Below, in pieces: positions 1-64,000 of a stretch of DNA of 64,000 bases. Within the stretch, counting starts at the first letter, position 1. Every line of letters begins with the position of its first letter. The stretch is taken from positions 2,232,001-2,296,000 of the forward strand of contig NZ_JBAMHQ010000001.1 of NCBI RefSeq assembly GCF_037081775.1. Reading direction: 5' to 3'. The stretch is from Haladaptatus sp. ZSTT2. GTDB taxonomy: Archaea; Halobacteriota; Halobacteria; Halobacteriales; Halococcaceae. The notes beneath the pieces are model-generated. The model ran no database searches. It saw only the letters and a list, made by a program, of their open reading frames with translations, and had not been told where the DNA came from. The position numbers were made by a program, and so were the translations under genes.

Positions 1-1
1 C

Positions 2-526
2 ATCGAGAACTTCCCCGACCACGAAGACACCTTCGCTGAGAACGCAGCAACGTACAAAACCGATGTGTTAGACCGCATCGACGCCGACTACCAAGCCGTC
101 TTCGACGCCGCAGAGCGCAAGGTGGTCCAACTCGCGGCGCACAACGCGTTCCAGTACATCGGCGTGCGCTACGGCGTCGAGATGCGCCCGCTCGTCGTGA
201 ACCTCGCGGCGAGTGGCGACGTGAAACCGAGCGACATCACGGAAGCGAAGGACGTTATCGACGAACACGACATCAAGTACATCGGCGCAGGCGTCTTCGA
301 GACGCGAAAGCCCGCAAAGCAACTGCTCGCAGAGACACCAGTCGAAGCGTACTACCCAGTCACGCCGTATGCGGGCGTCCGCGAGGACTGGGTTGCAGAG
401 AACTGGGGCTACGAGGAAATCGCCTACAACATCAACATGCCCACCTTCGAGGTCGTTCTCGGGAACAAAACGCCTGAAGAGGTCGGTCTCGACGGGTGGG
501 ACAGCGAGTGGAGAAACTTCGAATGA
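2..526 (+). CDS. Metal ABC transporter substrate-binding protein (ZnuA/TroA family), C-terminal part
   Basis: The reading frame is open from the window edge, so the N-terminus lies upstream. The visible 174 residues are the C-terminal lobe of a cluster A-I metal-binding lipoprotein that captures zinc or manganese outside the membrane. A histidine in the stretch LAAHNAFQYIGVRYG fits the conserved metal-ligand segment of the family, and the late TPYAGVREDW region is typical of the end of the domain. The stop overlaps the ATG of the next gene by ATGA, so it is translationally coupled to its ATPase and permease. The metal cannot be assigned without the N-terminal ligands. Confidence 0.85.
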   Translation: MENFPDHEDTFAENAATYKTDVLDRIDADYQAVFDAAERKVVQLAAHNAFQYIGVRYGVEMRPLVVNLAASGDVKPSDITEAKDVIDEHDIKYIGAGVFETRKPAKQLLAETPVEAYYPVTPYAGVREDWVAENWGYEEIAYNINMPTFEVVLGNKTPEEVGLDGWDSEWRNFE

Positions 527-1266
527 GCGCGCCGAGCCCCGTCATCGACCTCTCTGCTGTGTCGTTTGGCTACACCGCAACGCCGGTGGTCGAAGATATC
601 TCGCTCCAAATCGAGGCAGGCGAGTACGTCGCCGTCGTCGGACCGAACGGTTCGGGGAAATCGACGCTGATGAAACTCATGCTCGGATTGCTCCAGCCCG
701 ACGAGGGCACCGCGCAGCTGTTCGGCGAACCGTCGCAGGCATTCGACGACGGCGCGCGAATCGGCTACGTCGCCCAGCACGCGAGTGCCTCGAAGGAGAT
801 GCCAATCACGGTGCGCGAAGTCGTGAAGATGGGCCGGTTCCCCCACGTCGGGGTCGGTCGTCTCTCGCAGGAAGACTGGGCGATTGTTGACCGGGCGCTC
901 GACACCGTCGGGATGACCGCGTTCGCAAATCGCCGGGTAACCCAGCTTTCGGGCGGACAGCGCCAGCGGGCATTCATCGCGCGTGCCCTCGCTGGGGAAG
1001 CCGACCTGCTCGTCTTAGACGAACCGACCGTCGGGGTTGACGCAGAGTCGGTCGAGGCGTTTTACGACCTCCTCTCTGCGCTGAACGAACAGGGAATCAC
1101 CATCTTGCTCATCGAACACGACCTCGGCGCAGTGACCGAACACGCTGCGCGCGTCGTCTGCCTCAATCGGGGCATCTACTTCGACGGTCCGACCGACGAG
1201 TTCATAGAGAGCAACGCCCTCGGGCGGGCGTTCGGCACTGCCACCGCCATCGGAGGGGTTCAATGA
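523..1266 (+). CDS. Metal ABC transporter ATP-binding protein (ZnuC-like)
   Basis: This is the ATPase of a zinc/manganese importer, acting on the cytoplasmic face of the permease encoded next. It shows Walker A GPNGSGKST (about residues 40-48), signature LSGGQRQRAFIARAL, and Walker B LLVLDEPTVGVD followed by the switch histidine in LIEHDLG. At 247 residues it has the usual length. I chose the ATG at 523 because it overlaps the upstream stop as ATGA; an in-frame start at 496 would add a tail without family similarity. Its stop overlaps the permease start in the same way, giving a three-gene coupled operon. Confidence 0.93.
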   Translation: MSAPSPVIDLSAVSFGYTATPVVEDISLQIEAGEYVAVVGPNGSGKSTLMKLMLGLLQPDEGTAQLFGEPSQAFDDGARIGYVAQHASASKEMPITVREVVKMGRFPHVGVGRLSQEDWAIVDRALDTVGMTAFANRRVTQLSGGQRQRAFIARALAGEADLLVLDEPTVGVDAESVEAFYDLLSALNEQGITILLIEHDLGAVTEHAARVVCLNRGIYFDGPTDEFIESNALGRAFGTATAIGGVQ

Positions 1267-2285
1267 TTCCCTTCGAGGTACTCCTGCAGGCAAGCCCGCT
1301 TGACCCCGTGCTGACGCCGCTCTACGTGTTGCTCGACCTCTGGTACTGGCTGCTCACAGGCCTCTACCACCTGACGGGCCTCGAACTCATTAGTCCCGAG
1401 TACAAGTTCATGCACCGGGCCATCCTCGTCGGCCTCTGTATCGGCGTGATGGCCCCGCTCATTGGGACGTTCCTCGTCCATCGCCAACTCGCGTTGATTG
1501 GCGACGCGCTTGCTCACACCGCCTTCGCGGGCGTTGCGATTGGGCTGTTCTTGAACGCCGTGCTCAACCTCGGCGTCTCGCCGTATCTCACGGCCGTCGT
1601 CGTCGCCATCCTCGCCGCGTTGCTCATCGAACTCATCTCCGAGGCGACTGACGCCTACAACGACGTGTCGATGGCAATCGTTCTCTCGACCGGGTTCGCC
1701 CTCGGGTCGGTGCTCATCAGCATCAACGCGGGCGGTCTCGCCGTTGGCGTCAATCAGTTCCTGTTTGGCAACCTCGCAACCGTCTCGGCCGAGAACGCCG
1801 CCATCTTGCTCGTGTTGTTCGTCATCATCGTCGGCACGGTTGCGCTGTTTCGAAACCAATTGCTGTACGTCACCTTCGACGAGACTGCCGCGGCTGTCTC
1901 CGGCCTGTCGGTCACGTGGTTCAACCGCGTGATGGTCATGCTCACCGCGATGGTCGTCGTCGGCGCGATGCAGATTATGGGCGTCATTCTTGTCGCTGCG
2001 ATGCTCGTCGTCCCGGTTGCCGGGGCAACGCAAGTCTCGCGGAGTTTCTCAGAGTCGCTCGTCGTCTCGGTCGTCCTCGCCGAACTCGCCGTCTTGCTCG
2101 GTATCGGCGTTTCCTACTACGGCGGGGCGACCGCAGGCGGCGTTATCGTGCTCGTCGCCGTCGCGCTCTACATCGGTGCGGTCGCACTTGGCAAACTCCA
2201 GACGCGCGTTACGGACGATACCGTGCCGGAACTCGGCAGCATCACCACGACGAAAAAGAGATCTGCAGAATCGGATTCGGACTGA
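1263..2285 (+). CDS. Metal ABC transporter permease (ZnuB/MntB family)
   Basis: The 340-residue polytopic membrane protein has about eight or nine hydrophobic helices and the family segment around GDALAHTAFAGVAIG, where zinc/manganese permeases contact the ATPase. It forms the membrane channel of the importer with the two preceding genes. The start overlaps the ATPase stop (ATGA). A hydrophilic tail ends at the stop. The gene ends three bases before the convergent ABC operon on the other strand. The family transports Zn, Mn or Fe, and the sequence does not discriminate. Confidence 0.93.
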   Translation: MIPFEVLLQASPLDPVLTPLYVLLDLWYWLLTGLYHLTGLELISPEYKFMHRAILVGLCIGVMAPLIGTFLVHRQLALIGDALAHTAFAGVAIGLFLNAVLNLGVSPYLTAVVVAILAALLIELISEATDAYNDVSMAIVLSTGFALGSVLISINAGGLAVGVNQFLFGNLATVSAENAAILLVLFVIIVGTVALFRNQLLYVTFDETAAAVSGLSVTWFNRVMVMLTAMVVVGAMQIMGVILVAAMLVVPVAGATQVSRSFSESLVVSVVLAELAVLLGIGVSYYGGATAGGVIVLVAVALYIGAVALGKLQTRVTDDTVPELGSITTTKKRSAESDSD

Positions 2286-2288
2286 TTT

Positions 2289-3425
2289 TCACCCGCGAAG
2301 CGCGTCCACGGGATTCAGATTCGCCGCACGCCACGCCGGATAGAGTCCAGAGAGCAGGCTTGCGCCGAGTGCGAAGCCGTAGGCCTGGGCGATGAACACG
2401 AAGTTCGCCACGGTGAACACCCCCCACGGGTCGCCAAGGATGAACTGGCTCACTGCCATGCCCGCGACAATCGACAGAAAGATGCCAACGACGCCGCCGA
2501 GAATCCCGAGCAGCAGTGCCTCGACGAGGATAATGCCGAGAATCTCGACTTTCTGGACGCCCACGGCGCGCAGAACCCCGATTTCGGTGCGTCGCTCGAT
2601 GGTGCTCATGAGCATCACGTTCAGGATGCTCACACCCGCGACGACGAGCGAGATTGCGCCAATCGCAATCAGGAACGACCCGATGGCGTCGAACGCTTGG
2701 GTGATCTGCTCTGAGATGTCTGCGAGTTCGAACACCTCATAGCGGGTGTCGCGGTCGTTCAACTTGCGGATGGCGTCTGCAGTGGCATTGGCTTCGAGAC
2801 CCGTCCCCGCATCGACCACGATTTGGTCGTACTCGCGGGCGGGGAACTCGTCGATTGGCAGGACAACAGCATTGCTCGCGGAGGTCGGTGAGAACGCCTG
2901 ACTCGCCGCGAGAATCGCGGTCACGCGGTAACTTTTCCCATCGACCATGATGCTGTTGCCGACGCGCACGCCGAGATTCTCCGCGAGGTTCGTCCCGATG
3001 AGCGCGCCGCTTCGCAGCGTTGGCGGGAGGGTGCCGGATTCCGCTTCGTAGAGGTCGCCCGGCCGGGAGACGCCAAACAGTTGCACCACCTGTCGTTCGT
3101 TGCTGAACTCAACCACCCCCTGTCCTTGGGCAACCGGCGTGACGCTCGCGCCGGGGGCGGCCCGTTCTATGTTCTGGACGTCGCGGTCGTTTAAGAAACT
3201 CACACCCTCGTCGAACGCGGGTGAGACGATAATCTCACTCCCGATGTCGCCAAGCGACTCGGTGACGCTCACTTGGAGCGTGTTGCCGAAGATACCGAGT
3301 GAGGCAATGGCGAGGACGCCGATGACGATGCCGAGCATGGCGAGCGCAGAGCGCACCTTGTTGCGCGTCAGGTTGCGCCGCGCCATCATCACCGACGGGA
3401 ATCGTCGGTAGAGTGGCTCAAGCAT
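2289..3425 (-). CDS. ABC transporter permease, MacB/FtsX type
   Basis: This permease has one N-terminal helix after MMARRNLTRNKVRSALAM, a periplasmic-type MacB core domain (about residues 45-230), and three C-terminal helices carrying the FtsX domain. ERRTEIGVLRAVG is the usual ATPase-contact segment. Such permeases do not form a classical channel but drive extracytoplasmic lipoprotein or peptide handling or export. The chosen ATG at 3425 overlaps the end of the ATPase gene by eight bases; the longer frame would lie inside it. It is the last gene of a four-gene coupled operon with Yip1 and CARDB-type membrane proteins. Confidence 0.9.
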   Translation of the reverse strand: MLEPLYRRFPSVMMARRNLTRNKVRSALAMLGIVIGVLAIASLGIFGNTLQVSVTESLGDIGSEIIVSPAFDEGVSFLNDRDVQNIERAAPGASVTPVAQGQGVVEFSNERQVVQLFGVSRPGDLYEAESGTLPPTLRSGALIGTNLAENLGVRVGNSIMVDGKSYRVTAILAASQAFSPTSASNAVVLPIDEFPAREYDQIVVDAGTGLEANATADAIRKLNDRDTRYEVFELADISEQITQAFDAIGSFLIAIGAISLVVAGVSILNVMLMSTIERRTEIGVLRAVGVQKVEILGIILVEALLLGILGGVVGIFLSIVAGMAVSQFILGDPWGVFTVANFVFIAQAYGFALGASLLSGLYPAWRAANLNPVDALRG

Positions 3426-4119
3426 CGTGGTCCTCCCGCGCAAGCGCATCGTCGCCGTCGATGACGCCGTCTACGATGTTGACCCGGCGGTCTGCGTAGG
3501 CGGCCACGTTCGGGTCGTGGGTGACCGCGATGATGCCAACGCCAGAATCGCAAATCTCCCGGAGGCGGTCTAAAATCTCCTTGCCGGTTTTCTGGTCTAA
3601 GTTCCCCGTTGGCTCGTCTGCGAGCAGGACTTGGGGTTCGTTTACGAGCGACCGCGCGATCGCGACGCGCTGTTGTTGACCACCAGAAAGTTCCTTCGGG
3701 AGGTGGTCTAAGCGGTCGCCGAGGCCAAAGCTCGTGAGCAACTCGATGGATTTCTCACGGCCTTTCTTGTTTCCGGCACCGCCGAACAGCGTCGGGAGTT
3801 CGACGTTCTCGGTCGCGGTGAGCGACGGGATGAGATAGAAGTCCTGAAAGATGAAGCCAATCGCTCCCTGCCGGGCTTTGGTGCGCTCGCGGTCTGAGAG
3901 CGTGGTCACGTCTTCCCCGCGCAGGAGGACGGTGCCTTCGCTTGGCTCGTCGAGCAGGCCAATCATGTTGAGCATGGTCGATTTGCCGGAGCCACTCGGC
4001 CCCATCACCGCGACGAACTCGCCGGCTTCGATGGCGAAATCCACGCCCTTGAGGACGGTGAGCGTCTCGCCGCCAAGTTCGTAGCGCTTGACCACGTCGC
4101 GCAGTTCAACGAGTGCCAT
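3418..4119 (-). CDS. ABC transporter ATP-binding protein, LolD/MacB type
   Basis: The 233-residue ATPase partners the MacB/FtsX permease downstream. It carries Walker A GPSGSGKST, a Q-loop in GFIFQDFYL, signature LSGGQQQRVAIARSL and Walker B VLLADEPTGNLD, all diagnostic of the LolD/MacB branch. I start it at MALVELRDVVKRYELGG. The longer reading frame adds about 31 serine-rich residues that are a shadow of the upstream gene. The start lies inside the last codons of the CARDB protein gene, so translation is coupled. Confidence 0.93.
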   Translation of the reverse strand: MALVELRDVVKRYELGGETLTVLKGVDFAIEAGEFVAVMGPSGSGKSTMLNMIGLLDEPSEGTVLLRGEDVTTLSDRERTKARQGAIGFIFQDFYLIPSLTATENVELPTLFGGAGNKKGREKSIELLTSFGLGDRLDHLPKELSGGQQQRVAIARSLVNEPQVLLADEPTGNLDQKTGKEILDRLREICDSGVGIIAVTHDPNVAAYADRRVNIVDGVIDGDDALAREDHDA

Positions 4120-5590
4120 TACGTGAGTTGCGCCAAGCGTAGCCGATGACGCCGACCACGAGCAAGACGATGAACAGTCCTCCGATGATGAGTGGGAGGC
4201 TGAAGCCGCCATCGTCTTGTGGGGCGGTCGCTGGCTGTGAGTCTTCGATTCGAACCTGCACCGTCTCCGAGCGCTCTTCGCCGCCAGCGAGGTAGGTGAC
4301 GCTCACGGGGACGGCGGTCGCGTTGTCGCTGACCACGGCGTAGAGGTCGAACACGACGAAATCACTCTGTGGCACGGTGCCAACGAAGTACTCTTTGAAC
4401 GGCTGGGCAGGCGTCACGCCGTCTGCGGGGACGACCCGGACGACGACGCTCTCCGCGGTGCCTTGGCCGACGTTACTCGCACTTCCGGTGATGTGGAGCT
4501 TGCCGTCTTCGAACTCGGTGTTGATGCCGGTGAGCGAGACGACACCCACGCGCGGGGTGTAGCGGAGCGAGGTTTGGCTCGACCCTTCGACGGTTCCCAT
4601 GTCGTAGCTGGCCGTGATGACGAGGTCGGCCGGGTCGGTCACCCCGGAAAGGTTGAGGCGGGCAACACTGGTGCTGTCTGCGTCAATCTCTGAGATGAGG
4701 GTGCGTGCGACCGGCACGCCGTCAACCGTGGCCGTGACGACGACGCTTTCGATGGCGGCGTTCCCCAAGTTGAGCACTTCGACGGAGACCGGCGGCGTGA
4801 CGGTGGTGTCCGTCTCTGGCAGGCTTACGACGCTCGCTTCGACCACGACGTTTTCATTGAGCGGTTCGATTGTTACGTCGCGGGTCGTCGTGACAGAGCG
4901 CCGTGCGCTCGCGGTCGCGTAGTCGAGTCGTGCGTCGATACCCGTCCGTCCGGGGTCTTGGCTCTCGACGGTGAAATTGAACGTCGTGAGCGTGCCGGGT
5001 TCGAGCCGCGGCAGCACCCGCGCGTTGTCTTCGACGGTAATCTCCCGACCCGACAGCGTGAGGTCGAGGTCCCGTAGCGTGGCTTCCCCGCCGTTCGAAA
5101 CGCGAACCGTCACGACGCTCTCGGTGTTCGAGACGAGCGTCTCAGAGAGAATCTGGACGCGCGGCACCGTTCCGGCGGCTTCCTGTGAGCGCACGTCGAT
5201 GGTGACGGGGTAGCGAACCGTCTCGCTCGACCCGTTCACACTCCGTCCGCGCACTTCGAGTTCGAGGCGTTTGACGCCCGCCTCATCGAACGTCGTCGTG
5301 AGCGGGACGCTCAGGCTTTCACCCGGCGAAATCGTGCCGATGTTGTCCACTTGGTCGTACTCCGTATTTCCGGTGCGAGCGACCAGTTCGACCGACCGAA
5401 CCTCGAACGCTTGCTGGCTTCCGGCCGAGTTGCGGATAGTCGCCGTCACCGTCACGAGGTCGCCAACTGCGGGCGATTCCGGTGTGGTGGTCGCGCCCGT
5501 GACCGAGATGAACGCGTCTTCTTGGGCGACGACGGCCATCGGCGTAAGTAGCGAGCAGACGATGAGCGCCGCGACGAGGGGCGCTTTCAT
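4106..5590 (-). CDS. Secreted membrane-anchored CARDB-domain protein
   Basis: The 494-residue protein has an N-terminal signal sequence (hydrophobic residues 3-22, cleavage near VVAQE). Several tandem immunoglobulin-like CARDB/COG1361 modules follow, with the recurring pattern of gain or shift to extracytoplasmic beta-sandwiches. It ends with one C-terminal anchor helix (LPLIIGGLFIVLLVVGV) and a short basic tail. It sits between a Yip1 membrane protein and a MacB-type ATPase with overlaps at both ends, so it is probably the extracellular subunit of that transporter. The start ATG at 5590 overlaps the Yip1 stop (ATGA). The ligand is unknown. Confidence 0.85.
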   Translation of the reverse strand: MKAPLVAALIVCSLLTPMAVVAQEDAFISVTGATTTPESPAVGDLVTVTATIRNSAGSQQAFEVRSVELVARTGNTEYDQVDNIGTISPGESLSVPLTTTFDEAGVKRLELEVRGRSVNGSSETVRYPVTIDVRSQEAAGTVPRVQILSETLVSNTESVVTVRVSNGGEATLRDLDLTLSGREITVEDNARVLPRLEPGTLTTFNFTVESQDPGRTGIDARLDYATASARRSVTTTRDVTIEPLNENVVVEASVVSLPETDTTVTPPVSVEVLNLGNAAIESVVVTATVDGVPVARTLISEIDADSTSVARLNLSGVTDPADLVITASYDMGTVEGSSQTSLRYTPRVGVVSLTGINTEFEDGKLHITGSASNVGQGTAESVVVRVVPADGVTPAQPFKEYFVGTVPQSDFVVFDLYAVVSDNATAVPVSVTYLAGGEERSETVQVRIEDSQPATAPQDDGGFSLPLIIGGLFIVLLVVGVIGYAWRNSRNGTR

Positions 5591-6216
5591 AACGTGAACA
5601 CCTGACCGAACACCGAGAGTGCGATGTTGATGCCGACGGGAATCGCAACGGTGTACAGGCCCTGTCTGAAGCTGAGATTTCGCGCGTGTTTCACGGCAAA
5701 CGCCCAGAGGAACGCACTCCAGAGCGTGAACACGATGCCCACGAGCGACGCGAGTCGGAGCGTCGAACTCTGGGTGACGGCGAGTGAATACGCTTGGATG
5801 GCCTCCGGCGACGTTGGTGCGGGAATGCCTTGCAGCGCGAGGTACATCGCGCCGATGCCGAGCAACCCACCGAAAATGGAGGGAAAAAAGCCCCAGCCAG
5901 TCAATGCGAGCGTTTTGGTGAACTTGCCCTCGCCATCGAAGACGATAGAGATGACGTGAAACACGATGGCGAACACGAGCCAGATGACGAACTGTGCGAC
6001 GAGTGCGCCACCGATCCCGAATCCGAATACGAGAAGCGATACTGCCTGGCCACCTTCGGCAGGGAGTACGGAAACGATGCGAGAGAGCAAGAGGTACGAC
6101 GTGATAGCACTCAAAACCCCCACAAGCAATACGATTCCAGCGGCTCCCCAAAGCCGTGGTGACTCGGCCTCTTCCCGGAAGAACGCGTCCGGGTTCGTGA
6201 TAAGGTCGAGAATCAT
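5587..6216 (-). CDS. Yip1-family integral membrane protein
   Basis: It is about 209 residues with five predicted helices. The N-terminal LDLITNPDAFFREEAESPRLWG is the Yip1 entry motif, shown here only as a position (residues 3-24). A second Yip1 protein, with a similar start, is encoded at 21620. This copy leads a four-gene operon with a CARDB protein and a MacB/LolD-type ABC pair, with ATGA coupling to the next gene. An ATG at 6216 is preferred over the adjacent GTG at 6219. Function in archaea is not established. The context suggests a membrane scaffold for the transporter. Confidence 0.82.
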   Translation of the reverse strand: MILDLITNPDAFFREEAESPRLWGAAGIVLLVGVLSAITSYLLLSRIVSVLPAEGGQAVSLLVFGFGIGGALVAQFVIWLVFAIVFHVISIVFDGEGKFTKTLALTGWGFFPSIFGGLLGIGAMYLALQGIPAPTSPEAIQAYSLAVTQSSTLRLASLVGIVFTLWSAFLWAFAVKHARNLSFRQGLYTVAIPVGINIALSVFGQVFTL

Positions 6217-6310
6217 CACTTCACGTTAGTTTCGAGAGGAGTTAACTGTATCAGGGGTACGGTATATCACACAACTCGTCATGTGTTTATTTGAGTTTCT
6301 CACCTGCGAG

Positions 6311-6745
6311 CTACGTCGTTGTCGGTGGCGTTTCTTGAAACTCGATCAGCGCCTCCCGGAAATCATCGGGAACGGCAATCGCCTCGCCGGTCGCTGCATC
6401 CACCGCGACGTAGGTGACGTGGCCTGCGGCGAGGAGCGTCTCGTCGGCCTTTCTGCGCACCCGGTAGGCGAATGTCAGGCTTTTCGTTCCAATCGTCTCT
6501 GCGCGCATCGCGTTTACGAGCACGTCGTCGAACTCCGCAGACGCGTGATAATCCATATCCACGTGGACGACGTGCACGTCCCATCCCTTCTCTGCGAGAG
6601 TGTCGTAGCCGTAGTCGATTTCGCGCAGGAAGGCGTTGAATGTCTCGTCTTGAAAGGTGATGTAGTTGCCGTAGAACACGATTCCCTGCATATCCGTCTC
6701 CGCAAAGCGCACCCGGTTTTCGAACACGTCGTAGTACTCAGCCAT
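6311..6745 (-). CDS. Acyl-CoA thioesterase, hotdog fold (YbgC/4HBT family)
   Basis: The 144-residue protein has the single hotdog domain of the 4-hydroxybenzoyl-CoA thioesterase family. The segment RFAETDMQGIVFYGNYITF contains the catalytic aspartate of the family (usually D in the motif ETDxxGxVyxxxY). It should hydrolyse an acyl-CoA thioester in the cytoplasm. The substrate cannot be read from sequence. It is followed 40 bases later on the same strand by nothing of its operon, since citramalate synthase (6787-8325) lies upstream, so the two may be co-transcribed. Confidence 0.88.
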   Translation of the reverse strand: MAEYYDVFENRVRFAETDMQGIVFYGNYITFQDETFNAFLREIDYGYDTLAEKGWDVHVVHVDMDYHASAEFDDVLVNAMRAETIGTKSLTFAYRVRRKADETLLAAGHVTYVAVDAATGEAIAVPDDFREALIEFQETPPTTT

Positions 6746-6786
6746 GGCTCACGTGGGGTGGCGCGCACAAAGAAGGTATGTCGGGG

Positions 6787-8325
6787 TTAGTCGTCCGCGA
6801 GGACGTGGTTCGAGTCGGCCGCAAGCAGGCGGTCTAACGCATCGACCATCGCGTTCACGCTGGCGCGCGTGATGTCTGCCTCACTGGAGGCGACCGTGAC
6901 GTGGCGGCCATCGCGCGACATTTCGACTTCGACGGTCACGACGGCGTCGGTGCCGCCCGTGATTGCATCGACGTGATAGCTGTCGAGCTGGGCGTCTGCG
7001 GCCGGGCCGAGCGCCGAGCGCACCGCAGAGACGGCGGCATCGACCGGGCCACTGCCCGTGCCGGAGGCCACACGTTCTTCACCATCGACGAGCAGGCGGA
7101 CGCTCGCGGTTGGCGTGCCGCCACCCGAGGCGGCGGTCAGCCCGAGCAACTCGACGCGGCGGTCGCGTTCGCGCTGTTGGACTTCTTCTGCAATCGTGAG
7201 TAGGTCCGCGTCGGTGACGCGCTTGCCGCGGTCACCGAGCTCTTTCACGCGGGAGACGACCGTTCCCAGTTCTTCTGGGGTGACCGAAACGTCGTGTTCG
7301 TCGAGCGCGGCTTTGACGCCCGCGCGCCCGGCGTGCTTGCCGAGGACGAGCCGCCGCTCCCTGCCCACCTTTTCTGGCGGGTAGGGTTCGTACATCGCGT
7401 CGTCTTTGAGCGTGCCGTCGGTGTGGATGCCGCTCTCGTGGCTGAAGGCGTTCTCGCCGACGACGGCCTTGTTCGGCGCGAGCGGGATGCCCGTCGCCGT
7501 CGCCACGGTCTGGGCGAGTTTGAACAGCCGCGTCGTATCGACCGTCTCGATGCCGTAGCCGTGGTCGAGAGCGATGGCGACTTCTTCGAGTGCGACGTTG
7601 CCCGCGCGCTCACCGATGCCGTTTACGGTGGCGTGGATGAGGTCTGCACCGGCGCGCACGCTTGCGAGGGCGTTCGAGACGGCGAGGCCCAAGTCGTCGT
7701 GGGTGTGGGTGCTCGTTGGCCCGAGTGCAGCCAGCCGCGAGACGGCCTCGTAGGTGTGTTCGGGCGTCGCGTGCCCGACCGTATCGCAGTAACAGACGCG
7801 GTCTGCGCCCGCATCGAGGGCCGCACCAAGCAGCCGTTCGAGGTAGTCTAAGTCGGCGCGCGAGCCGTCTTCGCCGAGGACTTCGACCCAGAGACCGTGG
7901 TCGCGGGCGTACTCGACGAGTGAGGTGGTCTTTTCGACCACGCCGTCGCGGGTCGTCCCGACTTTTGTTTCGATGTGACGGTCGCTCGACGGCACGACGA
8001 GGTGGACACCATCGACGCCACAGTCGAGCGCGAGGTCGATGTCGCCTTGGACGCCGCGGGCGAAACTCGTCACCTTCGCGTCGAGGCCGAGCGAGGCGAC
8101 TCGCGAGATGGTCTCGCGCTCGCCCGCGCCGGTGCAGGCGCTGCCTGCTTCGATGACCGAGACCCGCGCCCGGTCGAGTTCACGGGCAATCTGGGCCTTC
8201 TGGTCTGGGGTGAGCGAGACACCTGGCGCTTGCTCACCGTCGCGGAGCGTTGTATCTACGAACTGTACAGAAACGGGGTCAGAGGTGGGGTGTGATTCGG
8301 GAAGGGACCCGAATAAAACAGTCAC
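6787..8325 (-). CDS. cimA: (R)-citramalate synthase / 2-isopropylmalate synthase family
   Basis: This enzyme condenses acetyl-CoA with a 2-oxo acid, pyruvate for citramalate synthase in isoleucine synthesis. The TIM barrel starts with FVDTTLRDGEQAPGV (about residues 23-37), with HTHDDLGLAVSNALA and NGIGERAGNVALEE carrying metal and acceptor-site residues. A C-terminal LeuA allosteric domain follows (about residues 380-500). The length of 512 fits. Haloarchaeal proteins with the EAGSACTGAGERET segment are usually named citramalate synthase, but isopropylmalate synthase is a close alternative. The start is GTG at 8325. An inverted repeat lies inside its first codons (8295-8314). Confidence 0.85.
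   Translation of the reverse strand: MTVLFGSLPESHPTSDPVSVQFVDTTLRDGEQAPGVSLTPDQKAQIARELDRARVSVIEAGSACTGAGERETISRVASLGLDAKVTSFARGVQGDIDLALDCGVDGVHLVVPSSDRHIETKVGTTRDGVVEKTTSLVEYARDHGLWVEVLGEDGSRADLDYLERLLGAALDAGADRVCYCDTVGHATPEHTYEAVSRLAALGPTSTHTHDDLGLAVSNALASVRAGADLIHATVNGIGERAGNVALEEVAIALDHGYGIETVDTTRLFKLAQTVATATGIPLAPNKAVVGENAFSHESGIHTDGTLKDDAMYEPYPPEKVGRERRLVLGKHAGRAGVKAALDEHDVSVTPEELGTVVSRVKELGDRGKRVTDADLLTIAEEVQQRERDRRVELLGLTAASGGGTPTASVRLLVDGEERVASGTGSGPVDAAVSAVRSALGPAADAQLDSYHVDAITGGTDAVVTVEVEMSRDGRHVTVASSEADITRASVNAMVDALDRLLAADSNHVLADD
8295..8314 (-). other. Perfect inverted repeat at the 5' end of the citramalate synthase gene
   Basis: Two perfect 7-base arms (ATTCGGG and CCCGAAT) are separated by six bases. 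The repeat lies 11-30 bases after the GTG start and could fold in the mRNA right after translation begins. It may be chance coding sequence, an operator or an RNA regulatory hairpin. Confidence 0.5.
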
Positions 8326-8396
8326 TGGTCATGATAGCCATTCTCAGGGAACGTCTCTATGAACTTAAAGTGGGCCTATGTGGCAGATGTTGCTGC

Positions 8397-8750
8397 TCAC
8401 TCGACAAGGGCGATGCGGTCACCGACTTCGACGCCTGCTGCGTTCCCCGCGGGAAGTTCAACGAGCAGGTCAGCAGCGGCCGCGCCGTAGCCACGCCACG
8501 GGCGGAGCGTTTTCACCTTCACCACCTCGCCGTCTCGCGCCCAAATCACGTCAATGGGAAAGAACACACAGAGCATGTGGATGTCCCGGCGTTTTGCCTT
8601 CCCGAAGCGAAAGGCGAGCGCGTAGTCGTCGGGAATCGAGCGCCGAAACATGAGGCCGAGGCCTTGCTGGAGGATGGTGTCGGCCGTGTCTACCTGCGTG
8701 GCGAGGGGGTGTTGCCCACCGTTGCTGTCGTGAACGAGACGCACACCCAC
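8397..8750 (-). CDS. DUF192 family protein
   Basis: The 117-residue protein matches the DUF192 family, small beta-rich proteins of unknown function. The pattern GLMFRRSIPDDYALAF, then a histidine-methionine stretch (IHMLCVFFPIDVIW), and a late YGAAAADLLVELPAGNA are the family landmarks. The start is a GTG and no signal peptide is evident, unlike many bacterial members. It is divergent from the HNH-like gene at 8819, with 68 bases between them. No function is proposed. Confidence 0.85.
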   Translation of the reverse strand: MGVRLVHDSNGGQHPLATQVDTADTILQQGLGLMFRRSIPDDYALAFRFGKAKRRDIHMLCVFFPIDVIWARDGEVVKVKTLRPWRGYGAAAADLLVELPAGNAAGVEVGDRIALVE

Positions 8751-8818
8751 ACCTCTCCCGGCGAGTGGAAAAGTGGTTCGGGAGTTACCTTGAAATTCGA
8801 GGGCGAACGAGAGTGGGT

Positions 8819-9340
8819 ATGGAAAAGACGCCGCAGGGTACGTCGGTCGGGGTGGACGACCCCTACACCCACGTTTCGCGGTGTGACCACCTCACCGACG
8901 ACGGCCGGTGTCGCTACGCCTTCCACTACGCCGGCAACGACCCCGAGTTCGCCGCAGCGCGCCGCGCAGACGACTTTCACTGTCCGGCGGCGAATCCCGA
9001 CCACGAGTGGACGTGGCGCGACTGCCCGCACTTTCGCTCGACCGAACACAACCGCGAGTGCGCCCGCTGTGGCTTGCCAGAGCGCCTGAACACCCACTCC
9101 GGCGAGCGACCGCTACTCGAAGAACACCACCTCTCGTACGCAAACCGCGAGGCCGGAACCCACGAAATCACGGTGTTTCTCTGTCGGTGGTGTCACGCGA
9201 AAATCCACACCTCGTTTGCTCGTATCGACGACGACGCCAGCCCCGACCCGGAGGCGCTCGCCGAGGCCGAAACGCGCCGCGGCCACGAACTGGACGAACT
9301 CGGCTTTGAAACCGCAAGCGAGCGGCGAGAAACGGAGTGA
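8819..9340 (+). CDS. HNH-like cysteine/histidine-rich zinc protein (DUF7097-like)
   Basis: The 173-residue soluble protein has an N-terminal cysteine-rich part (CDHLTDDGRCRYAFHY, then CPAANPDHEWTWRDCPHF) and a C-terminal unit with CARCGLPE, EEHHLSY and FLCRWCHAKIH. The second unit has the CxxC ... HH ... CxxCHxxIH layout of HNH nucleases. It may therefore be a nuclease or a zinc-binding protein of that fold. I start it at MEKTPQGTSV (ATG 8819) because the longer frame adds a weak tail. Its stop abuts the convergent gene at 9341 with no gap. Confidence 0.7.
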   Translation: MEKTPQGTSVGVDDPYTHVSRCDHLTDDGRCRYAFHYAGNDPEFAAARRADDFHCPAANPDHEWTWRDCPHFRSTEHNRECARCGLPERLNTHSGERPLLEEHHLSYANREAGTHEITVFLCRWCHAKIHTSFARIDDDASPDPEALAEAETRRGHELDELGFETASERRETE

Positions 9341-10624
9341 CTAGCTGATGTTCGACGGGTTGTTCGACCAGTAGGCTCCGATGCTGCCAATCGGGTCTTC
9401 GTCCTCCCAGCCCACGGTCACGTCGGCCGTGCCGAACGACTGCTCGACTTCGTACGTAATGGTCTCCGTCCTCGTCTCGTTCCCGGCGAGTTCGCCGGAG
9501 AAGACGGGCGGCTGGTTGCCATAATCGACATAACGGTACGACCCGTTCGAAAAGAGCCACATTAAGCCCATGTCCGGAATCGGTGCGGCCTCGTCCGTCT
9601 GATTCTCGCACGTAATCTCGACGTGGGTGACCGGATTCGAGGGGTCTGGAACGTGCTCGAAGGCGTTGACGGAAAAGCGAACGTTGTGTCCGGTGACGAA
9701 CCCCTCACCAAACTCCATCACTGGCCGCGTCGTCCGCACTTCTCTCGACTCGTTGAACGCAGCGAGCGAAATCGAGAACGGCGCTTCCCACCAGAGTTTG
9801 AGCGGGTCGTTTTCGAAGGTTCTGCTCTCGCCGGCGTTGAGCGTCGCCGTCCACGTCACCGGCGACGACGGATAGGCGTACCACTCGGCGACGGCGGTGG
9901 CGATTTCGGTTTCGACCGTCCCCGCCTCTCCACCCGTGTTCTCGACGGTGAATGAATAGGTGAACGCGGCTCCAAGCTCAACGACTTCTGGAGCCTCGAA
10001 CGCGGTCAGTTCGAAGCGAGCTTCTTTGGGTTCTTCCTCGGCGGCACACGCGCACAATTCGCCGTTGTTGTAGGCGTCTAAGGTGTCGTAGAGACATTCG
10101 CCGTTTGCGTGTTTCGTGACCCATTTGCCCGTACACCTGTCGGGGAGCGTGATTTCCGTGTACCAACTGTCCATTGGCTCGTACGCAGGCGTTCCGAACT
10201 TCGCAAAGCCCACAGCGTAGAGCCAGCGCACCGCCACGCCCGGCACGCCGTAGTGACAGATACCGCCACCGATACAATCGTCTGCGGTGCCGCGATACCG
10301 AATGCACGCATCTTCCGCCCCGGCGTACTGGTTGAGTTTGGCCGCGACGAGCGCTTTGGCAAGGATGCGGTTTTTATCGCCGCCGCTTGCTCGGTTGAGC
10401 AAGTACGAAATCCAGAACTCCTTTGGTGCGCGTTTGTTGGCGATTTGGAGCACGGAAACCGGCCACGCGTCCGGGTTACTTCCCCAGTAGCCCGGCGACT
10501 GTGCACAGACCGCGTTCTGTTCTTCTAGTGCCCCGGCCGTGCCCGGAATTCCAAGCGATGCCGCCCCCGCGATGAGCGCTCCACGCTTCAACAGCGTGCG
10601 GCGTGACGTCGGTGTGTCTGTCAT
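9341..10624 (-). CDS. Tat-secreted surface protein with GYWG-type and CARDB-like domains
   Basis: The 427-residue protein begins with a twin-arginine signal (TSRRTLLKRG, residues 6-15, then a hydrophobic stretch to about residue 32). The mature part opens with CAQSPGYWGSNPDAWP, a GYW...NP..WP module seen in secreted proteins, with several cysteines (C, CIRY, CIGGGICH, CTGKW, CLYD, CACA) that could form disulphides. The second half is beta-rich and looks CARDB-like (TYSFTVENTGGEAGT). It is probably cell-surface exposed. No enzymatic motif is visible. A TAACAA promoter-like element lies 38 bases upstream of the ATG, as in the glycan locus. Confidence 0.75.
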   Translation of the reverse strand: MTDTPTSRRTLLKRGALIAGAASLGIPGTAGALEEQNAVCAQSPGYWGSNPDAWPVSVLQIANKRAPKEFWISYLLNRASGGDKNRILAKALVAAKLNQYAGAEDACIRYRGTADDCIGGGICHYGVPGVAVRWLYAVGFAKFGTPAYEPMDSWYTEITLPDRCTGKWVTKHANGECLYDTLDAYNNGELCACAAEEEPKEARFELTAFEAPEVVELGAAFTYSFTVENTGGEAGTVETEIATAVAEWYAYPSSPVTWTATLNAGESRTFENDPLKLWWEAPFSISLAAFNESREVRTTRPVMEFGEGFVTGHNVRFSVNAFEHVPDPSNPVTHVEITCENQTDEAAPIPDMGLMWLFSNGSYRYVDYGNQPPVFSGELAGNETRTETITYEVEQSFGTADVTVGWEDEDPIGSIGAYWSNNPSNIS

Positions 10625-10662
10625 GACTGTCTACCCAGCCAGACCATCATCGCTTACTGACT

Positions 10663-10668
10663 TTGTTA
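10663..10668 (-). promoter_or_regulatory. TAACAA promoter-like element (Tat protein gene)
   Basis: TAACAAA in gene orientation, 38 bases before the ATG at 10624. It is the only copy I saw in intergenic DNA outside the glycan locus, and it precedes another secreted protein gene. Confidence 0.5.
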
Positions 10669-10916
10669 CCAATTCGCTACTTCATGTTGTGTGTTCCTAC
10701 TGGATAGAATAATATGCGCGTTATCTGGAAATATCGTCTTGTCAGTTCCGAAAATAAGGGGGTCCAGTCTGGTGAATGGCGCTCCTAAACGGCGTGATAA
10801 CTCCTTCCCACAATAACTCATGAGCAGACTCCGTTTCCCTCATCCACACAACGAAACTGCCCACTCCGTGGGGAGTCATCGCTCGTTCGCACCCGCTTTC
10901 GGCCAGTTTCAGGAGG

Positions 10917-10922
10917 TTTATA
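10917..10922 (+). promoter_or_regulatory. TATA box of guaAa
   Basis: TTTATA matches the haloarchaeal TATA consensus and ends 25 bases before the ATG at 10948, which is the spacing of a leaderless transcript. Confidence 0.6.
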
Positions 10923-10947
10923 CGACGATACTCGTTACTCACCGCTA

Positions 10948-11496
10948 ATGACCCGCATCGTCGTGATTAACAATCACGGGCAGTTCACCCACTTAGAACA
11001 CCGGGCGCTTCGTGACCTCGGTATCGACACCGACCTCATCGACAACGACACGCCACCCGAGGAGATTGACGCAGACGGCATCGTCCTCTCGGGCGGCCCG
11101 AGCATGGACGACATCGGCCGCTGTGAGGAGTATCTGGAGTTGGACATTCCGGTTCTTGGCATCTGTCTCGGGATGCAGATTCTCGCAGAGAAACTCGGCG
11201 GGCGCGTCGGCGGTGGCGAGTACGGCGGCTACGCCGACGTGACGGTCGAAGTGCTCGACGAGGACGACCCACTCATCGGGTCGCTCGCCCCTGAGACGCG
11301 CGTCTGGGCGAGCCACGCAGACGAGGTCAAAGAACTCCCCGACGGCTTCACCCACACCGGCACGAGCGACGTGTGCGGTATCGAAGCCATGAGCGACACC
11401 GACCGTGACCTCTACGGCGTCCAGTGGCACCCGGAAGTCGCCCACACCGACGAGGGCGAAGAAGTGTTCGAGAACTTCCGCGCCATCTGCGAGTAA
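10948..11496 (+). CDS. guaAa: GMP synthase glutamine amidotransferase subunit
   Basis: The 182-residue class I glutamine amidotransferase supplies ammonia to the separate archaeal GMP synthase ATP-pyrophosphatase subunit, converting XMP to GMP. The nucleophile is C73 in LGICLGMQ. The catalytic histidine and glutamate are H161 and E163 in VQWHPEVAH. The single-domain length is that of the archaeal split enzyme, as opposed to the 500-residue bacterial fusion. The partner subunit is not in the window. A good TATA box precedes the ATG at leaderless spacing. Confidence 0.93.
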   Translation: MTRIVVINNHGQFTHLEHRALRDLGIDTDLIDNDTPPEEIDADGIVLSGGPSMDDIGRCEEYLELDIPVLGICLGMQILAEKLGGRVGGGEYGGYADVTVEVLDEDDPLIGSLAPETRVWASHADEVKELPDGFTHTGTSDVCGIEAMSDTDRDLYGVQWHPEVAHTDEGEEVFENFRAICE

Positions 11497-11531
11497 CGGG
11501 ATTTTTGTCCTCTGGCTAGAATTATTGGGTA

Positions 11532-13388
11532 ATGACCGCCACGCAGGGTGACCTTGCGGCACTTTCTCGCTACATCTTCCGCGCACCGCGGTGGTATTCG
11601 AGCCTCGGGTTCGCCCTCCTCATCGCGGCCGTTGCTGGCGTCGCCGCCTTCGACTTTCGGTTCGTTCTCGAAGACGCTTGGCAGGGCATCTTCTTCATTG
11701 GCTTGCCAACCCTCATCGCGAGCGCGCTGACCCCGTGGATAGACGGGAAACTCGGCGGCCAACTCACGCGCAATCGCGCCTCATTGCTCGCGCTCGCGGG
11801 CGAACTCGTCGTGGTCGCCTTTCTCGTCCTCGCGGGCATCATCGCGGTGCTCACGCCGCTTGGCCAGGGATTCGTCTTCGATACGCTGCTCGCCGCGCTG
11901 GCGAGCGTGTTCGCGCTTCGCCTGCTCGTCGTGATGGCTGTCTCCAGAAAGTCGCTGCTCATCGCGTCGATTCCGGCGAGCATCCACACCGTCGCGTCTG
12001 CGGTGCTCTTGTTCATCTACTCGGGGACGATGCGCTACTTCGAGATTGGCGGCCCGCTCGCTCGGTCGTTTCTCTCACGCCCTGAACGCGCCCCGCCGGA
12101 ACTGCTCGTGGTCGTCCCCCAAGACTTCCTCGTTCTCGGCGTCATCTGCGTGCTCTATGCCGGGGCCGTCTGGGCGTTTCTCACCGTCATCGACCGCCCG
12201 TGGCGACGGAGCATGGACGTCTCTGTCCTCGATTTTATCCGCGGGTTCATTGGCCACATCGCTGAGGGGTCGCGCGAACTCGAAACGTTCTTCGAGGACA
12301 TCGGTGAGGAGGCAATCGTTCCCGTCACCGTCCTCTCATTTCGGACGCCCGGTGGCAGGGAGAAAGCCCGCTTTACGCTCCCGATGATACACCCCGGTCC
12401 GATGGGGGAAATCGGCGGTGGCAACCTTCCAGAGCGCGTCGCAGCGTGGTCTGAGGGCATGGCGTTCCCGCCCCACGCAACCGCTGGCCACGACTTCAAC
12501 CTCGTCACCGAGCGCGAGGTCGATTCGATTCTGGATGCCGCAAGCGAGGCCGTTTCGGCCATCTCGTACGACGGCGTGGCATCTCAAAGCGTCAGAAAGC
12601 GCGTTGGTGATGCGTCGCTCATCGGGCAAGCGTTCGGCAACAATGCGCTGCTCGTCTCGACGTTCTCGCCGCAGTTTGCAGACGACGTGGAGTTCTCGAT
12701 TGGGATGACCGCCGGGGCAGAAGCCCGCGTCCACGGCCTCAAAGACGTAATGCTCGTCGACGCTCACAACTCGAACAACGGCCTCTCCGGCCCCGACCTC
12801 GGCCACGTCGTCCCCGGGAGCAAACGCTCCTACGACATGATTCAGGCGGCTGGGGCAGTGGCCGAAGGACTCACCGACGCGCCACGCGGCCCGATACAAC
12901 TCGGCGTCGCGTGGGACCGAACGCCGTGGAGCGCACCTGAAGGCATCGGCCCCCTCGGCGTTCGCGTGGCGGTGGTCGAAGTCGAAGGCCAACTCACCGC
13001 GTACGTCCTCGTAGACGGCAACAACATGGAACCCGGACTTCGTGACCGCATCGTCGAGGCGATTCCTGACGTCGACGCCGCTGAAATCATGACCACGGAC
13101 ACCCACGTCGTCAACACGGTCAAGTCCGCAAATCAGGTCGGCGGTGCGATTCCACACGACGAACTCGTCTCGCTCATCTGCTCGCTCACAGAAACCGCTC
13201 GCGCCGATTTAGAGCCCGTCGAAGCGGGGATGGCGTCCTCACGCGCCTCCGTCACCGTCTTCGGCAACGACCGCACTGAGACGCTCGCCAGTCACGCAAA
13301 CGCGCTCATGTCGATGGGTGGCGCGCTCGCAGCTGCGTTCATCATCGTCGTGTTCGCCGTGAGCGTCCTCATCTTCCTGCTCGCGTAG
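11532..13388 (+). CDS. DUF2070 family membrane protein
   Basis: The 618-residue protein has six or so N-terminal helices (about residues 20-220), a long soluble middle part (about 230-585) with many conserved acidic and histidine residues (MIHPGPMGEIGGGNLPE, HATAGHDFNLVTE, VDAHNSN), and one C-terminal helix. This is the arrangement of the archaeal DUF2070 family, of unknown function. The histidine and aspartate clusters in the soluble part suggest a metal-dependent activity, but this is only an inference. It follows guaAa after 35 bases on the same strand and may share its transcript. Confidence 0.85.
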   Translation: MTATQGDLAALSRYIFRAPRWYSSLGFALLIAAVAGVAAFDFRFVLEDAWQGIFFIGLPTLIASALTPWIDGKLGGQLTRNRASLLALAGELVVVAFLVLAGIIAVLTPLGQGFVFDTLLAALASVFALRLLVVMAVSRKSLLIASIPASIHTVASAVLLFIYSGTMRYFEIGGPLARSFLSRPERAPPELLVVVPQDFLVLGVICVLYAGAVWAFLTVIDRPWRRSMDVSVLDFIRGFIGHIAEGSRELETFFEDIGEEAIVPVTVLSFRTPGGREKARFTLPMIHPGPMGEIGGGNLPERVAAWSEGMAFPPHATAGHDFNLVTEREVDSILDAASEAVSAISYDGVASQSVRKRVGDASLIGQAFGNNALLVSTFSPQFADDVEFSIGMTAGAEARVHGLKDVMLVDAHNSNNGLSGPDLGHVVPGSKRSYDMIQAAGAVAEGLTDAPRGPIQLGVAWDRTPWSAPEGIGPLGVRVAVVEVEGQLTAYVLVDGNNMEPGLRDRIVEAIPDVDAAEIMTTDTHVVNTVKSANQVGGAIPHDELVSLICSLTETARADLEPVEAGMASSRASVTVFGNDRTETLASHANALMSMGGALAAAFIIVVFAVSVLIFLLA

Positions 13389-13390
13389 GT

Positions 13391-15466
13391 TCAGTCCTGG
13401 GCAATTTTGACCTGTTCGGCCGAACTCGGTTCGGCCTCGTGGAAACGAAGCGTCACAACCGTGCCGCGTGGCTCGGTTTCCGTGATGGTCAACTCACCGT
13501 TTGCGGCCGTGACAATCCAGTGGACCAGCCACAGGCCAATGCCGCTCGTGTGCTTGAGCTGGGATTCGGCTCCACGTTCGAGCACTTCGCGCTCCATCGT
13601 GGGGATGCCGGGGCCGTTGTCTGCAACGTGTATCTCGACAACGCCCGTCTCGGCGTTCGTAATCGAGAGGGTCACCGTGGGGACGTCTTGGTCGCTGTGC
13701 TCGACGGCATTTGCGAGCAGTTCTTCAAGCCCAACTTTGACGAGCGGCAGTGCGTTTACCCACGCTGTGTCGGGGATGTCACACTCAATGTTCGCCGTTG
13801 GATATGTGGCTCGGACGGTTGTAAGTGCTTGCTCGACCTGTTTGACGATATCGACCGAGCGAACCTCCGATTCACGGTCTAATCGCATGTCGATGCGACG
13901 CGACTTTTGGCTCAGTTCGAGGAGTTCTTGCCCCGCGCGGTGGGCTTTCTCCATCCATGTGCGGACGTGTTCATTGTCGGTCTCCTCTCGTACCATCGAA
14001 ATCGCCCCTTGCACGACGGACATCTTGTTGCCAACGTCGTGGCGCAACACGCGATTGAGCACTTGGAGGCGCTGTTCGTACTGTCTGCGCTCGGTCACGT
14101 CGTGTGCGGTCAACAGAATCGCACCGATGGCTGGGTTTTCGAGTAAGTTCTCGCCTTTTGCCTCCATGACGCGCCACGACCCGTCTGCGTGCTGGACGCG
14201 GAGTTCAACCCAGTCGCTCGTCCCGCCTTCTTGGATGGTTATGAACGTCTCGAAGATGTGCTCGACATCGTCTGGGTGGATGTACTCTATGAACGGGTCG
14301 CCAAGGATGTCCGCAGATGCGTAGCCAAGCGTTCGTTCGAGCGACGGCGTGACGTATTCGAACTCGCCTGCTTCGTTCACGAGCACGGTAATCGTCGATG
14401 CTTGTTCGACAATCGTTTGATAGCGTCGCTCGACTTTGCGCCGCGTGGTGATGTCGTGGAGGTTCAGGATGTAGCCCGCCTCGGTCTGTGTCTCGAACTG
14501 CGTGCATGTGACGTCGTAGTAGCGTAGCATCTCGTCGTTTGTTGTGACGAGTTCGCTACACGTCCCCTCATCAGAAAGACACGAAACCAACACGGGATAC
14601 GCAGAGAGTGCCGTCTGCGCTCGCTCGCCAACGAAGTTTGTGTCGGTATCGAAAAGGTGCGTTACCGTTGGATTGTAATCGACGATGCGGTAGTTCTCAT
14701 CGAGAATGATGACGCCGTCTTCCATCTCGTCGATGAGTTTGCGCTGGGCGACCGGAATCAAGTCTAAAAACTGGTAGCGAAACAGCGTGTACGCGACAAG
14801 CGGGGTGGTCAGCCCGAGGGTAATCGGCGTCATGTCTAGGTGGGGAAACGGGAGGGCTTCTGTGACGCTTGCCCAGCTTGCGAGCAGAGGAATCACTCCC
14901 GCACAGATCAGCAAGAGGTTCTGGCGTCTTCGAACTCCCTCCGTGCTGTACGCGTCGTGGGCGAGCAACCCGATGACGAATACGTCGAGGACGTACGTGT
15001 ACAAGAGAAAGCCCAAGAACACGGGGCCAGGACTGATTTCGAGAAACATGCCCTGTGGATGGGTGTGAATGGCTTCTGGCGTGAACACCAGTTGTCGAAA
15101 CGTGTGGCTCCAGACCAGTATCACAGCCACAGCCGGAAGCACACTGATGCCAAGCAGCGAAGGGGGCGTGAGCAGGCGGTGTCGGCCCGTGTACGCAAAG
15201 ATAAAAACAGGCCACGCAACCGACATGAGCGCCACGCCAATCCACACGAACCGAGTCCAGTACACCTTGCCTGCGAGCGTTGTTATCGAAAGTTGAAACC
15301 AATACGCAGTACACCAGATTGTGACGCCCATCGTGACGGCGAGAAACGCGGTCATCCGCTGTTGTTTGAACGTCTTTCTGTAGCTCAGCACGTACGCTGT
15401 TAACAGCAGCGCAACCGTGCTCGCAAGGAGGAGGGGAAATGTATAGGGCGTCGCTTGCCACGCCAT
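13391..15466 (-). CDS. Sensor histidine kinase with 7TM, PAS and HATPase domains
   Basis: The 691-residue sensor has about seven N-terminal helices (residues 8-230, of the histidine-kinase 7TM type), a first PAS region (about 245-340), a second PAS (about 350-460, with GYASADILGDPF and HDVTER), a phosphoacceptor helix with H476 in VLRHDVGNKMSVVQG, and a C-terminal ATPase domain (N box LEELLANAVEHSD, G1 box DNGPGIP). It phosphorylates a response regulator. The HalX regulator encoded divergently at 15589 is the obvious partner. A TATATTAGG box lies about 25 bases upstream of the ATG. Confidence 0.9.
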   Translation of the reverse strand: MAWQATPYTFPLLLASTVALLLTAYVLSYRKTFKQQRMTAFLAVTMGVTIWCTAYWFQLSITTLAGKVYWTRFVWIGVALMSVAWPVFIFAYTGRHRLLTPPSLLGISVLPAVAVILVWSHTFRQLVFTPEAIHTHPQGMFLEISPGPVFLGFLLYTYVLDVFVIGLLAHDAYSTEGVRRRQNLLLICAGVIPLLASWASVTEALPFPHLDMTPITLGLTTPLVAYTLFRYQFLDLIPVAQRKLIDEMEDGVIILDENYRIVDYNPTVTHLFDTDTNFVGERAQTALSAYPVLVSCLSDEGTCSELVTTNDEMLRYYDVTCTQFETQTEAGYILNLHDITTRRKVERRYQTIVEQASTITVLVNEAGEFEYVTPSLERTLGYASADILGDPFIEYIHPDDVEHIFETFITIQEGGTSDWVELRVQHADGSWRVMEAKGENLLENPAIGAILLTAHDVTERRQYEQRLQVLNRVLRHDVGNKMSVVQGAISMVREETDNEHVRTWMEKAHRAGQELLELSQKSRRIDMRLDRESEVRSVDIVKQVEQALTTVRATYPTANIECDIPDTAWVNALPLVKVGLEELLANAVEHSDQDVPTVTLSITNAETGVVEIHVADNGPGIPTMEREVLERGAESQLKHTSGIGLWLVHWIVTAANGELTITETEPRGTVVTLRFHEAEPSSAEQVKIAQD

Positions 15467-15588
15467 GGCACTATTCTATTACCACCTAATATACAAGCTT
15501 CGGTGACTTTCACACTGGAATACGTAATCGATGAGCCCGCGGACTTCGTTGCAGAACATTATTGTCTGTCTGTTTCCATGTAGGTGTA

Positions 15589-16107
15589 ATGGGCCTGTCA
15601 AACTCTCCCGTCGTGTTGATTGTCGAAGACGAGCCCGACATCGCGGAAATGTACGATATCTGGCTCGGATCTGACTACGACACCCGACTTGCCGCAAACG
15701 GTGAGCAGGCTCTCTCCCGCCTCGACGAGACGGTCGATGTCGTGTTACTCGACCGACGGATGCCGGGGATGTCGGGCGACGAAGTGCTCGCAGAGATTCG
15801 CGCCCGCGAGGTGGACTGTCGCGTGGCGATGGTCAGTGCGGTCGACCCCGACGTTGACATCGTCGAAATGGGACTCGATGAATACGTCGTGAAACCACCG
15901 ACCAAAGAAGGGCTCCGAGATACCATTGCATCGCTCCTCGAACGCTCATCGCTCGATGCAGCCGTCCAAGAATACTACTCTCTTGCCGCGCGTCGAAACG
16001 CCCTCGAAGCCACCAACTCGCCCGACGAACTCGCCACGCTCGAAGAGTATCAGGCCCTGCTTTCGCAACTCGAAAGCGCCCGCGAGCGCGTCGCGCACAA
16101 ACTCTAA
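15589..16107 (+). CDS. HalX-type response regulator
   Basis: The 172-residue protein has an N-terminal receiver domain (VVLIVEDEPDIAEMYDIW, phosphoacceptor aspartate in VVLLDRRMPGMSG, lysine in YVVKPP) and a C-terminal HalX coiled-coil domain (about residues 115-172), which is a haloarchaeal signature. It has no DNA-binding domain. It is divergent from the histidine kinase gene at 15466, with about 120 bases of shared promoter DNA. I chose the ATG at 15589, preceded by AGGTG, over an in-frame GTG/ATG at 15562. Confidence 0.92.
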   Translation: MGLSNSPVVLIVEDEPDIAEMYDIWLGSDYDTRLAANGEQALSRLDETVDVVLLDRRMPGMSGDEVLAEIRAREVDCRVAMVSAVDPDVDIVEMGLDEYVVKPPTKEGLRDTIASLLERSSLDAAVQEYYSLAARRNALEATNSPDELATLEEYQALLSQLESARERVAHKL

Positions 16108-16163
16108 CGGCCCGATTCCGGCGCTGTCGCTCGTCTTTGTTGTTCCTGAAAGAAGTGACGACG

Positions 16164-16403
16164 TTAGGCCGACTGCGCCTCGTCGAACAGCTCGTCAACG
16201 GCGTCTTGTGCGGCGCGTGCCGCTTCGTCGGCCACGGCTTCCGCGTCGCCGGGGGCGTTTAGGTACACGTCGACTTCGAGGACGCCCTCCTCGAAGTGGA
16301 CGGTGATGTCGAGGTCGGTGACCTCAGAGCGCTTATACCGTGCGAAGATGAGTCCTTCAGCCGCCTCGGCAGCCGTCTGAACGACGTCTTCGTCGGTTGG
16401 CAT
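16164..16403 (-). CDS. DUF3194 family protein
   Basis: The 79-residue acidic protein belongs to a small archaeal family of unknown function, usually encoded next to prefoldin beta. Its stop-to-start junction abuts the prefoldin beta gene with no gap. It has a beta strand pair (TDLDITVHFEEGVLEVDVYL) and an acidic C-terminal helix. It is the last gene of the eL43-rpoP-pcc1-prefoldin operon. The context points to translation or proteostasis, with no direct evidence. Confidence 0.8.
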   Translation of the reverse strand: MPTDEDVVQTAAEAAEGLIFARYKRSEVTDLDITVHFEEGVLEVDVYLNAPGDAEAVADEAARAAQDAVDELFDEAQSA

Positions 16404-16781
16404 TTACTGTGCTGCGCCGCCAGCGCCGCCCATTGCGCCGCCGCCAAGCATCTGCTGGAGTTCCTGCTGGAGTTCCTCGAACTGACCTTCGACGCGCTCT
16501 TCTTGCTTCGTGAGCGTCTCGACGCGGATTTCGAGCGTGTCGACCTTGTCGGAGAGGTTCTCTTTTGCTTCCTCGTAGGTGGTCTGGACGAACAGCTCGC
16601 CGACCTCGCGGTACATCGTCGCGTCCTCGTCGATGTTTTCGAGTTCGTCGAGTGCCGTTTTGGCCTCCTGAAGGGAGGACTCTGCGGTCTGTTTCTGGGT
16701 TGCGACCTGCTGGGCTGTCTGCTGGAGACCCTGCAGTTCTTCGAGCTTTTCTTGTGCTTCCGGTGGGAGACTACCTTGCAT
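16404..16781 (-). CDS. pfdB: Prefoldin beta subunit
   Basis: The 125-residue protein is a long coiled coil broken by a beta hairpin ([19 protein letters not shown]), the prefoldin beta architecture. It would form the hexameric chaperone with alpha subunits and hand unfolded proteins to the thermosome. A glycine-alanine-methionine-rich tail ([16 protein letters not shown]) is typical of haloarchaeal members. Its start is an ATG. The upstream pcc1 gene ends 39 bases before it, so the two are likely co-transcribed. Confidence 0.93.
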
Positions 16782-16820
16782 ATCACCACCGTGGCGATGC
16801 TAACTGAAAAACCCTGTCTC

Positions 16821-17075
16821 TTACTCGTGCGCGGTAAATCCAACGTCCGCGAGCGATTCCGCCGTTTTGACCAGGGTGAGCCACGTATTACACCCCGCAC
16901 GGAGAGCAACGAGGTCATCTGCTGACACTTCGATGGTGACCGTGGCCCCCTCACGAGCGAGTGTGGCGCTCGTGCGGTTGCCTGCAATCTCATCCAGTTC
17001 CTGGCGGACGCTCCGTGCCACTATCCGGGCGTAGGCGGCGTCGTCGTACTCGAACGTTAGAATCGCGGTATGCAA
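16821..17075 (-). CDS. pcc1: KEOPS complex subunit Pcc1
   Basis: The 84-residue protein is the small dimerising subunit of the KEOPS complex, which makes the threonylcarbamoyl-adenosine of tRNA. ILTFEYDDAAYARIVARSV and the DLVALRAGCNTWLTLV segment near the end match the haloarchaeal family. The only start available is TTG at 17075. GAGGA (forward bases 17082-17086 are TCCTC) lies six bases upstream and supports it. The unusual start and the lack of upstream ATG are noteworthy. It sits between rpoP and prefoldin beta on the same strand. Confidence 0.85.
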   Translation of the reverse strand: MHTAILTFEYDDAAYARIVARSVRQELDEIAGNRTSATLAREGATVTIEVSADDLVALRAGCNTWLTLVKTAESLADVGFTAHE

Positions 17076-17150
17076 GAGGAGTCCTCGGCAGGTACAGTTC
17101 GGTCACCACACGTCGCATCGGGGCGAACCCGACGGAAACGAGGGCACCGC

Positions 17151-17285
17151 TCAGTTGACGTCGACTTCTTTGACCACGCGACTGCGCTCTTTGAGGAGCA
17201 CGCGGTGGCCACAGTACGGACAGCGAACGCCGCCATACTCGTCGAGTTCAACGTCTCGCTTGCAGCGCGAACACTTGTAGCTCAT
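17151..17285 (-). CDS. rpoP: DNA-directed RNA polymerase subunit P
   Basis: This small gene of 44 codons starts at the ATG at 17285 and ends at TGA (17151-17153). The protein begins [19 protein letters not shown] and continues with [10 protein letters not shown], giving the CxxC ... CxxC zinc ribbon of archaeal RpoP (eukaryotic Rpb12), and ends in VVKEVDVN. It assembles RNA polymerase by docking on subunits D and L. It lies 11 bases after the eL43 gene and is shorter than most gene finders keep by default. Confidence 0.92.
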
Positions 17286-17296
17286 AGGTGAGAGAG

Positions 17297-17581
17297 TTAT
17301 TCGTCGTCGCTCGAAAGCGCGGCGCGGATGGAGCGTTTGACCGCCGTTCCACCAGGCGTGGCTGGGCGGTACGTGCCGCCTGCGAACTTGTAGTCACAGC
17401 GGGCGCACTGCCAGATACCAGTACCCTTGCGGGAGACCTTGTGGTCGCCACACTCTGGGCAGGCGTGCTTTTTGTTCGTATCCGCTTCAATCTCGGCTAC
17501 ACGGCGTCGCGCAACGCGACCGTAGCGTGCGCCGAACCGACCGGCTGAACCGGTTCGTCGTCCCTTCTTTTGCTCGGCCAT
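17297..17581 (-). CDS. 50S ribosomal protein eL43 (L37Ae)
   Basis: The 94-residue protein has a basic N-terminal half ([19 protein letters not shown]) and a zinc ribbon with [19 protein letters not shown] and a following CARC pair. This is the eL43 arrangement of archaeal and eukaryotic large ribosomal subunits. It starts at MAEQKKGRR (ATG 17581). It leads the operon eL43-rpoP-pcc1-prefoldin beta-DUF3194. The longer in-frame ORF upstream is not supported. Confidence is high from the fold and the neighbour genes. Confidence 0.93.
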
Positions 17582-17798
17582 AATACGTGTCCATAACCAA
17601 AGGGGACAGATAAAGCCTTTGAGTTGCGGAGGCGCTCTGTGTGGGTTTGTCAGGGGGCATCGGCGGCGTGTGCGGGGCGTGCTCGACTCGCGTGGAAGCC
17701 GGTGGAGACACCCGCAAACGACAGGGATAACCCGCCGGTCGAACCACCTAGCGACACGCAATGAGTTCAGTGCTGTCGCACCGTGGGAGCCGGCGTCG

Positions 17799-19019
17799 AT
17801 GAGCCGTCCGCGCACCATCATCGCCGCCGTCATCGTGAGCACCTTCTTCGTCGGCTTCGGCGGTGGCGTCGTGTTCCCCATCCTCCCGAACCTCGGGGCA
17901 CTGCTCGGCATCTCGCCGTTCGTCGTCGGCCTCATTTTGAGCGCGAATCGGTTCACGCGCGTCGTCGCCAACACGCCCGCCGGCTCGCTCATCGACCGCA
18001 TCGGGACGCGAAAGCCGTTCATCGCGGGACTGTTCGTCGAAGGGCTTGCCACCCTCGGCTACGTCGTGGCGCTGAACGCCGAATTCCCCGAGGCGTGGTT
18101 CCTCCTCGCGCGCATTCTCTGGGGACTTGGAAGCGCGCTCGTGTTCGCCACGGCCTACACCATCGCCGCGGACGTGAGCACCGGCGAATCTCGCGGGACG
18201 AACATGGGCGTTGTCCGCGGCGGCATCACGCTTGGCTTCCCAGCTGGATTGGTCATGGGCGGCGTCGTGAGCGACCTCTATTCGGTCACGGTCGCGTTCG
18301 TCCTCGCAGCGGCGTTTGCCCTGCTTGCGAGCGCCATCGCGTACTTCGCCATCCCAGAAACGCACGTCTCCGGCCCGCAAACGAGGGTGAAACCGTGGGA
18401 CGTTGACGTGAGCGCACCCGCACTCACCGTCGGCGCGGTGAACTTCGGGCTCTACTTCGCCTATCTCGGCGCGCTGTTCTCGACGCTCGTCCTCTTTCTC
18501 GACTTCCACAATTTTAGCATCTGGGGCTACGGCCCACAGGGAATGTCGGGGCTATTGATGGCCCTCACCGTCGTCTCGGCGGCCGTGTTCACCTTCGGCG
18601 GCGGCAAACTGAGCGACGATTACGGCGCGCGCATCCCCGTCTTGCTCGGCTTTCTCGCCATCTCCTTTGCGGGGTTCGCCCTGCTCGCGGTCGCAGAGAC
18701 GATCCCCATGCTCGCGGTCGCCTGCCTCCTCATCGGCACGGGACAGGGGGGCACGAGCGGCCCGCTCATCGCGCTGCTTGCTGATTTCACGCCCACCGAA
18801 CGCATGGGTCGGGCAACCGCGACGAACAACGTCCTCGGGGATTTGGGCGGCGCGCTCGGGCCAATGGTTGCCCTGCCGCTTATCGACACTCTCGGCTACC
18901 CACCCGTCTACGCCGCCTGTGCCATAATCCCGCTCGTGGCGGGCGTCCTCCTCGTAGGCAGTATCTACTCACAGACGGGCGAAGTGAATCCGACGACGCT
19001 GAGCCTTTCTGACGACTAG
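17799..19019 (+). CDS. MFS transporter
   Basis: The 406-residue protein has about twelve membrane helices and the conserved loop after TM2 ([15 protein letters not shown]), which matches the MFS motif G-x3-D-R/K-x-G-R-x-R loosely. It is the only well-supported start in the frame; the part from 17619 is arginine-rich and unlike a membrane protein N-terminus. The gene abuts DUF2103, which is convergent (stop at 19020). Substrate is unknown. Its family resembles drug or sugar exporters. Confidence 0.88.
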
Positions 19020-19739
19020 CTACTGATATCCTTCCGAAGCGAGCGCGTCGTTCAAATCGTCGCGGACGCGCTCGCCCATCTCGCGGTCGCCCGCGGTCGT
19101 CACGACGCGATTTTCCTGTACACTGGAACCGTCACGAAGCAGGAGTCTGACGTTGCCGTGTTCGTCCGCGCGGGTTGCTTTCGCCCGGACGCCGGTTCGA
19201 GACCCCGACCCACCCGCGTCGATTGGGCCGGGAATGACTTTCTTTACGTTCGGATGCTCCGCGACGAGCATGATGACTTTCATGCCGTCGCGCTCGCCGA
19301 TGAGCGTGGTGTGTGAGCCGCCGAGTTTCTCTTTGGGTTTCAGGTCGACCACGTCGAGCGCTGGCTCGCCAAGCCGCGAAAGCACCGCCTCGACGGGGTC
19401 GTCGCCAGACACTCGGTAGAAATCGTAGTGCGCCTGTGCCCGAACTGCCTGAATCACCTCGCGGTCGCCGGTCGCGTACACCTCGTCGGGGCGTTTGCGC
19501 TGGAGGTCATCTGCGATGCGCCCAGCAAAGTTGCGGAGTTCGACCACGGTCAACTCGTCGTTTGGCTCGGGCGTGGTGCGCACGTCTGAGCGGCCGACGA
19601 CCTCCTCCTCGAACAGGAAGGTGAGGGTGGCGTGGTCGCGTTCGATGTCGAGGACGACGGTGTCGCAGTTGCGCGTCCCACAGACAAGGCAGTAGTCACC
19701 CGGGCGCGTGAGCGACGAGGCGCACTGCCGACAGTTCAT
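19020..19739 (-). CDS. DUF2103 zinc-ribbon protein
   Basis: The 239-residue protein starts with a zinc ribbon (MNCRQCASSL, then CLVCGTRNC) and continues with a mixed alpha/beta body. Landmarks are GGSHTTLIGERDG and KKVIPGPIDAGGSGSRTGVRAKATRADEHGN, of which only the short parts are quoted here. This is the archaeal DUF2103 family, predicted metal-binding and of unknown role. The ATG at 19739 is preferred over an upstream TTG at 19751. It overlaps nothing and abuts the convergent MFS gene. Confidence 0.8.
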   Translation of the reverse strand: MNCRQCASSLTRPGDYCLVCGTRNCDTVVLDIERDHATLTFLFEEEVVGRSDVRTTPEPNDELTVVELRNFAGRIADDLQRKRPDEVYATGDREVIQAVRAQAHYDFYRVSGDDPVEAVLSRLGEPALDVVDLKPKEKLGGSHTTLIGERDGMKVIMLVAEHPNVKKVIPGPIDAGGSGSRTGVRAKATRADEHGNVRLLLRDGSSVQENRVVTTAGDREMGERVRDDLNDALASEGYQ

Positions 19740-19778
19740 AGGAAAGGCCAACTCACAATTACAGTTAAGTAGCGTGTT

Positions 19779-21098
19779 TCACATCGCGTTCGGGTCGGAC
19801 TTCAGATACTCGCGCAAGAGAACCGTCGCGTAGGAGCCTTTCGGCAACGAGAAGGTGAACGTCGTGTCCTCCACGTCGAGTCCAGTTTGAAGCAAAATCG
19901 CCCGCCGTGTGCCCTTCGAATGGAACTCTCCGGGCAGGTCGAAGTCCTCGCGGGTGAGGTTCTCGGCGTCGAGCACTTCGCGGGCGATGCCGCCCGGTTC
20001 GCCGTCGGCGAACTCAGTTTCCGTCCCGATGAGCGGCGCGGTCACGAACGCCCGGCCGCGCTCGCAGTGGCGGTTGATGGTGTCAACCCGTTTCTCGGTC
20101 ACGGCCTGCTCGCGGTCGGTGTCGGGCAGCACGAGGTCGCCGGGGGCGCTCGTGTCCGCAAAGCAGACCACGTCGCCCGCGACGGCGGTGTCGAACGGAA
20201 TCTCCCGAGCAAGTCGCTCCGAGAGAATCTTGTTGAACAGATACGACTGCGCGGCGTTCACCATCAGGCGCTGGAGATTGGTGGGGAGCGTTTCGAGCGC
20301 CTCGCGGAAGTGCTCGGGCGTCTCCCCGCCGTTCTCGACGAGTTTGTGGAGCATCGCCCGCTCGTAGCCGAGGTAGCCCGGATAGTCGTCTAACGCGGCT
20401 TTCCAGTCGCGTGTCTCCTCGACAAATTGGCGTGCCTCACGGGTCTGGTCGCGCTCTCTGTCTGCGGGATTCCCCACATAGGCCATCACCGCGTCCTCCC
20501 AGTCACCGCGGACGACGGCGAGACCGACCTCGTGGCTGACCGGGCGCTGGCTCCCGAATCGCTGGTGGCCAAAGAAGTTCGGCACGCCGACGACACCCTC
20601 GCGCCCGCCAAAGTTCGCAAGCGATTCTGTGATTTCGGGCACGTTCTCTGGATGCTCGGCGTCGCGGACGCGAATCGAGAACTCGTTGCCAGCGAGGTCA
20701 CCAAACTGCAGGCCGCGGCCCGCCCGTCCGAGCACTTTGATGTCGGCGTCCCGAATCTCTGGCAACTCCTCAGGCGTCGCGTCGTAGATGCTGAACAGCT
20801 GGGTGGTGACGGCGTGTTTGTCCTTCGTCCCGGCCCAGGAGAGCCGTTCACGGCTGATACCCATGCGTGAGGCGACTTCCTTCGTAAACTGGTTCGTGTC
20901 CCACGATTTGAGCGTCGCCCGGAAGACGAGATAGGCGTAGGAACCGGGGTCTGCGTCCACGGGTTCGACCGAGAAGCGTTCGAGTTCGTGCACCCGAAAG
21001 TCTTCGGGTGCGACGCGAAGGCGGCCGCCGATACCGTCTGCATCGCTCACATAGTAGTCGATGCCGACCACCTGTTCGACGGGCTGGGCCGGACGCAT
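19779..21098 (-). CDS. truD: tRNA pseudouridine(13) synthase TruD
   Basis: The 439-residue enzyme isomerises uridine 13 of tRNAs. The catalytic aspartate is D93 in [32 protein letters not shown] is the TruD family motif, and an insertion domain lies between the two halves of the catalytic core. The length is typical of archaeal TruD, longer than bacterial. It lies about 100 bases downstream of pth2 on the same strand, a pairing common in haloarchaea that would place both on one transcript. Confidence 0.95.
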
Positions 21099-21195
21099 CA
21101 GGCACGGCCTCCGGACGAAGAGAGATTCATATCGTGAACTTCTCGTGGACTACCTTAAGGGCACCAACCTTACGCCAAGAGACGTCGGTGGAGAA

Positions 21196-21534
21196 TTAGA
21201 ACAGCGAGAGGTCGCCCGTCACCTTGTCCACGAGGTTGTCCTGTGCGGGGCCAACCGCGAGCGTCGTGACCGTCCCCGGCTCAAGTTGGGTGTGTCCTGC
21301 GTCGCGGATGATGGCGTAGGGCAGGCCTTCGGCGCGGGCTTTGTCCGCGAGTTCGAACAGTTCGGCTTCGCTGCTAGCTTTGAGGACGACCTTCTTCTGC
21401 CCCTCACCCTTCCACTTCGAGCGAGCGCGAGAGTCCGCGTCTTCGTAGGCAGAAAGCGAGGCGTGGGCGACCTGTGCGGCGAGTTTCCCCGTCCCCATGC
21501 CGATGTCCGTGCGGGCGACGATGGCTTGTTTCAT
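21196..21534 (-). CDS. pth2: Peptidyl-tRNA hydrolase, archaeal type (Pth2)
   Basis: The 112-residue enzyme releases tRNA from prematurely dropped peptidyl-tRNA. The N-terminal [20 protein letters not shown] and AAQVAHASL, the KKVVLKA strand and the C-terminal [21 protein letters not shown] carry the Pth2 signature and active-site residues. The length matches the family. It is followed by truD after about 97 bases. The ATG is at 21534. Confidence 0.94.
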
Positions 21535-21619
21535 ACACGAGGCGAGTCGGCGGTAAACTATAGGTGTGGCTACTCGCCTGTGGGATAAATACTTAAATTA
21601 TTGACGTGAATGCCGGATT

Positions 21620-22252
21620 GTGTTTCGAACCCTCCTCTTCGACCCTAATGCGTTTTTCGCGGACAACCCGTGGGCGGACGATTTCATGGCCGCGGTCGGG
21701 GCGGTCGCTGTGGTGGCGGTGTTTGCGGTCGTCAACCTCCTCCTGATGGGCGTAGTCCTCGCCTGGAAAATCGATGCAACCACGACGCAGAACGGTCGAA
21801 CTGTCTCGTTCGACTCGATACTCTGGGACGTGCTGGTCGGCCAGCTTTTTCTCGTGTTCTTCTCGATGTTTATCGGGTGGGTTATCGTCGCGGGAATGGT
21901 GCACATCGGAAGCAAACTCGCAGACGGTGACGGCAATTTCACCGATTCGCTCACCGTCACCGCGTGGGGCATGGTGCCGACGATTTTCACCGCATTTCTC
22001 GCAACCGCGTCGGTCTTTATCGCGCTCCAAGGCGAACTCACGGTGACGTCAATCGGACAACTCACCGCGCTCGTCTCCCGTCTCGAAGGCGGAGCAGGAA
22101 TCTTTGGAATCGTCGTCCCGCTCATCAGCGCCGTCTGGCAGGGCTACATCTGGTCGTTTGGCATCAAACACGTTCACAGCCTGAAACTCGACACTGCCAT
22201 GGGCGTGGCTGGGATTATTGCTGTCATCTTTTTCATCTTCTCGGTGATTTGA
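21620..22252 (+). CDS. Yip1-family membrane protein (second copy)
   Basis: This 210-residue protein has five hydrophobic helices and the same opening as the copy at 6216 (FDPNAFFADNPWADDF). The two Yip1 genes are paralogous in layout but sit in unrelated neighbourhoods. The start is a GTG at 21620, since no ATG lies in frame upstream. It is divergent from pth2 and followed 62 bases later by dcd. Yip1 proteins in archaea are unassigned. Confidence 0.82.
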   Translation: MFRTLLFDPNAFFADNPWADDFMAAVGAVAVVAVFAVVNLLLMGVVLAWKIDATTTQNGRTVSFDSILWDVLVGQLFLVFFSMFIGWVIVAGMVHIGSKLADGDGNFTDSLTVTAWGMVPTIFTAFLATASVFIALQGELTVTSIGQLTALVSRLEGGAGIFGIVVPLISAVWQGYIWSFGIKHVHSLKLDTAMGVAGIIAVIFFIFSVI

Positions 22253-22314
22253 GACCTCTCGTGGATTCGCGCCAACCAGCGCCTTTTACGACCCCCGGTG
22301 TGCGATAGTGTGAT

Positions 22315-22902
22315 ATGATACTTTCAGACGCGGACATCCGCGATCGACTGACGGACGGTGACCTTGTCGTCGGCCCCTTGGACGACCCGGAACTCCAGAT
22401 TCAACCGGCGAGCATCGACCTCCGACTCGGCCCCGAATTCCTCGAATTTCAGCGCGCGAACATTCCTTGTATCCACCCGAACCGCGACGACGAAGTGGGA
22501 AAATACGTCAAAGAAACCGTCGTCGAAGATGGGGAGGAATTCATTCTCCATCCCGGTGACTTCGTCCTCGGGACGACCATCGAGCGCGTCGAGATTCCGG
22601 CTGACTTGCTCGCGCACGTCGAAGGTCGCTCCTCGCTTGGTCGCCTCGCCATCGTCGTCCACGCCACGGCGGGCGTCGTAGACCCTGGCTATCGCGGCCA
22701 AATCACGCTCGAACTCTCGAATCTCGGCACGGCTCCGGTCGCGCTCACCCCAGGCATGCGCATCTCTCAGCTCATCTTCACGGAACTCAAAACCCGCGCA
22801 GAGCGCCCCTATGGTTCCGGACGCGGTTCGAAATACCAAGACCAGGTCGGCCCACAGGCGTCGCGGATTGGGGGTGACCGGGAGTTCGGTGGCGACCAGT
22901 GA
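22315..22902 (+). CDS. dcd: dCTP deaminase
   Basis: The 195-residue trimeric enzyme deaminates dCTP to dUTP, feeding thymidylate synthesis. The family signature is visible in the segment [18 protein letters not shown] and in the following [19 protein letters not shown] bifunctional dCTP deaminase/dUTPase activity exists in some archaea and cannot be excluded. A TTTTACG box sits about 25 bases upstream. Its stop overlaps the start of the thiR gene (GTGA). Confidence 0.93.
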
Positions 22903-23795
22903 GATTCATCGAAGAAATCGTCGTAGACGAGTTCTTGCCGACGTTTCGGTCGATGCTCGCAGAGGCTCTGCGTGAGCGCGGTTTGACTCAGAGTGAGGTC
23001 GCGGACGTGCTCGGCATCAGCCAGAGTGCGGTCTCGAAATACGCCCATGGCGAGGTGACGCAAAACGAGCAGATTCTCGCAGACGCGCGCGTCGAACAGC
23101 TCGTCACGCGACTCGCAGACGGGCTTGCAGCGGGCGATATGAGTACGGTCCAAGGTCTCGTGGAAACTGAGGTGCTCATCCGCAAACTCGAACGGGGCGA
23201 CCTGCTCGCCCAACTCCACGAGGCCCAGATGCCGGAGCTTGCGCGATTCGACGGCTCGCTCTCGATTCACGACCCAGAAAGCGGCCTCAGGGCCTCAGAA
23301 CGCGCGCTGTCGTCGGTTCGCCGCGGCGTGCGGACGCTCCAGAACACGAGCGGCTTTGCGATGCTCATTCCAAATGTGGGGTCGAATCTCGTCGAATGCC
23401 TGCCGGATGCGACGACCATCGACGACGTAGTGGGCGTCCCTGGGCGCATCTTCGACGTGAAAGGACAGGCGACTGTTCCTGGTGACCCCGAATTCGGCGT
23501 GAGCGAGCACCTCGCGAGCGTCCTGCTCGCCGCCAGAAGAAACGGCAATTCGGCGCGCGCGGTGCTCAACATTCGCTACGACGAGGACATCGTCGCCGCG
23601 CTCGAAGCGACCGACGCCAACGCCGTCTCCTTCGACGCGCAACTCCCGCTCGACGAAGCCATCGACGCCGCACTTGCGGATGCGCCCGACGCGGACGTGC
23701 TCTACCAGCCCGGCAGCTTCGGTATCGAACCCATCACCTACCTCCTCGGGCGCGACGCCCAAGCCGTCGCAGAGCGTATCCGATACATAGTATGA
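22899..23795 (+). CDS. thiR: HTH-ThiN regulator (ThiR-like)
   Basis: The 298-residue protein has an N-terminal helix-turn-helix ([20 protein letters not shown], about residues 29-48) and a C-terminal ThiN-type domain (about residues 115-298), which in other proteins is a thiamine-phosphate synthase. The fusion of HTH and ThiN is the ThiR repressor of thiamine genes, which senses thiamine phosphate. The start is GTG with GTGA overlap to dcd. Thi4 lies 1 kb downstream on the other strand, with an operator-like repeat at its promoter (25711-25735). Confidence 0.85.
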
Positions 23796-24463
23796 GCGGT
23801 GTGTCCGACGCACAGGCGTTCTACGGGCGGTGGGCGCGACTCTACGACGTGATTGCGACACACACGCCGGGCGTTGGCTCGGTGCGTGACGCCGCCGTCT
23901 CGACGCTCGCACTCGAACCCGGCGATACGGTGGTGGACATGGGCTGTGGCACGGGAGCGAACTTCCCCTTTATCCGCGAGCAAATCGGCCCGGACGGGAC
24001 GCTCGTTGGCGTCGATTACACCGCGACGATGCTCGACCACGCCCGCGACCGCATCGACCGCGAGGGCTGGGAGAACGTCCACGTCGTCCGTGGCGATGCG
24101 AGCAGACCACCCATCTCCGGCCCCGTGGACGCCGTGTTTTCCTCGTTCGTCGTGGGCATGCTCACAGACCCGGCACGCGTCGTTGACGACTGGATTGCGC
24201 TGATTCGGCCGGGCGGTCACATCACGCTGCTCGATGCGGCCCAGAGTTCACAGCTCGCGGGCGAGCCGTTCAACCTGCTCTTTCAGTTGTTCGTCCTCGC
24301 GTCGTCGCCGCCCGGCACCAGCCAACGCCACGTGGCTCCGCCGTGGGAGGTGCTCGACGAGCGCGTGGCCGCCGCCCGGCGGACGCTCTCACACCGTACG
24401 ACGGGCCGCCATCACGCGGAGCACGCCCTCGGTTTCGTGCAGGTAACCGGCGGCACGGTCTGA
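23792..24463 (+). CDS. Class I SAM-dependent methyltransferase
   Basis: The 223-residue enzyme has the Rossmann methyltransferase fold with motif I VVDMGCGTGANFPF (about residues 50-63), an acidic loop (VGVDYTATML) and motif III-like LIRPGGHITLLDAA. It resembles the UbiE/menaquinone methyltransferase group, but the substrate is not evident. The ATG at 23792 overlaps the thiR stop (ATGA), making a three-gene coupled run with dcd and thiR. The C-terminus has no extra domain. Confidence 0.87.
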   Translation: MSGVSDAQAFYGRWARLYDVIATHTPGVGSVRDAAVSTLALEPGDTVVDMGCGTGANFPFIREQIGPDGTLVGVDYTATMLDHARDRIDREGWENVHVVRGDASRPPISGPVDAVFSSFVVGMLTDPARVVDDWIALIRPGGHITLLDAAQSSQLAGEPFNLLFQLFVLASSPPGTSQRHVAPPWEVLDERVAAARRTLSHRTTGRHHAEHALGFVQVTGGTV

Positions 24464-24514
24464 TAGGTCGAAAAAACAGTAACGTTTGATATGCTTGGGA
24501 GCGAATCATCTATC

Positions 24515-24781
24515 ATGGTGGATGCTAACAAACGACACGACCCCGCGGCGGGCGACGATGTTGCCACCTGTCCGCACGTCGGCGCGGTCGCACACCATGC
24601 ATTTGGGCTGCTCGGGTTAGCGATTGTACTGGTCTTCTTTGCGAGCGGGTACTCGGTATTTTACCTGTTCGCACAGGGATTTGGCGTACTCGCCTCGACC
24701 GCCATCGTGTTCGCCGTCCTGCTGTTGTGGGTGAGCTTTTGGCTATCGATGGAGGTCGCGTGGACGCGACGGACGGCTTAG
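24515..24781 (+). CDS. Small two-helix membrane protein
   Basis: About 88 residues with two helices (roughly residues 28-50 and 55-78), a conserved-looking [16 protein letters not shown] approach and a short tail. I do not recognise a family. The alternative start at 24491 adds eight residues. A TTTGATA box at 24484-24490 fits a leaderless start at 24515. It ends overlapping the stop of the convergent thi4 by four bases. Confidence 0.6.
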
Positions 24782-25704
24782 TCGTCTGCGGGCGCGGGTT
24801 CCGCGCGGAGGGTGACCGGCTCTGCGTCCACGCCTAACTCGTCCAGCGCGGCTTGCGCGGCTTTTTTCCCCGAGAGCAACATCGCGCCGAAAGTCGGCCC
24901 CATCCGCGGCAGACCGTAGGTCGTCGCGGTGGCCATCCCCGTGACGATGACGCCAGGGTGGGTGAGGCCCGTGTTTTCGACGACTGCGTCTTCTGATTTC
25001 CCGACCCACATCGAGTCGTGACCGGGCGAGTCGTGACCGGGTGCGCCGTACTCATCGGAGCCGGTTTTGTCCATGCCGGTGTTGTGCTCTGCGGCGTGGT
25101 CGAGGCCGGGTGCCGAAAACACACCACGCTCTCTGAGTTTACTGATGACGAGCGCGTCGTGGCCCGTGCCGTCGATGACGAGGTCACTTTCTACGGCCAC
25201 CGGGTCGACACAGGTGAGTTCTCGGGGCAAGGCGTGGACGGGCGTCCAGTTCATCACGATGCCGCCGACGCGGTGGTCGTCGCGCACCACGATATCCGTG
25301 AACTCGGTCATGTTCTGTATCTTCGCGCCGGCGGCACACGCCGCCGCGATGAGCGCGGAGGCCGCGTGGGGACCGTCTGCGAGGTAGAGGCCCTCCGTAT
25401 CCGTCTCTTCGTACGGAACGCCGAGTTCGTCGAGCACGCGATGGGCCGGGCTGCGGACGGTGATTTTGTTCATCAGGAATCCGCCGAGCCAGAACCCACC
25501 ACCGAGATAGTTGTTCTTCTCTACGACCATCGTTTTCACGCCGCGACTGGACAGCTCTTTGGCCGCGACGAGGCCAGAAGGGCCACCCCCGACGATAATA
25601 ACGTCAGACTCGACGTGTTCTAAAAACTCCTCGCTCCACGACTGGGCGATTGCGCTCGTTACCGCTGCCTCACTCGCTGCACTGAATGGTTCGAACTGGC
25701 TCAT
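24778..25704 (-). CDS. thi4: Thiazole synthase Thi4 (archaeal)
   Basis: The 308-residue enzyme makes the thiazole part of thiamine from NAD and glycine. The GxGxxG motif [17 protein letters not shown] (about residues 35-51) binds the nucleotide. The active-site cysteine is C165 in [11 protein letters not shown], aligned with the sulphur-donating cysteine of yeast Thi4. Many archaea carry a histidine there and use free sulphide. In Haloferax volcanii the equivalent cysteine is essential for thiamine synthesis. Thus this is a cysteine-type, possibly suicidal, Thi4. The promoter carries a repeat that could bind the nearby ThiR. Confidence 0.93.
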
Positions 25705-25710
25705 ACCACC

Positions 25711-25735
25711 TAGTGATATTACTAAGTGATATTAA
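25711..25735 (-). promoter_or_regulatory. Repeat element in the thi4 promoter, candidate ThiR operator
   Basis: AGTGATATTA occurs twice (25712-25721 and 25725-25734) in direct order, and TAGTGATATTACTA is close to a palindrome. It lies 7 to 31 bases upstream of the thi4 start codon, over the expected TATA and transcription start of a leaderless message, where a repressor would act. Confidence 0.5.
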
Positions 25736-25745
25736 TGCCTTCTGG

Positions 25746-26009
25746 TCAGTGCGACTTGTGGTCTGCGGGGCGCAACTCGTCTGCTCCCCGTCCCTTCTGT
25801 CGGTACAGGCTGGGTCGAATTAATGCAGGGATACTCAGCGACGTATGGCGAGCGAGGCCACTCAGGAGCACGAAAGTGACTAAGACGACAGTACAGACCA
25901 GGCTCAGGGTAACGCTCAACTGTTCTGTGTACGTCGCGGCGGCCACGGCGAGAAGAAGGGAGCCAACGACGAGGCGGAGAATGCGGTCTGTCCCGGCGTC
26001 TGTCTGCAT
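25746..26009 (-). CDS. Small membrane protein, DUF2892-like
   Basis: The 87-residue protein has two helices (about residues 11-25 and 30-50) after DRILRLVVGSLLLAVAAATY, which resembles the DUF2892 layout of a short N-terminal motif and a helical hairpin. A charged tail of 35 residues follows (RQKGRGADELRPADHKSH). It lies alone between thi4 and the CoA genes. No function can be given; the DUF2892 assignment is tentative. Confidence 0.6.
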   Translation of the reverse strand: MQTDAGTDRILRLVVGSLLLAVAAATYTEQLSVTLSLVCTVVLVTFVLLSGLARHTSLSIPALIRPSLYRQKGRGADELRPADHKSH

Positions 26010-26064
26010 TGCATCCGTACAGAGGCGTGCGAGCGGCCTAATCTCGAAGCCTCACTGGTTCGGG

Positions 26065-26817
26065 TTACTCGCGGTCGATGCCGGTTCGAATCGCCTGCTC
26101 TGCGGCGTCGAGGGCGGCTTCGCGGTCGAACGCGGCGACGATGGCTTCGAGTTCGTCGCGCGAGGCATCCTGTATGTCGCGGGCGTGGCGCGTGATGTTC
26201 GGAATCGCCCGCATCACGTTGTCGATGACGGGAACCGCGGCCATCTGCGGGGAGCGGGACTTCGGATTCAAGTCCACGACGATTTCGGTTTTTCCCATCG
26301 CGCCAAGCGCCTCCGCGCGGTCGCCGTCTTCGAGCGGCACGAGCACCACGTCGGCGTCGTAGATACCGTCTGCATCTACTTTGCCGCGCTCGTGGCCCAG
26401 GCCCGGAATCCGCGCGTCTGCGGTCAGTCCTTTCACCTCGGCTGCGCCGTGTTCTGTGAGGTGGTCTGCGATGGCCTGCATGCGCTCTGGCGTGCGGTTG
26501 AACAGGTTCACTTCGATGTCCGCACCCGTCGCTTCTGCGAGTTCGACTATTTCGCCGGGCACCAGTGCTGCGACGTTGCCGTTCACCGAGAGCACGGCGT
26601 GGTCTGCGAGCAGGAGGTGGGCGGCCGCGGCGCGTGCGGCGGCGTCAGCGCTCGGCAGCGTTTGTTCTCCCAGGAGGTAGTCGTAGGCCTCGCCGCGCCC
26701 TTCGGCAATGAGTCCCTGGAGGCTCGTAATCCCCTTTTTCACCCCTTGTTCGATACGGTGTCGCGTGAGCAGCGACGCGTATCGGGGGTGGTCTTCTGGA
26801 ACCTCGATTTCGCTCAT
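26065..26817 (-). CDS. 4-phosphopantoate--beta-alanine ligase (archaeal phosphopantothenate synthetase)
   Basis: The 250-residue enzyme joins 4-phosphopantoate and beta-alanine, the archaeal replacement of bacterial pantothenate synthetase. Landmarks are HPRYASLLTRHRIEQG and the VDLNPKSRSPQMA segment. The upstream gene encodes pantoate kinase, so the two consecutive steps are adjacent (36 bases apart, same strand). The start ATG is at 26817. The pairing with the kinase gene makes the assignment strong. Confidence 0.93.
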   Translation of the reverse strand: MSEIEVPEDHPRYASLLTRHRIEQGVKKGITSLQGLIAEGRGEAYDYLLGEQTLPSADAAARAAAAHLLLADHAVLSVNGNVAALVPGEIVELAEATGADIEVNLFNRTPERMQAIADHLTEHGAAEVKGLTADARIPGLGHERGKVDADGIYDADVVLVPLEDGDRAEALGAMGKTEIVVDLNPKSRSPQMAAVPVIDNVMRAIPNITRHARDIQDASRDELEAIVAAFDREAALDAAEQAIRTGIDRE

Positions 26818-26853
26818 AGCACTGCTTTATCCGTCCACCTGAAAAATCGCGCG

Positions 26854-27687
26854 TTACTCAGCGAGGGTGGCTCCCGGCGGATGAATACGACACGAAGCCG
26901 CGTCGTAACCCGCATCAGAGAGGCCGGTACCGAGGGCGAACACCGTCTGGCCGAGCATCGCCATCGCCGCCTGCCCACCATCTGCTCGCACGGCCTCGAT
27001 TGCTTCCTCGACTTCCGGCGTCAGCAAGTCCGCCTCGCGGGCGAACTTCCGTGAGGCAATCATGAACCGCGTGAGCGTCGGTTCCTCCATCAGGTAGGCG
27101 AGCGCGCGCTCGCCTGCTTTCGTGAGCTGTGCGGTGTCGCCAGTGATGATATCGGCGGTCGAAAGCGACCCGAACGTGATGTACTCGACGCGCGCTCTGG
27201 CGGGAATGCCGTCCAACAGGCCGTAGCCGGGCGCGCCGGGTTCGAGCCGGACAGGAACGCCGCCGCGAGCCTGTGCAACCACGTCTCCAAGGCCGGTTCC
27301 GGCGGTCACTTCGCCTGCGTGAGCGAGGCCGACGAGCGCGTTCTCAGAGCGATGGCAGTCGGAGACGGCGTTCGCAGCGAGTGCCGCACCGAGGGCGGTT
27401 GCTCCGGAGACGCCAAAGCCCGCGCTGATGGGGAGGTCGGTCGTCGCCGTCACCGTACACGTCACGCCGAGTTCGGTGAGGACGTGGTTTACCGCGGCCA
27501 TCTCTGCCTGCTGGTCATTGAGCGTGACCGTTGTCTCGTCGGCCGGTTCGACGGTGACGTGAACGCAATCTGAGAGGGTGAGGCCGGCCCCGCGCGACCC
27601 TGCACGGAGCGGGTTGTCATGGTGATGGGCGCTGAAAAATCCGGTGACGTGGCCAGGGACGAACGCTTCTGCACGCTCGCGGCTCAT
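26854..27687 (-). CDS. Pantoate kinase (GHMP family)
   Basis: The 277-residue kinase phosphorylates pantoate in the archaeal CoA pathway. It has the GHMP fold with PISAGFGVSGATALGAALA as the phosphate-binding loop (about residues 86-104). It is followed after 36 bases by the ligase gene that uses its product. ATG at 27687 is chosen over the adjacent GTG at 27690. The homoserine-kinase-like members are a weaker alternative, but the neighbour supports pantoate kinase. Confidence 0.92.
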   Translation of the reverse strand: MSRERAEAFVPGHVTGFFSAHHHDNPLRAGSRGAGLTLSDCVHVTVEPADETTVTLNDQQAEMAAVNHVLTELGVTCTVTATTDLPISAGFGVSGATALGAALAANAVSDCHRSENALVGLAHAGEVTAGTGLGDVVAQARGGVPVRLEPGAPGYGLLDGIPARARVEYITFGSLSTADIITGDTAQLTKAGERALAYLMEEPTLTRFMIASRKFAREADLLTPEVEEAIEAVRADGGQAAMAMLGQTVFALGTGLSDAGYDAASCRIHPPGATLAE

Positions 27688-27759
27688 CACGCGTCTGCCT
27701 CCCGTGCCCAGTCGCCCAGCATTTTCTACTCGCGTCTCGGTTATGCGCTTGTAAAACGC

Positions 27760-28335
27760 TTACAGTTTGTCGTCGCTGAAGAAACCGGTGCGCTTTACGT
27801 CCTCGTCGTCGGTGCCCCACGGTGGGCTGAACTCCTCTATTGAGAGTTGGGGGAGGTGTTTTGCGCAGTGAATGTACGCCTCCTCGACTTCGACTTCGAC
27901 CCACACCTTCTTTCGGTCGGTGTTCGCGGGGTCGGTGACTCCCGCTATCTCCTTACGGAGTCGGGCGGGGCCGTTTACGTGCAGGCCAACCGTCGTATCC
28001 CACCAGTCGACGAACGTGAGGCTAGCGTAGGGGTTTTCCTTGATGTTCCCGAGCGAGGCGTGGACGCCGTTGCCGCGATACTCGGGATAGGCGAGCGTCG
28101 TCTCGTCTACAACGGTGACGAACCCGCGAGGGCCAAGGCGGGGCGAGCAATCGGTGTGCCCCTTGCTGTCGGCGGTGGCGAGAAAGAACATGATGCGCTC
28201 TGCGATGAATCGCTGCATCGCATCGTTTAGCTCCGCGTGCATGCTGTCTTCGTAGAAGCGCAACGCCTGTTCTTTGGTTTCAAACCGCTCCTGCAGGGTG
28301 TGCTCGCCGTCGCTGCCCGGCAGCTCGTCGCTCAT
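27760..28335 (-). CDS. Pyridoxamine 5'-phosphate oxidase family protein
   Basis: The 191-residue protein has the split beta-barrel FMN-binding fold. The landmark is AERIMFFLATADSKGHTDCSPRLG (not quoted in full beyond short parts: ATADSKGHTDCSPR), then FVTVVDETTLAYPEYRGNG, NIKENPYASLTFVDW and an end rich in acidic residues. Members bind FMN or F420 or haem, and the cofactor cannot be read from here. It lies on the same strand as the MFS gene upstream (28384), 49 bases apart, so the two may form a unit. Confidence 0.85.
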   Translation of the reverse strand: MSDELPGSDGEHTLQERFETKEQALRFYEDSMHAELNDAMQRFIAERIMFFLATADSKGHTDCSPRLGPRGFVTVVDETTLAYPEYRGNGVHASLGNIKENPYASLTFVDWWDTTVGLHVNGPARLRKEIAGVTDPANTDRKKVWVEVEVEEAYIHCAKHLPQLSIEEFSPPWGTDDEDVKRTGFFSDDKL

Positions 28336-28383
28336 TGTGAGCGCTTGGGAAGTTGGGACTATGGGCGTGTCGGTTTCCCGAGT

Positions 28384-29589
28384 TCAGTCGCTCTCGCCGC
28401 CTACAACCAGCGATTCGCCCCCCGTGAGCGGGACGTTCACAACGACGACATACAGGCCACCAGCGAGCAAGATGCCGCCGAGCGCGACGACCGCCATCGC
28501 CGGAGACGTGGCATCGGCCAGCGCGCCGCTCCCGAGTTTGAGCGGGACGCTGGCCACCGAGACGGCCATCGACATCGCGGAGAGGACGGTCGCCCGACCG
28601 ACCGAGGGCATCCGGTCGTTCAGGTGCTGTTCGACCATCGGTAGCGCCGCGTTGAACGTCGTGTGCATGAGCAAGAACGCCGGGAGCGCGACGAGCGGGA
28701 CGGCGAGCGTTAACAGCAGGCTCATCCCCAGCGCGAGCGATGCAGCCATGAGCCAGCGCTGGACGCCAATCCTCTCTTTGATTTGGTCTGCGTAGCCAGA
28801 CGCAATCGCCCCGGCCACCGCGAACGCGGCGTACATGATGCCCAACTCGTTGAAGCCAAGGCCGATTCGCGTGCTCACCGGCTGGACGAGAATCTCGATG
28901 CTCCACGTCGCGGCGTAGAACAACGCGACGAACATGACGAACGCCCGGAGCGGCGGGCGAAACAGCTTGCGCTGGATGACCTCGCGGACGTGGGCAAGCG
29001 AGAGCGTTTCCGCATCCGACGCCGCCTCGATGGTCGGCTCCGGCATCGTGAGCAGGACAACCGCGCTCAGCACGCCCATGATGGCGAACGCGACGAACGG
29101 ATAGCGGATATCTACGTCCGCGAGCCAGCCTGCCGCGAGCGACGACGCCGCACCCGTCATGAGCAGAACCGAGAACCCTCTCCCGCGAACCCGCGTGAAC
29201 GTCGCCTCCTCGCCGTACTGCTTCAGCGTGTCGTAGAGCCACGCGCTGTCGTTCCCAGAGCGCATGGTGATGGCAATCGCCCAGATGAAGTAGACGACGA
29301 GAAACGTCTCGAAGCGCTGGGCCACGGCAAACGCGAGCGAGCACCCGCTCACGATGAGCGCGCTCAACAGCATGCTCGTGCGCCGCCCGATACTGTCCCC
29401 GAGGTAGCCCGTCGGCACCTCCGCGAGGACGATGGTCACCGCGAACACCGCATCGAGCACCATAATTTCGGTAAACGAGAGATTTCTCGATTCGAGCAGG
29501 ACGACCCAGATGGGCGCGATGAAGCCGAATGACGCGCCTGCCATGTAGACGTAGTAGCGGACAATCAGGCTCGTCTGTGTTCGTGTCAT
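28384..29589 (-). CDS. MFS transporter
   Basis: The 401-residue protein has twelve predicted helices, with GYLGDSIGRRTSMLLSALI matching the cytoplasmic loop motif of the superfamily. The domain pattern and a 12-helix count suggest an exporter or sugar-type porter of unknown substrate. The ATG at 29589 has a strong GGAGGGG Shine-Dalgarno within 11 bases upstream, which fixes the start. It is followed by the PNPOx-like gene. Confidence 0.88.
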   Translation of the reverse strand: MTRTQTSLIVRYYVYMAGASFGFIAPIWVVLLESRNLSFTEIMVLDAVFAVTIVLAEVPTGYLGDSIGRRTSMLLSALIVSGCSLAFAVAQRFETFLVVYFIWAIAITMRSGNDSAWLYDTLKQYGEEATFTRVRGRGFSVLLMTGAASSLAAGWLADVDIRYPFVAFAIMGVLSAVVLLTMPEPTIEAASDAETLSLAHVREVIQRKLFRPPLRAFVMFVALFYAATWSIEILVQPVSTRIGLGFNELGIMYAAFAVAGAIASGYADQIKERIGVQRWLMAASLALGMSLLLTLAVPLVALPAFLLMHTTFNAALPMVEQHLNDRMPSVGRATVLSAMSMAVSVASVPLKLGSGALADATSPAMAVVALGGILLAGGLYVVVVNVPLTGGESLVVGGESD

Positions 29590-29799
29590 CCCCGTCCCCT
29601 CCAGTTAATAGAAGGAGGAACGCGGGAGGGAAAGCCGTTCCTCTGGGCAGTGCTGACACTGGCCAGGTTAGCGGCAGAAGAATTAGTGGTAGTGGTTCGC
29701 TTCCCGAGTCTTCGTCCTACGGACTCAGGCGTTGGCGATCTCTTGGGGACACCGTTGGACTGCACTTCGTTTGTCCGACGAGCTCCCACTCGATGGGGC

Positions 29800-29825
29800 G
29801 CGCCGTCGCCTATGGCGACAGGCGC
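29800..29825 (-). other. Strong hairpin at the 3' end of aspS
   Basis: Eleven base pairs (GCGCC and GTCGCC arms, with one bulged base) close a three-base loop. The aspS stop codon lies in the loop (29810-29812). No T-run follows. It could be a terminator or mRNA-end structure, or a coding coincidence. Confidence 0.5.
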
Positions 29826-31114
29826 TGACGATCTCGCGGGAACAGAACCGCTTCACGAATGTTCGACAGTCCGAGCATCGTCATGACGAGACGCTCGACA
29901 CCGTACGCCCAGCCCGCGTGTGGCGGCATGCCGTACTTGAACATCTTGGTGTAGTATTCGAAGGCGTCCGGGTCGAGACCCTGCTGTTTGAAGCCTTCGA
30001 CGAGGTTGTCGTAGCGGTGTTCACGCTGGCCGCCGGAGACGAGTTCCATGCGTGGGTGCATGAGGTCGAAGCCCTTCGAGAGGTCGGGGTCGTCGTCGTA
30101 ATCCTGAATGTAGAACGGCTTGATTTCGCTTGGCCAGTCGATGATGAAGTAGTGGCCACCGACGTCCTTACCGAGTGCTTTCTCGCCTTCGGTCGGAAGG
30201 TCGTCGCCCCAGACGAGCTGCTCGTCGAGTTCGCCCGTCGCGTTGATGCGCTGGATGGCTTCCTCGTAGGTGAGGCGTGGGAAGTCGTCTTCTGGCACTT
30301 CGAACTCGTCTTCGAGACCAAGAAGTTCGAGTTCGCGCTGGCAGTTCTCTGCGACCGCAGTGTAGGCTGCCTTGAGCGTGCCTTCGCACACGTCCATCGC
30401 CTCTTGATGGTCGATGAATGCGCTCTCGAAGTCGATCATCGTCGCTTCGTTCAGGTGGCGCGGCGTGTTGTGCTCTTCAGCGCGGAAGATTGGGCCGATT
30501 TCGAAGACGCGCTCTAAGCCGGAGCCGACCATGAGCTGTTTGAACAGTTGTGGCGACTGGTTCATGAACGCTTCCTGGCCGAAGTAGGTGATTGGGAACA
30601 GTTCCGTGCCACCCTCGGTGCCGGTTGCGACGATTTTCGGCGTGTTGATCTCGGTGCCGCCAACGGAGCGGAAGTAGTCGCGCACGGCGCGGAGGATTTC
30701 GGCGCGAATCTCGAAGATGGCCTTCGTCTCGTCGCGGCGGGCGTCTAAGGTGCGGTTGTCGAGGCGCGTCGAGAGTTCAGCGTCCACTTTTCCCGACGGG
30801 TCGAGCGGCAGCTCTGGCTCGGCAGGTGCGAGCACTTCGATGGAGTCGGGGACGATTTCGACGCCGGTTGGCGCGCGTGGCTCTTCTTCTGCCTTGCCGG
30901 TGACCTGCACGACGCTTTCGCGCGAGACGTGCGTGCCCGTCTCGACGAGGTCGTCGTCCATCTCGTCTTTCTCGAATTTGACCTGAATCTTACCGGTCTT
31001 GTCGCGAACGATGAGGAATGCAATGCCGCCGAGGTCGCGCGTCTCGTGCGCCCACCCCGCGATAGTGACCGTTTCGCCGGGCGAAACGTCTGCCGTGTGT
31101 GTCCGGTCTTCCAT
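29810..31114 (-). CDS. aspS: Aspartyl-tRNA synthetase (archaeal type)
   Basis: The 434-residue class II synthetase has an N-terminal OB domain (about residues 1-105, with [19 protein letters not shown]) and a catalytic core with [21 protein letters not shown] as motif 2 region and [18 protein letters not shown] as motif 3. The archaeal-eukaryotic type lacks the bacterial insertion. It may be non-discriminating and also charge tRNA-Asn, which depends on the rest of the genome. The start at [13 protein letters not shown] (31114) is chosen; the upstream 19 residues are not conserved. Confidence 0.94.
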
Positions 31115-31752
31115 ACCGGCGCATTTGGAGGCACTCCCTTTAACACCCGCGTTTTCACCGCTCACACACACCTCCTAAAACGAGGCGCATTCGCACCACG
31201 CGTGCCCTGCAATTTCTGCAACGCGCCCGTTTTCGTGACTTTCAGGGTTAGTATATCGGATACCGCAACGCGCCTTCGCTCTTCCATTCACACGCCATAG
31301 ACTTACCATTCTGTGTGGGATTTATGTCGGACTTACCTATTCTAGTAAACCTGACACTCCATAGGCGATGAGTATCAATTTATAGATAGTATCGGCTCCG
31401 TTGTGTGGGCACTTCCGAGAGATGACGGCGGTGTCTGTGGTGGTATTCTCATACTACCAGTATACTCCGATTCTGCCATGTTATTTAATCTCTGCACATT
31501 TTTTGTGTAAATAATATCTGTTTCTAACTATTCTCCGTCAATTCGTGCGAAAGTAGCCCAGAACATATTCAAAAACTGCAACGTTGGATTAACCTTATCT
31601 TAAGAGAGCACATACTATTGTTTGGTTAAAGGTAACCAGCATGGTGGGCGTGGGGGCCCAAGGGGAATACAATGGGGGAACGGCCAGTGTATCTGTGCCA
31701 TCAGTGTCTCTTGGTAACTCGTACGTGCATTTTGTGCTCAACGGTGATATAC
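31115..31752. other. AT-rich intergenic region upstream of the DUF7344 gene
   Basis: This 638-base stretch separates aspS (leftward) and a rightward HTH membrane protein gene. It is much more AT-rich than its surroundings, especially from 31440 to 31640. It holds the aspS promoter and a 6-base inverted repeat at 31623. No protein-like frame is convincing. It could hide a small RNA or be a remnant of lost DNA. Confidence 0.6.
31623..31638. promoter_or_regulatory. Inverted repeat TGGTTA-N4-TAACCA
   Basis: Perfect 6-base arms with a four-base spacer, 114 bases upstream of the ATG at 31753. It has the look of an operator for an HTH dimer, possibly the encoded regulator or its neighbour. Confidence 0.45.
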
Positions 31753-32376
31753 ATGAGTTCACTACAATCCGTCGCGCAAGACGCAAACGTGGGGGGAGAC
31801 GTTGCTATTAGAGCAGAGCCGCTTGAAAAGGACGTCATCTTCGAAATTTTGAAGAACCGCCGTCGCCGCGATGCGCTCCGCTATCTCGAAGAGAACGGGG
31901 GAACGGCCCGTCTCGACGAGCTCGCAGAGTACATCGCAGCGAAAGAAAACAACATCACGGTCATGGAGCTGTCCTCCGACCAGCGAAAGCGGGTGTACAT
32001 CGGGCTTTACCAATGCCACCTGCCAAAGATGGACGGCGCAGGCGTCATCGCGTTCAACAAGAACCGCGGGACGATTCAGCTCCTCGATGCTGCTGGTCAG
32101 CTCGACCCGTACCTGACGGAGACGCAGCCAGAAGCCGCATCGTCGCTCGGCAAGTACGTGATGGCCGTCGCCATCACCATCGGGCTCGGCGTCGCCGCGG
32201 CCCTCGCCGGACTTTCGCCGTTCACGGCGATTCCCGGCCTCTGGTGGGCCGCGCTCAGCACGGCCACGCTCGTCGCCGTCACCGGCGTGCAACTCTACCA
32301 GCAGTACCTCCCGGACGGTCGCCTGTTCGAGCTGCTCTCGGCCCTTCGCGCCCAGCAGATCCAGCCTGCCGACTGA
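31753..32376 (+). CDS. DUF7344-type HTH protein with two membrane helices
   Basis: The 207-residue protein has a winged-HTH-like DUF7344 domain (about residues 25-115, with EILKNRRRRDALRYLEENGG and the TARLDELAEYIAAKEN segment), then two C-terminal helices (about residues 135-175). This haloarchaeal family is thought to regulate transcription from the membrane. The start at 31753 is preceded by GGTGAT; the longer frame from 31672 has no support. Its targets are unknown. It lies next to another HTH gene at 32471. Confidence 0.8.
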   Translation: MSSLQSVAQDANVGGDVAIRAEPLEKDVIFEILKNRRRRDALRYLEENGGTARLDELAEYIAAKENNITVMELSSDQRKRVYIGLYQCHLPKMDGAGVIAFNKNRGTIQLLDAAGQLDPYLTETQPEAASSLGKYVMAVAITIGLGVAAALAGLSPFTAIPGLWWAALSTATLVAVTGVQLYQQYLPDGRLFELLSALRAQQIQPAD

Positions 32377-32470
32377 ATTCGGTCCGTACCGCACCTGAAA
32401 CGGCCGCTGACCGGCCCATTTTTTGTGAGCGAACATACATATCCGATGACATCCTTTTAGTAACGTGAAT

Positions 32471-32935
32471 ATGGGGCATATGGGGGGCAATGGAGACGGA
32501 GGAACGACGAGCAAACGCGTCCTCGACCTACTTGGCGATGCGGTTGCGCGCGAAATTTTACAGGCGGGCGTCGATGGGCCAGTGACGATAGACGACCTCA
32601 CGGCGCGCACGTCGGTGTCCCAATCGACGATCTATCGGCGTCTCTCTGCGCTCATAGAAAGCGGCCTCATGCGCGAAGAACACGGCGTGACGAGCACACC
32701 GAGTAAACGTGCGTACACCACGACAACCGAGCACATCGGCATCGACCTTGCCGAAGACGATTTCCGCGTGCACCTTGACCCGGCGATGCCGTACACGAAC
32801 GCCCCGCGTGAAATCGACATCGAGCCGCTGCGCGTCGACCTCGATACGCGAACGGTGACCATTGAACTCTCGCCCGACGATGCGCTGTTCGAACAGTTCG
32901 AGCGGTTGTGGGAGCTCCAACAGGAGTCGAAATAG
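32471..32935 (+). CDS. HTH transcriptional regulator
   Basis: The 154-residue protein has a winged helix (about residues 14-75) with the helix-turn-helix TARTSVSQSTIYRRLSALIE. The C-terminal half is acidic and beta-rich (LAEDDFRVHLDPAMPYT ... TVTIELSPDDALFEQ) and may bind a ligand or partner. It is of the ArsR/IclR-like haloarchaeal kind with no sure family name. Starts are possible at GTG 32465, ATG 32471 or ATG 32480. I take 32471 as nearest the TATA spacing. Confidence 0.75.
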   Translation: MGHMGGNGDGGTTSKRVLDLLGDAVAREILQAGVDGPVTIDDLTARTSVSQSTIYRRLSALIESGLMREEHGVTSTPSKRAYTTTTEHIGIDLAEDDFRVHLDPAMPYTNAPREIDIEPLRVDLDTRTVTIELSPDDALFEQFERLWELQQESK

Positions 32936-32973
32936 ATTAGCGTTCAAATAGATTCGGTGCGTAGAGAACGGAT

Positions 32974-33198
32974 ATGGCTAGTGACCGACCGGCTTCGGTG
33001 GCCAAAGCAGACCACTACCGACTTCCCGATGGCACGGTTGAAATCGTGTTCGCCGTCGAAGGTGGGCGCGTACTCACGTTCAGAGAGTACCAGTCGCCAG
33101 CGGAGTTCTCCACTGCGGTAGAAGACGGTGAGTATCTCGGCAGCCACGCGGGCGTCGCAGACCTCCCGAACGTGGAAGCGTTCCGTAATGATTTGTAA
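32974..33198 (+). CDS. Small hypothetical protein
   Basis: The 74-residue protein has no clear hydrophobic segment and one beta-rich centre (TVEIVFAVEGGRVLTFREYQSP). I do not recognise a family. It follows an HTH gene after 38 bases on the same strand, and its codon use resembles its neighbours, which supports it being real. It ends before the convergent glycan locus. Confidence 0.6.
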   Translation: MASDRPASVAKADHYRLPDGTVEIVFAVEGGRVLTFREYQSPAEFSTAVEDGEYLGSHAGVADLPNVEAFRNDL

Positions 33199-33281
33199 CC
33201 TCACGGCTCTCGAAACTGTCTCCTAACCGTGATACTATCCAGAGCGTTTATCAGCCGACAGAACAAAAATACAGTTGCTCA

Positions 33282-33337
33282 GGGCCGCGACGCACCTATG
33301 CCAGTTCGCGTGCCAGCGACTATTGTGGTTGCGGCCC
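33282..33337. terminator. Stem-loop between convergent genes
   Basis: Perfect 7-base arms GGGCCGC and GCGGCCC enclose 42 bases. The structure lies in the convergent gap between the small protein gene and the first glycosyltransferase. It may terminate one or both, but no T-run follows. Confidence 0.35.
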
Positions 33338-33378
33338 AGAGCCATTCTTAATTCATTGACATATCAACAGCCGGTGGC

Positions 33379-34314
33379 TCAGGCGCGGCCTGACAGACGC
33401 GGCTGGCGTGTCCCCTGTGAACGCCGGTCTTGGGCAGCGAACGCAGCTTCGAGTTGTCCGTAGGCTTTCGCCAGTCTGAGCAGGTAAAATAGCGCAAACA
33501 CGCCGACTTTCTCGCGCACGCTGAGCGTCTCCCAGCCCGCGACGAGCGTCCGCAACGCCCTTGGGGTCGGCGGCAGGTACGCACCCGGATTCACGAGCCC
33601 TCGGCGTGGCCGCCCGTACCGTGCGGGATACAGCTCCCTGAGTTGGGTTTTCCCGTGACCAATGCGGATTGCCTTTTTCACGAGCGACCGCACCGAGGTT
33701 CGCGCCGGGTGCCGAGCGACGATGTTGGCGGCAAAGCCGAGGGGGTAGCCTGCCGCCGCGACGCGGTTGCCAAATTCGAGGTCGCCGCTCGACGTAAGCC
33801 GGTCGTCGAAGGGGCCCAATTCCTCTATCAGACTCGCGCGGACCACGAGACAGCACGTCGGCGCGAAATCGAGCCGCGAGACGAAGTAGTCAACGCGCAA
33901 GTCGGTCAGGCGATTGTACTTCCCGGCGAAGGTTTCGGTGCCCGGTGAGTAGATTTCGACCGCACACGCGAGGTAGGACACGTCGTCGGCCATGCGTGCG
34001 ACGACGGCTTCGAGCCAGTCGGGTTCGACGGTCACGTCCGCGTCAACGAACGCAAGCAACTCGCCCGTCGCGTGACGAATCCCACGATTGCGCGCCGCGT
34101 AGGAACTCTGGATGTCGGCTTCGACGTGCAACTGGATGCGCGAATCGCGCGCGGCGAACTCACGCACCACCGCACGGGTGTCGTCGGTCGAGTTGTTGTC
34201 CACGACGAGCACTTCGAAGTCGTCGTCGGTCTGTTCGAGCAGAGACGAGAGGGTGAGCGCGATCCCGGCTGGGTCGTTGAAAACAGGGACGATAACCGAG
34301 ACCCGTGGGGCCAT
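33379..34314 (-). CDS. Glycosyltransferase family 2
   Basis: The 311-residue enzyme has the GT-A fold with SVIVPVFNDPAGIALTLSSL at the N-terminus, the metal-binding DxD as VDADVT (about residue 91) and acceptor-side ERVAAAGYPLG-like RVAAAGYPLGF. It transfers a sugar from a nucleotide donor in the cytoplasm, and it has no membrane helices. It is the first gene of the glycan locus. A tiny zinc-ribbon-like gene ends one base before its start. Donor and acceptor are not known. Confidence 0.88.
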   Translation of the reverse strand: MAPRVSVIVPVFNDPAGIALTLSSLLEQTDDDFEVLVVDNNSTDDTRAVVREFAARDSRIQLHVEADIQSSYAARNRGIRHATGELLAFVDADVTVEPDWLEAVVARMADDVSYLACAVEIYSPGTETFAGKYNRLTDLRVDYFVSRLDFAPTCCLVVRASLIEELGPFDDRLTSSGDLEFGNRVAAAGYPLGFAANIVARHPARTSVRSLVKKAIRIGHGKTQLRELYPARYGRPRRGLVNPGAYLPPTPRALRTLVAGWETLSVREKVGVFALFYLLRLAKAYGQLEAAFAAQDRRSQGTRQPRLSGRA

Positions 34315-34315
34315 C

Positions 34316-34537
34316 TCAATCGCTGCCGTGGCGGTCTTTCCACTCGCTTACGGCGGCCGAATCGTGGCGGACGGTCAGCGTTTTCGGCTGTGTCGGTTCT
34401 TCCGCTTTGCGCGCGCTCCACCGGCCAGATGCGTAATAGAGGGTTCGCGTCTCCTCCGCTTCTTTGCCGAGCAACGGTTGGCACAGCGCACAATCACTGG
34501 TGCGTCCGCCGGGGCGGTGCGGGCATCGCTCGCTCAT
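34316..34537 (-). CDS. Small zinc-finger-like protein
   Basis: The 73-residue protein opens MSERCPHRPGGRTSDCALC, which gives C, H and a CxxC pair spaced like a small zinc finger. The rest is charged and low in hydrophobic residues. It ends one base before the GT2 start on the same strand, so it may be co-transcribed. Its role is not known, and gene status rests on the cysteine pattern and the tight junction. A perfect inverted repeat lies 45-69 bases upstream. Confidence 0.5.
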   Translation of the reverse strand: MSERCPHRPGGRTSDCALCQPLLGKEAEETRTLYYASGRWSARKAEEPTQPKTLTVRHDSAAVSEWKDRHGSD

Positions 34538-34581
34538 AGGCTTCAATCGGGAACAACTCGCTTAGTTATGAGAGCGCTTCT

Positions 34582-34606
34582 CACACCGATGTTGGCGGTC
34601 GGTGTG
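34582..34606 (-). promoter_or_regulatory. Perfect 8-base inverted repeat CACACCGA-N9-TCGGTGTG
   Basis: The arms are exact and lie 45 to 69 bases upstream of the small zinc protein start, close to a TAACCA motif. It is a candidate operator for the start of the glycan locus. Confidence 0.5.
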
Positions 34607-34780
34607 GTTAATCGTCGGTTTCAATGAGAGATTGGCGTTCCCGTCCCACAGGTCACGTCACGCTACAGACACGAAGTCGCCAAAAGACGGCGTTTTCGAG
34701 CGCCTGCTGGCCGCTCTGGTCGTGAGTGCTGTTTAACCAGTCTATACTCTTGCACGTTCCTCTCCTCCTCTCGCGTAGGA

Positions 34781-35905
34781 ATGTTTTCAGTTGCGTTCGT
34801 GGGAACGGGAGCAAAGCAAGAAGCCCCGGGTAAACAGGGTTTTGCGATGGCGTATCGCCACGCCGCGGCGTATGCCCGCCTCCCACAGTGTCGGTTGGTT
34901 GCCTGTGCTGATATCGTCCCGGAGAATGCCCGTGCGTTCGCAGATACGTTCGACATCACGGGCGTCTACGACGACTATGCCGCGATGCTCGACGCCGAGA
35001 ACCCGGACATTGTGAGCGTAGCCGTCCCGCCCGGCGCACACGCCCCAATCGTCATCGGGTGTGCCCGCCATCCCTCGGTGCAGGCCATCCACTGTGAGAA
35101 GCCGATGGCACTTACCTGGGGCGACTGCAAGGAGATGGTCGCCGTCTGCGAACAGGAGGGCGTCCAGCTCACCTTCAACCACCAGTACCGCTTTGGTAAG
35201 CCGTTTCGCCGCGCCAAAGAACTCCTTGACGCGGGCGACATCGGGAGCCTCCAGCGCATCGAATTTTCCGACAGAGACCTCTACGATACGGGCACCCACC
35301 TGTTCGACCTCGCCAACTACCTGACTGACAACTCGCCGGTCGAATGGGTGCTCTGTCAAATCGACTACTCAGAGGAGAATCGCTGGTTCGGCGCGCACAA
35401 CGAGAATCAGGGCCTCGCCCAGTGGAAGTACGCCTCCGGCGTCTACGGCCTCGCCGCCACCGGTTGGGGGCGCGACCTTGTCGGGTGTTATCTTCGGCTT
35501 GTGGGCACTCACGGCGTCATCGAAATCCGCGAGGGCAAGCCCGCGTTGTTCGTCCGCACGAGCGGCGAGTGGCAGGCAATCGACACCGACGGCGAAGGCA
35601 TCTACGGCCCGCCAAAGCAGGGGCGCGTCGGCGCGCTGCTCTCGCGGGTTGGCAGAGGCGACGAGCCACTCAGCTACATCGACCGGGCAATCGCGTCGGT
35701 GGTTGACTGCCTCGAAACCGGCCGCGACTGTGAACTCAGCGGTTCGCACGCACTCGCCGCAACCGAGGTCATCTTCGCGTGCTGGGAGTCTGCGCGGCGG
35801 CGGGGTCGCGTCACGCTCCCACTCACCATCGAGGACAACCCGCTTCAGGCGATGGTCGACGCTGGCGACTTACACCCCGAGCCAAACACCTCACCGACCG
35901 CATGA
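34781..35905 (+). CDS. Gfo/Idh/MocA-family oxidoreductase
   Basis: The 374-residue protein has an N-terminal NAD(P)-binding Rossmann domain (SVAFVGTGAKQEAPG, then VEMIxP-like VSVAVPPGAH), the catalytic lysine context HCEKPMALTWGDC (EKP about residues 106-108) and a C-terminal GFO domain. It would oxidise or reduce a nucleotide sugar. It leads a plus-strand pair with a GT2-like gene (ATGA overlap). The relation to the second Gfo/Idh gene at 59016 is functional only; they are not close copies. Confidence 0.88.
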   Translation: MFSVAFVGTGAKQEAPGKQGFAMAYRHAAAYARLPQCRLVACADIVPENARAFADTFDITGVYDDYAAMLDAENPDIVSVAVPPGAHAPIVIGCARHPSVQAIHCEKPMALTWGDCKEMVAVCEQEGVQLTFNHQYRFGKPFRRAKELLDAGDIGSLQRIEFSDRDLYDTGTHLFDLANYLTDNSPVEWVLCQIDYSEENRWFGAHNENQGLAQWKYASGVYGLAATGWGRDLVGCYLRLVGTHGVIEIREGKPALFVRTSGEWQAIDTDGEGIYGPPKQGRVGALLSRVGRGDEPLSYIDRAIASVVDCLETGRDCELSGSHALAATEVIFACWESARRRGRVTLPLTIEDNPLQAMVDAGDLHPEPNTSPTA

Positions 35906-36780
35906 GCGCTGTGACCACCTCGCTCGACGCCCGCTACGCCACTCACATCGAGTCGATAACTGACTACACCATCCCCGCACACGAGGTGCTCGCAACTGTG
36001 GTCGTCACCACCGCCGCGGCCAACCGCGACCTGCTTACGACGGTGCTCGACGCGCTCGACGCCCAGACCGAAACGGCCTACGACGTGATTGTCGTGGATC
36101 GAGGAACTGCGTGGAACCTGTCTTCACTCCTCGCCACGACCCACCGGGTCAGACTCGGCGTTCGGGTCAGAGACGAAACCAGCGCGGTGCTCGCTCACAA
36201 CATCGGCGCACAGCTCGCAACCGGGCCGTTGCTTATCTTCCTAGCTGACGATGCAGTGCCAGCGGCGACGTTCGTCGAAGCCCACCTGCGCGCCCACCGG
36301 GTGAACAACATCGTCGCCGCCCGCGGCCGCGTGCTCCCGCACACCGCCCACCTCTACAACGCGACCCAGCCCGCCTACGACCTCGGCTCCGTGCAGTTTT
36401 CGACGTATCTCGACCTCGCGGGAAACCTCTCGTTCGACCGCGACACCTTCCTGTCGCTCGGCGGGTTCGACGAACAGACCGCTGGACAAGCGGCGCTTGA
36501 TTGGACGCGCCGCGCGCTCGAAGCCGGAATCCCCCGAGAGAAATGCATCTACTATCCCGAGGCGGTCACCAGCCACGACTACGCCACCGACTTCTGGTCG
36601 TACCTCCACCGCCGTCGCCGCGATGCGAGGGTCACTGCCCCGGCGCCACCTCTCGATGCTGTGGTGGCCGAGTACGACGAGCGTCCGACGGTCGAACAGC
36701 CGCCGCTCGCCCGCCGCGACCGGCTAAAACTCCGGATTCTCACCACGCTCACCGAACCGCTCACTGTACGCACAACCTGA
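35902..36780 (+). CDS. Glycosyltransferase family 2-like protein
   Basis: The 292-residue protein has a GT-A type N-terminus (VLATVVVTTAAANRDLLTTV, then YDVIVVDRGT), an FLADDAVPAATF aspartate pair and a GGFDEQ motif of the GT2/galactosyltransferase type. It lacks a clear N-terminal PVYN signature, so donor and even activity are uncertain. The start overlaps the preceding gene stop (ATGA), which makes the Gfo/Idh gene and this one a unit. It ends in a basic stretch. Confidence 0.75.
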   Translation: MSAVTTSLDARYATHIESITDYTIPAHEVLATVVVTTAAANRDLLTTVLDALDAQTETAYDVIVVDRGTAWNLSSLLATTHRVRLGVRVRDETSAVLAHNIGAQLATGPLLIFLADDAVPAATFVEAHLRAHRVNNIVAARGRVLPHTAHLYNATQPAYDLGSVQFSTYLDLAGNLSFDRDTFLSLGGFDEQTAGQAALDWTRRALEAGIPREKCIYYPEAVTSHDYATDFWSYLHRRRRDARVTAPAPPLDAVVAEYDERPTVEQPPLARRDRLKLRILTTLTEPLTVRTT

Positions 36781-36811
36781 CGACGTTGATTTTTCGAGTG
36801 AGAAAAGCCGT

Positions 36812-37471
36812 TTAGAACAGGCCGAAGCCTGCGAGTTGCGAGAGCGCGAGGTGCGACCCTACGACGATACCGAAGATACCTGCCGTCGCTTTCAGATAGG
36901 TCGAAAACTGCGTGTCGAGGGTACGGCCCCAGAGGAAGGAGACGGCGGCCATCGTCACGACGGTGAGCGCGCTGAACGCGCCGAGGAAGGTGAGGGCGGT
37001 TTTGACCGTCGGCGCAGACGAGACGAGCGCGATGACGAGGATTCCGCTCCCGGCGACGCCGTGGAGGATGCCCACGAGAAACGAGTCGTCGTCTACGTGC
37101 TGGTGGTCGAAGCCAAGCGAGACGCCGCCGATTTGCAGGTGAGAGTGGACGGCTTTGCCGTGGCCGTGGGCGGCCACGTCGACGCTGCCGAGCGAATAGA
37201 GCATGCGCGCGCCGAGGAACACGAGGACGCCACCGACGACGAGTTCGAACAGACGGGTAATCGACTCGGGGAGATGGATGCCGAGGACGACGAACAGCAC
37301 GCCGAGCGCCAAAATGGGAAGCGAGTGGCCGAGTCCCCACGACGCACCGACGAACCCCGCCCGGTCGATGTCGTCTTCGACCAGCGTCGCCACCGCGGCG
37401 AGGTGGTCCGTTTCGAGTGCGTGACGGACGCCGAGAACCGCACCCGCGGCGGCCGCTGAGAGAAGTGCCAT
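36812..37471 (-). CDS. Nickel/cobalt transporter-like membrane protein (NicO/HupE type)
   Basis: The 219-residue protein has six to seven helices. RHALETDHLAAVATL carries the HX4DH motif of nickel-cobalt permeases and LGHSLPILALG resembles their second motif. A histidine-rich loop (HGHGKAVHSHLQIGG) could bind metal. Nickel or cobalt uptake or efflux is the likely role. It is an outlier in the glycan locus and has its own TATA box (37493-37501) at leaderless distance from the ATG at 37471. Confidence 0.78.
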   Translation of the reverse strand: MALLSAAAAGAVLGVRHALETDHLAAVATLVEDDIDRAGFVGASWGLGHSLPILALGVLFVVLGIHLPESITRLFELVVGGVLVFLGARMLYSLGSVDVAAHGHGKAVHSHLQIGGVSLGFDHQHVDDDSFLVGILHGVAGSGILVIALVSSAPTVKTALTFLGAFSALTVVTMAAVSFLWGRTLDTQFSTYLKATAGIFGIVVGSHLALSQLAGFGLF

Positions 37472-37492
37472 GTCAAAACGTTTTGGCAGCAC

Positions 37493-37501
37493 TAATTATA
37501 T
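37493..37501 (-). promoter_or_regulatory. TATA box of the NicO-like gene
   Basis: ATATAATTA in gene orientation ends 21 bases before the ATG at 37471. It is a canonical TATA, unlike the TAACAA elements of neighbouring glycan genes. Confidence 0.55.
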
Positions 37502-37519
37502 GTGCTGATACGGCCGCGT

Positions 37520-38767
37520 TCAGTCGTCTGCGACGCCCTGGTCGCCGCCTTCGTTGTACCACACGTCGACGTGACGCTCTGGCTCGTAGGGCTTACCGAC
37601 GATGTCGAGGCGGCCGTCGTTGTTCAAGTCGACGACCTTCGCCTCGTGGGTCGGAATGCCCTCTGCGATGAGTTCCGCCTCGAACGTGCCGTCGCCGTTG
37701 TTGTGGAAGATGAACTGGCGCGGGTTCGCGTGCTCACCAAGACCCATCTCGGCCACGTAGATGTCGAGACGGCCGTCGCCATCGATGTCCGCGACCTGCA
37801 GGCTGTGGGGGCAGAACAGGTCTTCGTGGAGGAAGGTCGCCTCCCACGTCGGGGGGTCGAGGATGGCCACACGCCCGGCGTGCGTGCCGTAGGTAGGCGA
37901 ATCCCCCTCTGCGAGGATAATCTCTAGCTCGCCGTCGTCGTCGATGTCTGCGACGGCGGTGCGGGTGTAGTCCCAGCCCGGCGAAATCTCCTCGTGCTGC
38001 CAGTTTCCACCCGTTTCGTCCGGCTGCGAGAAGATGTGTGGCCCGGCGACCACTTCGGTTTCGCCGTCGCCGTCTATGTCCACCGCGACGAGGCCTTCGA
38101 TGGCCAGCCCTTCTGCGATGACGTGGAGATTTTCTTCCGGCCACGGCGACTGGGTGGGGTCGTCTGGCACGTCGTAGTAGAAGATGACCTTGCTCTCTTG
38201 TGAGAGGCCGATAACCTCGTTTTCGCCGTCGTCGTCCACATCTGCGACGGCGATGTCGTGGTACTTGTCGTACTTGTCGTGAATCAGGTGTTCTGTCCAC
38301 GGCGCTGTGGGGTCTTCTGGCTGTTCGAGCCAGAACAGTTTGGTACCGCGATAGCCCTGTCCGACGACCAAATCGACACGTCCGTCGCCGTTTATGTCGC
38401 CAAGCGCGTTGCCGAACACGTACAAATCCGGAGAGGTGGAGAGTTTGTGGCGCGTCCACCCCGGATTCTCGTACCAGAAGATGCTCGTCTCTTTCAATCC
38501 GAGCATGTCTTTTACGCCCGCGAGATTCGGGAGGTTGCTGTACTTGCCGCGAATCTTCAGATTCTTCATCGCGCCCATTCCGCCGACGATAACGTCCTGA
38601 TAGCCGTTGCCGGTCAGGTCGGTCGTGAGGCAGATGCCGAGGCGGGTACACGGCGGACTGGGGTCGATGGTTTCGTGGCGAAACTCCATTGGCGGTGAGA
38701 CGTGGCGGTACGGGTTTGTAAGCGACTGCTTAATCGACAGGTTCGCCGTAACCGGCCCGCTCGTCAC
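37520..38767 (-). CDS. FG-GAP/VCBS repeat protein, seven-bladed propeller
   Basis: The 415-residue protein contains seven acidic calcium-binding loops of the FG-GAP type: DLTGNGYQD, DINGDGRVD, DVDDDGENE, DIDGDGETE, DIDDDGELE, DIDGDGRLD and DLNNDGRLD. Seven such loops fit a seven-bladed beta-propeller. There is no signal peptide or anchor. The start is a GTG whose bases overlap the stop of the upstream flippase gene (GTGA), so the two are coupled. An intracellular ATG at 38689 is an alternative start. Its role in glycan export is unknown. Confidence 0.78.
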   Translation of the reverse strand: MTSGPVTANLSIKQSLTNPYRHVSPPMEFRHETIDPSPPCTRLGICLTTDLTGNGYQDVIVGGMGAMKNLKIRGKYSNLPNLAGVKDMLGLKETSIFWYENPGWTRHKLSTSPDLYVFGNALGDINGDGRVDLVVGQGYRGTKLFWLEQPEDPTAPWTEHLIHDKYDKYHDIAVADVDDDGENEVIGLSQESKVIFYYDVPDDPTQSPWPEENLHVIAEGLAIEGLVAVDIDGDGETEVVAGPHIFSQPDETGGNWQHEEISPGWDYTRTAVADIDDDGELEIILAEGDSPTYGTHAGRVAILDPPTWEATFLHEDLFCPHSLQVADIDGDGRLDIYVAEMGLGEHANPRQFIFHNNGDGTFEAELIAEGIPTHEAKVVDLNNDGRLDIVGKPYEPERHVDVWYNEGGDQGVADD

Positions 38768-40263
38768 CCCTTAACGACGTTCCCAATCGTCCGGAGGTTC
38801 TTCCCAAGCCCCCAGCCAAAGCGCGTCATGAGGACGAGTACAATCGCGCCGTAGACGGCAGCGCCGACGAGCACGAGGACGACGAATTCGAGCAACGGTG
38901 GAAGTGTGAGGACCGATTGGGCGGCCCAAACCACCCCTCCCATCGAGAGACTTGCGATGAGCGGATAGGCAATCTCGCGGAAGAAACGAGCGTAGGTGGT
39001 TTCGACGGTTTTCACGACCAGATAGATGTCGAGCGGGACGGAGGGGACGAGGTACGTTGCGACCACTGCGCCTGCGGTGCCCACGATGCCAAACTGGAGC
39101 GTGGCGGGGATGATGATGAGCGCGAGGAAGATGGTGCGCAGCGTCGAAACCTTCGTCGCGTAGTCGGGGTGCCCGCGCGCCTGCCAGACCGGGCCGAAGG
39201 TCATGTTCATCGAGACGAGGAAGGCGTACACGCCGATGAGTTGGATGGGGACGATGATGGGTTCCCACACCGGGCCGAGGAAGGCGATGACGAACGTCGG
39301 AGCCACCGCGACGATGCCCACCGCGAGCGGGAACGAGACGGCGGTTGACACCTGAATCATCTGGAAAAACGCCTCTCGCAAGGCGGGAACGTCGTCCTGC
39401 AATTTCGAATAGCTCGGGAACGCCACCGACGAAATCACGGCGGCGATTTCCGTGGCCGGAGCCATCGCAAACTGATAGGCGAGCTGGTAGAATCCGAGCG
39501 ACGTGGCGTTCAACAGCCAGCCAACGACCGCGTCGTCACCCTGGCTGTAGAGGAAGGTGATGATGCCGCCGCCGGTCACCCACTTGCCGTAGCCGAACAG
39601 TTCGCGGGCGGCGGGCAGGTCGAAGGCGAGTGAGGGGCGGAAGTCGTGAGCGACGTAGGAGACGACGAGCCGGGCCGCATCAGCGAGCACGTAGCCAAGG
39701 ACGAGCGCCCAGACCGAGCCGTAGGCGACGGCGATGGCGACGGCCACGACGAAGTTGGTGAGCGACCCCGACAGCTGGTAGACGAGCTGTTTGTGGAACT
39801 CGAGATTCTTCTGGAAGTAGATGACACCCGGATTGCGAATCCCCGTGAGGAGCGGCGAAATCGCCACTACCTGCAAAATCGGGAGTGCGCGCGGTTCGTG
39901 AAACAGGGCTGCGACGAACGGGGCGACCGCAAACGTCACCACCGCGAGGATGAGCCCTCGTGTGATCTCCATGCTCCAGGCTGTGTTGAGATAGTGGTCG
40001 ACGTCGTCCTCGCGCTGGTAGATGAGCGCCTGATTCAAGCCCAAATTCGAGAGGCGGCGAAGCGCTGTCGCCGTGAGCAGCGCAATTCCCATCAGCCCGA
40101 AGTCGGCCGGTTCGAGCAGGCGCGCGAGGATGATGAGCAACACGAGTTGCAGGCCCCTGTCGGTGAGATTCGACAGCGTCACCCAGATGCCGCCTTTGAT
40201 GGTTTTGTCCGCCAGCGAGTCGCCGGGCAACAGCCGGCGGATAAGCCCGCGTGCGCGACTCAT
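38764..40263 (-). CDS. Polysaccharide flippase (MOP/Wzx-like)
   Basis: The 499-residue protein has twelve to fourteen helices with the IKGGIWVTLSNLTDRGLQLV start of the MOP flippase family and long hydrophobic segments up to residue 480. It should move lipid-linked glycan units across the membrane. The start is the ATG at 40263. It is followed by the FG-GAP protein, overlapping it by four bases. It is divergent from a GT2 gene at 40506. A TAACAA element lies 87 bases upstream. Confidence 0.88.
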   Translation of the reverse strand: MSRARGLIRRLLPGDSLADKTIKGGIWVTLSNLTDRGLQLVLLIILARLLEPADFGLMGIALLTATALRRLSNLGLNQALIYQREDDVDHYLNTAWSMEITRGLILAVVTFAVAPFVAALFHEPRALPILQVVAISPLLTGIRNPGVIYFQKNLEFHKQLVYQLSGSLTNFVVAVAIAVAYGSVWALVLGYVLADAARLVVSYVAHDFRPSLAFDLPAARELFGYGKWVTGGGIITFLYSQGDDAVVGWLLNATSLGFYQLAYQFAMAPATEIAAVISSVAFPSYSKLQDDVPALREAFFQMIQVSTAVSFPLAVGIVAVAPTFVIAFLGPVWEPIIVPIQLIGVYAFLVSMNMTFGPVWQARGHPDYATKVSTLRTIFLALIIIPATLQFGIVGTAGAVVATYLVPSVPLDIYLVVKTVETTYARFFREIAYPLIASLSMGGVVWAAQSVLTLPPLLEFVVLVLVGAAVYGAIVLVLMTRFGWGLGKNLRTIGNVVKG

Positions 40264-40350
40264 CGTCCACGCCCTCGCTTACTTGTCGGTGACACTGCCC
40301 TCAAAACACGCGACTCGCTCATTGGGACGTAGATGGGTCACGTTCAGCAA

Positions 40351-40356
40351 TTGTTA
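40351..40356 (-). promoter_or_regulatory. TAACAA promoter-like element (flippase)
   Basis: TAACAAT in gene orientation, 87 bases before the flippase start. The sequence is part of a TGTTATAACA palindrome. The longer distance implies a leader. Confidence 0.4.
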
Positions 40357-40474
40357 TAACAGAGTTAATGAGAAAACGGCGTCCCTATTCGCAGTCGCGG
40401 CGGGCTGCGATTCCTTCCGAATCCGGCGTGCAGTCTCGCAATTGTGTCTCCCGGGCGACGTGACAGGCGCGGGC

Positions 40475-40480
40475 TAACAA
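40475..40480 (+). promoter_or_regulatory. TAACAA promoter-like element (GT2 gene)
   Basis: TAACAAT at 25 bases before the ATG at 40506, inside GGGCTAACAATGTAGCC. A Shine-Dalgarno GGAG follows near the start. Confidence 0.5.
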
Positions 40481-40505
40481 TGTAGCCACCGGGCAAAGGA
40501 GTAGT

Positions 40506-41474
40506 ATGACCGGTCGGGAAACAGAGCCGTTGGTGAGCGTCGTTGTCCCGACGTTTAACCGACCAGCGGCGCTCAGAGCGGCCGCAGAGAGCGTCAACGC
40601 CCAAACCTACGATTCGATTCAACTTATCGTCGTAGACGACTCGACGACGCCCGCAGAAGCCGCTCTCACGGGTCTCGACTTGGATGCCATCGCGGAGATT
40701 CACTTCATCCGATCTGCGAACCCACAGGGCGCGGCCGCCGCGCGCAATCGCGGTATCGCCGCCGCAGACGGTGCGTACGTTGCCTTCCTCGATGACGACG
40801 ACCGATGGGACCCGGAGAAAATCGAGAAACAGGTCGAAGCCTTCGAGACGGCGGCTGCCGACGTTGGCGTGGTCTACACCGGCCAGCGCTACGTCGATGG
40901 GGCTGGGAACACGACGACGATTCGGACGCCGACCACGCAGGGGTGGGTCACCGAACAACTGCTCGCAGGCGCGCCACTCGCCCCGTTCTCGACGGTGATG
41001 GTGCGCGCGGCGGCCATCGAGGACGCCGGGACGATAGACGAACGCTTCCCCATCTGGGAAGACCGCGAGTGGTATCTCCGGCTTTCGACGGTGTGTCAGT
41101 TCCTCGCCGTTCCAGAACCGCTCGTCATCCGCACGATGGGCGACCACGGCCAGTTGTCGAGCGACTTCGCCCGGATTCAAGACGTGTCCTACCCCTTGTT
41201 TCTCGACACCCACGCGCCACTCGCGGCGTCCTACGGGATGGAACGCCAATTCGAGGCGTCGATGGCGCGAATGCTCGCCGTCGCCGCCCTCGACACTGGC
41301 CACTACGCGGCTGCGCGTCGGGCTTCGATGCGGGCAATTCGAGCCGAGCCAACGAACAAAACGGCGTGGGTGTATCTCGTGCTCTCGCTCGGCGGTCGCG
41401 TCACCTACCGACTCGCGCAGTCGGTCAAACGCCGAATTTCGACGGCTCAGGCTTCGAACAGCACGTCGCCGTAA
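40506..41474 (+). CDS. Glycosyltransferase family 2
   Basis: The 322-residue enzyme has the GT2 N-terminus LVSVVVPTFNRPAALRAAAE, the AAARNRGIAAADGAYVAFLD segment with the DDDDR aspartates that bind donor and metal, and a soluble C-terminus. AAAGGAG sits seven bases upstream of the ATG at 40506. Its end overlaps the convergent beta-helix gene (41447) by 28 bases, which is unusual for two real genes. Substrates are unknown. Confidence 0.88.
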   Translation: MTGRETEPLVSVVVPTFNRPAALRAAAESVNAQTYDSIQLIVVDDSTTPAEAALTGLDLDAIAEIHFIRSANPQGAAAARNRGIAAADGAYVAFLDDDDRWDPEKIEKQVEAFETAAADVGVVYTGQRYVDGAGNTTTIRTPTTQGWVTEQLLAGAPLAPFSTVMVRAAAIEDAGTIDERFPIWEDREWYLRLSTVCQFLAVPEPLVIRTMGDHGQLSSDFARIQDVSYPLFLDTHAPLAASYGMERQFEASMARMLAVAALDTGHYAAARRASMRAIRAEPTNKTAWVYLVLSLGGRVTYRLAQSVKRRISTAQASNSTSP

Positions 41475-43120
41475 ACCCGAACGGTCGGCTCGGAACTGGC
41501 GTCTGCTCTGATATCGGCAATTCTGATGACTGACTCGTGGGTGCCGCTCACGTACGGCGGTGCGGCGGTGACGATGCACGTATCCGATAGCTCGGCTGCG
41601 AGTTCGTGGAGCACGGGGATGGCTTCGATCACGAGTTCCTGTGAGCTGAGCTGTGGGAGGTCGTCAAGTTCGAGAAGACACTGCCCGTCCGCGAGACCGC
41701 TGTACTGTATCGTGATGGGATAGCGCCCGGCGTCGATTGTACCGCCGTCGATGAGACAACCGACCGTGTCGATGAAGCGAATCCCATTGCGCCCCGCGCC
41801 CGGCTGTTCGATGGTGCAGTTGCTGATGACCGAATCGGTGCCACCTTCGATGCGGATGGCCTCGCCGCCGCGTGCTGTGCCCGTGATGGTGACGTTATCG
41901 AGCGAAATCCAGTGTGGCTCCGGCGGGATTTGTTGGTAGGGTCGCCACGGCAATTCACCGGGCTTCGCCCGCCGTATCGCGGGCGTGTCGTCTAAGTCAC
42001 ACACGATGGTCGTGTCTTTGACGATCATGCTCCGGCCCTGTGGCGAGAGTTCGATGAGCGACTGGGATTTCGGTGAGTCGCGGGCGAGCACGGTGCAGTT
42101 TCGAATCTCCGCGCCCGGTTCGATGGCCGGAACGTTGAGTTGGACGCCGGTTTCGACCACGATTGCGCGGGTGTTAAAGCCCGTCTCGGTGGTTTCGAGT
42201 GGCGGGCCGGTGTACTTGCTGAGGTCGATTTCGATGGTGCAGTTTTCCGCGTAACTGCCTTTCCCGCCGAGGCGAATGCTCGACGCGTTGTTGTTGAGAA
42301 AGTACGAATCGACGATTTGCACCTTTCCCGGCGTGCGCGAGGTGTAACAGGCGTTGTTCCCGAACTCGCGGAAATCGCACTCCTCGATGCGAATGGTGCC
42401 CTTGTTGTCCCAGCCAACCCACACCGCGATTCGCCCGTTACCGTTCACGTAGGCGTCGATGCGCGAGCCCTGTTTCGAGACGGCTCTGCGGAGCGTGCCG
42501 ACGCCGTCTGGGTCACTGACCGAGAGGAGAAACGCGCTCACCTGCCCGCTAATGGTATCGACGCCTCTGCCGAGGTACTCCACGTCCTCTACGTGAAACC
42601 GACTTCGCGCTTGGATGCGGATGCCTGCGGTCGTGTCGGGCGCAGAGAGGTCGATGTCGATGTTCTCGATGACGATTTCGTCGTGGACGCCGCCGTTGGT
42701 GTCGAGCAGGATGCTGTCGAAGCCAGTCGGGGGAACGAACGTCACGTCACCCTCTCCGAGCAAGCCAACGGTGTCGGCCTCGAACATAAACCGTCCATCC
42801 AACTGGTAGCGTCCTTCCGGCACGCGAATGAGCGTGCCCGCCGTCGCCGCAGTCGTGAGCAGCGCGTTGATTGGCTCGGTTCCGGTCGGGTCGGCTCCGA
42901 GGTCTGCGACGAGGTCTACGTCGCGGGAAAACTGGATGCCGTGGCGAAGCAACTCGGGCGGGCCCGCTGGCGTCTGCGTCGGGGTTTCTGTCGGTGTTTC
43001 GGTGGGCGTCTCGGTCGTCGTTGGCGTCGGCTCCTGTCTGACCTGACAGCCCGCAAGCCCGCCCAGCGCAGCCGCTCCGAGGGCGGTAAGATAGCGTCGT
43101 CTGGACGTGGGCGGGCCCAT
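41447..43120 (-). CDS. Secreted lipoprotein with right-handed parallel beta-helix
   Basis: The 557-residue protein begins with a twin-arginine lipoprotein signal (TSRRRYLTALGAAALGGLAGC, lipobox cysteine C25; only part quoted), then a Pro-Thr-Glu linker (TPTETPTETPTQTP). The rest is a beta-helix solenoid starting at RHGIQFSRDVDLVADLG and built of strand repeats, like pectate lyases and depolymerases. It is paralogous to the protein at 43221-45779. It may trim or bind the glycan at the surface. The longer frame upstream is not used. A TAACAA element is 26 bases upstream. Confidence 0.82.
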   Translation of the reverse strand: MGPPTSRRRYLTALGAAALGGLAGCQVRQEPTPTTTETPTETPTETPTQTPAGPPELLRHGIQFSRDVDLVADLGADPTGTEPINALLTTAATAGTLIRVPEGRYQLDGRFMFEADTVGLLGEGDVTFVPPTGFDSILLDTNGGVHDEIVIENIDIDLSAPDTTAGIRIQARSRFHVEDVEYLGRGVDTISGQVSAFLLSVSDPDGVGTLRRAVSKQGSRIDAYVNGNGRIAVWVGWDNKGTIRIEECDFREFGNNACYTSRTPGKVQIVDSYFLNNNASSIRLGGKGSYAENCTIEIDLSKYTGPPLETTETGFNTRAIVVETGVQLNVPAIEPGAEIRNCTVLARDSPKSQSLIELSPQGRSMIVKDTTIVCDLDDTPAIRRAKPGELPWRPYQQIPPEPHWISLDNVTITGTARGGEAIRIEGGTDSVISNCTIEQPGAGRNGIRFIDTVGCLIDGGTIDAGRYPITIQYSGLADGQCLLELDDLPQLSSQELVIEAIPVLHELAAELSDTCIVTAAPPYVSGTHESVIRIADIRADASSEPTVRVYGDVLFEA

Positions 43121-43146
43121 TACCGACAAAAGACGACAGAAACGTA

Positions 43147-43152
43147 TTGTTA
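43147..43152 (-). promoter_or_regulatory. TAACAA promoter-like element (beta-helix lipoprotein)
   Basis: TAACAAT in gene orientation, with TA in front (GGTATAACAATACG), ending 26 bases before the ATG at 43120. Confidence 0.5.
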
Positions 43153-43220
43153 TACCGCGATTACCGCGAGAAACCGGGATGTTCAGGGGGCGGGCGTGTG
43201 GCGCAAACTGGCTGGAGGAG

Positions 43221-45779
43221 CTATTTGTCCAGGTCTTCGAAGGTGATAGCCGCGGAGCCACAGACCTTGAATCGCGTCACGTTGCCTTTGAACCGGTAGG
43301 CGTCGACGCCCTCTGCAACCACGCCGACTGCCTTGCCGTCTGCGACGGTGTCTTCCATCCGGTCCCACGTCGTCGCGTCTTCGGGAGCCGTACTGAGCGC
43401 GTCACTGCGTTCGAGTTCGCCGTCAACGGCGATGCGGTAGCCCGTCACGTCGTCGCTCAGGCTGCCGTTGATGATGAGGAGGTTCGGCAGCTCGGGCACC
43501 GTGGCGATTGCCTCGTGAGGGTGGACTCGCTCGCCGTCTAAGAGGATGATGCCGGGGCCTTCTGCGGCGATGCTGGTGATTTCACCCGTGAACTCGTAGG
43601 CGTGGGTGGCGTTTCCGACCGCACCTTCGACCGTCGTGTCGAACACGTTTGCATCAAGGCCGAGGCTGCTCTCTTCGGCCTCTGCAACCTCGCCGCTCAC
43701 GTTGAAGTAGTAGACAGTCGACGCGTCGCTCGTCCCCGCGAAGGAGAGCGTGTGGGTCTGTTTCTCGTCGGTGGACGACTCGCTCGACCCGGCCGAGGAA
43801 CTGCTGTCGGTGCTCTCTGTCTCGGTGCTCGTCTCCGTGGTGTCAGTCTCGTCGCTTGCAGCCGACCCAGTGTCGTTGCTCGTCGTTTCTTCAGTGTCGG
43901 CTTCCGTCTCCGAGAACGAATCCGGGCTCACGGCTTCGCCGTTGACCGTAATCGTTGGCTCGCCACCAGAGAGGCTGAAGTCGGTGATTTCGCCGGTGAA
44001 GGTGTAGCTGTCGATGCCGCCTTCGACCTGCCCGCTCGCGGTCGAACCCGAGAGCGTGTCGTTGTCGTCGATGGTCGCGCCGTTCGCATCGCTTTTCTGG
44101 AGGTCGCCGCTCACGGAGAACTCGTATTCGCCGGGTGATTCGACGCCGTTGATGCTGAGGACGTTTTCGCTGTCCGCGTCAGCGGTTGTCTCCTCGGTTG
44201 CATCCATGTCCGTCGTGTCGGTTTCTGTCGTGTCGGACTCCGCCGAGGACTCGGTCGTCGTTGTTGTGGGTTCGTCGGTCGAGTCATCCTCTGCTGGCTC
44301 GCTCGATGCACCGATATCCGTGCTCGGGACGGGACAGGTTCCGGACTGCTCGATACCACTCGTCTCGCCCGTTGAGTTCTGGTAGTCGACGGCCGTGCCA
44401 CTCACGTTGACGGTGGAGTTCGTCACGTCCACGTCGGTCGAATTGATGATGCGCACGCCGTCGCGGTCGCTGCCGGTCTGCTGGATACAGCAGTCTTTGA
44501 CGTAGCTCGCGTCCGCGCTATCGATGAAGACGGCTTCGCGTCCCTCTGAGCTGCCGGTGATGCTACAGTTTTCGAGGCGGACGTAGTGGGGTTTTGGTGG
44601 GGTATCCTGGTATGGCCGCCAGCTAATCGACCCGGGTTCACCCCGGCGGACGGCGGGCGTGTTCGGCAGGTCACACTGGATGCGGGTGTTTTTGACCGTT
44701 ACACTGCGCCCCTGTGGGGAGACGTTGATGAGGCCGATGCCCTGTGGGGCGTTGCGGCCGATGATATCACAGTCGATTATTTCTGCTCCCGCTGGGATGG
44801 CCGGAACGTCCTGTTGGACGCCCTGATCGATGGAAATCCCGCGGATACCGAACTCGGTTTCCGTGTCGATTGGCGTCGGGCCAGTGTACTTGTCGAAGTC
44901 GATTTCGAGCACACAGTTTTTGACGTAGCTGCCCTCGCCGCTGATGCGGATTTGGGAGGCGTTGTTGTTGCAGAAGTAGGAGTCGACGATTTGGACGTTG
45001 CCGGGCGTCCGGGAGGTGTAACAAGCGTTGTTCCCGAACTCGCGGAAGTCACACTGCTCTAACCGAATCGTCCCTTTGTTCGACCAGCCAATCCACACAC
45101 CGATGCGGCCGTTGCCACCCTCGTAGCCGTCGAATCGAGAGCCTTTCTTGGCGACGGCGTTTCTGAGGACGCCTTCGCCGTCTTCGCTTTCGAGCGCGAG
45201 GAGGAACGCGCTCGTCTGTCCGCCGCTGGCGGTGAGGCCACGCCCGAGGTATTCGACGTCCTCTACGTGGAATTTGGTTTGGCATTTGAGCCGGATGCCT
45301 GCAGTCGTGCTCTCGTCGCGGATGTCGATGTCGATGTTCTCGATGAGCAGTTCGTCGTAGCCAGACCAGCTGTCGATGAGCAGGTCATCGAAGCCCGCTG
45401 GCGGGACGAACGTCACGTCGCCCTCACCGAGGAACCCGAGTCGGTTGTTTCGTGGGATGTATTTGCCGTTGAATTGGTAGGTTCCTTCGGGGAAGGTGAT
45501 GAGCGTGCCATCGCTCGCCGCCTCAGAGATGGCGGCGTTTACGGGTTCGTTCCCGGTTGGGTCTGCCCCGTAGTCCTCGACGATGTTGACGACCCGGTCG
45601 AAACTAATCCCGTGTCGAGTCGTCGCGGCCGCCGCGCCACCGCTTGCGACTGCCGTCGCGGTGGTGCCAGCCGCTGCCGCGTACGCACCCATTCTCAAGT
45701 AATCACGACGGTTGAGGAGCGTACCGTCCTCATTGTCCGCCGATTGTTGTCGCTGTTCGCGTGCCAGTTTGCGTGCCAT
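43221..45779 (-). CDS. Tat-secreted beta-helix protein with triplicated C-terminal module
   Basis: The 852-residue protein has a twin-arginine signal (LLNRRDYLRMGAYAAAAG, residues 21-38), then a beta-helix domain (about 55-480, opening HGISFDRVVNIVEDYGADPTG; short parts only) that closely matches the downstream lipoprotein. Acidic Ser/Thr-rich linkers (490-537 and 623-673) separate it from three similar units at about 538-622, 674-757 and 765-848, each with YxFxVSG, a VxGxVxxG turn and YxFTGxIT. They look like a stalk or carbohydrate-binding modules. The start is MARKLAREQR (45779). Confidence 0.83.
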   Translation of the reverse strand: MARKLAREQRQQSADNEDGTLLNRRDYLRMGAYAAAAGTTATAVASGGAAAATTRHGISFDRVVNIVEDYGADPTGNEPVNAAISEAASDGTLITFPEGTYQFNGKYIPRNNRLGFLGEGDVTFVPPAGFDDLLIDSWSGYDELLIENIDIDIRDESTTAGIRLKCQTKFHVEDVEYLGRGLTASGGQTSAFLLALESEDGEGVLRNAVAKKGSRFDGYEGGNGRIGVWIGWSNKGTIRLEQCDFREFGNNACYTSRTPGNVQIVDSYFCNNNASQIRISGEGSYVKNCVLEIDFDKYTGPTPIDTETEFGIRGISIDQGVQQDVPAIPAGAEIIDCDIIGRNAPQGIGLINVSPQGRSVTVKNTRIQCDLPNTPAVRRGEPGSISWRPYQDTPPKPHYVRLENCSITGSSEGREAVFIDSADASYVKDCCIQQTGSDRDGVRIINSTDVDVTNSTVNVSGTAVDYQNSTGETSGIEQSGTCPVPSTDIGASSEPAEDDSTDEPTTTTTESSAESDTTETDTTDMDATEETTADADSENVLSINGVESPGEYEFSVSGDLQKSDANGATIDDNDTLSGSTASGQVEGGIDSYTFTGEITDFSLSGGEPTITVNGEAVSPDSFSETEADTEETTSNDTGSAASDETDTTETSTETESTDSSSSAGSSESSTDEKQTHTLSFAGTSDASTVYYFNVSGEVAEAEESSLGLDANVFDTTVEGAVGNATHAYEFTGEITSIAAEGPGIILLDGERVHPHEAIATVPELPNLLIINGSLSDDVTGYRIAVDGELERSDALSTAPEDATTWDRMEDTVADGKAVGVVAEGVDAYRFKGNVTRFKVCGSAAITFEDLDK

Positions 45780-45784
45780 TGCAA

Positions 45785-45790
45785 TTGTTA
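45785..45790 (-). promoter_or_regulatory. TAACAA element close to the beta-helix start
   Basis: TAACAAT lies only five bases before the ATG at 45779, unlike the others. A related CTATAACTT lies at 45796-45804 at TATA distance, so this copy may be chance. Confidence 0.3.
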
Positions 45791-45905
45791 AGCACAAGTT
45801 ATAGGGCATAAATATTTTGTTTCTGACATTAGTTCGATTCCATGATTATCACGATAATATACTAATTTTTTCTTGAATATAGTGATTGAAAACACATCTA
45901 GAAGA

Positions 45906-45920
45906 CGGATGATTCATCCG
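45906..45920. promoter_or_regulatory. Palindrome CGGATGA-T-TCATCCG
   Basis: Perfect 7-base arms around one base, 126 bases or more upstream of the ATG at 45779. It is a candidate operator for the beta-helix gene. Confidence 0.4.
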
Positions 45921-46217
45921 CTCTTAACAGTTGTCGCAGCGAAATTATCTCTGAATTAATCACGTGCATGCGAACGAATTTGGCTAGAACAGACGCGTTG
46001 ACTGTCCATCTCGTGAAACAGTACGAACTGGGTGACACTCGTCATACAGAGATTTGCTCGACGGAGTTTCCACGTTCTGTGAGTGTTTCTCTCCGTGGGG
46101 TATGAAGTCGTTACACACGGCCTTGAAGACGTGTTGTCCTCTCTATGAGTCTCATTCTTGTCACCTCTCTAGCCACGGAACTTCGAAACCTGTTGCTTCC
46201 GGGATTTCCCTCCAGTT

Positions 46218-46267
46218 GTGACGCTTTTCCGACCGTACGAGCACCGTCATTCGGGTGCAAGCGTCAC
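46218..46267 (-). terminator. Nested stem-loop after the AI-2E permease gene
   Basis: Outer arms GTGACGCTT and AAGCGTCAC (nine pairs) enclose inner arms GCACC and GGTGC. It starts 16 bases after the permease stop on its transcribed side. It could be a terminator or a small RNA structure, though no T-run follows. Confidence 0.45.
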
Positions 46268-46283
46268 GAACCGATGTGCGCGG

Positions 46284-47540
46284 CTAGCTCCCGTCTGCGG
46301 GAGACGGCGAGTCAGCCCCGTCGGAGTCGGCTGGCGCGGGGAGGTCTGTCGCCACAGCGTCGTCCTGGTCGTCTGTGGCTACCTCGTCACTCTGTCGGTG
46401 GGGACTGACCAGCCACGGGAAGATGATTCTCCCAAATTCGTAGACGACGGCCAAGATGAGCGGGCCAAGGAAGATGCCATACCAGCCAAACAGCAACGGG
46501 CCGAAGGTGTAGGCGAGAATCACGGCCCCGATGTGGAGCGACCGGCCGCTCACGTAGGGGCGAAGCAACTGGTCTGGAATCGTATCGACGATAACAATCG
46601 AGACGACGCTGAACACGACAGGGAACCAGAGCGCCTCGGGCGCGACGAGCGCCGCCCGCGCGAAGAGAAACACCGCGACGGGTACCCAGATGAGTTTCAT
46701 ACCAATGACCGGCACGAGGCTTGCCACCCCGACGAGCAATCCCACGAGCGCGGGTTCGGGGATGGCAACGGCCTCCGGGGCGAACAGGTTTAGCACGATG
46801 TAGGTGACCACGCCGAGAATGCCCGTCGCAAGCGCGTTCAGGATGTTCCCGAAGTAGATCGACTTCAAGTCGGCATCGACCGTCTCGAAGTAGTGTTCGA
46901 GCGGGTTGTCGTCTCTAAGAATCGTCTGCCTGCCCCACGCCACAAGCCGGTAGTCGTCTTTGAGGAGGAAAAACGCAATCAAGAGCGCGATAAAGGCGTG
47001 AAAGCCGACGTTCAACAACGTCGAGAGCGAGGCAACCAGCACGTCAGAAAGCTGCGTGAGCACGTCACCCAGCCCGGACTCAGCGAGCTGGCCTGGGTTC
47101 GTCACGAGCAGGCGAAGCGTCTCCTCTGAGTCGTGGAGGACGCTCGTGAGGTCGAGATACGGCTCGATGAGCGCGGTCAACTCGCTTTGGCGTTCTGCGT
47201 CGAGGAACTGAGAGACGGCGGTGATGACGATGGCGAGCGCCCACCCGACGAGTCCCAGCACTGGAATCGTCACCAGAATGAGCGTGGCGACGACAGCGAA
47301 CAGGCGGCGCTCGATACGCTTTTGCACCTGCCGGAACACCGGCCGCGTCACGTAGTACATGAACAAGCCGAGGACGACCGTTCCGATGAACTGCCAAACG
47401 ATGAACGACAAGGTGAGAAGGAGCAGGATGGCGACCACCCACAACACGGCTCTGTCTCTGCGCATCCCCTCGAAAAACGGGAGTCTACGCAGTGCGTGCT
47501 CGCTCGGCAAACTGCTGTCTGTGTGGTTTTCTTCGGCCAT
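46284..47540 (-). CDS. AI-2E family transporter
   Basis: The 418-residue protein has about eight helices with the AI-2E exporter pattern: helices 1-3 at the N-terminus, a long amphipathic middle, and GLLVGVASLVPVIGMKLIWV plus AYTFGPLLFGWYGIFLGPLI near the C-terminus. Family members export small molecules or act as Na+/H+ antiporters; autoinducer-2 is not expected here. Start is MAEENHTDSS (47540). It has an acidic C-terminal tail. It may belong to the glycan locus or only be adjacent. Confidence 0.85.
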   Translation of the reverse strand: MAEENHTDSSLPSEHALRRLPFFEGMRRDRAVLWVVAILLLLTLSFIVWQFIGTVVLGLFMYYVTRPVFRQVQKRIERRLFAVVATLILVTIPVLGLVGWALAIVITAVSQFLDAERQSELTALIEPYLDLTSVLHDSEETLRLLVTNPGQLAESGLGDVLTQLSDVLVASLSTLLNVGFHAFIALLIAFFLLKDDYRLVAWGRQTILRDDNPLEHYFETVDADLKSIYFGNILNALATGILGVVTYIVLNLFAPEAVAIPEPALVGLLVGVASLVPVIGMKLIWVPVAVFLFARAALVAPEALWFPVVFSVVSIVIVDTIPDQLLRPYVSGRSLHIGAVILAYTFGPLLFGWYGIFLGPLILAVVYEFGRIIFPWLVSPHRQSDEVATDDQDDAVATDLPAPADSDGADSPSPADGS

Positions 47541-47653
47541 GATACAGGCGGTTACCCACGACTGCTCTCCCATCCCCCAATGATGAACAGTAACGGACTC
47601 GCTTCAAAAGTGGTTGGCTCTCTGTCGGCTTAATCGTCCCGGCCCTGAACTTC

Positions 47654-49228
47654 CTATTCGAGGTAGCCAAGCCCGCGCAGCCGGTCTTCGACATCGCTGT
47701 AATCTTCTGCGACCGCGCCAGCCGCCTGTGAGCGAGTGTACTCACGGGTTTCGACCGCGTGTGTCGAGTCGGCAGTGAAAATCTCTGCGAGCACGCGCCC
47801 GTCCGCCCCACTCGAAACCGGCTCGCCCGCGGCGTGGAGCACGGTTGGCGCGACATCGACGACCGTGGCGTCGCGTACGGCGACGCCTGCTTCGATGTCC
47901 GACCCCCACGCGAAGAAGATGCCTTCCGGCCGGTGGTAGGCCTCTGCCACCCGCGAATCTGCGATAATGTGCGGCGACAGGGTCGGCTCGATGTGGTAGC
48001 CCTCGTTGGCCGTCACGACGATATCCGGGCCGTCGGGGTCGCGGGGGTTCAGCCTCGCGCCGTCGTACACCGTGAGCACGCGCTCACCCGTCTCCGGGTC
48101 GGTCAGCCGTTCTAACACGCCCATCAGGTGGGTTTTCACCTGGGCCTTCTCGGCGGGCGCGACGATACCCTCGTCGAATCGTTCGGTGTCGTTCACGTAG
48201 ATGCTTCCGAGACCGTGGAGGAACGCCGTTGTCTGGCTGTGGTCAACGTCGTGAAGCTGGTGGGTGCCGGGAATCTGGCGGGCGGCGGCGTTCACGAGTT
48301 CGTCCGGAAGCGCGTGAACCAGTCGTTGCTCGGTGAGCCCAATCCGCGCAAGCGCCCCAAGGACGCGCGGCTTCGTGATGCCGAGCGTCGAGAGCACGCC
48401 GCGCGTCCCAGTCTGCGATTTCGGGACGAGGAAACCCTCCTCGACCAACAAGCGATTGACGCTCACGACGTGGTCTATCGGGCCAAACCCGTGGTCTGAG
48501 ACCACGAACAGCGTCGCATCGCGCTCGGTCGCATAGTCCATCACTTCACCGAGAATCTCATCGAGCAGTTGGTAGTGAGCGAGTAGCACCGCCTCGTCCC
48601 AGATGAGGTGCTGGAGGCGGTCTGGGGCGACGTAGACGAAAAAGAACAGTCGCCAGTCGTCGTCTGCCATGAGCAGGCGCATCAGTTGACGACGGTTTTC
48701 GACGAGCGTCGTGAGTTCTTCGAGAAATTCGGCTTTCCGCCCGTCGTACTCGTGCCACCTGAGTTCGATTTGGTAGTCTGGAATCTCGCGTTTGATCTGC
48801 GCTTCGAGCGACTCCGGGAAGGCAAACCGCGCAGACAGAGAGGGGGTCATCATCCCGGTCACGAGTTTCCCGTCGATGGGGGCGGGCGGGTAGGTCATCG
48901 GCAGGTTCGCCACCACCGCGGGCGTGAGCATCTCCCAGAGCGTCGGCTCGCGGATATCGTTTCGCGTGTAGGGGCGCTGGGTGTAGTCTTCTTCTACCGT
49001 AATGAACTCGTAGATGCCGTGGCGGTCGGGCCACGTCCCGGTCGCGATGGATGGCCACGCAACCGGCGTGTTCGCCGGTTTCGTGCTTTCGAGCGGCCCG
49101 CTCGCCCCCTCCGCGATGAGTCGGGAAAAATTCGGCAGGTCCTCCGTTTCCGTCCACTGCTCGATGAGGTTCCACGGAATCCCGTCGAGGCCGAGGATGA
49201 GCGCCCGGCGACTGGTGTCTGTGACCAT
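47654..49228 (-). CDS. Alkaline-phosphatase superfamily phosphodiesterase/pyrophosphatase
   Basis: The 524-residue enzyme has the AlkP fold with LILGLDGIPWNLI (metal aspartate), the nucleophile region TPVAWPSIATGTWPDRHGIY and VVSDHGFGPIDHV (metal aspartate and histidine). Such haloarchaeal proteins sit in glycan loci and may hydrolyse or transfer a sugar- or lipid-phosphate. No signal peptide is visible, so it probably acts in the cytoplasm. The start at MVTDTSRRA (49228) is chosen. A TAACAA element lies 33 bases upstream. Confidence 0.85.
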   Translation of the reverse strand: MVTDTSRRALILGLDGIPWNLIEQWTETEDLPNFSRLIAEGASGPLESTKPANTPVAWPSIATGTWPDRHGIYEFITVEEDYTQRPYTRNDIREPTLWEMLTPAVVANLPMTYPPAPIDGKLVTGMMTPSLSARFAFPESLEAQIKREIPDYQIELRWHEYDGRKAEFLEELTTLVENRRQLMRLLMADDDWRLFFFVYVAPDRLQHLIWDEAVLLAHYQLLDEILGEVMDYATERDATLFVVSDHGFGPIDHVVSVNRLLVEEGFLVPKSQTGTRGVLSTLGITKPRVLGALARIGLTEQRLVHALPDELVNAAARQIPGTHQLHDVDHSQTTAFLHGLGSIYVNDTERFDEGIVAPAEKAQVKTHLMGVLERLTDPETGERVLTVYDGARLNPRDPDGPDIVVTANEGYHIEPTLSPHIIADSRVAEAYHRPEGIFFAWGSDIEAGVAVRDATVVDVAPTVLHAAGEPVSSGADGRVLAEIFTADSTHAVETREYTRSQAAGAVAEDYSDVEDRLRGLGYLE

Positions 49229-49261
49229 CGTTACTATCGCCAACAAGGCGGGCGATGGGCA

Positions 49262-49267
49262 TTGTTA
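49262..49267 (-). promoter_or_regulatory. TAACAA promoter-like element (phosphodiesterase)
   Basis: TAACAAT in gene orientation ends 33 bases before the start at 49228. It lies in the short gap after the GT4 gene and would give the phosphodiesterase its own promoter. Confidence 0.5.
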
Positions 49268-49286
49268 ATCGGCGGCTACAGCCTGG

Positions 49287-50426
49287 TTACTCGATGACGA
49301 CCGGAGGAGCGTCTCGGTCTATCTCGTGTGGTCGGTCGAGCAGGCGGGCGTACAGCGCGGTCAACTGCACCGCCACCTCCTGCCACGTGTACGCCTCTTC
49401 GACGAGCGTGCGATTCTGTTGGGCCATGTTTCGAACCGTCTTCGGGTCTGTGAGGAGCGCGGCCAGCGCGGTTGTGAGGTCGTCTGCATTTCCCGGCGTG
49501 ACGAGTCGCCCGTTTTCCGGCCGGATGAGTTCGGGAATGCTGCCAACCGGCGTCGAGAGAATCGCGTTGCCGCCCGCCATGGCTTCGAGAATCCCAATCG
49601 GCAAGCCCTCTGCGTGCGTTGGCAGGACGTAGATCGAGGCGTTGTCGAGCAGCGCGCGCTTCTCGGCTTCGCTTACGTACCCGACGTAGGACACGTCCTG
49701 ATACCGCGCGGCAAGCCCTTCTGCGAGATGTGAGAGCGGGCCTTTCCCGGCAATCGTGACGCGAAAAACCAGCCCGGCTTCGTGGAGCTGTTCGACCGCT
49801 TCCACGAACTCTCGAATCCCCTTTCGCTCGACGTGATTCGAGATGAACACGACGTGGGGCGGCGTCACGTCGAAGTGAGGGTCGTACTCGTCCGGGTCGA
49901 TGGCGTTCGGGAGGACAAACAGCTTCGTCTGGTCCGAGACGGGTTCGAGGATTTGTTTCCAGTATGCAGAGAGGACGAGTACCGCGGTCGCGGCGGCGAA
50001 CACGCGTCGTTGGAAAAAGCGTACCAGCCCCGACTCCGACTGGACGAACGTGTCGAACGCAGAGCCGTGGACGTGGAGAATCGTCGGCCGTCGCCACAGG
50101 TAGCGAGAAACGAACACGAACCACGACGAGAGGTAAAATGACCGCTCGTGTGACGTGTGGACGTGGACGATGTCGGGGCGCGACTGGAACGGGAAGCGCA
50201 GCGCACGCTTACCCGCGTGGAAGAGTTCTCTCACGAGCCACCGTCGCCCCTCACCGTCTGCGCTGGGCGCGACGTCGTAGGTCTCCATCCGCACCGACGG
50301 CGGGAGATGTTCGCGCTGTGCGGCGATGTAGCGCGCAATCCCGCCGGTTTCTCTGTTTGCCGGGCCAACGACGAGCACTGCAATATCAGGTTCTGGGTTC
50401 ATGGTACGGTGGGTCTGCTGGCTCAC
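49287..50426 (-). CDS. Glycosyltransferase family 4
   Basis: The 379-residue enzyme has two Rossmann domains (GT-B) with IAVLVVGPANRETGGIARY at the N-terminus, a donor-binding C-terminal half with HVERKGIREFVEAVEQL and the EX7E motif in EGLPIGILEAMAGGNA. It should add a sugar from a nucleotide donor with retention. The start is taken as the GTG at 50426, which overlaps the stop of the 650-residue membrane protein (GTGA); an ATG at 50402 is possible. No helices are seen. Confidence 0.87.
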   Translation of the reverse strand: MSQQTHRTMNPEPDIAVLVVGPANRETGGIARYIAAQREHLPPSVRMETYDVAPSADGEGRRWLVRELFHAGKRALRFPFQSRPDIVHVHTSHERSFYLSSWFVFVSRYLWRRPTILHVHGSAFDTFVQSESGLVRFFQRRVFAAATAVLVLSAYWKQILEPVSDQTKLFVLPNAIDPDEYDPHFDVTPPHVVFISNHVERKGIREFVEAVEQLHEAGLVFRVTIAGKGPLSHLAEGLAARYQDVSYVGYVSEAEKRALLDNASIYVLPTHAEGLPIGILEAMAGGNAILSTPVGSIPELIRPENGRLVTPGNADDLTTALAALLTDPKTVRNMAQQNRTLVEEAYTWQEVAVQLTALYARLLDRPHEIDRDAPPVVIE

Positions 50427-52375
50427 GAGTTCGACCGGAACGTGCCTTCAGGAACGGGCGGGCGCTTGCCAATATCGACGTAGAACTGGTAGAACTCGCC
50501 GTTCGACTGTACGAGGTTGACGTTGCGCTCGCGGGTTATCGCGGCGAAGCTTTCGCGTGAGTAGCGAAGCTCCTTGTAGGCGACCACCTCGCGCTCGATA
50601 TCTGTCTCGGTGACGACGAGCCAGTGGTCGCGCCTGACGACCTCCTCTGGATGGTTCTCGAAGTACGCGCGCAACCCGGTGAGCATCCCCTCCTCGGTCA
50701 CGGGGCCGCTGTGGACGACGAACGGCTCGTCGTAGTAGGCCGCCTCGTACCGGTCCATCCCGGTGCGAATCGCGGCGTACCAGATGGTTTTGTCCGCCGG
50801 TTGGGTGTTGAACGACGCCTGATAGCCCTCCATGTGCTGGGCCGAGACGTGCTGGCCGGGGAGGAAGATGTACGGCGAGGGGAACATGCTCACGACCGAG
50901 AGCACGACGACGAACGCCGCGCACATCAGCAAGATGGGGCGCAACAGCGTGCGCACCGACGACGTGTCGAGCGAGCGGTTGAACTGATGGACGCCAATCG
51001 CCCCGAGAATCGTGGCGATGACCATCCCGAAGCCGAGGTGACGGAAGAAGTACGTCGACACGTCGCCGATGAACTGGGCGGCAACGATGGGCACGAGCGC
51101 GAGCGAACCCCACAAGAAAAACGGGAGCATGCTGTCGATGCGGCTCGCGGTTCGCTTCCCGCGAATCCGTCCGAGTACCAGCATGGCTGCGAGCGCGAGG
51201 TAGCCCGCACTCACGAGGAACAGCTTCACGAACAGCTCGAAGATGCTCACACCGATGTCGCTCGCCGAATCAGACTGCGCACTCACGACCTCACCTGCGA
51301 CTTCGGTGCCAAAGAACAGCCCTTCGATGGCGGCGAGCGTCTGGTCTAGCGTGTTGAATGTCGATTGGTGCTGGTCGACCCAGAAGACGAAGATGATGAG
51401 CAAGATGAGTGCCTGTCCGTAGATGACGCGGTAGTAGGCGGTCGGACTCTCCGGGCGGGCCAGCCGATAGAGCAGTTGGACGCCCGCAACCCCGAAGACG
51501 AACAGGAGGACGTTGAGCGTGAGCTGTGGGTGGAGGATGATGAGGACGAATGCCGTCGGAGGCATGAGCAGCGTGACGGCCGTGATGCGACGCGGCAGGC
51601 GGTCGTCGTCCGCCTCGTGTACCATGTGTTTGACGAGGAGAAAGAGAAAGACGGGGAAAAACAGCGTTGCGAGCGTGAACGGGTGAAAGGAGAGGTGGGT
51701 TGCGAGGCTGTTGATGGGGAGGAGTAAGAACGCAGAGAACGCCGCGATGGTCGTCACACGGTGGTCGGGGAAGATGAGCCGTGCGGTGAGCGGGACGAAC
51801 ATGAAGTAGAGCAAGAGGAACACCATGACGGTGAGCATCATTGCGGTCGGCATCGCCACACCGGTCGCGCGCGAAATCGTGGCGGCGAACAGGTGACTGC
51901 CCGGATACGGAATGCTGTAGACGGTGAACACGCCCGCATTGAGCGAGCGCGCCCAGCCGAGGTGGATGAGCGCGTCGAGCAAGCCGTAGAAGTAGTACCC
52001 GCGAATCAACGGCAGGCCAACGATGGATGTCGTCGCAGCCCCGGCGAGCAGCACGCTCGCGGTGCGGACGGTGCGCCCCGACGCGTAGAAGGCGATAACA
52101 ATTGAGATCAGTAACGCGACGCTGACGCCGACCCAGTAGCCGACCGGCGTTGCCTGATATATCGAAAGTTCGTAGTTCGTCGCCGGGTCGCCGCGGGCGA
52201 CGAACACCGCCGCCATGAGGCCGAGAAAGCCAATCGTGAGCGCGACCTTTTCGCCGCGACGCCGGGCGTACGAGCTATCGACAACGACATCGTGGCGGTG
52301 TTTCGTAAACGCACCGTCTACCAGTCGGTCAACCGCTGACTCCATCCGCTCTAGGTTTGTTCGATCTGGGTGCAC
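50423..52375 (-). CDS. Large polytopic membrane protein, GT-C-like
   Basis: The 650-residue protein has about twelve helices in its first 500 residues, then a soluble C-terminal domain of about 130 residues. GYYFYGLLDALIHLGWARSL carries the acidic residue and histidine typical of the first loop of GT-C-fold lipid-linked glycosyltransferases. No family name is certain. It may act on a dolichol-linked glycan. The GTG start at 52375 is supported by AAGGAG at six bases. A TAACAA element is 37 bases upstream. Confidence 0.68.
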   Translation of the reverse strand: MHPDRTNLERMESAVDRLVDGAFTKHRHDVVVDSSYARRRGEKVALTIGFLGLMAAVFVARGDPATNYELSIYQATPVGYWVGVSVALLISIVIAFYASGRTVRTASVLLAGAATTSIVGLPLIRGYYFYGLLDALIHLGWARSLNAGVFTVYSIPYPGSHLFAATISRATGVAMPTAMMLTVMVFLLLYFMFVPLTARLIFPDHRVTTIAAFSAFLLLPINSLATHLSFHPFTLATLFFPVFLFLLVKHMVHEADDDRLPRRITAVTLLMPPTAFVLIILHPQLTLNVLLFVFGVAGVQLLYRLARPESPTAYYRVIYGQALILLIIFVFWVDQHQSTFNTLDQTLAAIEGLFFGTEVAGEVVSAQSDSASDIGVSIFELFVKLFLVSAGYLALAAMLVLGRIRGKRTASRIDSMLPFFLWGSLALVPIVAAQFIGDVSTYFFRHLGFGMVIATILGAIGVHQFNRSLDTSSVRTLLRPILLMCAAFVVVLSVVSMFPSPYIFLPGQHVSAQHMEGYQASFNTQPADKTIWYAAIRTGMDRYEAAYYDEPFVVHSGPVTEEGMLTGLRAYFENHPEEVVRRDHWLVVTETDIEREVVAYKELRYSRESFAAITRERNVNLVQSNGEFYQFYVDIGKRPPVPEGTFRSNS

Positions 52376-52412
52376 AGACGGCTCCTTGTCTCTATCAGCC
52401 TACAGACAGTCT

Positions 52413-52418
52413 TTGTTA
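52413..52418 (-). promoter_or_regulatory. TAACAA promoter-like element (GT-C-like protein)
   Basis: TAACAAA with CTATAACAAAG around it ends 37 bases before the GTG at 52375, with an AAGGAG ribosome site in between. Confidence 0.5.
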
Positions 52419-52462
52419 TAGCTGGGATAATGGTCGTAGACGCCCGCAAAGCCGCGGTTCCG

Positions 52463-53671
52463 TCACCGAACATCGGTCGCCTCCGGTGGCTGTACGCTCG
52501 CTTTTCGGTGCGCCACTGCGTATTCTGAGAGCGCATAGGCCATCCACGCTTCCGCCCACCGCATCAAAACGATACGCTTCGTATAGAAGTGCTCTCTGCG
52601 GTAGAAAAACTGGCCGTCGCCCGCATAGAGCGTTCGCACCGTCCATTCGAGGATTCGTGCGGCAAAATCGAGGTCGCCCGCTCGCGTGAAGACGATGATG
52701 CCCTGTGCGGCAGCGTGGATGTCGCGCGGGAAGACTCGTTTCTCGTCCCAGCGGGGCGCGCCGTCTCGCTCGAACAACTGGTCGCGATAGAACTGCAAAC
52801 TCCGGTCGAGCGCCGGGGCAAACCGCGTTGCATCGACCTGTTCTGCGTAGCGCACGAGACACTCGATGATGAAGCCGTTATGGTGACCGTCCATCGAGAG
52901 GTGCGACGCCTCCGGCGGGTCGCGGTAGTACCACCCGCCGAGGGGCGTTTGCCGGGCGACGACGAAGGAGAGCAACGCTGTGGCCTTTTCAGCATACGCC
53001 ACGGTTCCCGTGTGTTCGTACAGGTCACAGAACAGGCTCGCTGCGAGCGCGATGGCGTTGAGCGTGTGGTAGGTCGCGTCTTCCGCGGCGACGTAGGTGA
53101 TGTAGGCTCCGTCTGCGGTTTCTGTGTAGTTGAGGTCGCGCGTGAGGAACTCGGCTGCACTCTCTGCGAGCGTCGCGTACTCGGGGTCGAACGTCGATAG
53201 TGCGAGCAGCGCACGCACGCCGTAGGTGGTCGAGACCACGTCTCCCTCGGTCGGCGCGCGCCGACTGCCGAGATCTTGGAGGGCGTGCGCGTGGCCGCCA
53301 CAGAAGCCGTTGTACCCCGCTCGCCGGGTTTCTACGAGCCAGTCCGCCAGTCGCGTGGCTTCTGCGTCGTAGTCCACTTCGTCGAGCCCGAGCAGGCTCG
53401 CGTTGTGGTTGGCGAGCGCGAACAGCGCACTCCCCTTGAAGCTCTGGCGTTGCTCGACCAGAAAGAGCCGCCGGAGGTTAATCGGGGCGCGTTTGATACC
53501 CTCTTGGACGACGAGGTTGAGCCACTGGTTATCGATGGGAACGGCCTGCAGCAGCCGACTGCTCATGCCGTCTGCGTAGTCCCAGCCCGTGTACGCCCGC
53601 GTCCGGGCGTAGCGAAGCGTCTCTGTGAGTAGCGATTCGGCGTCGATGGAGCGCTCCAGAGCGGCAGTCAT
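52463..53671 (-). CDS. Alpha/alpha-toroid (six-hairpin) protein of a glycan locus
   Basis: The 402-residue soluble protein is made of helical hairpins with aromatic-rich segments (RAYTGWDYADGMSSRLL, NHNASLLGLDEVDYDAE, GGHAHALQDLGS, SMDGHHNGFIIECLVRY). This resembles six-hairpin glycosidases, epimerases and uronate-processing enzymes. It may process a sugar of the glycan. In databases such proteins are sometimes labelled ABC permease, which does not fit the lack of helices. The ATG is at 53671, with a TAACAA element 27 bases upstream. Confidence 0.62.
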   Translation of the reverse strand: MTAALERSIDAESLLTETLRYARTRAYTGWDYADGMSSRLLQAVPIDNQWLNLVVQEGIKRAPINLRRLFLVEQRQSFKGSALFALANHNASLLGLDEVDYDAEATRLADWLVETRRAGYNGFCGGHAHALQDLGSRRAPTEGDVVSTTYGVRALLALSTFDPEYATLAESAAEFLTRDLNYTETADGAYITYVAAEDATYHTLNAIALAASLFCDLYEHTGTVAYAEKATALLSFVVARQTPLGGWYYRDPPEASHLSMDGHHNGFIIECLVRYAEQVDATRFAPALDRSLQFYRDQLFERDGAPRWDEKRVFPRDIHAAAQGIIVFTRAGDLDFAARILEWTVRTLYAGDGQFFYRREHFYTKRIVLMRWAEAWMAYALSEYAVAHRKASVQPPEATDVR

Positions 53672-53698
53672 TCAGCAAACAGAGGAAGGCACGACGAA

Positions 53699-53704
53699 TT
53701 GTTA
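53699..53704 (-). promoter_or_regulatory. TAACAA promoter-like element (six-hairpin protein)
   Basis: TAACAAT in gene orientation, ending 27 bases before the ATG at 53671, in the divergent region shared with the DUF354 gene. Confidence 0.5.
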
Positions 53705-53817
53705 TGGCGAGCGTGTGCGCGATTGCCTGACTGTAATGTCACCTTACACGAACCCACAGAATCGCGGTCTGGTGTACCCTATGCATTATGTCGGGCTTAC
53801 AGTGAATCGGTGAAAAT

Positions 53818-54951
53818 ATGCGCCGATTAGTAACGCCGCTTGCCCGCCTTTTTCCGGCAGAGATGCGATACCTGTTTTTCACAAACACCCCCGCTCACGT
53901 CCACCTCTACAAACACGCCGTGGCGCGACTCGAAGCCGCGGGCCACGACGTGCTCGTCCTCGGCAGAGACTACGGCGTCACTGTTCCGTTGCTTTCGTAC
54001 TACGAACTGCCGTACCGTGTCTACGGGAAGTGTGGGCCGTCGAAAAACTCGCTGCTTCGAAACCTGCCCAGTCAGTTTGCCACTATCTTCCGCGAGGCCC
54101 GTCGCTTCGACCCCGACCTCATCTTCGGGATGGGGTCGTACGCCGCCTTCGCCGGGGCGGTCTCGCGCACGCCCGTCGTCCTCATTCTCGACTCTGAACC
54201 CACGACCTTCGACCACCTTGTCTCCCGTCCGTTCGCCACGGCAATCCTGACGCCACGCGCGTTCCGCAAAGACCTCGGCCCGAAACACGTCCGCTTTGCG
54301 GGCTTCAAAGAGACGGCCTACCTCCACCCGGACGTGTACGAGCCGAATCCCCACATCCGCGAACTGCTCGGCCTCGATCCCGACGAGCGGTTCGCCATCG
54401 TTCGCTTCAACGCCTTTGGCTCCCACCACGACGTGGGCCACGCAGGCTTCAGCCCGACCCAGCGCCGCGACCTCATCTCCGCGCTCGCCGCCCACGTCAC
54501 GGTGTTCGTCTCCGACGAGTCGGAGGCGATGGACTTCGACGCCCTGCCTGCCCGCCGGTTTGCGCTGCATCCGGGCTTGCTCCACGACGCGCTCGCCGCC
54601 GCCTCCCTGCTCGTTGCAGACACCCAGACGATGGTCACGGAAGCCGCCTTGCTCGGGACGCCCGCGATCCGGTCTAACTCATGGGTCGGTGCAGACGACA
54701 TGGGCAACTTCACCGATCTCGCCGCCCACGGCCTCATCTACAACATCCGGGCGTTCGACGACGTGCTCAACACCGCCACCGCGCTGGTCGCAGACGAGTC
54801 TGCGAAAGACGAGTGGGCCGCGAAACGCGACGCCTACGTCGCGGACAACGTGAACCTCACCGACCTCATCGTGGCCGTCGCAGAGCAGTTGGGCGACACA
54901 ACCGGCCTCGATCTCACCGCCGACATCGCTCCGGTCAGACCGGCGGTCTGA
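53818..54951 (+). CDS. DUF354 family glycosyltransferase-like protein
   Basis: The 377-residue protein matches the archaeal DUF354 family, GT-B-like proteins of glycan loci. After the ATG at 53863 comes MRYLFFTNTPAHVHLYKHAV, the usual beginning, followed by FGMGSYAAFAGAVS and ADTQTMVTEAALLGTPAIRS near the donor site. I list the ATG at 53818 because GGTGA lies just upstream, but the family start would be 53863. Donor and acceptor are unknown. Confidence 0.82.
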   Translation: MRRLVTPLARLFPAEMRYLFFTNTPAHVHLYKHAVARLEAAGHDVLVLGRDYGVTVPLLSYYELPYRVYGKCGPSKNSLLRNLPSQFATIFREARRFDPDLIFGMGSYAAFAGAVSRTPVVLILDSEPTTFDHLVSRPFATAILTPRAFRKDLGPKHVRFAGFKETAYLHPDVYEPNPHIRELLGLDPDERFAIVRFNAFGSHHDVGHAGFSPTQRRDLISALAAHVTVFVSDESEAMDFDALPARRFALHPGLLHDALAAASLLVADTQTMVTEAALLGTPAIRSNSWVGADDMGNFTDLAAHGLIYNIRAFDDVLNTATALVADESAKDEWAAKRDAYVADNVNLTDLIVAVAEQLGDTTGLDLTADIAPVRPAV

Positions 54952-55032
54952 CCCTTGTCCACGTCACGCTGACAGTCTTCTTTTCCTCACAGTTCGGTGA
55001 GTGCTATTACCTCAGCCGACGTCATGTGTCCA

Positions 55033-55494
55033 ATGGCAGAACTCACCACTTCCATCGACATCGACGCATCGCCAGCAACGGTCTGGCAGGTGCTCACCGA
55101 CTTTTCGACATACCCAGAGTGGAACGATTACATGCACATCTCGGGGTCGCCCACGGTAGGTTCGCGCCTCCACATTCGCCCCGGCCCCGCCGCCGGACGT
55201 GTGCCATCGTTCAAGCCGCGCGTGCTCAAAGCCGACGAAAATCGAGAGCTGCGCTGGCTTGGCCACCTCTACGTGAACGGTCTGTTCGACGGCGAACACC
55301 GCTTCGTCATCGATGACCTCGGTGATGGCCGCTCGCGGCTCACCCAGGCAGAGCAGTTCTCCGGGCTGTTCGTCGGCCCGTTCAACCGCTTTATGGGTAG
55401 CCAGACCGAGCGCAACTTCACCGGCGTGAACGAGGCGCTCAAAGAACGCGCAGAAACACTCGAAAAATCAGTCCACTCAGATGCGGCGGTCTAA
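55033..55494 (+). CDS. SRPBCC (START-like) family protein
   Basis: The 153-residue protein has the START-like fold of SRPBCC domains: MAELTTSIDIDASPATVWQV at the start, PEWNDYMHISGSPTVG after, and a C-terminal helix. These bind hydrophobic ligands or act in lipid and polyketide handling. Its function here is unknown. I start it at MAELTT (55033). It ends one base before the 2-epimerase gene on the opposite strand (stop to stop, convergent). Confidence 0.83.
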   Translation: MAELTTSIDIDASPATVWQVLTDFSTYPEWNDYMHISGSPTVGSRLHIRPGPAAGRVPSFKPRVLKADENRELRWLGHLYVNGLFDGEHRFVIDDLGDGRSRLTQAEQFSGLFVGPFNRFMGSQTERNFTGVNEALKERAETLEKSVHSDAAV

Positions 55495-55495
55495 C

Positions 55496-56584
55496 TCAGT
55501 TTTTCACGGCAATCGGCGCTTCGCGTGAGAGCACCTCGGAGATTTTCGCGGCGGCGTGGCCGTCGCCGTAGGGCGTCGGCTTCTCATCCATTTGTAACGC
55601 AAACTCGTGGGTCAGGCCCGCGCGAATCGCATCCGGGTCTGCGCCGACCAGCACGTTCCACCCGGCCTCGACCGTCTCCACCCATTCGGTCTCTTCGCGG
55701 AGCGTGACGCAGGGCGTATCGAGGAAGAACGCCTCTTTTTGAATCCCGCCAGAGTCGGTCGCCACGCGCTCTGCGCCCGCGAGCAGGCGGACGAGGTCGC
55801 GGTAGCCAACTGGCGAGATGAGTCGCAGATTGTTGTGGGCCATATCGAGCAGTTCGAACTCCTCTAGGCGAGCGACGGTGCGCGGATGGGCCGGGAACAC
55901 GACCGGGAGCGGTGCGTCACCGAGCGTCTGGATGATGCGCTTCAGCGTTTTCGGGTCGTCCGTGTTCGACGGCCGGTGGATGGTCGCGAGGATGTACTCG
56001 CCGTCACTGAGGTTGAGGCAGTCGAGAATCGGTGATTCGGCCATCGCCCGGTCGTGAACCGCGAGGATGGCGTCGTACATCACGTCGCCGGTGAGGTGGA
56101 CGCCGTCGGTGATGCCTTCCGTTTTGAGATGCGAGACCGCGGTTTCGGTCGGCGCGAACAGGAGGTCTGAAGCGTGGTCGGTGAGCACGCGGTTTACCTC
56201 CTCTGGCATCTCGCGGTTGAAGCTTCGGAGTCCGGCTTCGACGTGGGCGAGCAAGCAGTCTCGTTTCGCCGCGACCATCGCCGCGGCGAGCGTGGAGTTG
56301 GTGTCGCCGTAGACGAGCACCACATCCGGTTGTTCTTCGTCGAAGACGGCATCCAGCTTCTCCATCATCGCCGCTGTCTGGTGGGCGTGAGTTCCAGAGC
56401 CGACGCCGAGGTTGTAGTCCGGTTCTGGAATCCCGAGTTCGCTGAAGAACACCGCCGACATCGTTTCGTCGTAGTGTTGGCCGGTGTGGATGAGCACTTC
56501 GTCGTGGTCACGGCGAAGCGCCTGCGAGACTGGGAACGCTTTTACGAACTGTGGGCGGGCGCCCACGACAGCACAGATTTTCAT
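55496..56584 (-). CDS. wecB: UDP-N-acetylglucosamine 2-epimerase (WecB/WbpI type)
   Basis: The 362-residue enzyme inverts C2 of a UDP-HexNAc. VGARPQFVKAFPVSQAL, VYGDTNSTLA, HVEAGLRSF and ATDSGGIQKEAFFL are the family motifs. In this operon it may act on UDP-GlcNAc or, as WbpI/WlbD does, on UDP-2,3-diacetamido glucuronic acid. Sequence alone does not separate the two roles. Its start overlaps the stop of the GT2 gene (ATGA). It is the last gene of a coupled run of six. Confidence 0.9.
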   Translation of the reverse strand: MKICAVVGARPQFVKAFPVSQALRRDHDEVLIHTGQHYDETMSAVFFSELGIPEPDYNLGVGSGTHAHQTAAMMEKLDAVFDEEQPDVVLVYGDTNSTLAAAMVAAKRDCLLAHVEAGLRSFNREMPEEVNRVLTDHASDLLFAPTETAVSHLKTEGITDGVHLTGDVMYDAILAVHDRAMAESPILDCLNLSDGEYILATIHRPSNTDDPKTLKRIIQTLGDAPLPVVFPAHPRTVARLEEFELLDMAHNNLRLISPVGYRDLVRLLAGAERVATDSGGIQKEAFFLDTPCVTLREETEWVETVEAGWNVLVGADPDAIRAGLTHEFALQMDEKPTPYGDGHAAAKISEVLSREAPIAVKN

Positions 56585-57678
56585 TGCATATCACGTCGGT
56601 TTGGTTCGAGTGTGGGCGAGGAGTCGGTTGGTGACGACACCGACCGAGGGACGGGTTCCATCGCGTGGTCGCCCCGCCCCTCACCCGGCTTGTGGTGGAC
56701 GAGCACGACGAGGTGGGCGTTGCGTTCGACATCTGCGCTCACGGCGAGGATGAGCAAGAGCGCTGAGAGCCAAAACATCGTTATCGTCAACATCACGTCG
56801 GCCATCATCGCCACGCCCGCAATCACGTCACGAATCGTGAGTACGGCGGCGACAACGCCGACGAGGAGGCCAAACAGCCCGAAGATGTAGCCGAACACCG
56901 CCGGGTGGAAATCGTAGACGAAAAACTTCATCTTGAGGCGCCAGAGGAACGTCCGCAACAGGATGTACGAGAGATGCGGGACGAACGTCGAGTAACGAAT
57001 GTCGCTGACTTCGTCGCCGTAAATCGAAGGGTGGGCCACCTCCGCGAGGCGCTGGTCGTAGACGTTGAGCATGACGAGCAGGTCGTTCTCGAAGCCGTAG
57101 CCCTCGTAGAGTTCCTCGAAGGGGATGGTTTTGAGCGCCTCTATGGAGATTGCGGAGTACCCGTTTTGTGGGTCGACCATCTTCCAGTAGCCACTCGCCA
57201 CCTTCGTCAGTCCGGTGAGAATCGAGTTGCCAAACACCCGCCATCGGCTCATCCCCTCGCGGTACTCTTTGTACCAGAGGCGGTTGCCTTTCACGAAGTC
57301 AGCCACGTCGTCCACGATGGGGTCGAGCATGCGCGGGAGCTGCGTGGGGTCCATCTGCCCGTCGCCGTCCATGCGCGCGACGATGTCGAGGCCGTCTGCG
57401 AGCGCGAGCGCGTAGCCCTGTTTCACACAGCCGCCAACGCCCACGTTTCGCGGGTTGTTCATCGGAACGACCCGCTCGTCGTAGCCTGCCTCACTCGCAA
57501 TCGCCGCGTTTGCGGTGGCCGCGCTCGCTTGAATCACGTCCCACGTATGGTCGGTCGAACGGTCGTTAAAAACGTAGATGCGGTCGATAAAATCGGGAAT
57601 CGTTTCGATGACAGTCCCAATGAGTTGGGACTCGTTGTATGCGGGCACGACGATGCCGACACGTTGCCCGCGGTACAT
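56581..57678 (-). CDS. Glycosyltransferase family 2, DPM1-like with membrane anchor
   Basis: The 365-residue enzyme has a GT2 domain with VGIVVPAYNESQLIGTVIET, the DGDGQMDPTQLPRML aspartates and a C-terminal pair of helices (about residues 255-320). It resembles dolichol-phosphate mannose synthase and Agl glycosyltransferases that use lipid carriers. It is placed between the 6-dehydrogenase and 2-epimerase genes, with a four-base overlap to the latter, so it likely uses the sugar made by the operon. Confidence 0.88.
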   Translation of the reverse strand: MYRGQRVGIVVPAYNESQLIGTVIETIPDFIDRIYVFNDRSTDHTWDVIQASAATANAAIASEAGYDERVVPMNNPRNVGVGGCVKQGYALALADGLDIVARMDGDGQMDPTQLPRMLDPIVDDVADFVKGNRLWYKEYREGMSRWRVFGNSILTGLTKVASGYWKMVDPQNGYSAISIEALKTIPFEELYEGYGFENDLLVMLNVYDQRLAEVAHPSIYGDEVSDIRYSTFVPHLSYILLRTFLWRLKMKFFVYDFHPAVFGYIFGLFGLLVGVVAAVLTIRDVIAGVAMMADVMLTITMFWLSALLLILAVSADVERNAHLVVLVHHKPGEGRGDHAMEPVPRSVSSPTDSSPTLEPNRRDMQ

Positions 57679-59019
57679 CTATCGGCTCCCGATAGTGTAG
57701 ACGCGGTGGTCGGCCGCCCGGCCGTGGAGCGTCCCGCGTCCGTCGATGACGGCCACGTTTTCGAAGCGCGACCAGTCGATGTCGTCGAACTCCTCGTGTG
57801 GCGTGACCATAATCACGCCGTCTACGTCGTACGTTTCATCGTCGTCGAGCGAGACGCGAACCGCGTCGAACTCGCTCGTGTCGTCCAAGATGGGATCAAC
57901 CGCGAGCACCTGCGCGCCCATCCGTCGCAGCGACTCGATGAGCGGCTTTGCGGGTGCCGCGCGCGTCTCTTTGATGGCTGGCCGGTAGGTCAGCCCGAGG
58001 ACGAGGATGGTCGAATCCGCGATCTGCTTCCCGGTCGCTTCGAGTTCCTCGCGCATCTTCCCGGCGGTGAACTCGGGCATGCTGTCGTTGACCTCGCGGG
58101 CGGTGCGAAGCAGCGGCATGTCGCCTTCTACCCGGCGCATGACGAAGTACGGGTAGTAGGGGATGCAGTGGCCGCCAACGCCAGGTCCCGGCGAGTGCAG
58201 GTGGCAGAACGGTTGACTGTTCGCCACCTCGATGGCTTCGTTCACGTCCACGCTCAGATCGTCTGCGTGGCGCGCCAGTTCGTTCGCGAGCGCGATGTTC
58301 ACGTCGCGGTAGAGGCCTTCGAACAGCTTGACGGCCTCCGCGGTGGTCGCATCGGAGACCACGAGCACGTCGTTCGAGTTGATTTCGTGGTAGATGAGTT
58401 CTGCCACGCGGGCGCTCTCTGCGTCCACGCCGCCGACGACTTTCGGGTACGCGCCACGAATGTCTTGGAGGGCGCGGCTGCTTGAGGTGCGCTCTGGACA
58501 GAACGCGACGCCAAACTCCCCAAACGAGAGGCCGCTTTCGGCTTCGAGCAGCGGGACGACGAGGTCTTTGCTCGTTCCCGGCGGCACGGTGCACTCGATG
58601 ATGACGAGGTCACCCGGTTTGAGGCCACGGCCAATCTTCGAGACTGCGTCTTCGAGAATCGAAAGGTTGGGGTCTTTCTCCTCGGTGATGGGCGTCGGCA
58701 CGATGACGACGTGAATCCGAGCTTCCGCGACGGCGGTGTCGGCTTCCGTCGTCGCCCGAAGCTTCCCGTCCATCACGAGCTCAGAGACGAGTTCGTCCAG
58801 TCCGGGTTCGCGCTCGATGGGGCACTCGCCTCGGTTGATGGCCTCGACAACGGCGGGATTTACGTCCACGCCGATGACGTTGCTCGTCGCCTCTGCGTAG
58901 CACGCAGCGAGCGGGAGTCCCATCTTCCCGAGTCCGAACACGGAGACGGGAATTTCGCCCGAAACGAGTGCGTGGCGTTGGTCTTCGTGCGATTCAGTTG
59001 CGTTGTAGAGCCCGTTCAT
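57679..59019 (-). CDS. Nucleotide sugar 6-dehydrogenase (WbpA/WecC type)
   Basis: The 446-residue enzyme oxidises C6 of a UDP-sugar twice to the uronic acid. The NAD site is FGLGKMGLPLAACYAE (about residues 28-43). The catalytic cysteine is C285 in GPGVGGHCIPYYPYF. Both the UDP-GlcNAc (WbpA) and UDP-ManNAc (WecC) forms share this pattern. The start at 59019 overlaps the Gfo/Idh stop (ATGA). Its stop abuts the GT2 gene. The complete gene set suggests WbpA. Confidence 0.9.
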   Translation of the reverse strand: MNGLYNATESHEDQRHALVSGEIPVSVFGLGKMGLPLAACYAEATSNVIGVDVNPAVVEAINRGECPIEREPGLDELVSELVMDGKLRATTEADTAVAEARIHVVIVPTPITEEKDPNLSILEDAVSKIGRGLKPGDLVIIECTVPPGTSKDLVVPLLEAESGLSFGEFGVAFCPERTSSSRALQDIRGAYPKVVGGVDAESARVAELIYHEINSNDVLVVSDATTAEAVKLFEGLYRDVNIALANELARHADDLSVDVNEAIEVANSQPFCHLHSPGPGVGGHCIPYYPYFVMRRVEGDMPLLRTAREVNDSMPEFTAGKMREELEATGKQIADSTILVLGLTYRPAIKETRAAPAKPLIESLRRMGAQVLAVDPILDDTSEFDAVRVSLDDDETYDVDGVIMVTPHEEFDDIDWSRFENVAVIDGRGTLHGRAADHRVYTIGSR

Positions 59020-60002
59020 TCGGTGAGTACCTTTGCTTTCATCTCGCTCGCAGATGCGAGGCCGTCGATTTGCCGGGCGACTTCGATTGCGCGAAGCGCC
59101 TGTTCTGCGGTCACGAGCGGCGTTCCGCCGGTTGCGACCACGTCGATGAACGCGCTGAGTTCGCGCTTCAGCGGCTCGCCGGTTTCGACGAGCGGCCGTT
59201 CGGTCACGCTCTCGAAGCGCTGGCGCATCTTCCCACTCTCGTCCGTGTACTGCGGGTGGAACTGGCGGTGGATGCGCACCGTCTGGTCGATGTAATCGAC
59301 CTCGATTTGGCACTCACGGGCGGTGACGTTGAGCGTCCGCACCTTCTTCTGAGTGAGGCGGCTCGCGGTGAGCACGCCGAGGACGCCGTTTTCGAAGGCC
59401 ACCTGCGCGGTTGCGTGTTGCACGCCGCGCGCCCCGGTTGCCGAAATGCGTTCGATGGGACTGTCCACGAGCGACAGCAGAATGTCGATGTCGTGAATCA
59501 TGAGGTCCATCACGGCGCTGTCTTCGATTTGGCGCGCCAGCGGTGGGCCAAGACGGTGGGCTTCGATGGCGATGACGTCGAGGTCGCCGATGAGTTCGAG
59601 CAGTGCGCCCACGGCCGGGTTGAACCGCTCGATGTGGCCGACCTGGATGATGACGCCGTGTTCTTTTGCGAGTTCGATGAGCTCGCGGCCTTGGTCTAGG
59701 TCGTCAACGAACGGCTTTTCGATCAGGACGTGGACGCCATTCTCGATGCACTTTCGTGCCACTTCGTAGTGGAACTGGGTGGGCACCGCAATCGAGATAA
59801 GGTCAGATTGCTCGATGATTTCGTCCAGCGTGAGCGCGGTCGTCCCGAAGGTTTCGGCCACGTCGTGGGCCGCCGCTTCGTTCGCGTCACAGACACCAAC
59901 GAGGTGGACTTTCGAGAGTTCGCTGTAGATGCGGACGTGATTGCGTCCCATCACGCCGGTTCCGATAACGCCTGCTTTCAGTGTGCCGTTCATGTTGTTC
60001 AT
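59016..60002 (-). CDS. Gfo/Idh/MocA sugar 3-dehydrogenase (WbpB/WlbA-like)
   Basis: The 328-residue protein has a Rossmann domain (KAGVIGTGVMGRNHVRIY, about residues 9-26) and the catalytic VLIEKPFVDDLDQG (EKP at 95-97). WbpB-type enzymes oxidise C3 of UDP-GlcNAc uronate to a 3-keto form. It lies between the aminotransferase and 6-dehydrogenase genes with four-base overlaps on both sides (ATG of 60002 with TGA, and 59019). The longer frame upstream is not used. Confidence 0.88.
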   Translation of the reverse strand: MNNMNGTLKAGVIGTGVMGRNHVRIYSELSKVHLVGVCDANEAAAHDVAETFGTTALTLDEIIEQSDLISIAVPTQFHYEVARKCIENGVHVLIEKPFVDDLDQGRELIELAKEHGVIIQVGHIERFNPAVGALLELIGDLDVIAIEAHRLGPPLARQIEDSAVMDLMIHDIDILLSLVDSPIERISATGARGVQHATAQVAFENGVLGVLTASRLTQKKVRTLNVTARECQIEVDYIDQTVRIHRQFHPQYTDESGKMRQRFESVTERPLVETGEPLKRELSAFIDVVATGGTPLVTAEQALRAIEVARQIDGLASASEMKAKVLTE

Positions 60003-61105
60003 AGTTGTCCCTCCGTGTAGACGGTGACCGCATCCACGATGCGCTGGAGGTCTTCGTCCGAGAGCGTCGGGTGGACAGGGAGCGAGAGCACTTCTCTGGC
60101 CGCCTGCTCTGCTTCCGGCGCGTGGAACGTGATGTCCGCGTACGCCGGTTGCTGGTGGATTGGTTTCGGGTAGTAGACGCCCGAGTCGATTCCCCACTCG
60201 TCTAAGTGCGCCATGAGACCGTCGCGGTCTGGCGTGCGTACCGTGTACTGGTGGTAGGCGTGCGTCCGGTCTGCGGGCACGTGTGGCGTGAGAACGTCCA
60301 CGTCCGCGAGCGCCTCGGTGAGGAAGGCGGCGTTTGCCTGTCGCGCCTGCGTGAAGCCGGGTAGCTTCTCCAATTGGGCGCGCCCGATGGCCGCGCCGAT
60401 GCTGGTCAGCCGGAAGTTGTGCCCGACTTCTGAGTGTTCGTAGGTGCCCACGCGACCGTGGTTGATGTAGCGAGCGGCGCGTTCTGCAACCGCTTCGTCG
60501 TCGGTGAGAATCATGCCGCCTTCGCCGGTGGTCATGTTTTTCGTTGGGTAAAACGAGAAGCAGGCGGCGTCGCCGAGCGAGCCAACGCGCTTTCCGTTCA
60601 CCGTCGCACCGTGGGCCTGGGCTGCGTCTTCGATGAGGGCAAACCCAAACTCGTCGCGGAGTTCGGCGAGGTGCGCCATGTCCGCGGGCAGTCCGTAGAG
60701 ATGGACGGCGAGCACGCCGTCGATTTGTTCGCCGGTGCGAAGTTGGGCTTCGAGCGCGTGCGGGTCTACGTTGTACGTCGCCGGGTCGATATCGACGAAG
60801 CCGACGTCAGCGCCCGCGAGGCGGATGCCGTTTGCGCTTGCGATAAACGAGAACGGCGAGGTGACGATGCGCGAGCCTTCACCGAGGCCGAGTCCCACGA
60901 AGGCGGCGTGGAGCGCGGTCGTCCCGTTCGAGACCGCGACGCCGTGGGTCGCGCCACAGTAGGCGGCGAACTCGTCTTCGAACGCCCGGACTTCCGGGCC
61001 GTCTGCGAGCTGGCCACTTTCCATGACCGCGACGACGCGCGCGATTTCCTCTTTGCCCATGCGTGGGTCTGCAAGGTGGATTCGCTGGTCGGGAATCGAC
61101 ATCAT
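59999..61105 (-). CDS. DegT/DnrJ/EryC1/StrS aminotransferase (WbpE-like)
   Basis: The 368-residue PLP enzyme adds an amino group from glutamate to a keto sugar. The PLP lysine is K189 in CFSFYPTKNMTTGEGGM. The EDAAQAHGA stretch and VAVSNGTTALHAAFVGLG near the N-terminus bind PLP and phosphate. It follows the acyltransferase gene (ATG 61105 overlapping its TGA). In WbpE it makes 3-amino UDP-GlcNAc uronate. A second Met at 61102 is possible. Confidence 0.92.
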   Translation of the reverse strand: MMSIPDQRIHLADPRMGKEEIARVVAVMESGQLADGPEVRAFEDEFAAYCGATHGVAVSNGTTALHAAFVGLGLGEGSRIVTSPFSFIASANGIRLAGADVGFVDIDPATYNVDPHALEAQLRTGEQIDGVLAVHLYGLPADMAHLAELRDEFGFALIEDAAQAHGATVNGKRVGSLGDAACFSFYPTKNMTTGEGGMILTDDEAVAERAARYINHGRVGTYEHSEVGHNFRLTSIGAAIGRAQLEKLPGFTQARQANAAFLTEALADVDVLTPHVPADRTHAYHQYTVRTPDRDGLMAHLDEWGIDSGVYYPKPIHQQPAYADITFHAPEAEQAAREVLSLPVHPTLSDEDLQRIVDAVTVYTEGQL

Positions 61106-61737
61106 GCGATCTGATTTCCTCCCTGCAGCGACTCCGGCAGCGGGCGATAGGTCGCGGGCACGCCGAGTGCGAGCGTTCGCGGTGGCACGTCTTCGATGAC
61201 GAGCGCGCCGGCGGCGACGAACGACTCTTTGCCGACGGTGACGCCGGGGAGAATCGTCGCGTTCGCGCCAATCGACACGCCGTCTTCGAGGGTCGGTCCG
61301 ACGAGGTCGAACTCCTTTCGAATCGGGTACATGTCGTTGGTCATGGTGACCCCCGGGCCGACGAACACGTCGTTGCCGATGGTGGTGTTCGTCGGGATGT
61401 AGACGTTCGTCTGCAGGCTCACGCGCGAGCCGATGGTCGTCTGCCCGTCGATGACGGTGTTGGTTCCGACGAGCACGTCATCCCCGATGGTCGTCCCCTC
61501 GCGGATGAGCGCGTTGTGGCCGGTTCTGAGATTGTCGCCAACCGTGACATCGGCGTAGATGTTTGTCCCCGCACGGATGGCCGCGCAGTTACCGATGGTC
61601 GTTGGGCGCTTGTGTACGTCGTACGCGGTGGCGAGATAGACGCCATCCTCGATACGGCAGTGATCTCCAAGCTGTACTTGCTGCGGTGCCGGCTCCCCCG
61701 CATTCACCGGCTGACTGTTATCGTAGCTGTGACTCAT
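61102..61737 (-). CDS. Left-handed beta-helix acyltransferase (WbpD-like)
   Basis: The 211-residue enzyme is built of hexapeptide repeats (IxxGxxI steps: TIGNCAAIRAGTNIYADVTV, TIGDDVLVGTNTVIDGQTTI) and ends with PPRTLALGVPATYRPL, the trimeric acetyltransferase plan. It would N-acetylate the 3-amino group, as WbpD does. I start it at MSHSYDNSQP (61737). A GTG at 61764 is also possible and lies 23 bases after a TAACAA element. It leads the six-gene operon. Confidence 0.88.
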   Translation of the reverse strand: MSHSYDNSQPVNAGEPAPQQVQLGDHCRIEDGVYLATAYDVHKRPTTIGNCAAIRAGTNIYADVTVGDNLRTGHNALIREGTTIGDDVLVGTNTVIDGQTTIGSRVSLQTNVYIPTNTTIGNDVFVGPGVTMTNDMYPIRKEFDLVGPTLEDGVSIGANATILPGVTVGKESFVAAGALVIEDVPPRTLALGVPATYRPLPESLQGGNQIA

Positions 61738-61787
61738 AACTCCCTGCCCTCCCCCCGTTTCCACGATACCCCGTGTTGGTGGTGGGC

Positions 61788-61793
61788 TTGTTA
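61788..61793 (-). promoter_or_regulatory. TAACAA promoter-like element 1 (diacetamido-sugar operon)
   Basis: TAACAAG lies 50 bases before the ATG at 61737 and 23 bases before the GTG at 61764. At the GTG the spacing matches the other elements, so it may decide the start. Confidence 0.45.
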
Positions 61794-61815
61794 GTTGAAT
61801 GCCTCTTTTCGCGCT

Positions 61816-61821
61816 TTGTTA
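61816..61821 (-). promoter_or_regulatory. TAACAA promoter-like element 2 (diacetamido-sugar operon)
   Basis: TAACAAA lies 78 bases before the ATG at 61737. With the copy at 61788 it makes two in 34 bases. Confidence 0.4.
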
Positions 61822-61923
61822 TTCAGGTACTGACCATCGGAAGTGTGGGATTTATTTGCGGAAAGGAATGACAAACCGGGCGTACTGTCCTGCGATTCCC
61901 GAATATATCGGTCGTTAATCTGC

Positions 61924-62508
61924 TCAGTCACGCGGGGCAGACCGCTCGCGGCGTCTCCGGCCCGAAAGCGAGAGTCCCGGGCGGCCATCGAGGAGCCAGA
62001 GTCCGAACGCAGCAAACAACAACCCGAACTCAAAGATGAGGTAGGCTGTGGCTTCCGGCGTTCCAAGCACGTCTACGTACTGGCCAAAGTAGTAGAAGAA
62101 GTTCGCAAGCAAGCCTTGGCGCGTACTCGACTCGACCTGAATGAGCGGCCAGAAAAACGAATCGAACTTCGGCGGGCGGCCAAGGGCGAGCGGATACAGG
62201 GCGTCGGCCGGCAGGTGAAGCAGGTAGCCAACGCCGAACGCGGTTCCCACGTCGCGCCGCCCGCGAAACAGCGCGACGATCCAGACGAGCGTGACCACCG
62301 GAACGGCGATGAGCACCGAATGGGCAAGCGATGTGCCACTCGGGAGGATGGCGAACGTCCAGCCAAGCGGTTTGTCGATCAGGTCTGGGAACTGCGAACC
62401 GAACGCTACGGCGAGTGCGGCACCCGCAGAGGGGCCTTTGCGGTGGGTGAGTCGAACGGACAGTGAATAGACGAGATAGCCAACCGCGAGGTGTTCCCAG
62501 GGCCACAT
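61924..62508 (-). CDS. DUF457-like membrane-bound metal-dependent hydrolase
   Basis: The 194-residue membrane protein starts MWPWEHLAVGYLVYSLSVR, with the histidine-containing EHLAVGYL and FGSQFPDLIDKP plus AHSVL as candidate metal ligands. These are features of the DUF457 (YdjM-like) membrane hydrolase family. The ATG at 62508 follows the stop of the upstream DUF1616 gene by two bases; a TTG at 62514 overlaps it. The reaction is unknown. It ends the right flank of the glycan locus. Confidence 0.78.
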   Translation of the reverse strand: MWPWEHLAVGYLVYSLSVRLTHRKGPSAGAALAVAFGSQFPDLIDKPLGWTFAILPSGTSLAHSVLIAVPVVTLVWIVALFRGRRDVGTAFGVGYLLHLPADALYPLALGRPPKFDSFFWPLIQVESSTRQGLLANFFYYFGQYVDVLGTPEATAYLIFEFGLLFAAFGLWLLDGRPGLSLSGRRRRERSAPRD

Positions 62509-62510
62509 GC

Positions 62511-63500
62511 TCAAGCAGCCTCAGTAACCGTCACCCAGAGATAGAGTTGCCGGTAGGCGTTTGCCTGCGTCGGCGTCTCCGGGGCATCCCCCTTGTAGAG
62601 GAGGTACGCGATTCTGAGGTCATCGCCCGTCGTCTCGGGCGTCACCGTGTGTGGGGCGACCCAGCGGTCGCCGTCCGCGACTGTCTCTGAAAATCGATCG
62701 AGTTCGGCGGTTCCCGTCACCTGCCCGGCGTCGTTTACGCGCTGTATCTGGACAACGACGGTGTACGTGACTGATCCTTGCTCGTAGTTCGAAACGGCGA
62801 AGACGAGGTTAGCTGGCTCGCTGCGAACCAACTCAGTCGGATAGCCTCCAGCGATGAGCTGGCCGTTTTCCTCTGCGAGTAACTGGAAATCCGTGTACGA
62901 TTCGCCCGATTCCGGTGCGATGAGCGCGAAGCCAAGCCCGGTAAGCGACCCGGCGATTGCGACCACCAACACGAGCGTGATGGCGACATCGACGGAGTCG
63001 GTTTGCTGTCGCCAGCGGTGAATCGCTTCGTACTGTTCGTGTGGGACGACTGCAAACCGAACGGCTTCTGGCACGCGCAACCGGCGCAACGCCCCGAGCA
63101 GCGAGAAGCCAATCGTCAGAAACGAGACGGCGGTGACGAGCGGGCCAACCGAGAGGCCGAACGCCGTCTGCGAGATGAAAAACGCGGTGAGAACCACGAC
63201 GATGAGGCTGAACGCGACCGAGAGCGCGAGTCGCTCTGCGGTGTCGAGACTCGGCACCACGCGGTCTGTGGCCGCCGCCTCGTCGTGGCGGTAGACGTGT
63301 CCGGGAAACGCAACCGTCGTCAGGGCGAAGCCGGGAAGGAAGGCTAACGCAAGCAACGAAAGGAGGATACGAACCGGCGATGCCGCGTCGAGCAGGATGA
63401 TTGCCTGTGAGATGAGGACGAGAACGATGACGATGCTCACGTCCCACGGCAGTCGACGGTCGCTCGTCTCTTGGCCGAGGCCGATGCTCAACGGTTTCAT
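62511..63500 (-). CDS. DUF1616 family membrane protein
   Basis: The 329-residue protein has four or so helices in its first 190 residues (for example VSIVIVLVLISQAIILLD and LALSVAFSLIVVVLTAFFIS) and a beta-rich extracytoplasmic domain from about residue 205 (FQLLAEENGQLIAGG, AYLLYKGDAPETP). That is the DUF1616 plan found near archaeal glycan genes. No activity is known. It is coupled to the DUF457-like gene. A TAACAA element is 83 bases upstream of the ATG at 63500. Confidence 0.82.
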   Translation of the reverse strand: MKPLSIGLGQETSDRRLPWDVSIVIVLVLISQAIILLDAASPVRILLSLLALAFLPGFALTTVAFPGHVYRHDEAAATDRVVPSLDTAERLALSVAFSLIVVVLTAFFISQTAFGLSVGPLVTAVSFLTIGFSLLGALRRLRVPEAVRFAVVPHEQYEAIHRWRQQTDSVDVAITLVLVVAIAGSLTGLGFALIAPESGESYTDFQLLAEENGQLIAGGYPTELVRSEPANLVFAVSNYEQGSVTYTVVVQIQRVNDAGQVTGTAELDRFSETVADGDRWVAPHTVTPETTGDDLRIAYLLYKGDAPETPTQANAYRQLYLWVTVTEAA

Positions 63501-63583
63501 CAGCTCCCTCTGGCCATCGGTTTCCCCCCACTCAGACCGTGCGTCTCCTGACTCATTTGTCTGTTACACGCGAGGAATGTGCT

Positions 63584-63589
63584 TTGTTA
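63584..63589 (-). promoter_or_regulatory. TAACAA promoter-like element (DUF1616)
   Basis: TAACAAA, 83 bases before the ATG at 63500. It would imply a leader of about 50 bases. Confidence 0.4.
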
Positions 63590-63730
63590 GTCGGCAGCTA
63601 TCTGCCCGCTGGCTGTGGCTACTGGCACTGAGACGGTTGTTGAGAAAAAGCGGTCGTGTCCGTGTATTACTGCGATAGGAGTGTTCGAACTGTGACAGCC
63701 CGCGGACAGTCTGTCGCTCCTATGTTCTGG

Positions 63731-64000
63731 TTACATCACGGCGCTTAGGTACTGGCGTTCCCATTCGCGGCGCTTTTCGATGAGGTCTTTCCCCCGCTGG
63801 GTGATGTTGTAATAGTTTGTGCGCCGGTCGATTTGCCCCTTCTCTACCAGCTCCTTTTCGACGAGTGTATCGAGATTCGGATACAGCCGCCCATGGTTAA
63901 TCTCGCCTACGTACTGCTCGAGTTCTTCTTTGATCGTTTGCCCTGATGGCTTGTCCTTGCCGTTTATGACGTACAGCAGGTCGCGCTGGAAGCCAGTCAG
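63731..64000 (-). CDS. PadR-family transcriptional regulator, C-terminal part
   Basis: The frame is open from the window edge to TAA at 63731. The 89 visible residues start LTGFQRDLLYVINGKDKPSG and continue with a winged helix (GRLYPNLDTLVEKELVEKG, then RRTNYYNITQRGKDLIEK), the PadR pattern of haloarchaeal regulators. The N-terminal few residues are outside the window. It flanks the glycan locus and may regulate it, which is an inference from position only. Confidence 0.88.
   Translation of the reverse strand: MTGFQRDLLYVINGKDKPSGQTIKEELEQYVGEINHGRLYPNLDTLVEKELVEKGQIDRRTNYYNITQRGKDLIEKRREWERQYLSAVM

Follow-up and report, generated by a model that had tools for sequence, protein, structure and literature searches.

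The window analyzed here, a stretch of 64,000 nucleotides from Haladaptatus sp. ZSTT2, contains on the minus strand, at positions 43221-45779, a gene encoding a protein of 852 aa with its ATG at 45779. The product begins with a Tat signal peptide region (45624-45779) harboring the motif RRDYLRM (NRRDYLRM...AAAATT), and a check of the sequence found no lipobox cysteine after this motif. The signal leads into a right-handed parallel beta-helix of the pectate-lyase-like type (residues 51-480; 44340-45629), which scored above the PF12708 cut-off in a Pfam scan (33.8 bits versus 27; E 3.8e-8), in agreement with a preliminary description of the product as a Tat-secreted beta-helix protein. From there to the protein end the order is a first linker (residues about 485-540; 44169-44327), unit 1 (residues 538-622; 43914-44168), a second linker (residues about 623-674; 43761-43913), unit 2 (residues 674-757; 43509-43760), and unit 3 (residues 765-848; 43236-43487), which is the terminal copy. 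All of these features lie on the minus strand. The two linkers, previously noted as Ser/Thr/Asp-rich, consist of Ser, Thr, Asp, and Glu to 75% and 83%, respectively.

The preliminary description had proposed that the three C-terminal units are related to each other. A profile was built from 493 units, with the window gene and its nearest orthologs excluded. It matched the protein exactly three times, at residues 541-620 (94.9 bits), 678-754 (54.2 bits), and 768-849 (53.6 bits), versus a best domain of 9.9 bits in 1000 shuffles of residues 521-852. The repeat observation is therefore right and far beyond chance, and the unit boundaries given above, which are those originally proposed, are correct to within a few residues of the profile matches. 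Unit 3 has a 7-residue insert and lacks the NGExVxP edge strand. The same genome harbors a second unit gene, which had escaped the preliminary description and encodes a 633-residue beta-helix with three units; no further unit gene was found there.

Adjacent to the unit-bearing gene, and also on the minus strand, lies the gene for a paralogous beta-helix (41447-43120) whose lipoprotein nature had likewise gone unmentioned. Its Tat/lipobox sequence is RRRYLTALGAAALGGLAGCQ; the lipobox cysteine (lipobox LAGC) is present after the Tat motif (RRRYLTALGAAALGGLAGC), and lipidation is predicted. This paralog has a Thr/Pro/Glu-rich linker and, as had been claimed, none of the units, since the profile produced no match to it even with all filters off. 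Around both genes are found a polysaccharide flippase (38764-40263, minus strand; PF13440, E 5.9e-80), a family-2-type glycosyltransferase (40506-41474, plus strand; named from its sequence), an alkaline-phosphatase-superfamily phosphodiesterase (47654-49246, minus strand; PF01663, E 1.5e-40), a family-4 glycosyltransferase (49287-50426, minus strand; PF13692, E 5e-28), and a multi-pass membrane protein, referred to here as MB650 (50423-52375, minus strand). The flippase gene is adjoined by a gene for an FG-GAP beta-propeller protein (37520-38767, minus strand), and MB650 is adjoined in related genomes (L058, L102) by the homolog of a 402-residue protein with no Pfam match (52463-53671, minus strand).

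The claim that the module was undescribed is supported. No Pfam-A or NCBIfam family exceeded its curated cut-off in a scan of 26 units, the best Pfam match being Isoamylase_C (E 0.0018, in a single unit; 14.5 bits for the window protein versus a cut-off of 27). Comparison of the unit profile with all PDB chains gave nothing under E 0.22, and none of the papers searched was found to describe the module. When a 19-unit profile was run on haloarchaea, the module was found to be far more widespread than first thought, being present in 282 of 391 Halobacteria genomes (about 72%) and in 75 of 86 genera. About 240 sampled genomes of the phylum outside the order gave zero unit matches (sample of 295, all matches within the order). 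A viral or phage origin was rejected, as no relative was found in IMG/VR or phage records, and so was spread to bacteria, as the listed matches in Pantoea plasmids corresponded to an efflux pump at the level of chance (E about 0.3). Two plasmids of 100,265 and 100,260 bases (CP040681.1 and CP046868.1) share one unit-bearing gene; their hosts, placed in Halostella and Salinibaculum, both came from salted brown alga. Either the gene was transferred recently or a single strain goes by two names.

Structure prediction with AF2 confidently rendered unit 1 as a small all-beta domain (pLDDT 93.4, pTM 0.83) with strands at unit positions 2-7, 13-19, 23-26, 38-40, 43-48, 52-57, 61-67, 72-75, and 78-80. 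Units 2 and 3, predicted jointly, repeated the strand order of unit 1 (pLDDT 84.7), except that the final edge strand is missing in unit 3, as it is in many terminal units. The alignment was built from 7 related loci, which limits the depth available to AF2, and the comparison between units concerns strand order alone. Given one predicted strand order across the three units, unrelated folds, which the preliminary description had named as the outcome that would speak against it, were not what was found. Foldseek searches against the PDB and viral structure libraries gave no E under 0.001; the best match was a CBM2 domain (E 0.04, probability 0.47). VIA gave a best Z of 4.6 both with unit 1 and with units 2 and 3 together; the comparison with 2cwr gave Z 4.3 with an rmsd of 2.9 over 64 residues, a score that unrelated folds tie. 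CBM2 and chitin-binding domains, cohesins, pilins, and TRAP thus stand as weak fold neighbors at similarly low Z. The missing fold match is no proof of a new fold, and with nothing above Z 4.6 the function is not assignable by structure.

Within the unit, conservation falls mainly on core-like positions (Y, YxF, G), and the conserved aromatics, namely the Y at the start of YEF and the Y/F-x-F motif, resemble core positions as well. With tryptophan, moreover, at only 0.58 per unit, there is no evident aromatic platform of the classic sugar-binding type. Carbohydrate binding, as originally suggested, is plausible, CBM2 and chitin-binding domains being among the mixed weak fold neighbors; given no obvious platform, the ligand could also be a protein, for instance the S-layer. 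The units are also acidic (21% D+E, 5% K+R).

Of the complete ORFs, 127 have their units at the C-terminus, 13 at the N-terminus, and 5 in the middle, and the copies number one to six, mostly three or four; the usual arrangement is two to five tandem copies ending the protein. Within the whole set of 159 unit ORFs the array ends the protein in 138 (at most 15 residues after the last unit), and a C-terminal transmembrane segment was found in none. Many kinds of Tat protein serve as hosts, among them beta-helices of two classes, a seven-unit subtilase, a DsbA-like thioredoxin, and an Fn3 protein; in two further cases the units precede an H-type lectin or a PQQ sugar dehydrogenase. Such host diversity indicates a transplantable extracellular module. 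The domain family is new and unnamed, while its kind, an accessory module for extracellular placement, is a familiar one.

Homologs of the host beta-helix were found in 173 of 292 Halobacteria genomes, and residues N271 and R278 are invariant across the 105 aligned relatives with a letter at those positions, in lipobox and unit-bearing proteins alike. Many polysaccharide clusters of haloarchaea contain a pair of beta-helix genes, one with a lipobox and one with units. The evaluable beta-helix relatives number 109. A Tat lipobox was recognized in 23 of them, all devoid of units; among those with a Tat signal and no lipobox, 59 have units and 18 do not; and the remaining 9 show no recognized Tat motif, 7 of them having units. 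The mutual exclusion of units and lipobox is highly significant (Fisher test; p-value 8e-12). In three of the 18 Tat beta-helices with neither device (L214, L216, and L225), hydrophobic transmembrane-like tails at the C-terminus replace them, and these tails are a third anchoring mode on the same beta-helix domain.

A tree of 107 beta-helix domains, from which anchors and units had been removed (quick IQ-TREE run, LG+G4), places 10 changes of the lipobox state, at least 8 of them on starred branches. In 8 independent pairs differing in the lipobox, the units differed in the opposite sense in 6.1 on average and were equal in 1.9, and they never changed in the same sense (median sign-test p-value 0.03). 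In several clusters the lipobox and unit-bearing beta-helices of one cluster grouped together, with support of 89 for the genus of the window, 92 for its f5 counterparts, 99 (starred) for L107/L137, and 98 (starred) for L054, as if each cluster kept two editions of one beta-helix.

To compare gene neighborhoods, 34 segments of 20 kb, each surrounding a unit gene, were set against 39 controls, of which nearly all came from those very genomes. MB650 was present in 21/34 unit loci versus 0/39 controls and the phosphodiesterase in 16/34 versus 1/39, counts that are raw as to phylogeny and include some loci fetched for holding units. Those two genes provided the strong signals. The flippase was found in 6/34 unit loci versus 0/39 controls and the FG-GAP protein in 4/34 unit loci, and the generic enrichment of glycosyltransferases plus flippases was modest (12/34 versus 4/39; p-value 0.012). 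The association with MB650 and its companions was seen in several families and across different classes of beta-helix host. The window genome has exactly two unit loci, each with an MB650 gene beside it, and no MB650 gene elsewhere; its two closest phosphodiesterase copies are also located at these two loci.

The same link was detected at the level of whole genomes: across the 391, unit and MB650 occurred together in 250, the unit alone in 32, MB650 alone in 9, and neither in 100, an odds ratio of 87 that takes no account of phylogeny. As a control of similar prevalence, archaellin gave an odds ratio of 0.21; no archaellin (PF01917) was detected in the Haladaptatus sp. ZSTT2 genome or in the sampled members of its family, and 115 of 145 sampled Halobacteria have one. 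Pfam gave no match to the window MB650 itself, and 8 of 15 relatives match DUF6541 (PF20176) weakly (best E 9.6e-8); judging from its make-up, the protein could be a GT-C-like glycosyltransferase. Several MB650 copies elsewhere carry an in-frame stop within the match. The PF01663 phosphodiesterase is possibly a transferase or hydrolase that modifies glycans of the coat.

A plasmid of Haloferax mediterranei carries a cluster that combines wecB and MB650 (E 1e-107) with genes for a nucleotide-sugar dehydrogenase, an aminotransferase, glycosyltransferases, and a flippase, together with an 888-residue beta-helix with four units (WP_004060911.1) and, 2.7 kb further on, a lipobox beta-helix. Work on this species already uses a strain from which an exopolysaccharide cluster was removed (PMC9769981, PMC6759562); that cluster is possibly other than the unit-bearing one.

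The Tat signals, the polysaccharide gene clusters, and the full exclusion from lipid-anchored relatives all support, indirectly, the original view of the units as a surface module. A stalk, the alternative offered at that time, fits the Ser/Thr-rich linkers and is at odds with units that lie mostly at the protein end. The units take the place of the membrane anchor of other relatives, are mostly found at the far end of the chain, and belong to proteins encoded in polysaccharide clusters; the simplest account is a haloarchaeal extracellular module that most probably keeps its protein within the coat, be it polysaccharide or S-layer, with no membrane anchor, a reading to which we assign a probability of about 0.6. 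As the units track MB650 more tightly than would be expected from any general feature of the surface, the glycan of the cluster itself would be the likeliest ligand. According to this account, an all-beta module of about 80 residues would retain its host in the coat independently of the membrane; the hosts are Tat-exported, joined to it through Ser/Thr-rich linkers, and mostly beta-helices whose genes accompany those for surface polysaccharide. The window cluster would then encode two versions of one beta-helix, one lipid-anchored at the membrane and the other, unit-bearing, further out, and both would probably act, presumably as enzymes, on the glycan made by the flippase, glycosyltransferases, MB650, and phosphodiesterase of their own cluster. 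Counting against coat retention are the 18 Tat beta-helices with neither lipobox nor units and the 32 genomes that have units and no detected MB650.

If the units bound protein instead, either the S-layer glycoprotein or each other, they would be S-layer-docking or self-assembly domains, and both the cohesins and pilins among their weak fold neighbors and the resemblance of terminal tandem copies to docking arrays would be accounted for. The S-layer is, however, a general feature of haloarchaea, whereas the units are absent from 109 of 391 genomes and follow MB650 rather than the S-layer, so we consider this alternative unlikely.

Lower still we would rank a role as passive, ligand-free spacers or solubility domains projecting the beta-helix or a free enzyme. 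The acidic composition, the Ser/Thr-rich linkers, and the variable copy number agree with such a role, but a spacer belongs between a domain and its anchor, and 138 of 159 arrays end their protein and none is followed by one; neither would exclusion from lipoproteins be expected of a spacer across at least 8 switches. Equally improbable is a function in sorting or as a modification tag, with MB650 and the phosphodiesterase modifying the units or attaching them to a glycan or lipid. Unit and MB650 genes do travel together, as sorting signals do with sortases, but a folded, multi-copy domain of 80 residues is unlike the known short sorting tags, units occur in genomes with no detected MB650, and the relatives of MB650 would seem to be membrane glycosyltransferase-type proteins.

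The module can be compared with several known systems. Like CBM2 and archaeal chitin-binding domains (6qfs, 2cwr, 5dhd), which are among its weak fold neighbors, it would be a small beta-sandwich accessory domain joined by linkers to secreted carbohydrate-active proteins; unlike them, it has no sequence match, significant fold match, or evident aromatic platform, and it is restricted to Halobacteria. The Tat lipoproteins with a lipobox, reviewed for haloarchaea (PMC12186497) and represented here by the adjacent paralog, share with it the Tat route and the beta-helix but never the units: in all DNA examined, units occurred in 122 Tat ORFs and 0 lipobox ORFs, and the ORFs lacking units comprised 121 with Tat and 48 with lipobox. 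The archaeosortase/PGF-CTERM system (PMC12186497) is also a C-terminal device on haloarchaeal surface proteins, although the units are folded domains that lack its C-terminal transmembrane tail. As to the pectate-lyase-like, GH28-related beta-helix proteins, the host domain belongs among them by its Pfam score, and PF12708 spans this domain and not the C-terminal units. What is new here is the breadth of the module, its exclusion with lipid anchoring, exceptionless in this sample, and its tie to one membrane protein.

A family without a name, found in about 72% of the haloarchaeal genomes sampled, would offer an interpretation for many hypothetical proteins. If coat retention is true, the module would constitute a third route for keeping secreted haloarchaeal proteins at the surface, next to the lipobox and archaeosortase. 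A further and more tentative possibility is that module, MB650, and phosphodiesterase form a dedicated haloarchaeal surface-retention system, in which the glycan of the MB650 cluster would be the receptor holding any module-bearing Tat protein. Haloferax mediterranei, which is genetically tractable, has the full gene set, and the two beta-helices suggest a testable division of labor, in which one would work at the membrane and its twin in the matrix, both being encoded in a single polysaccharide cluster.
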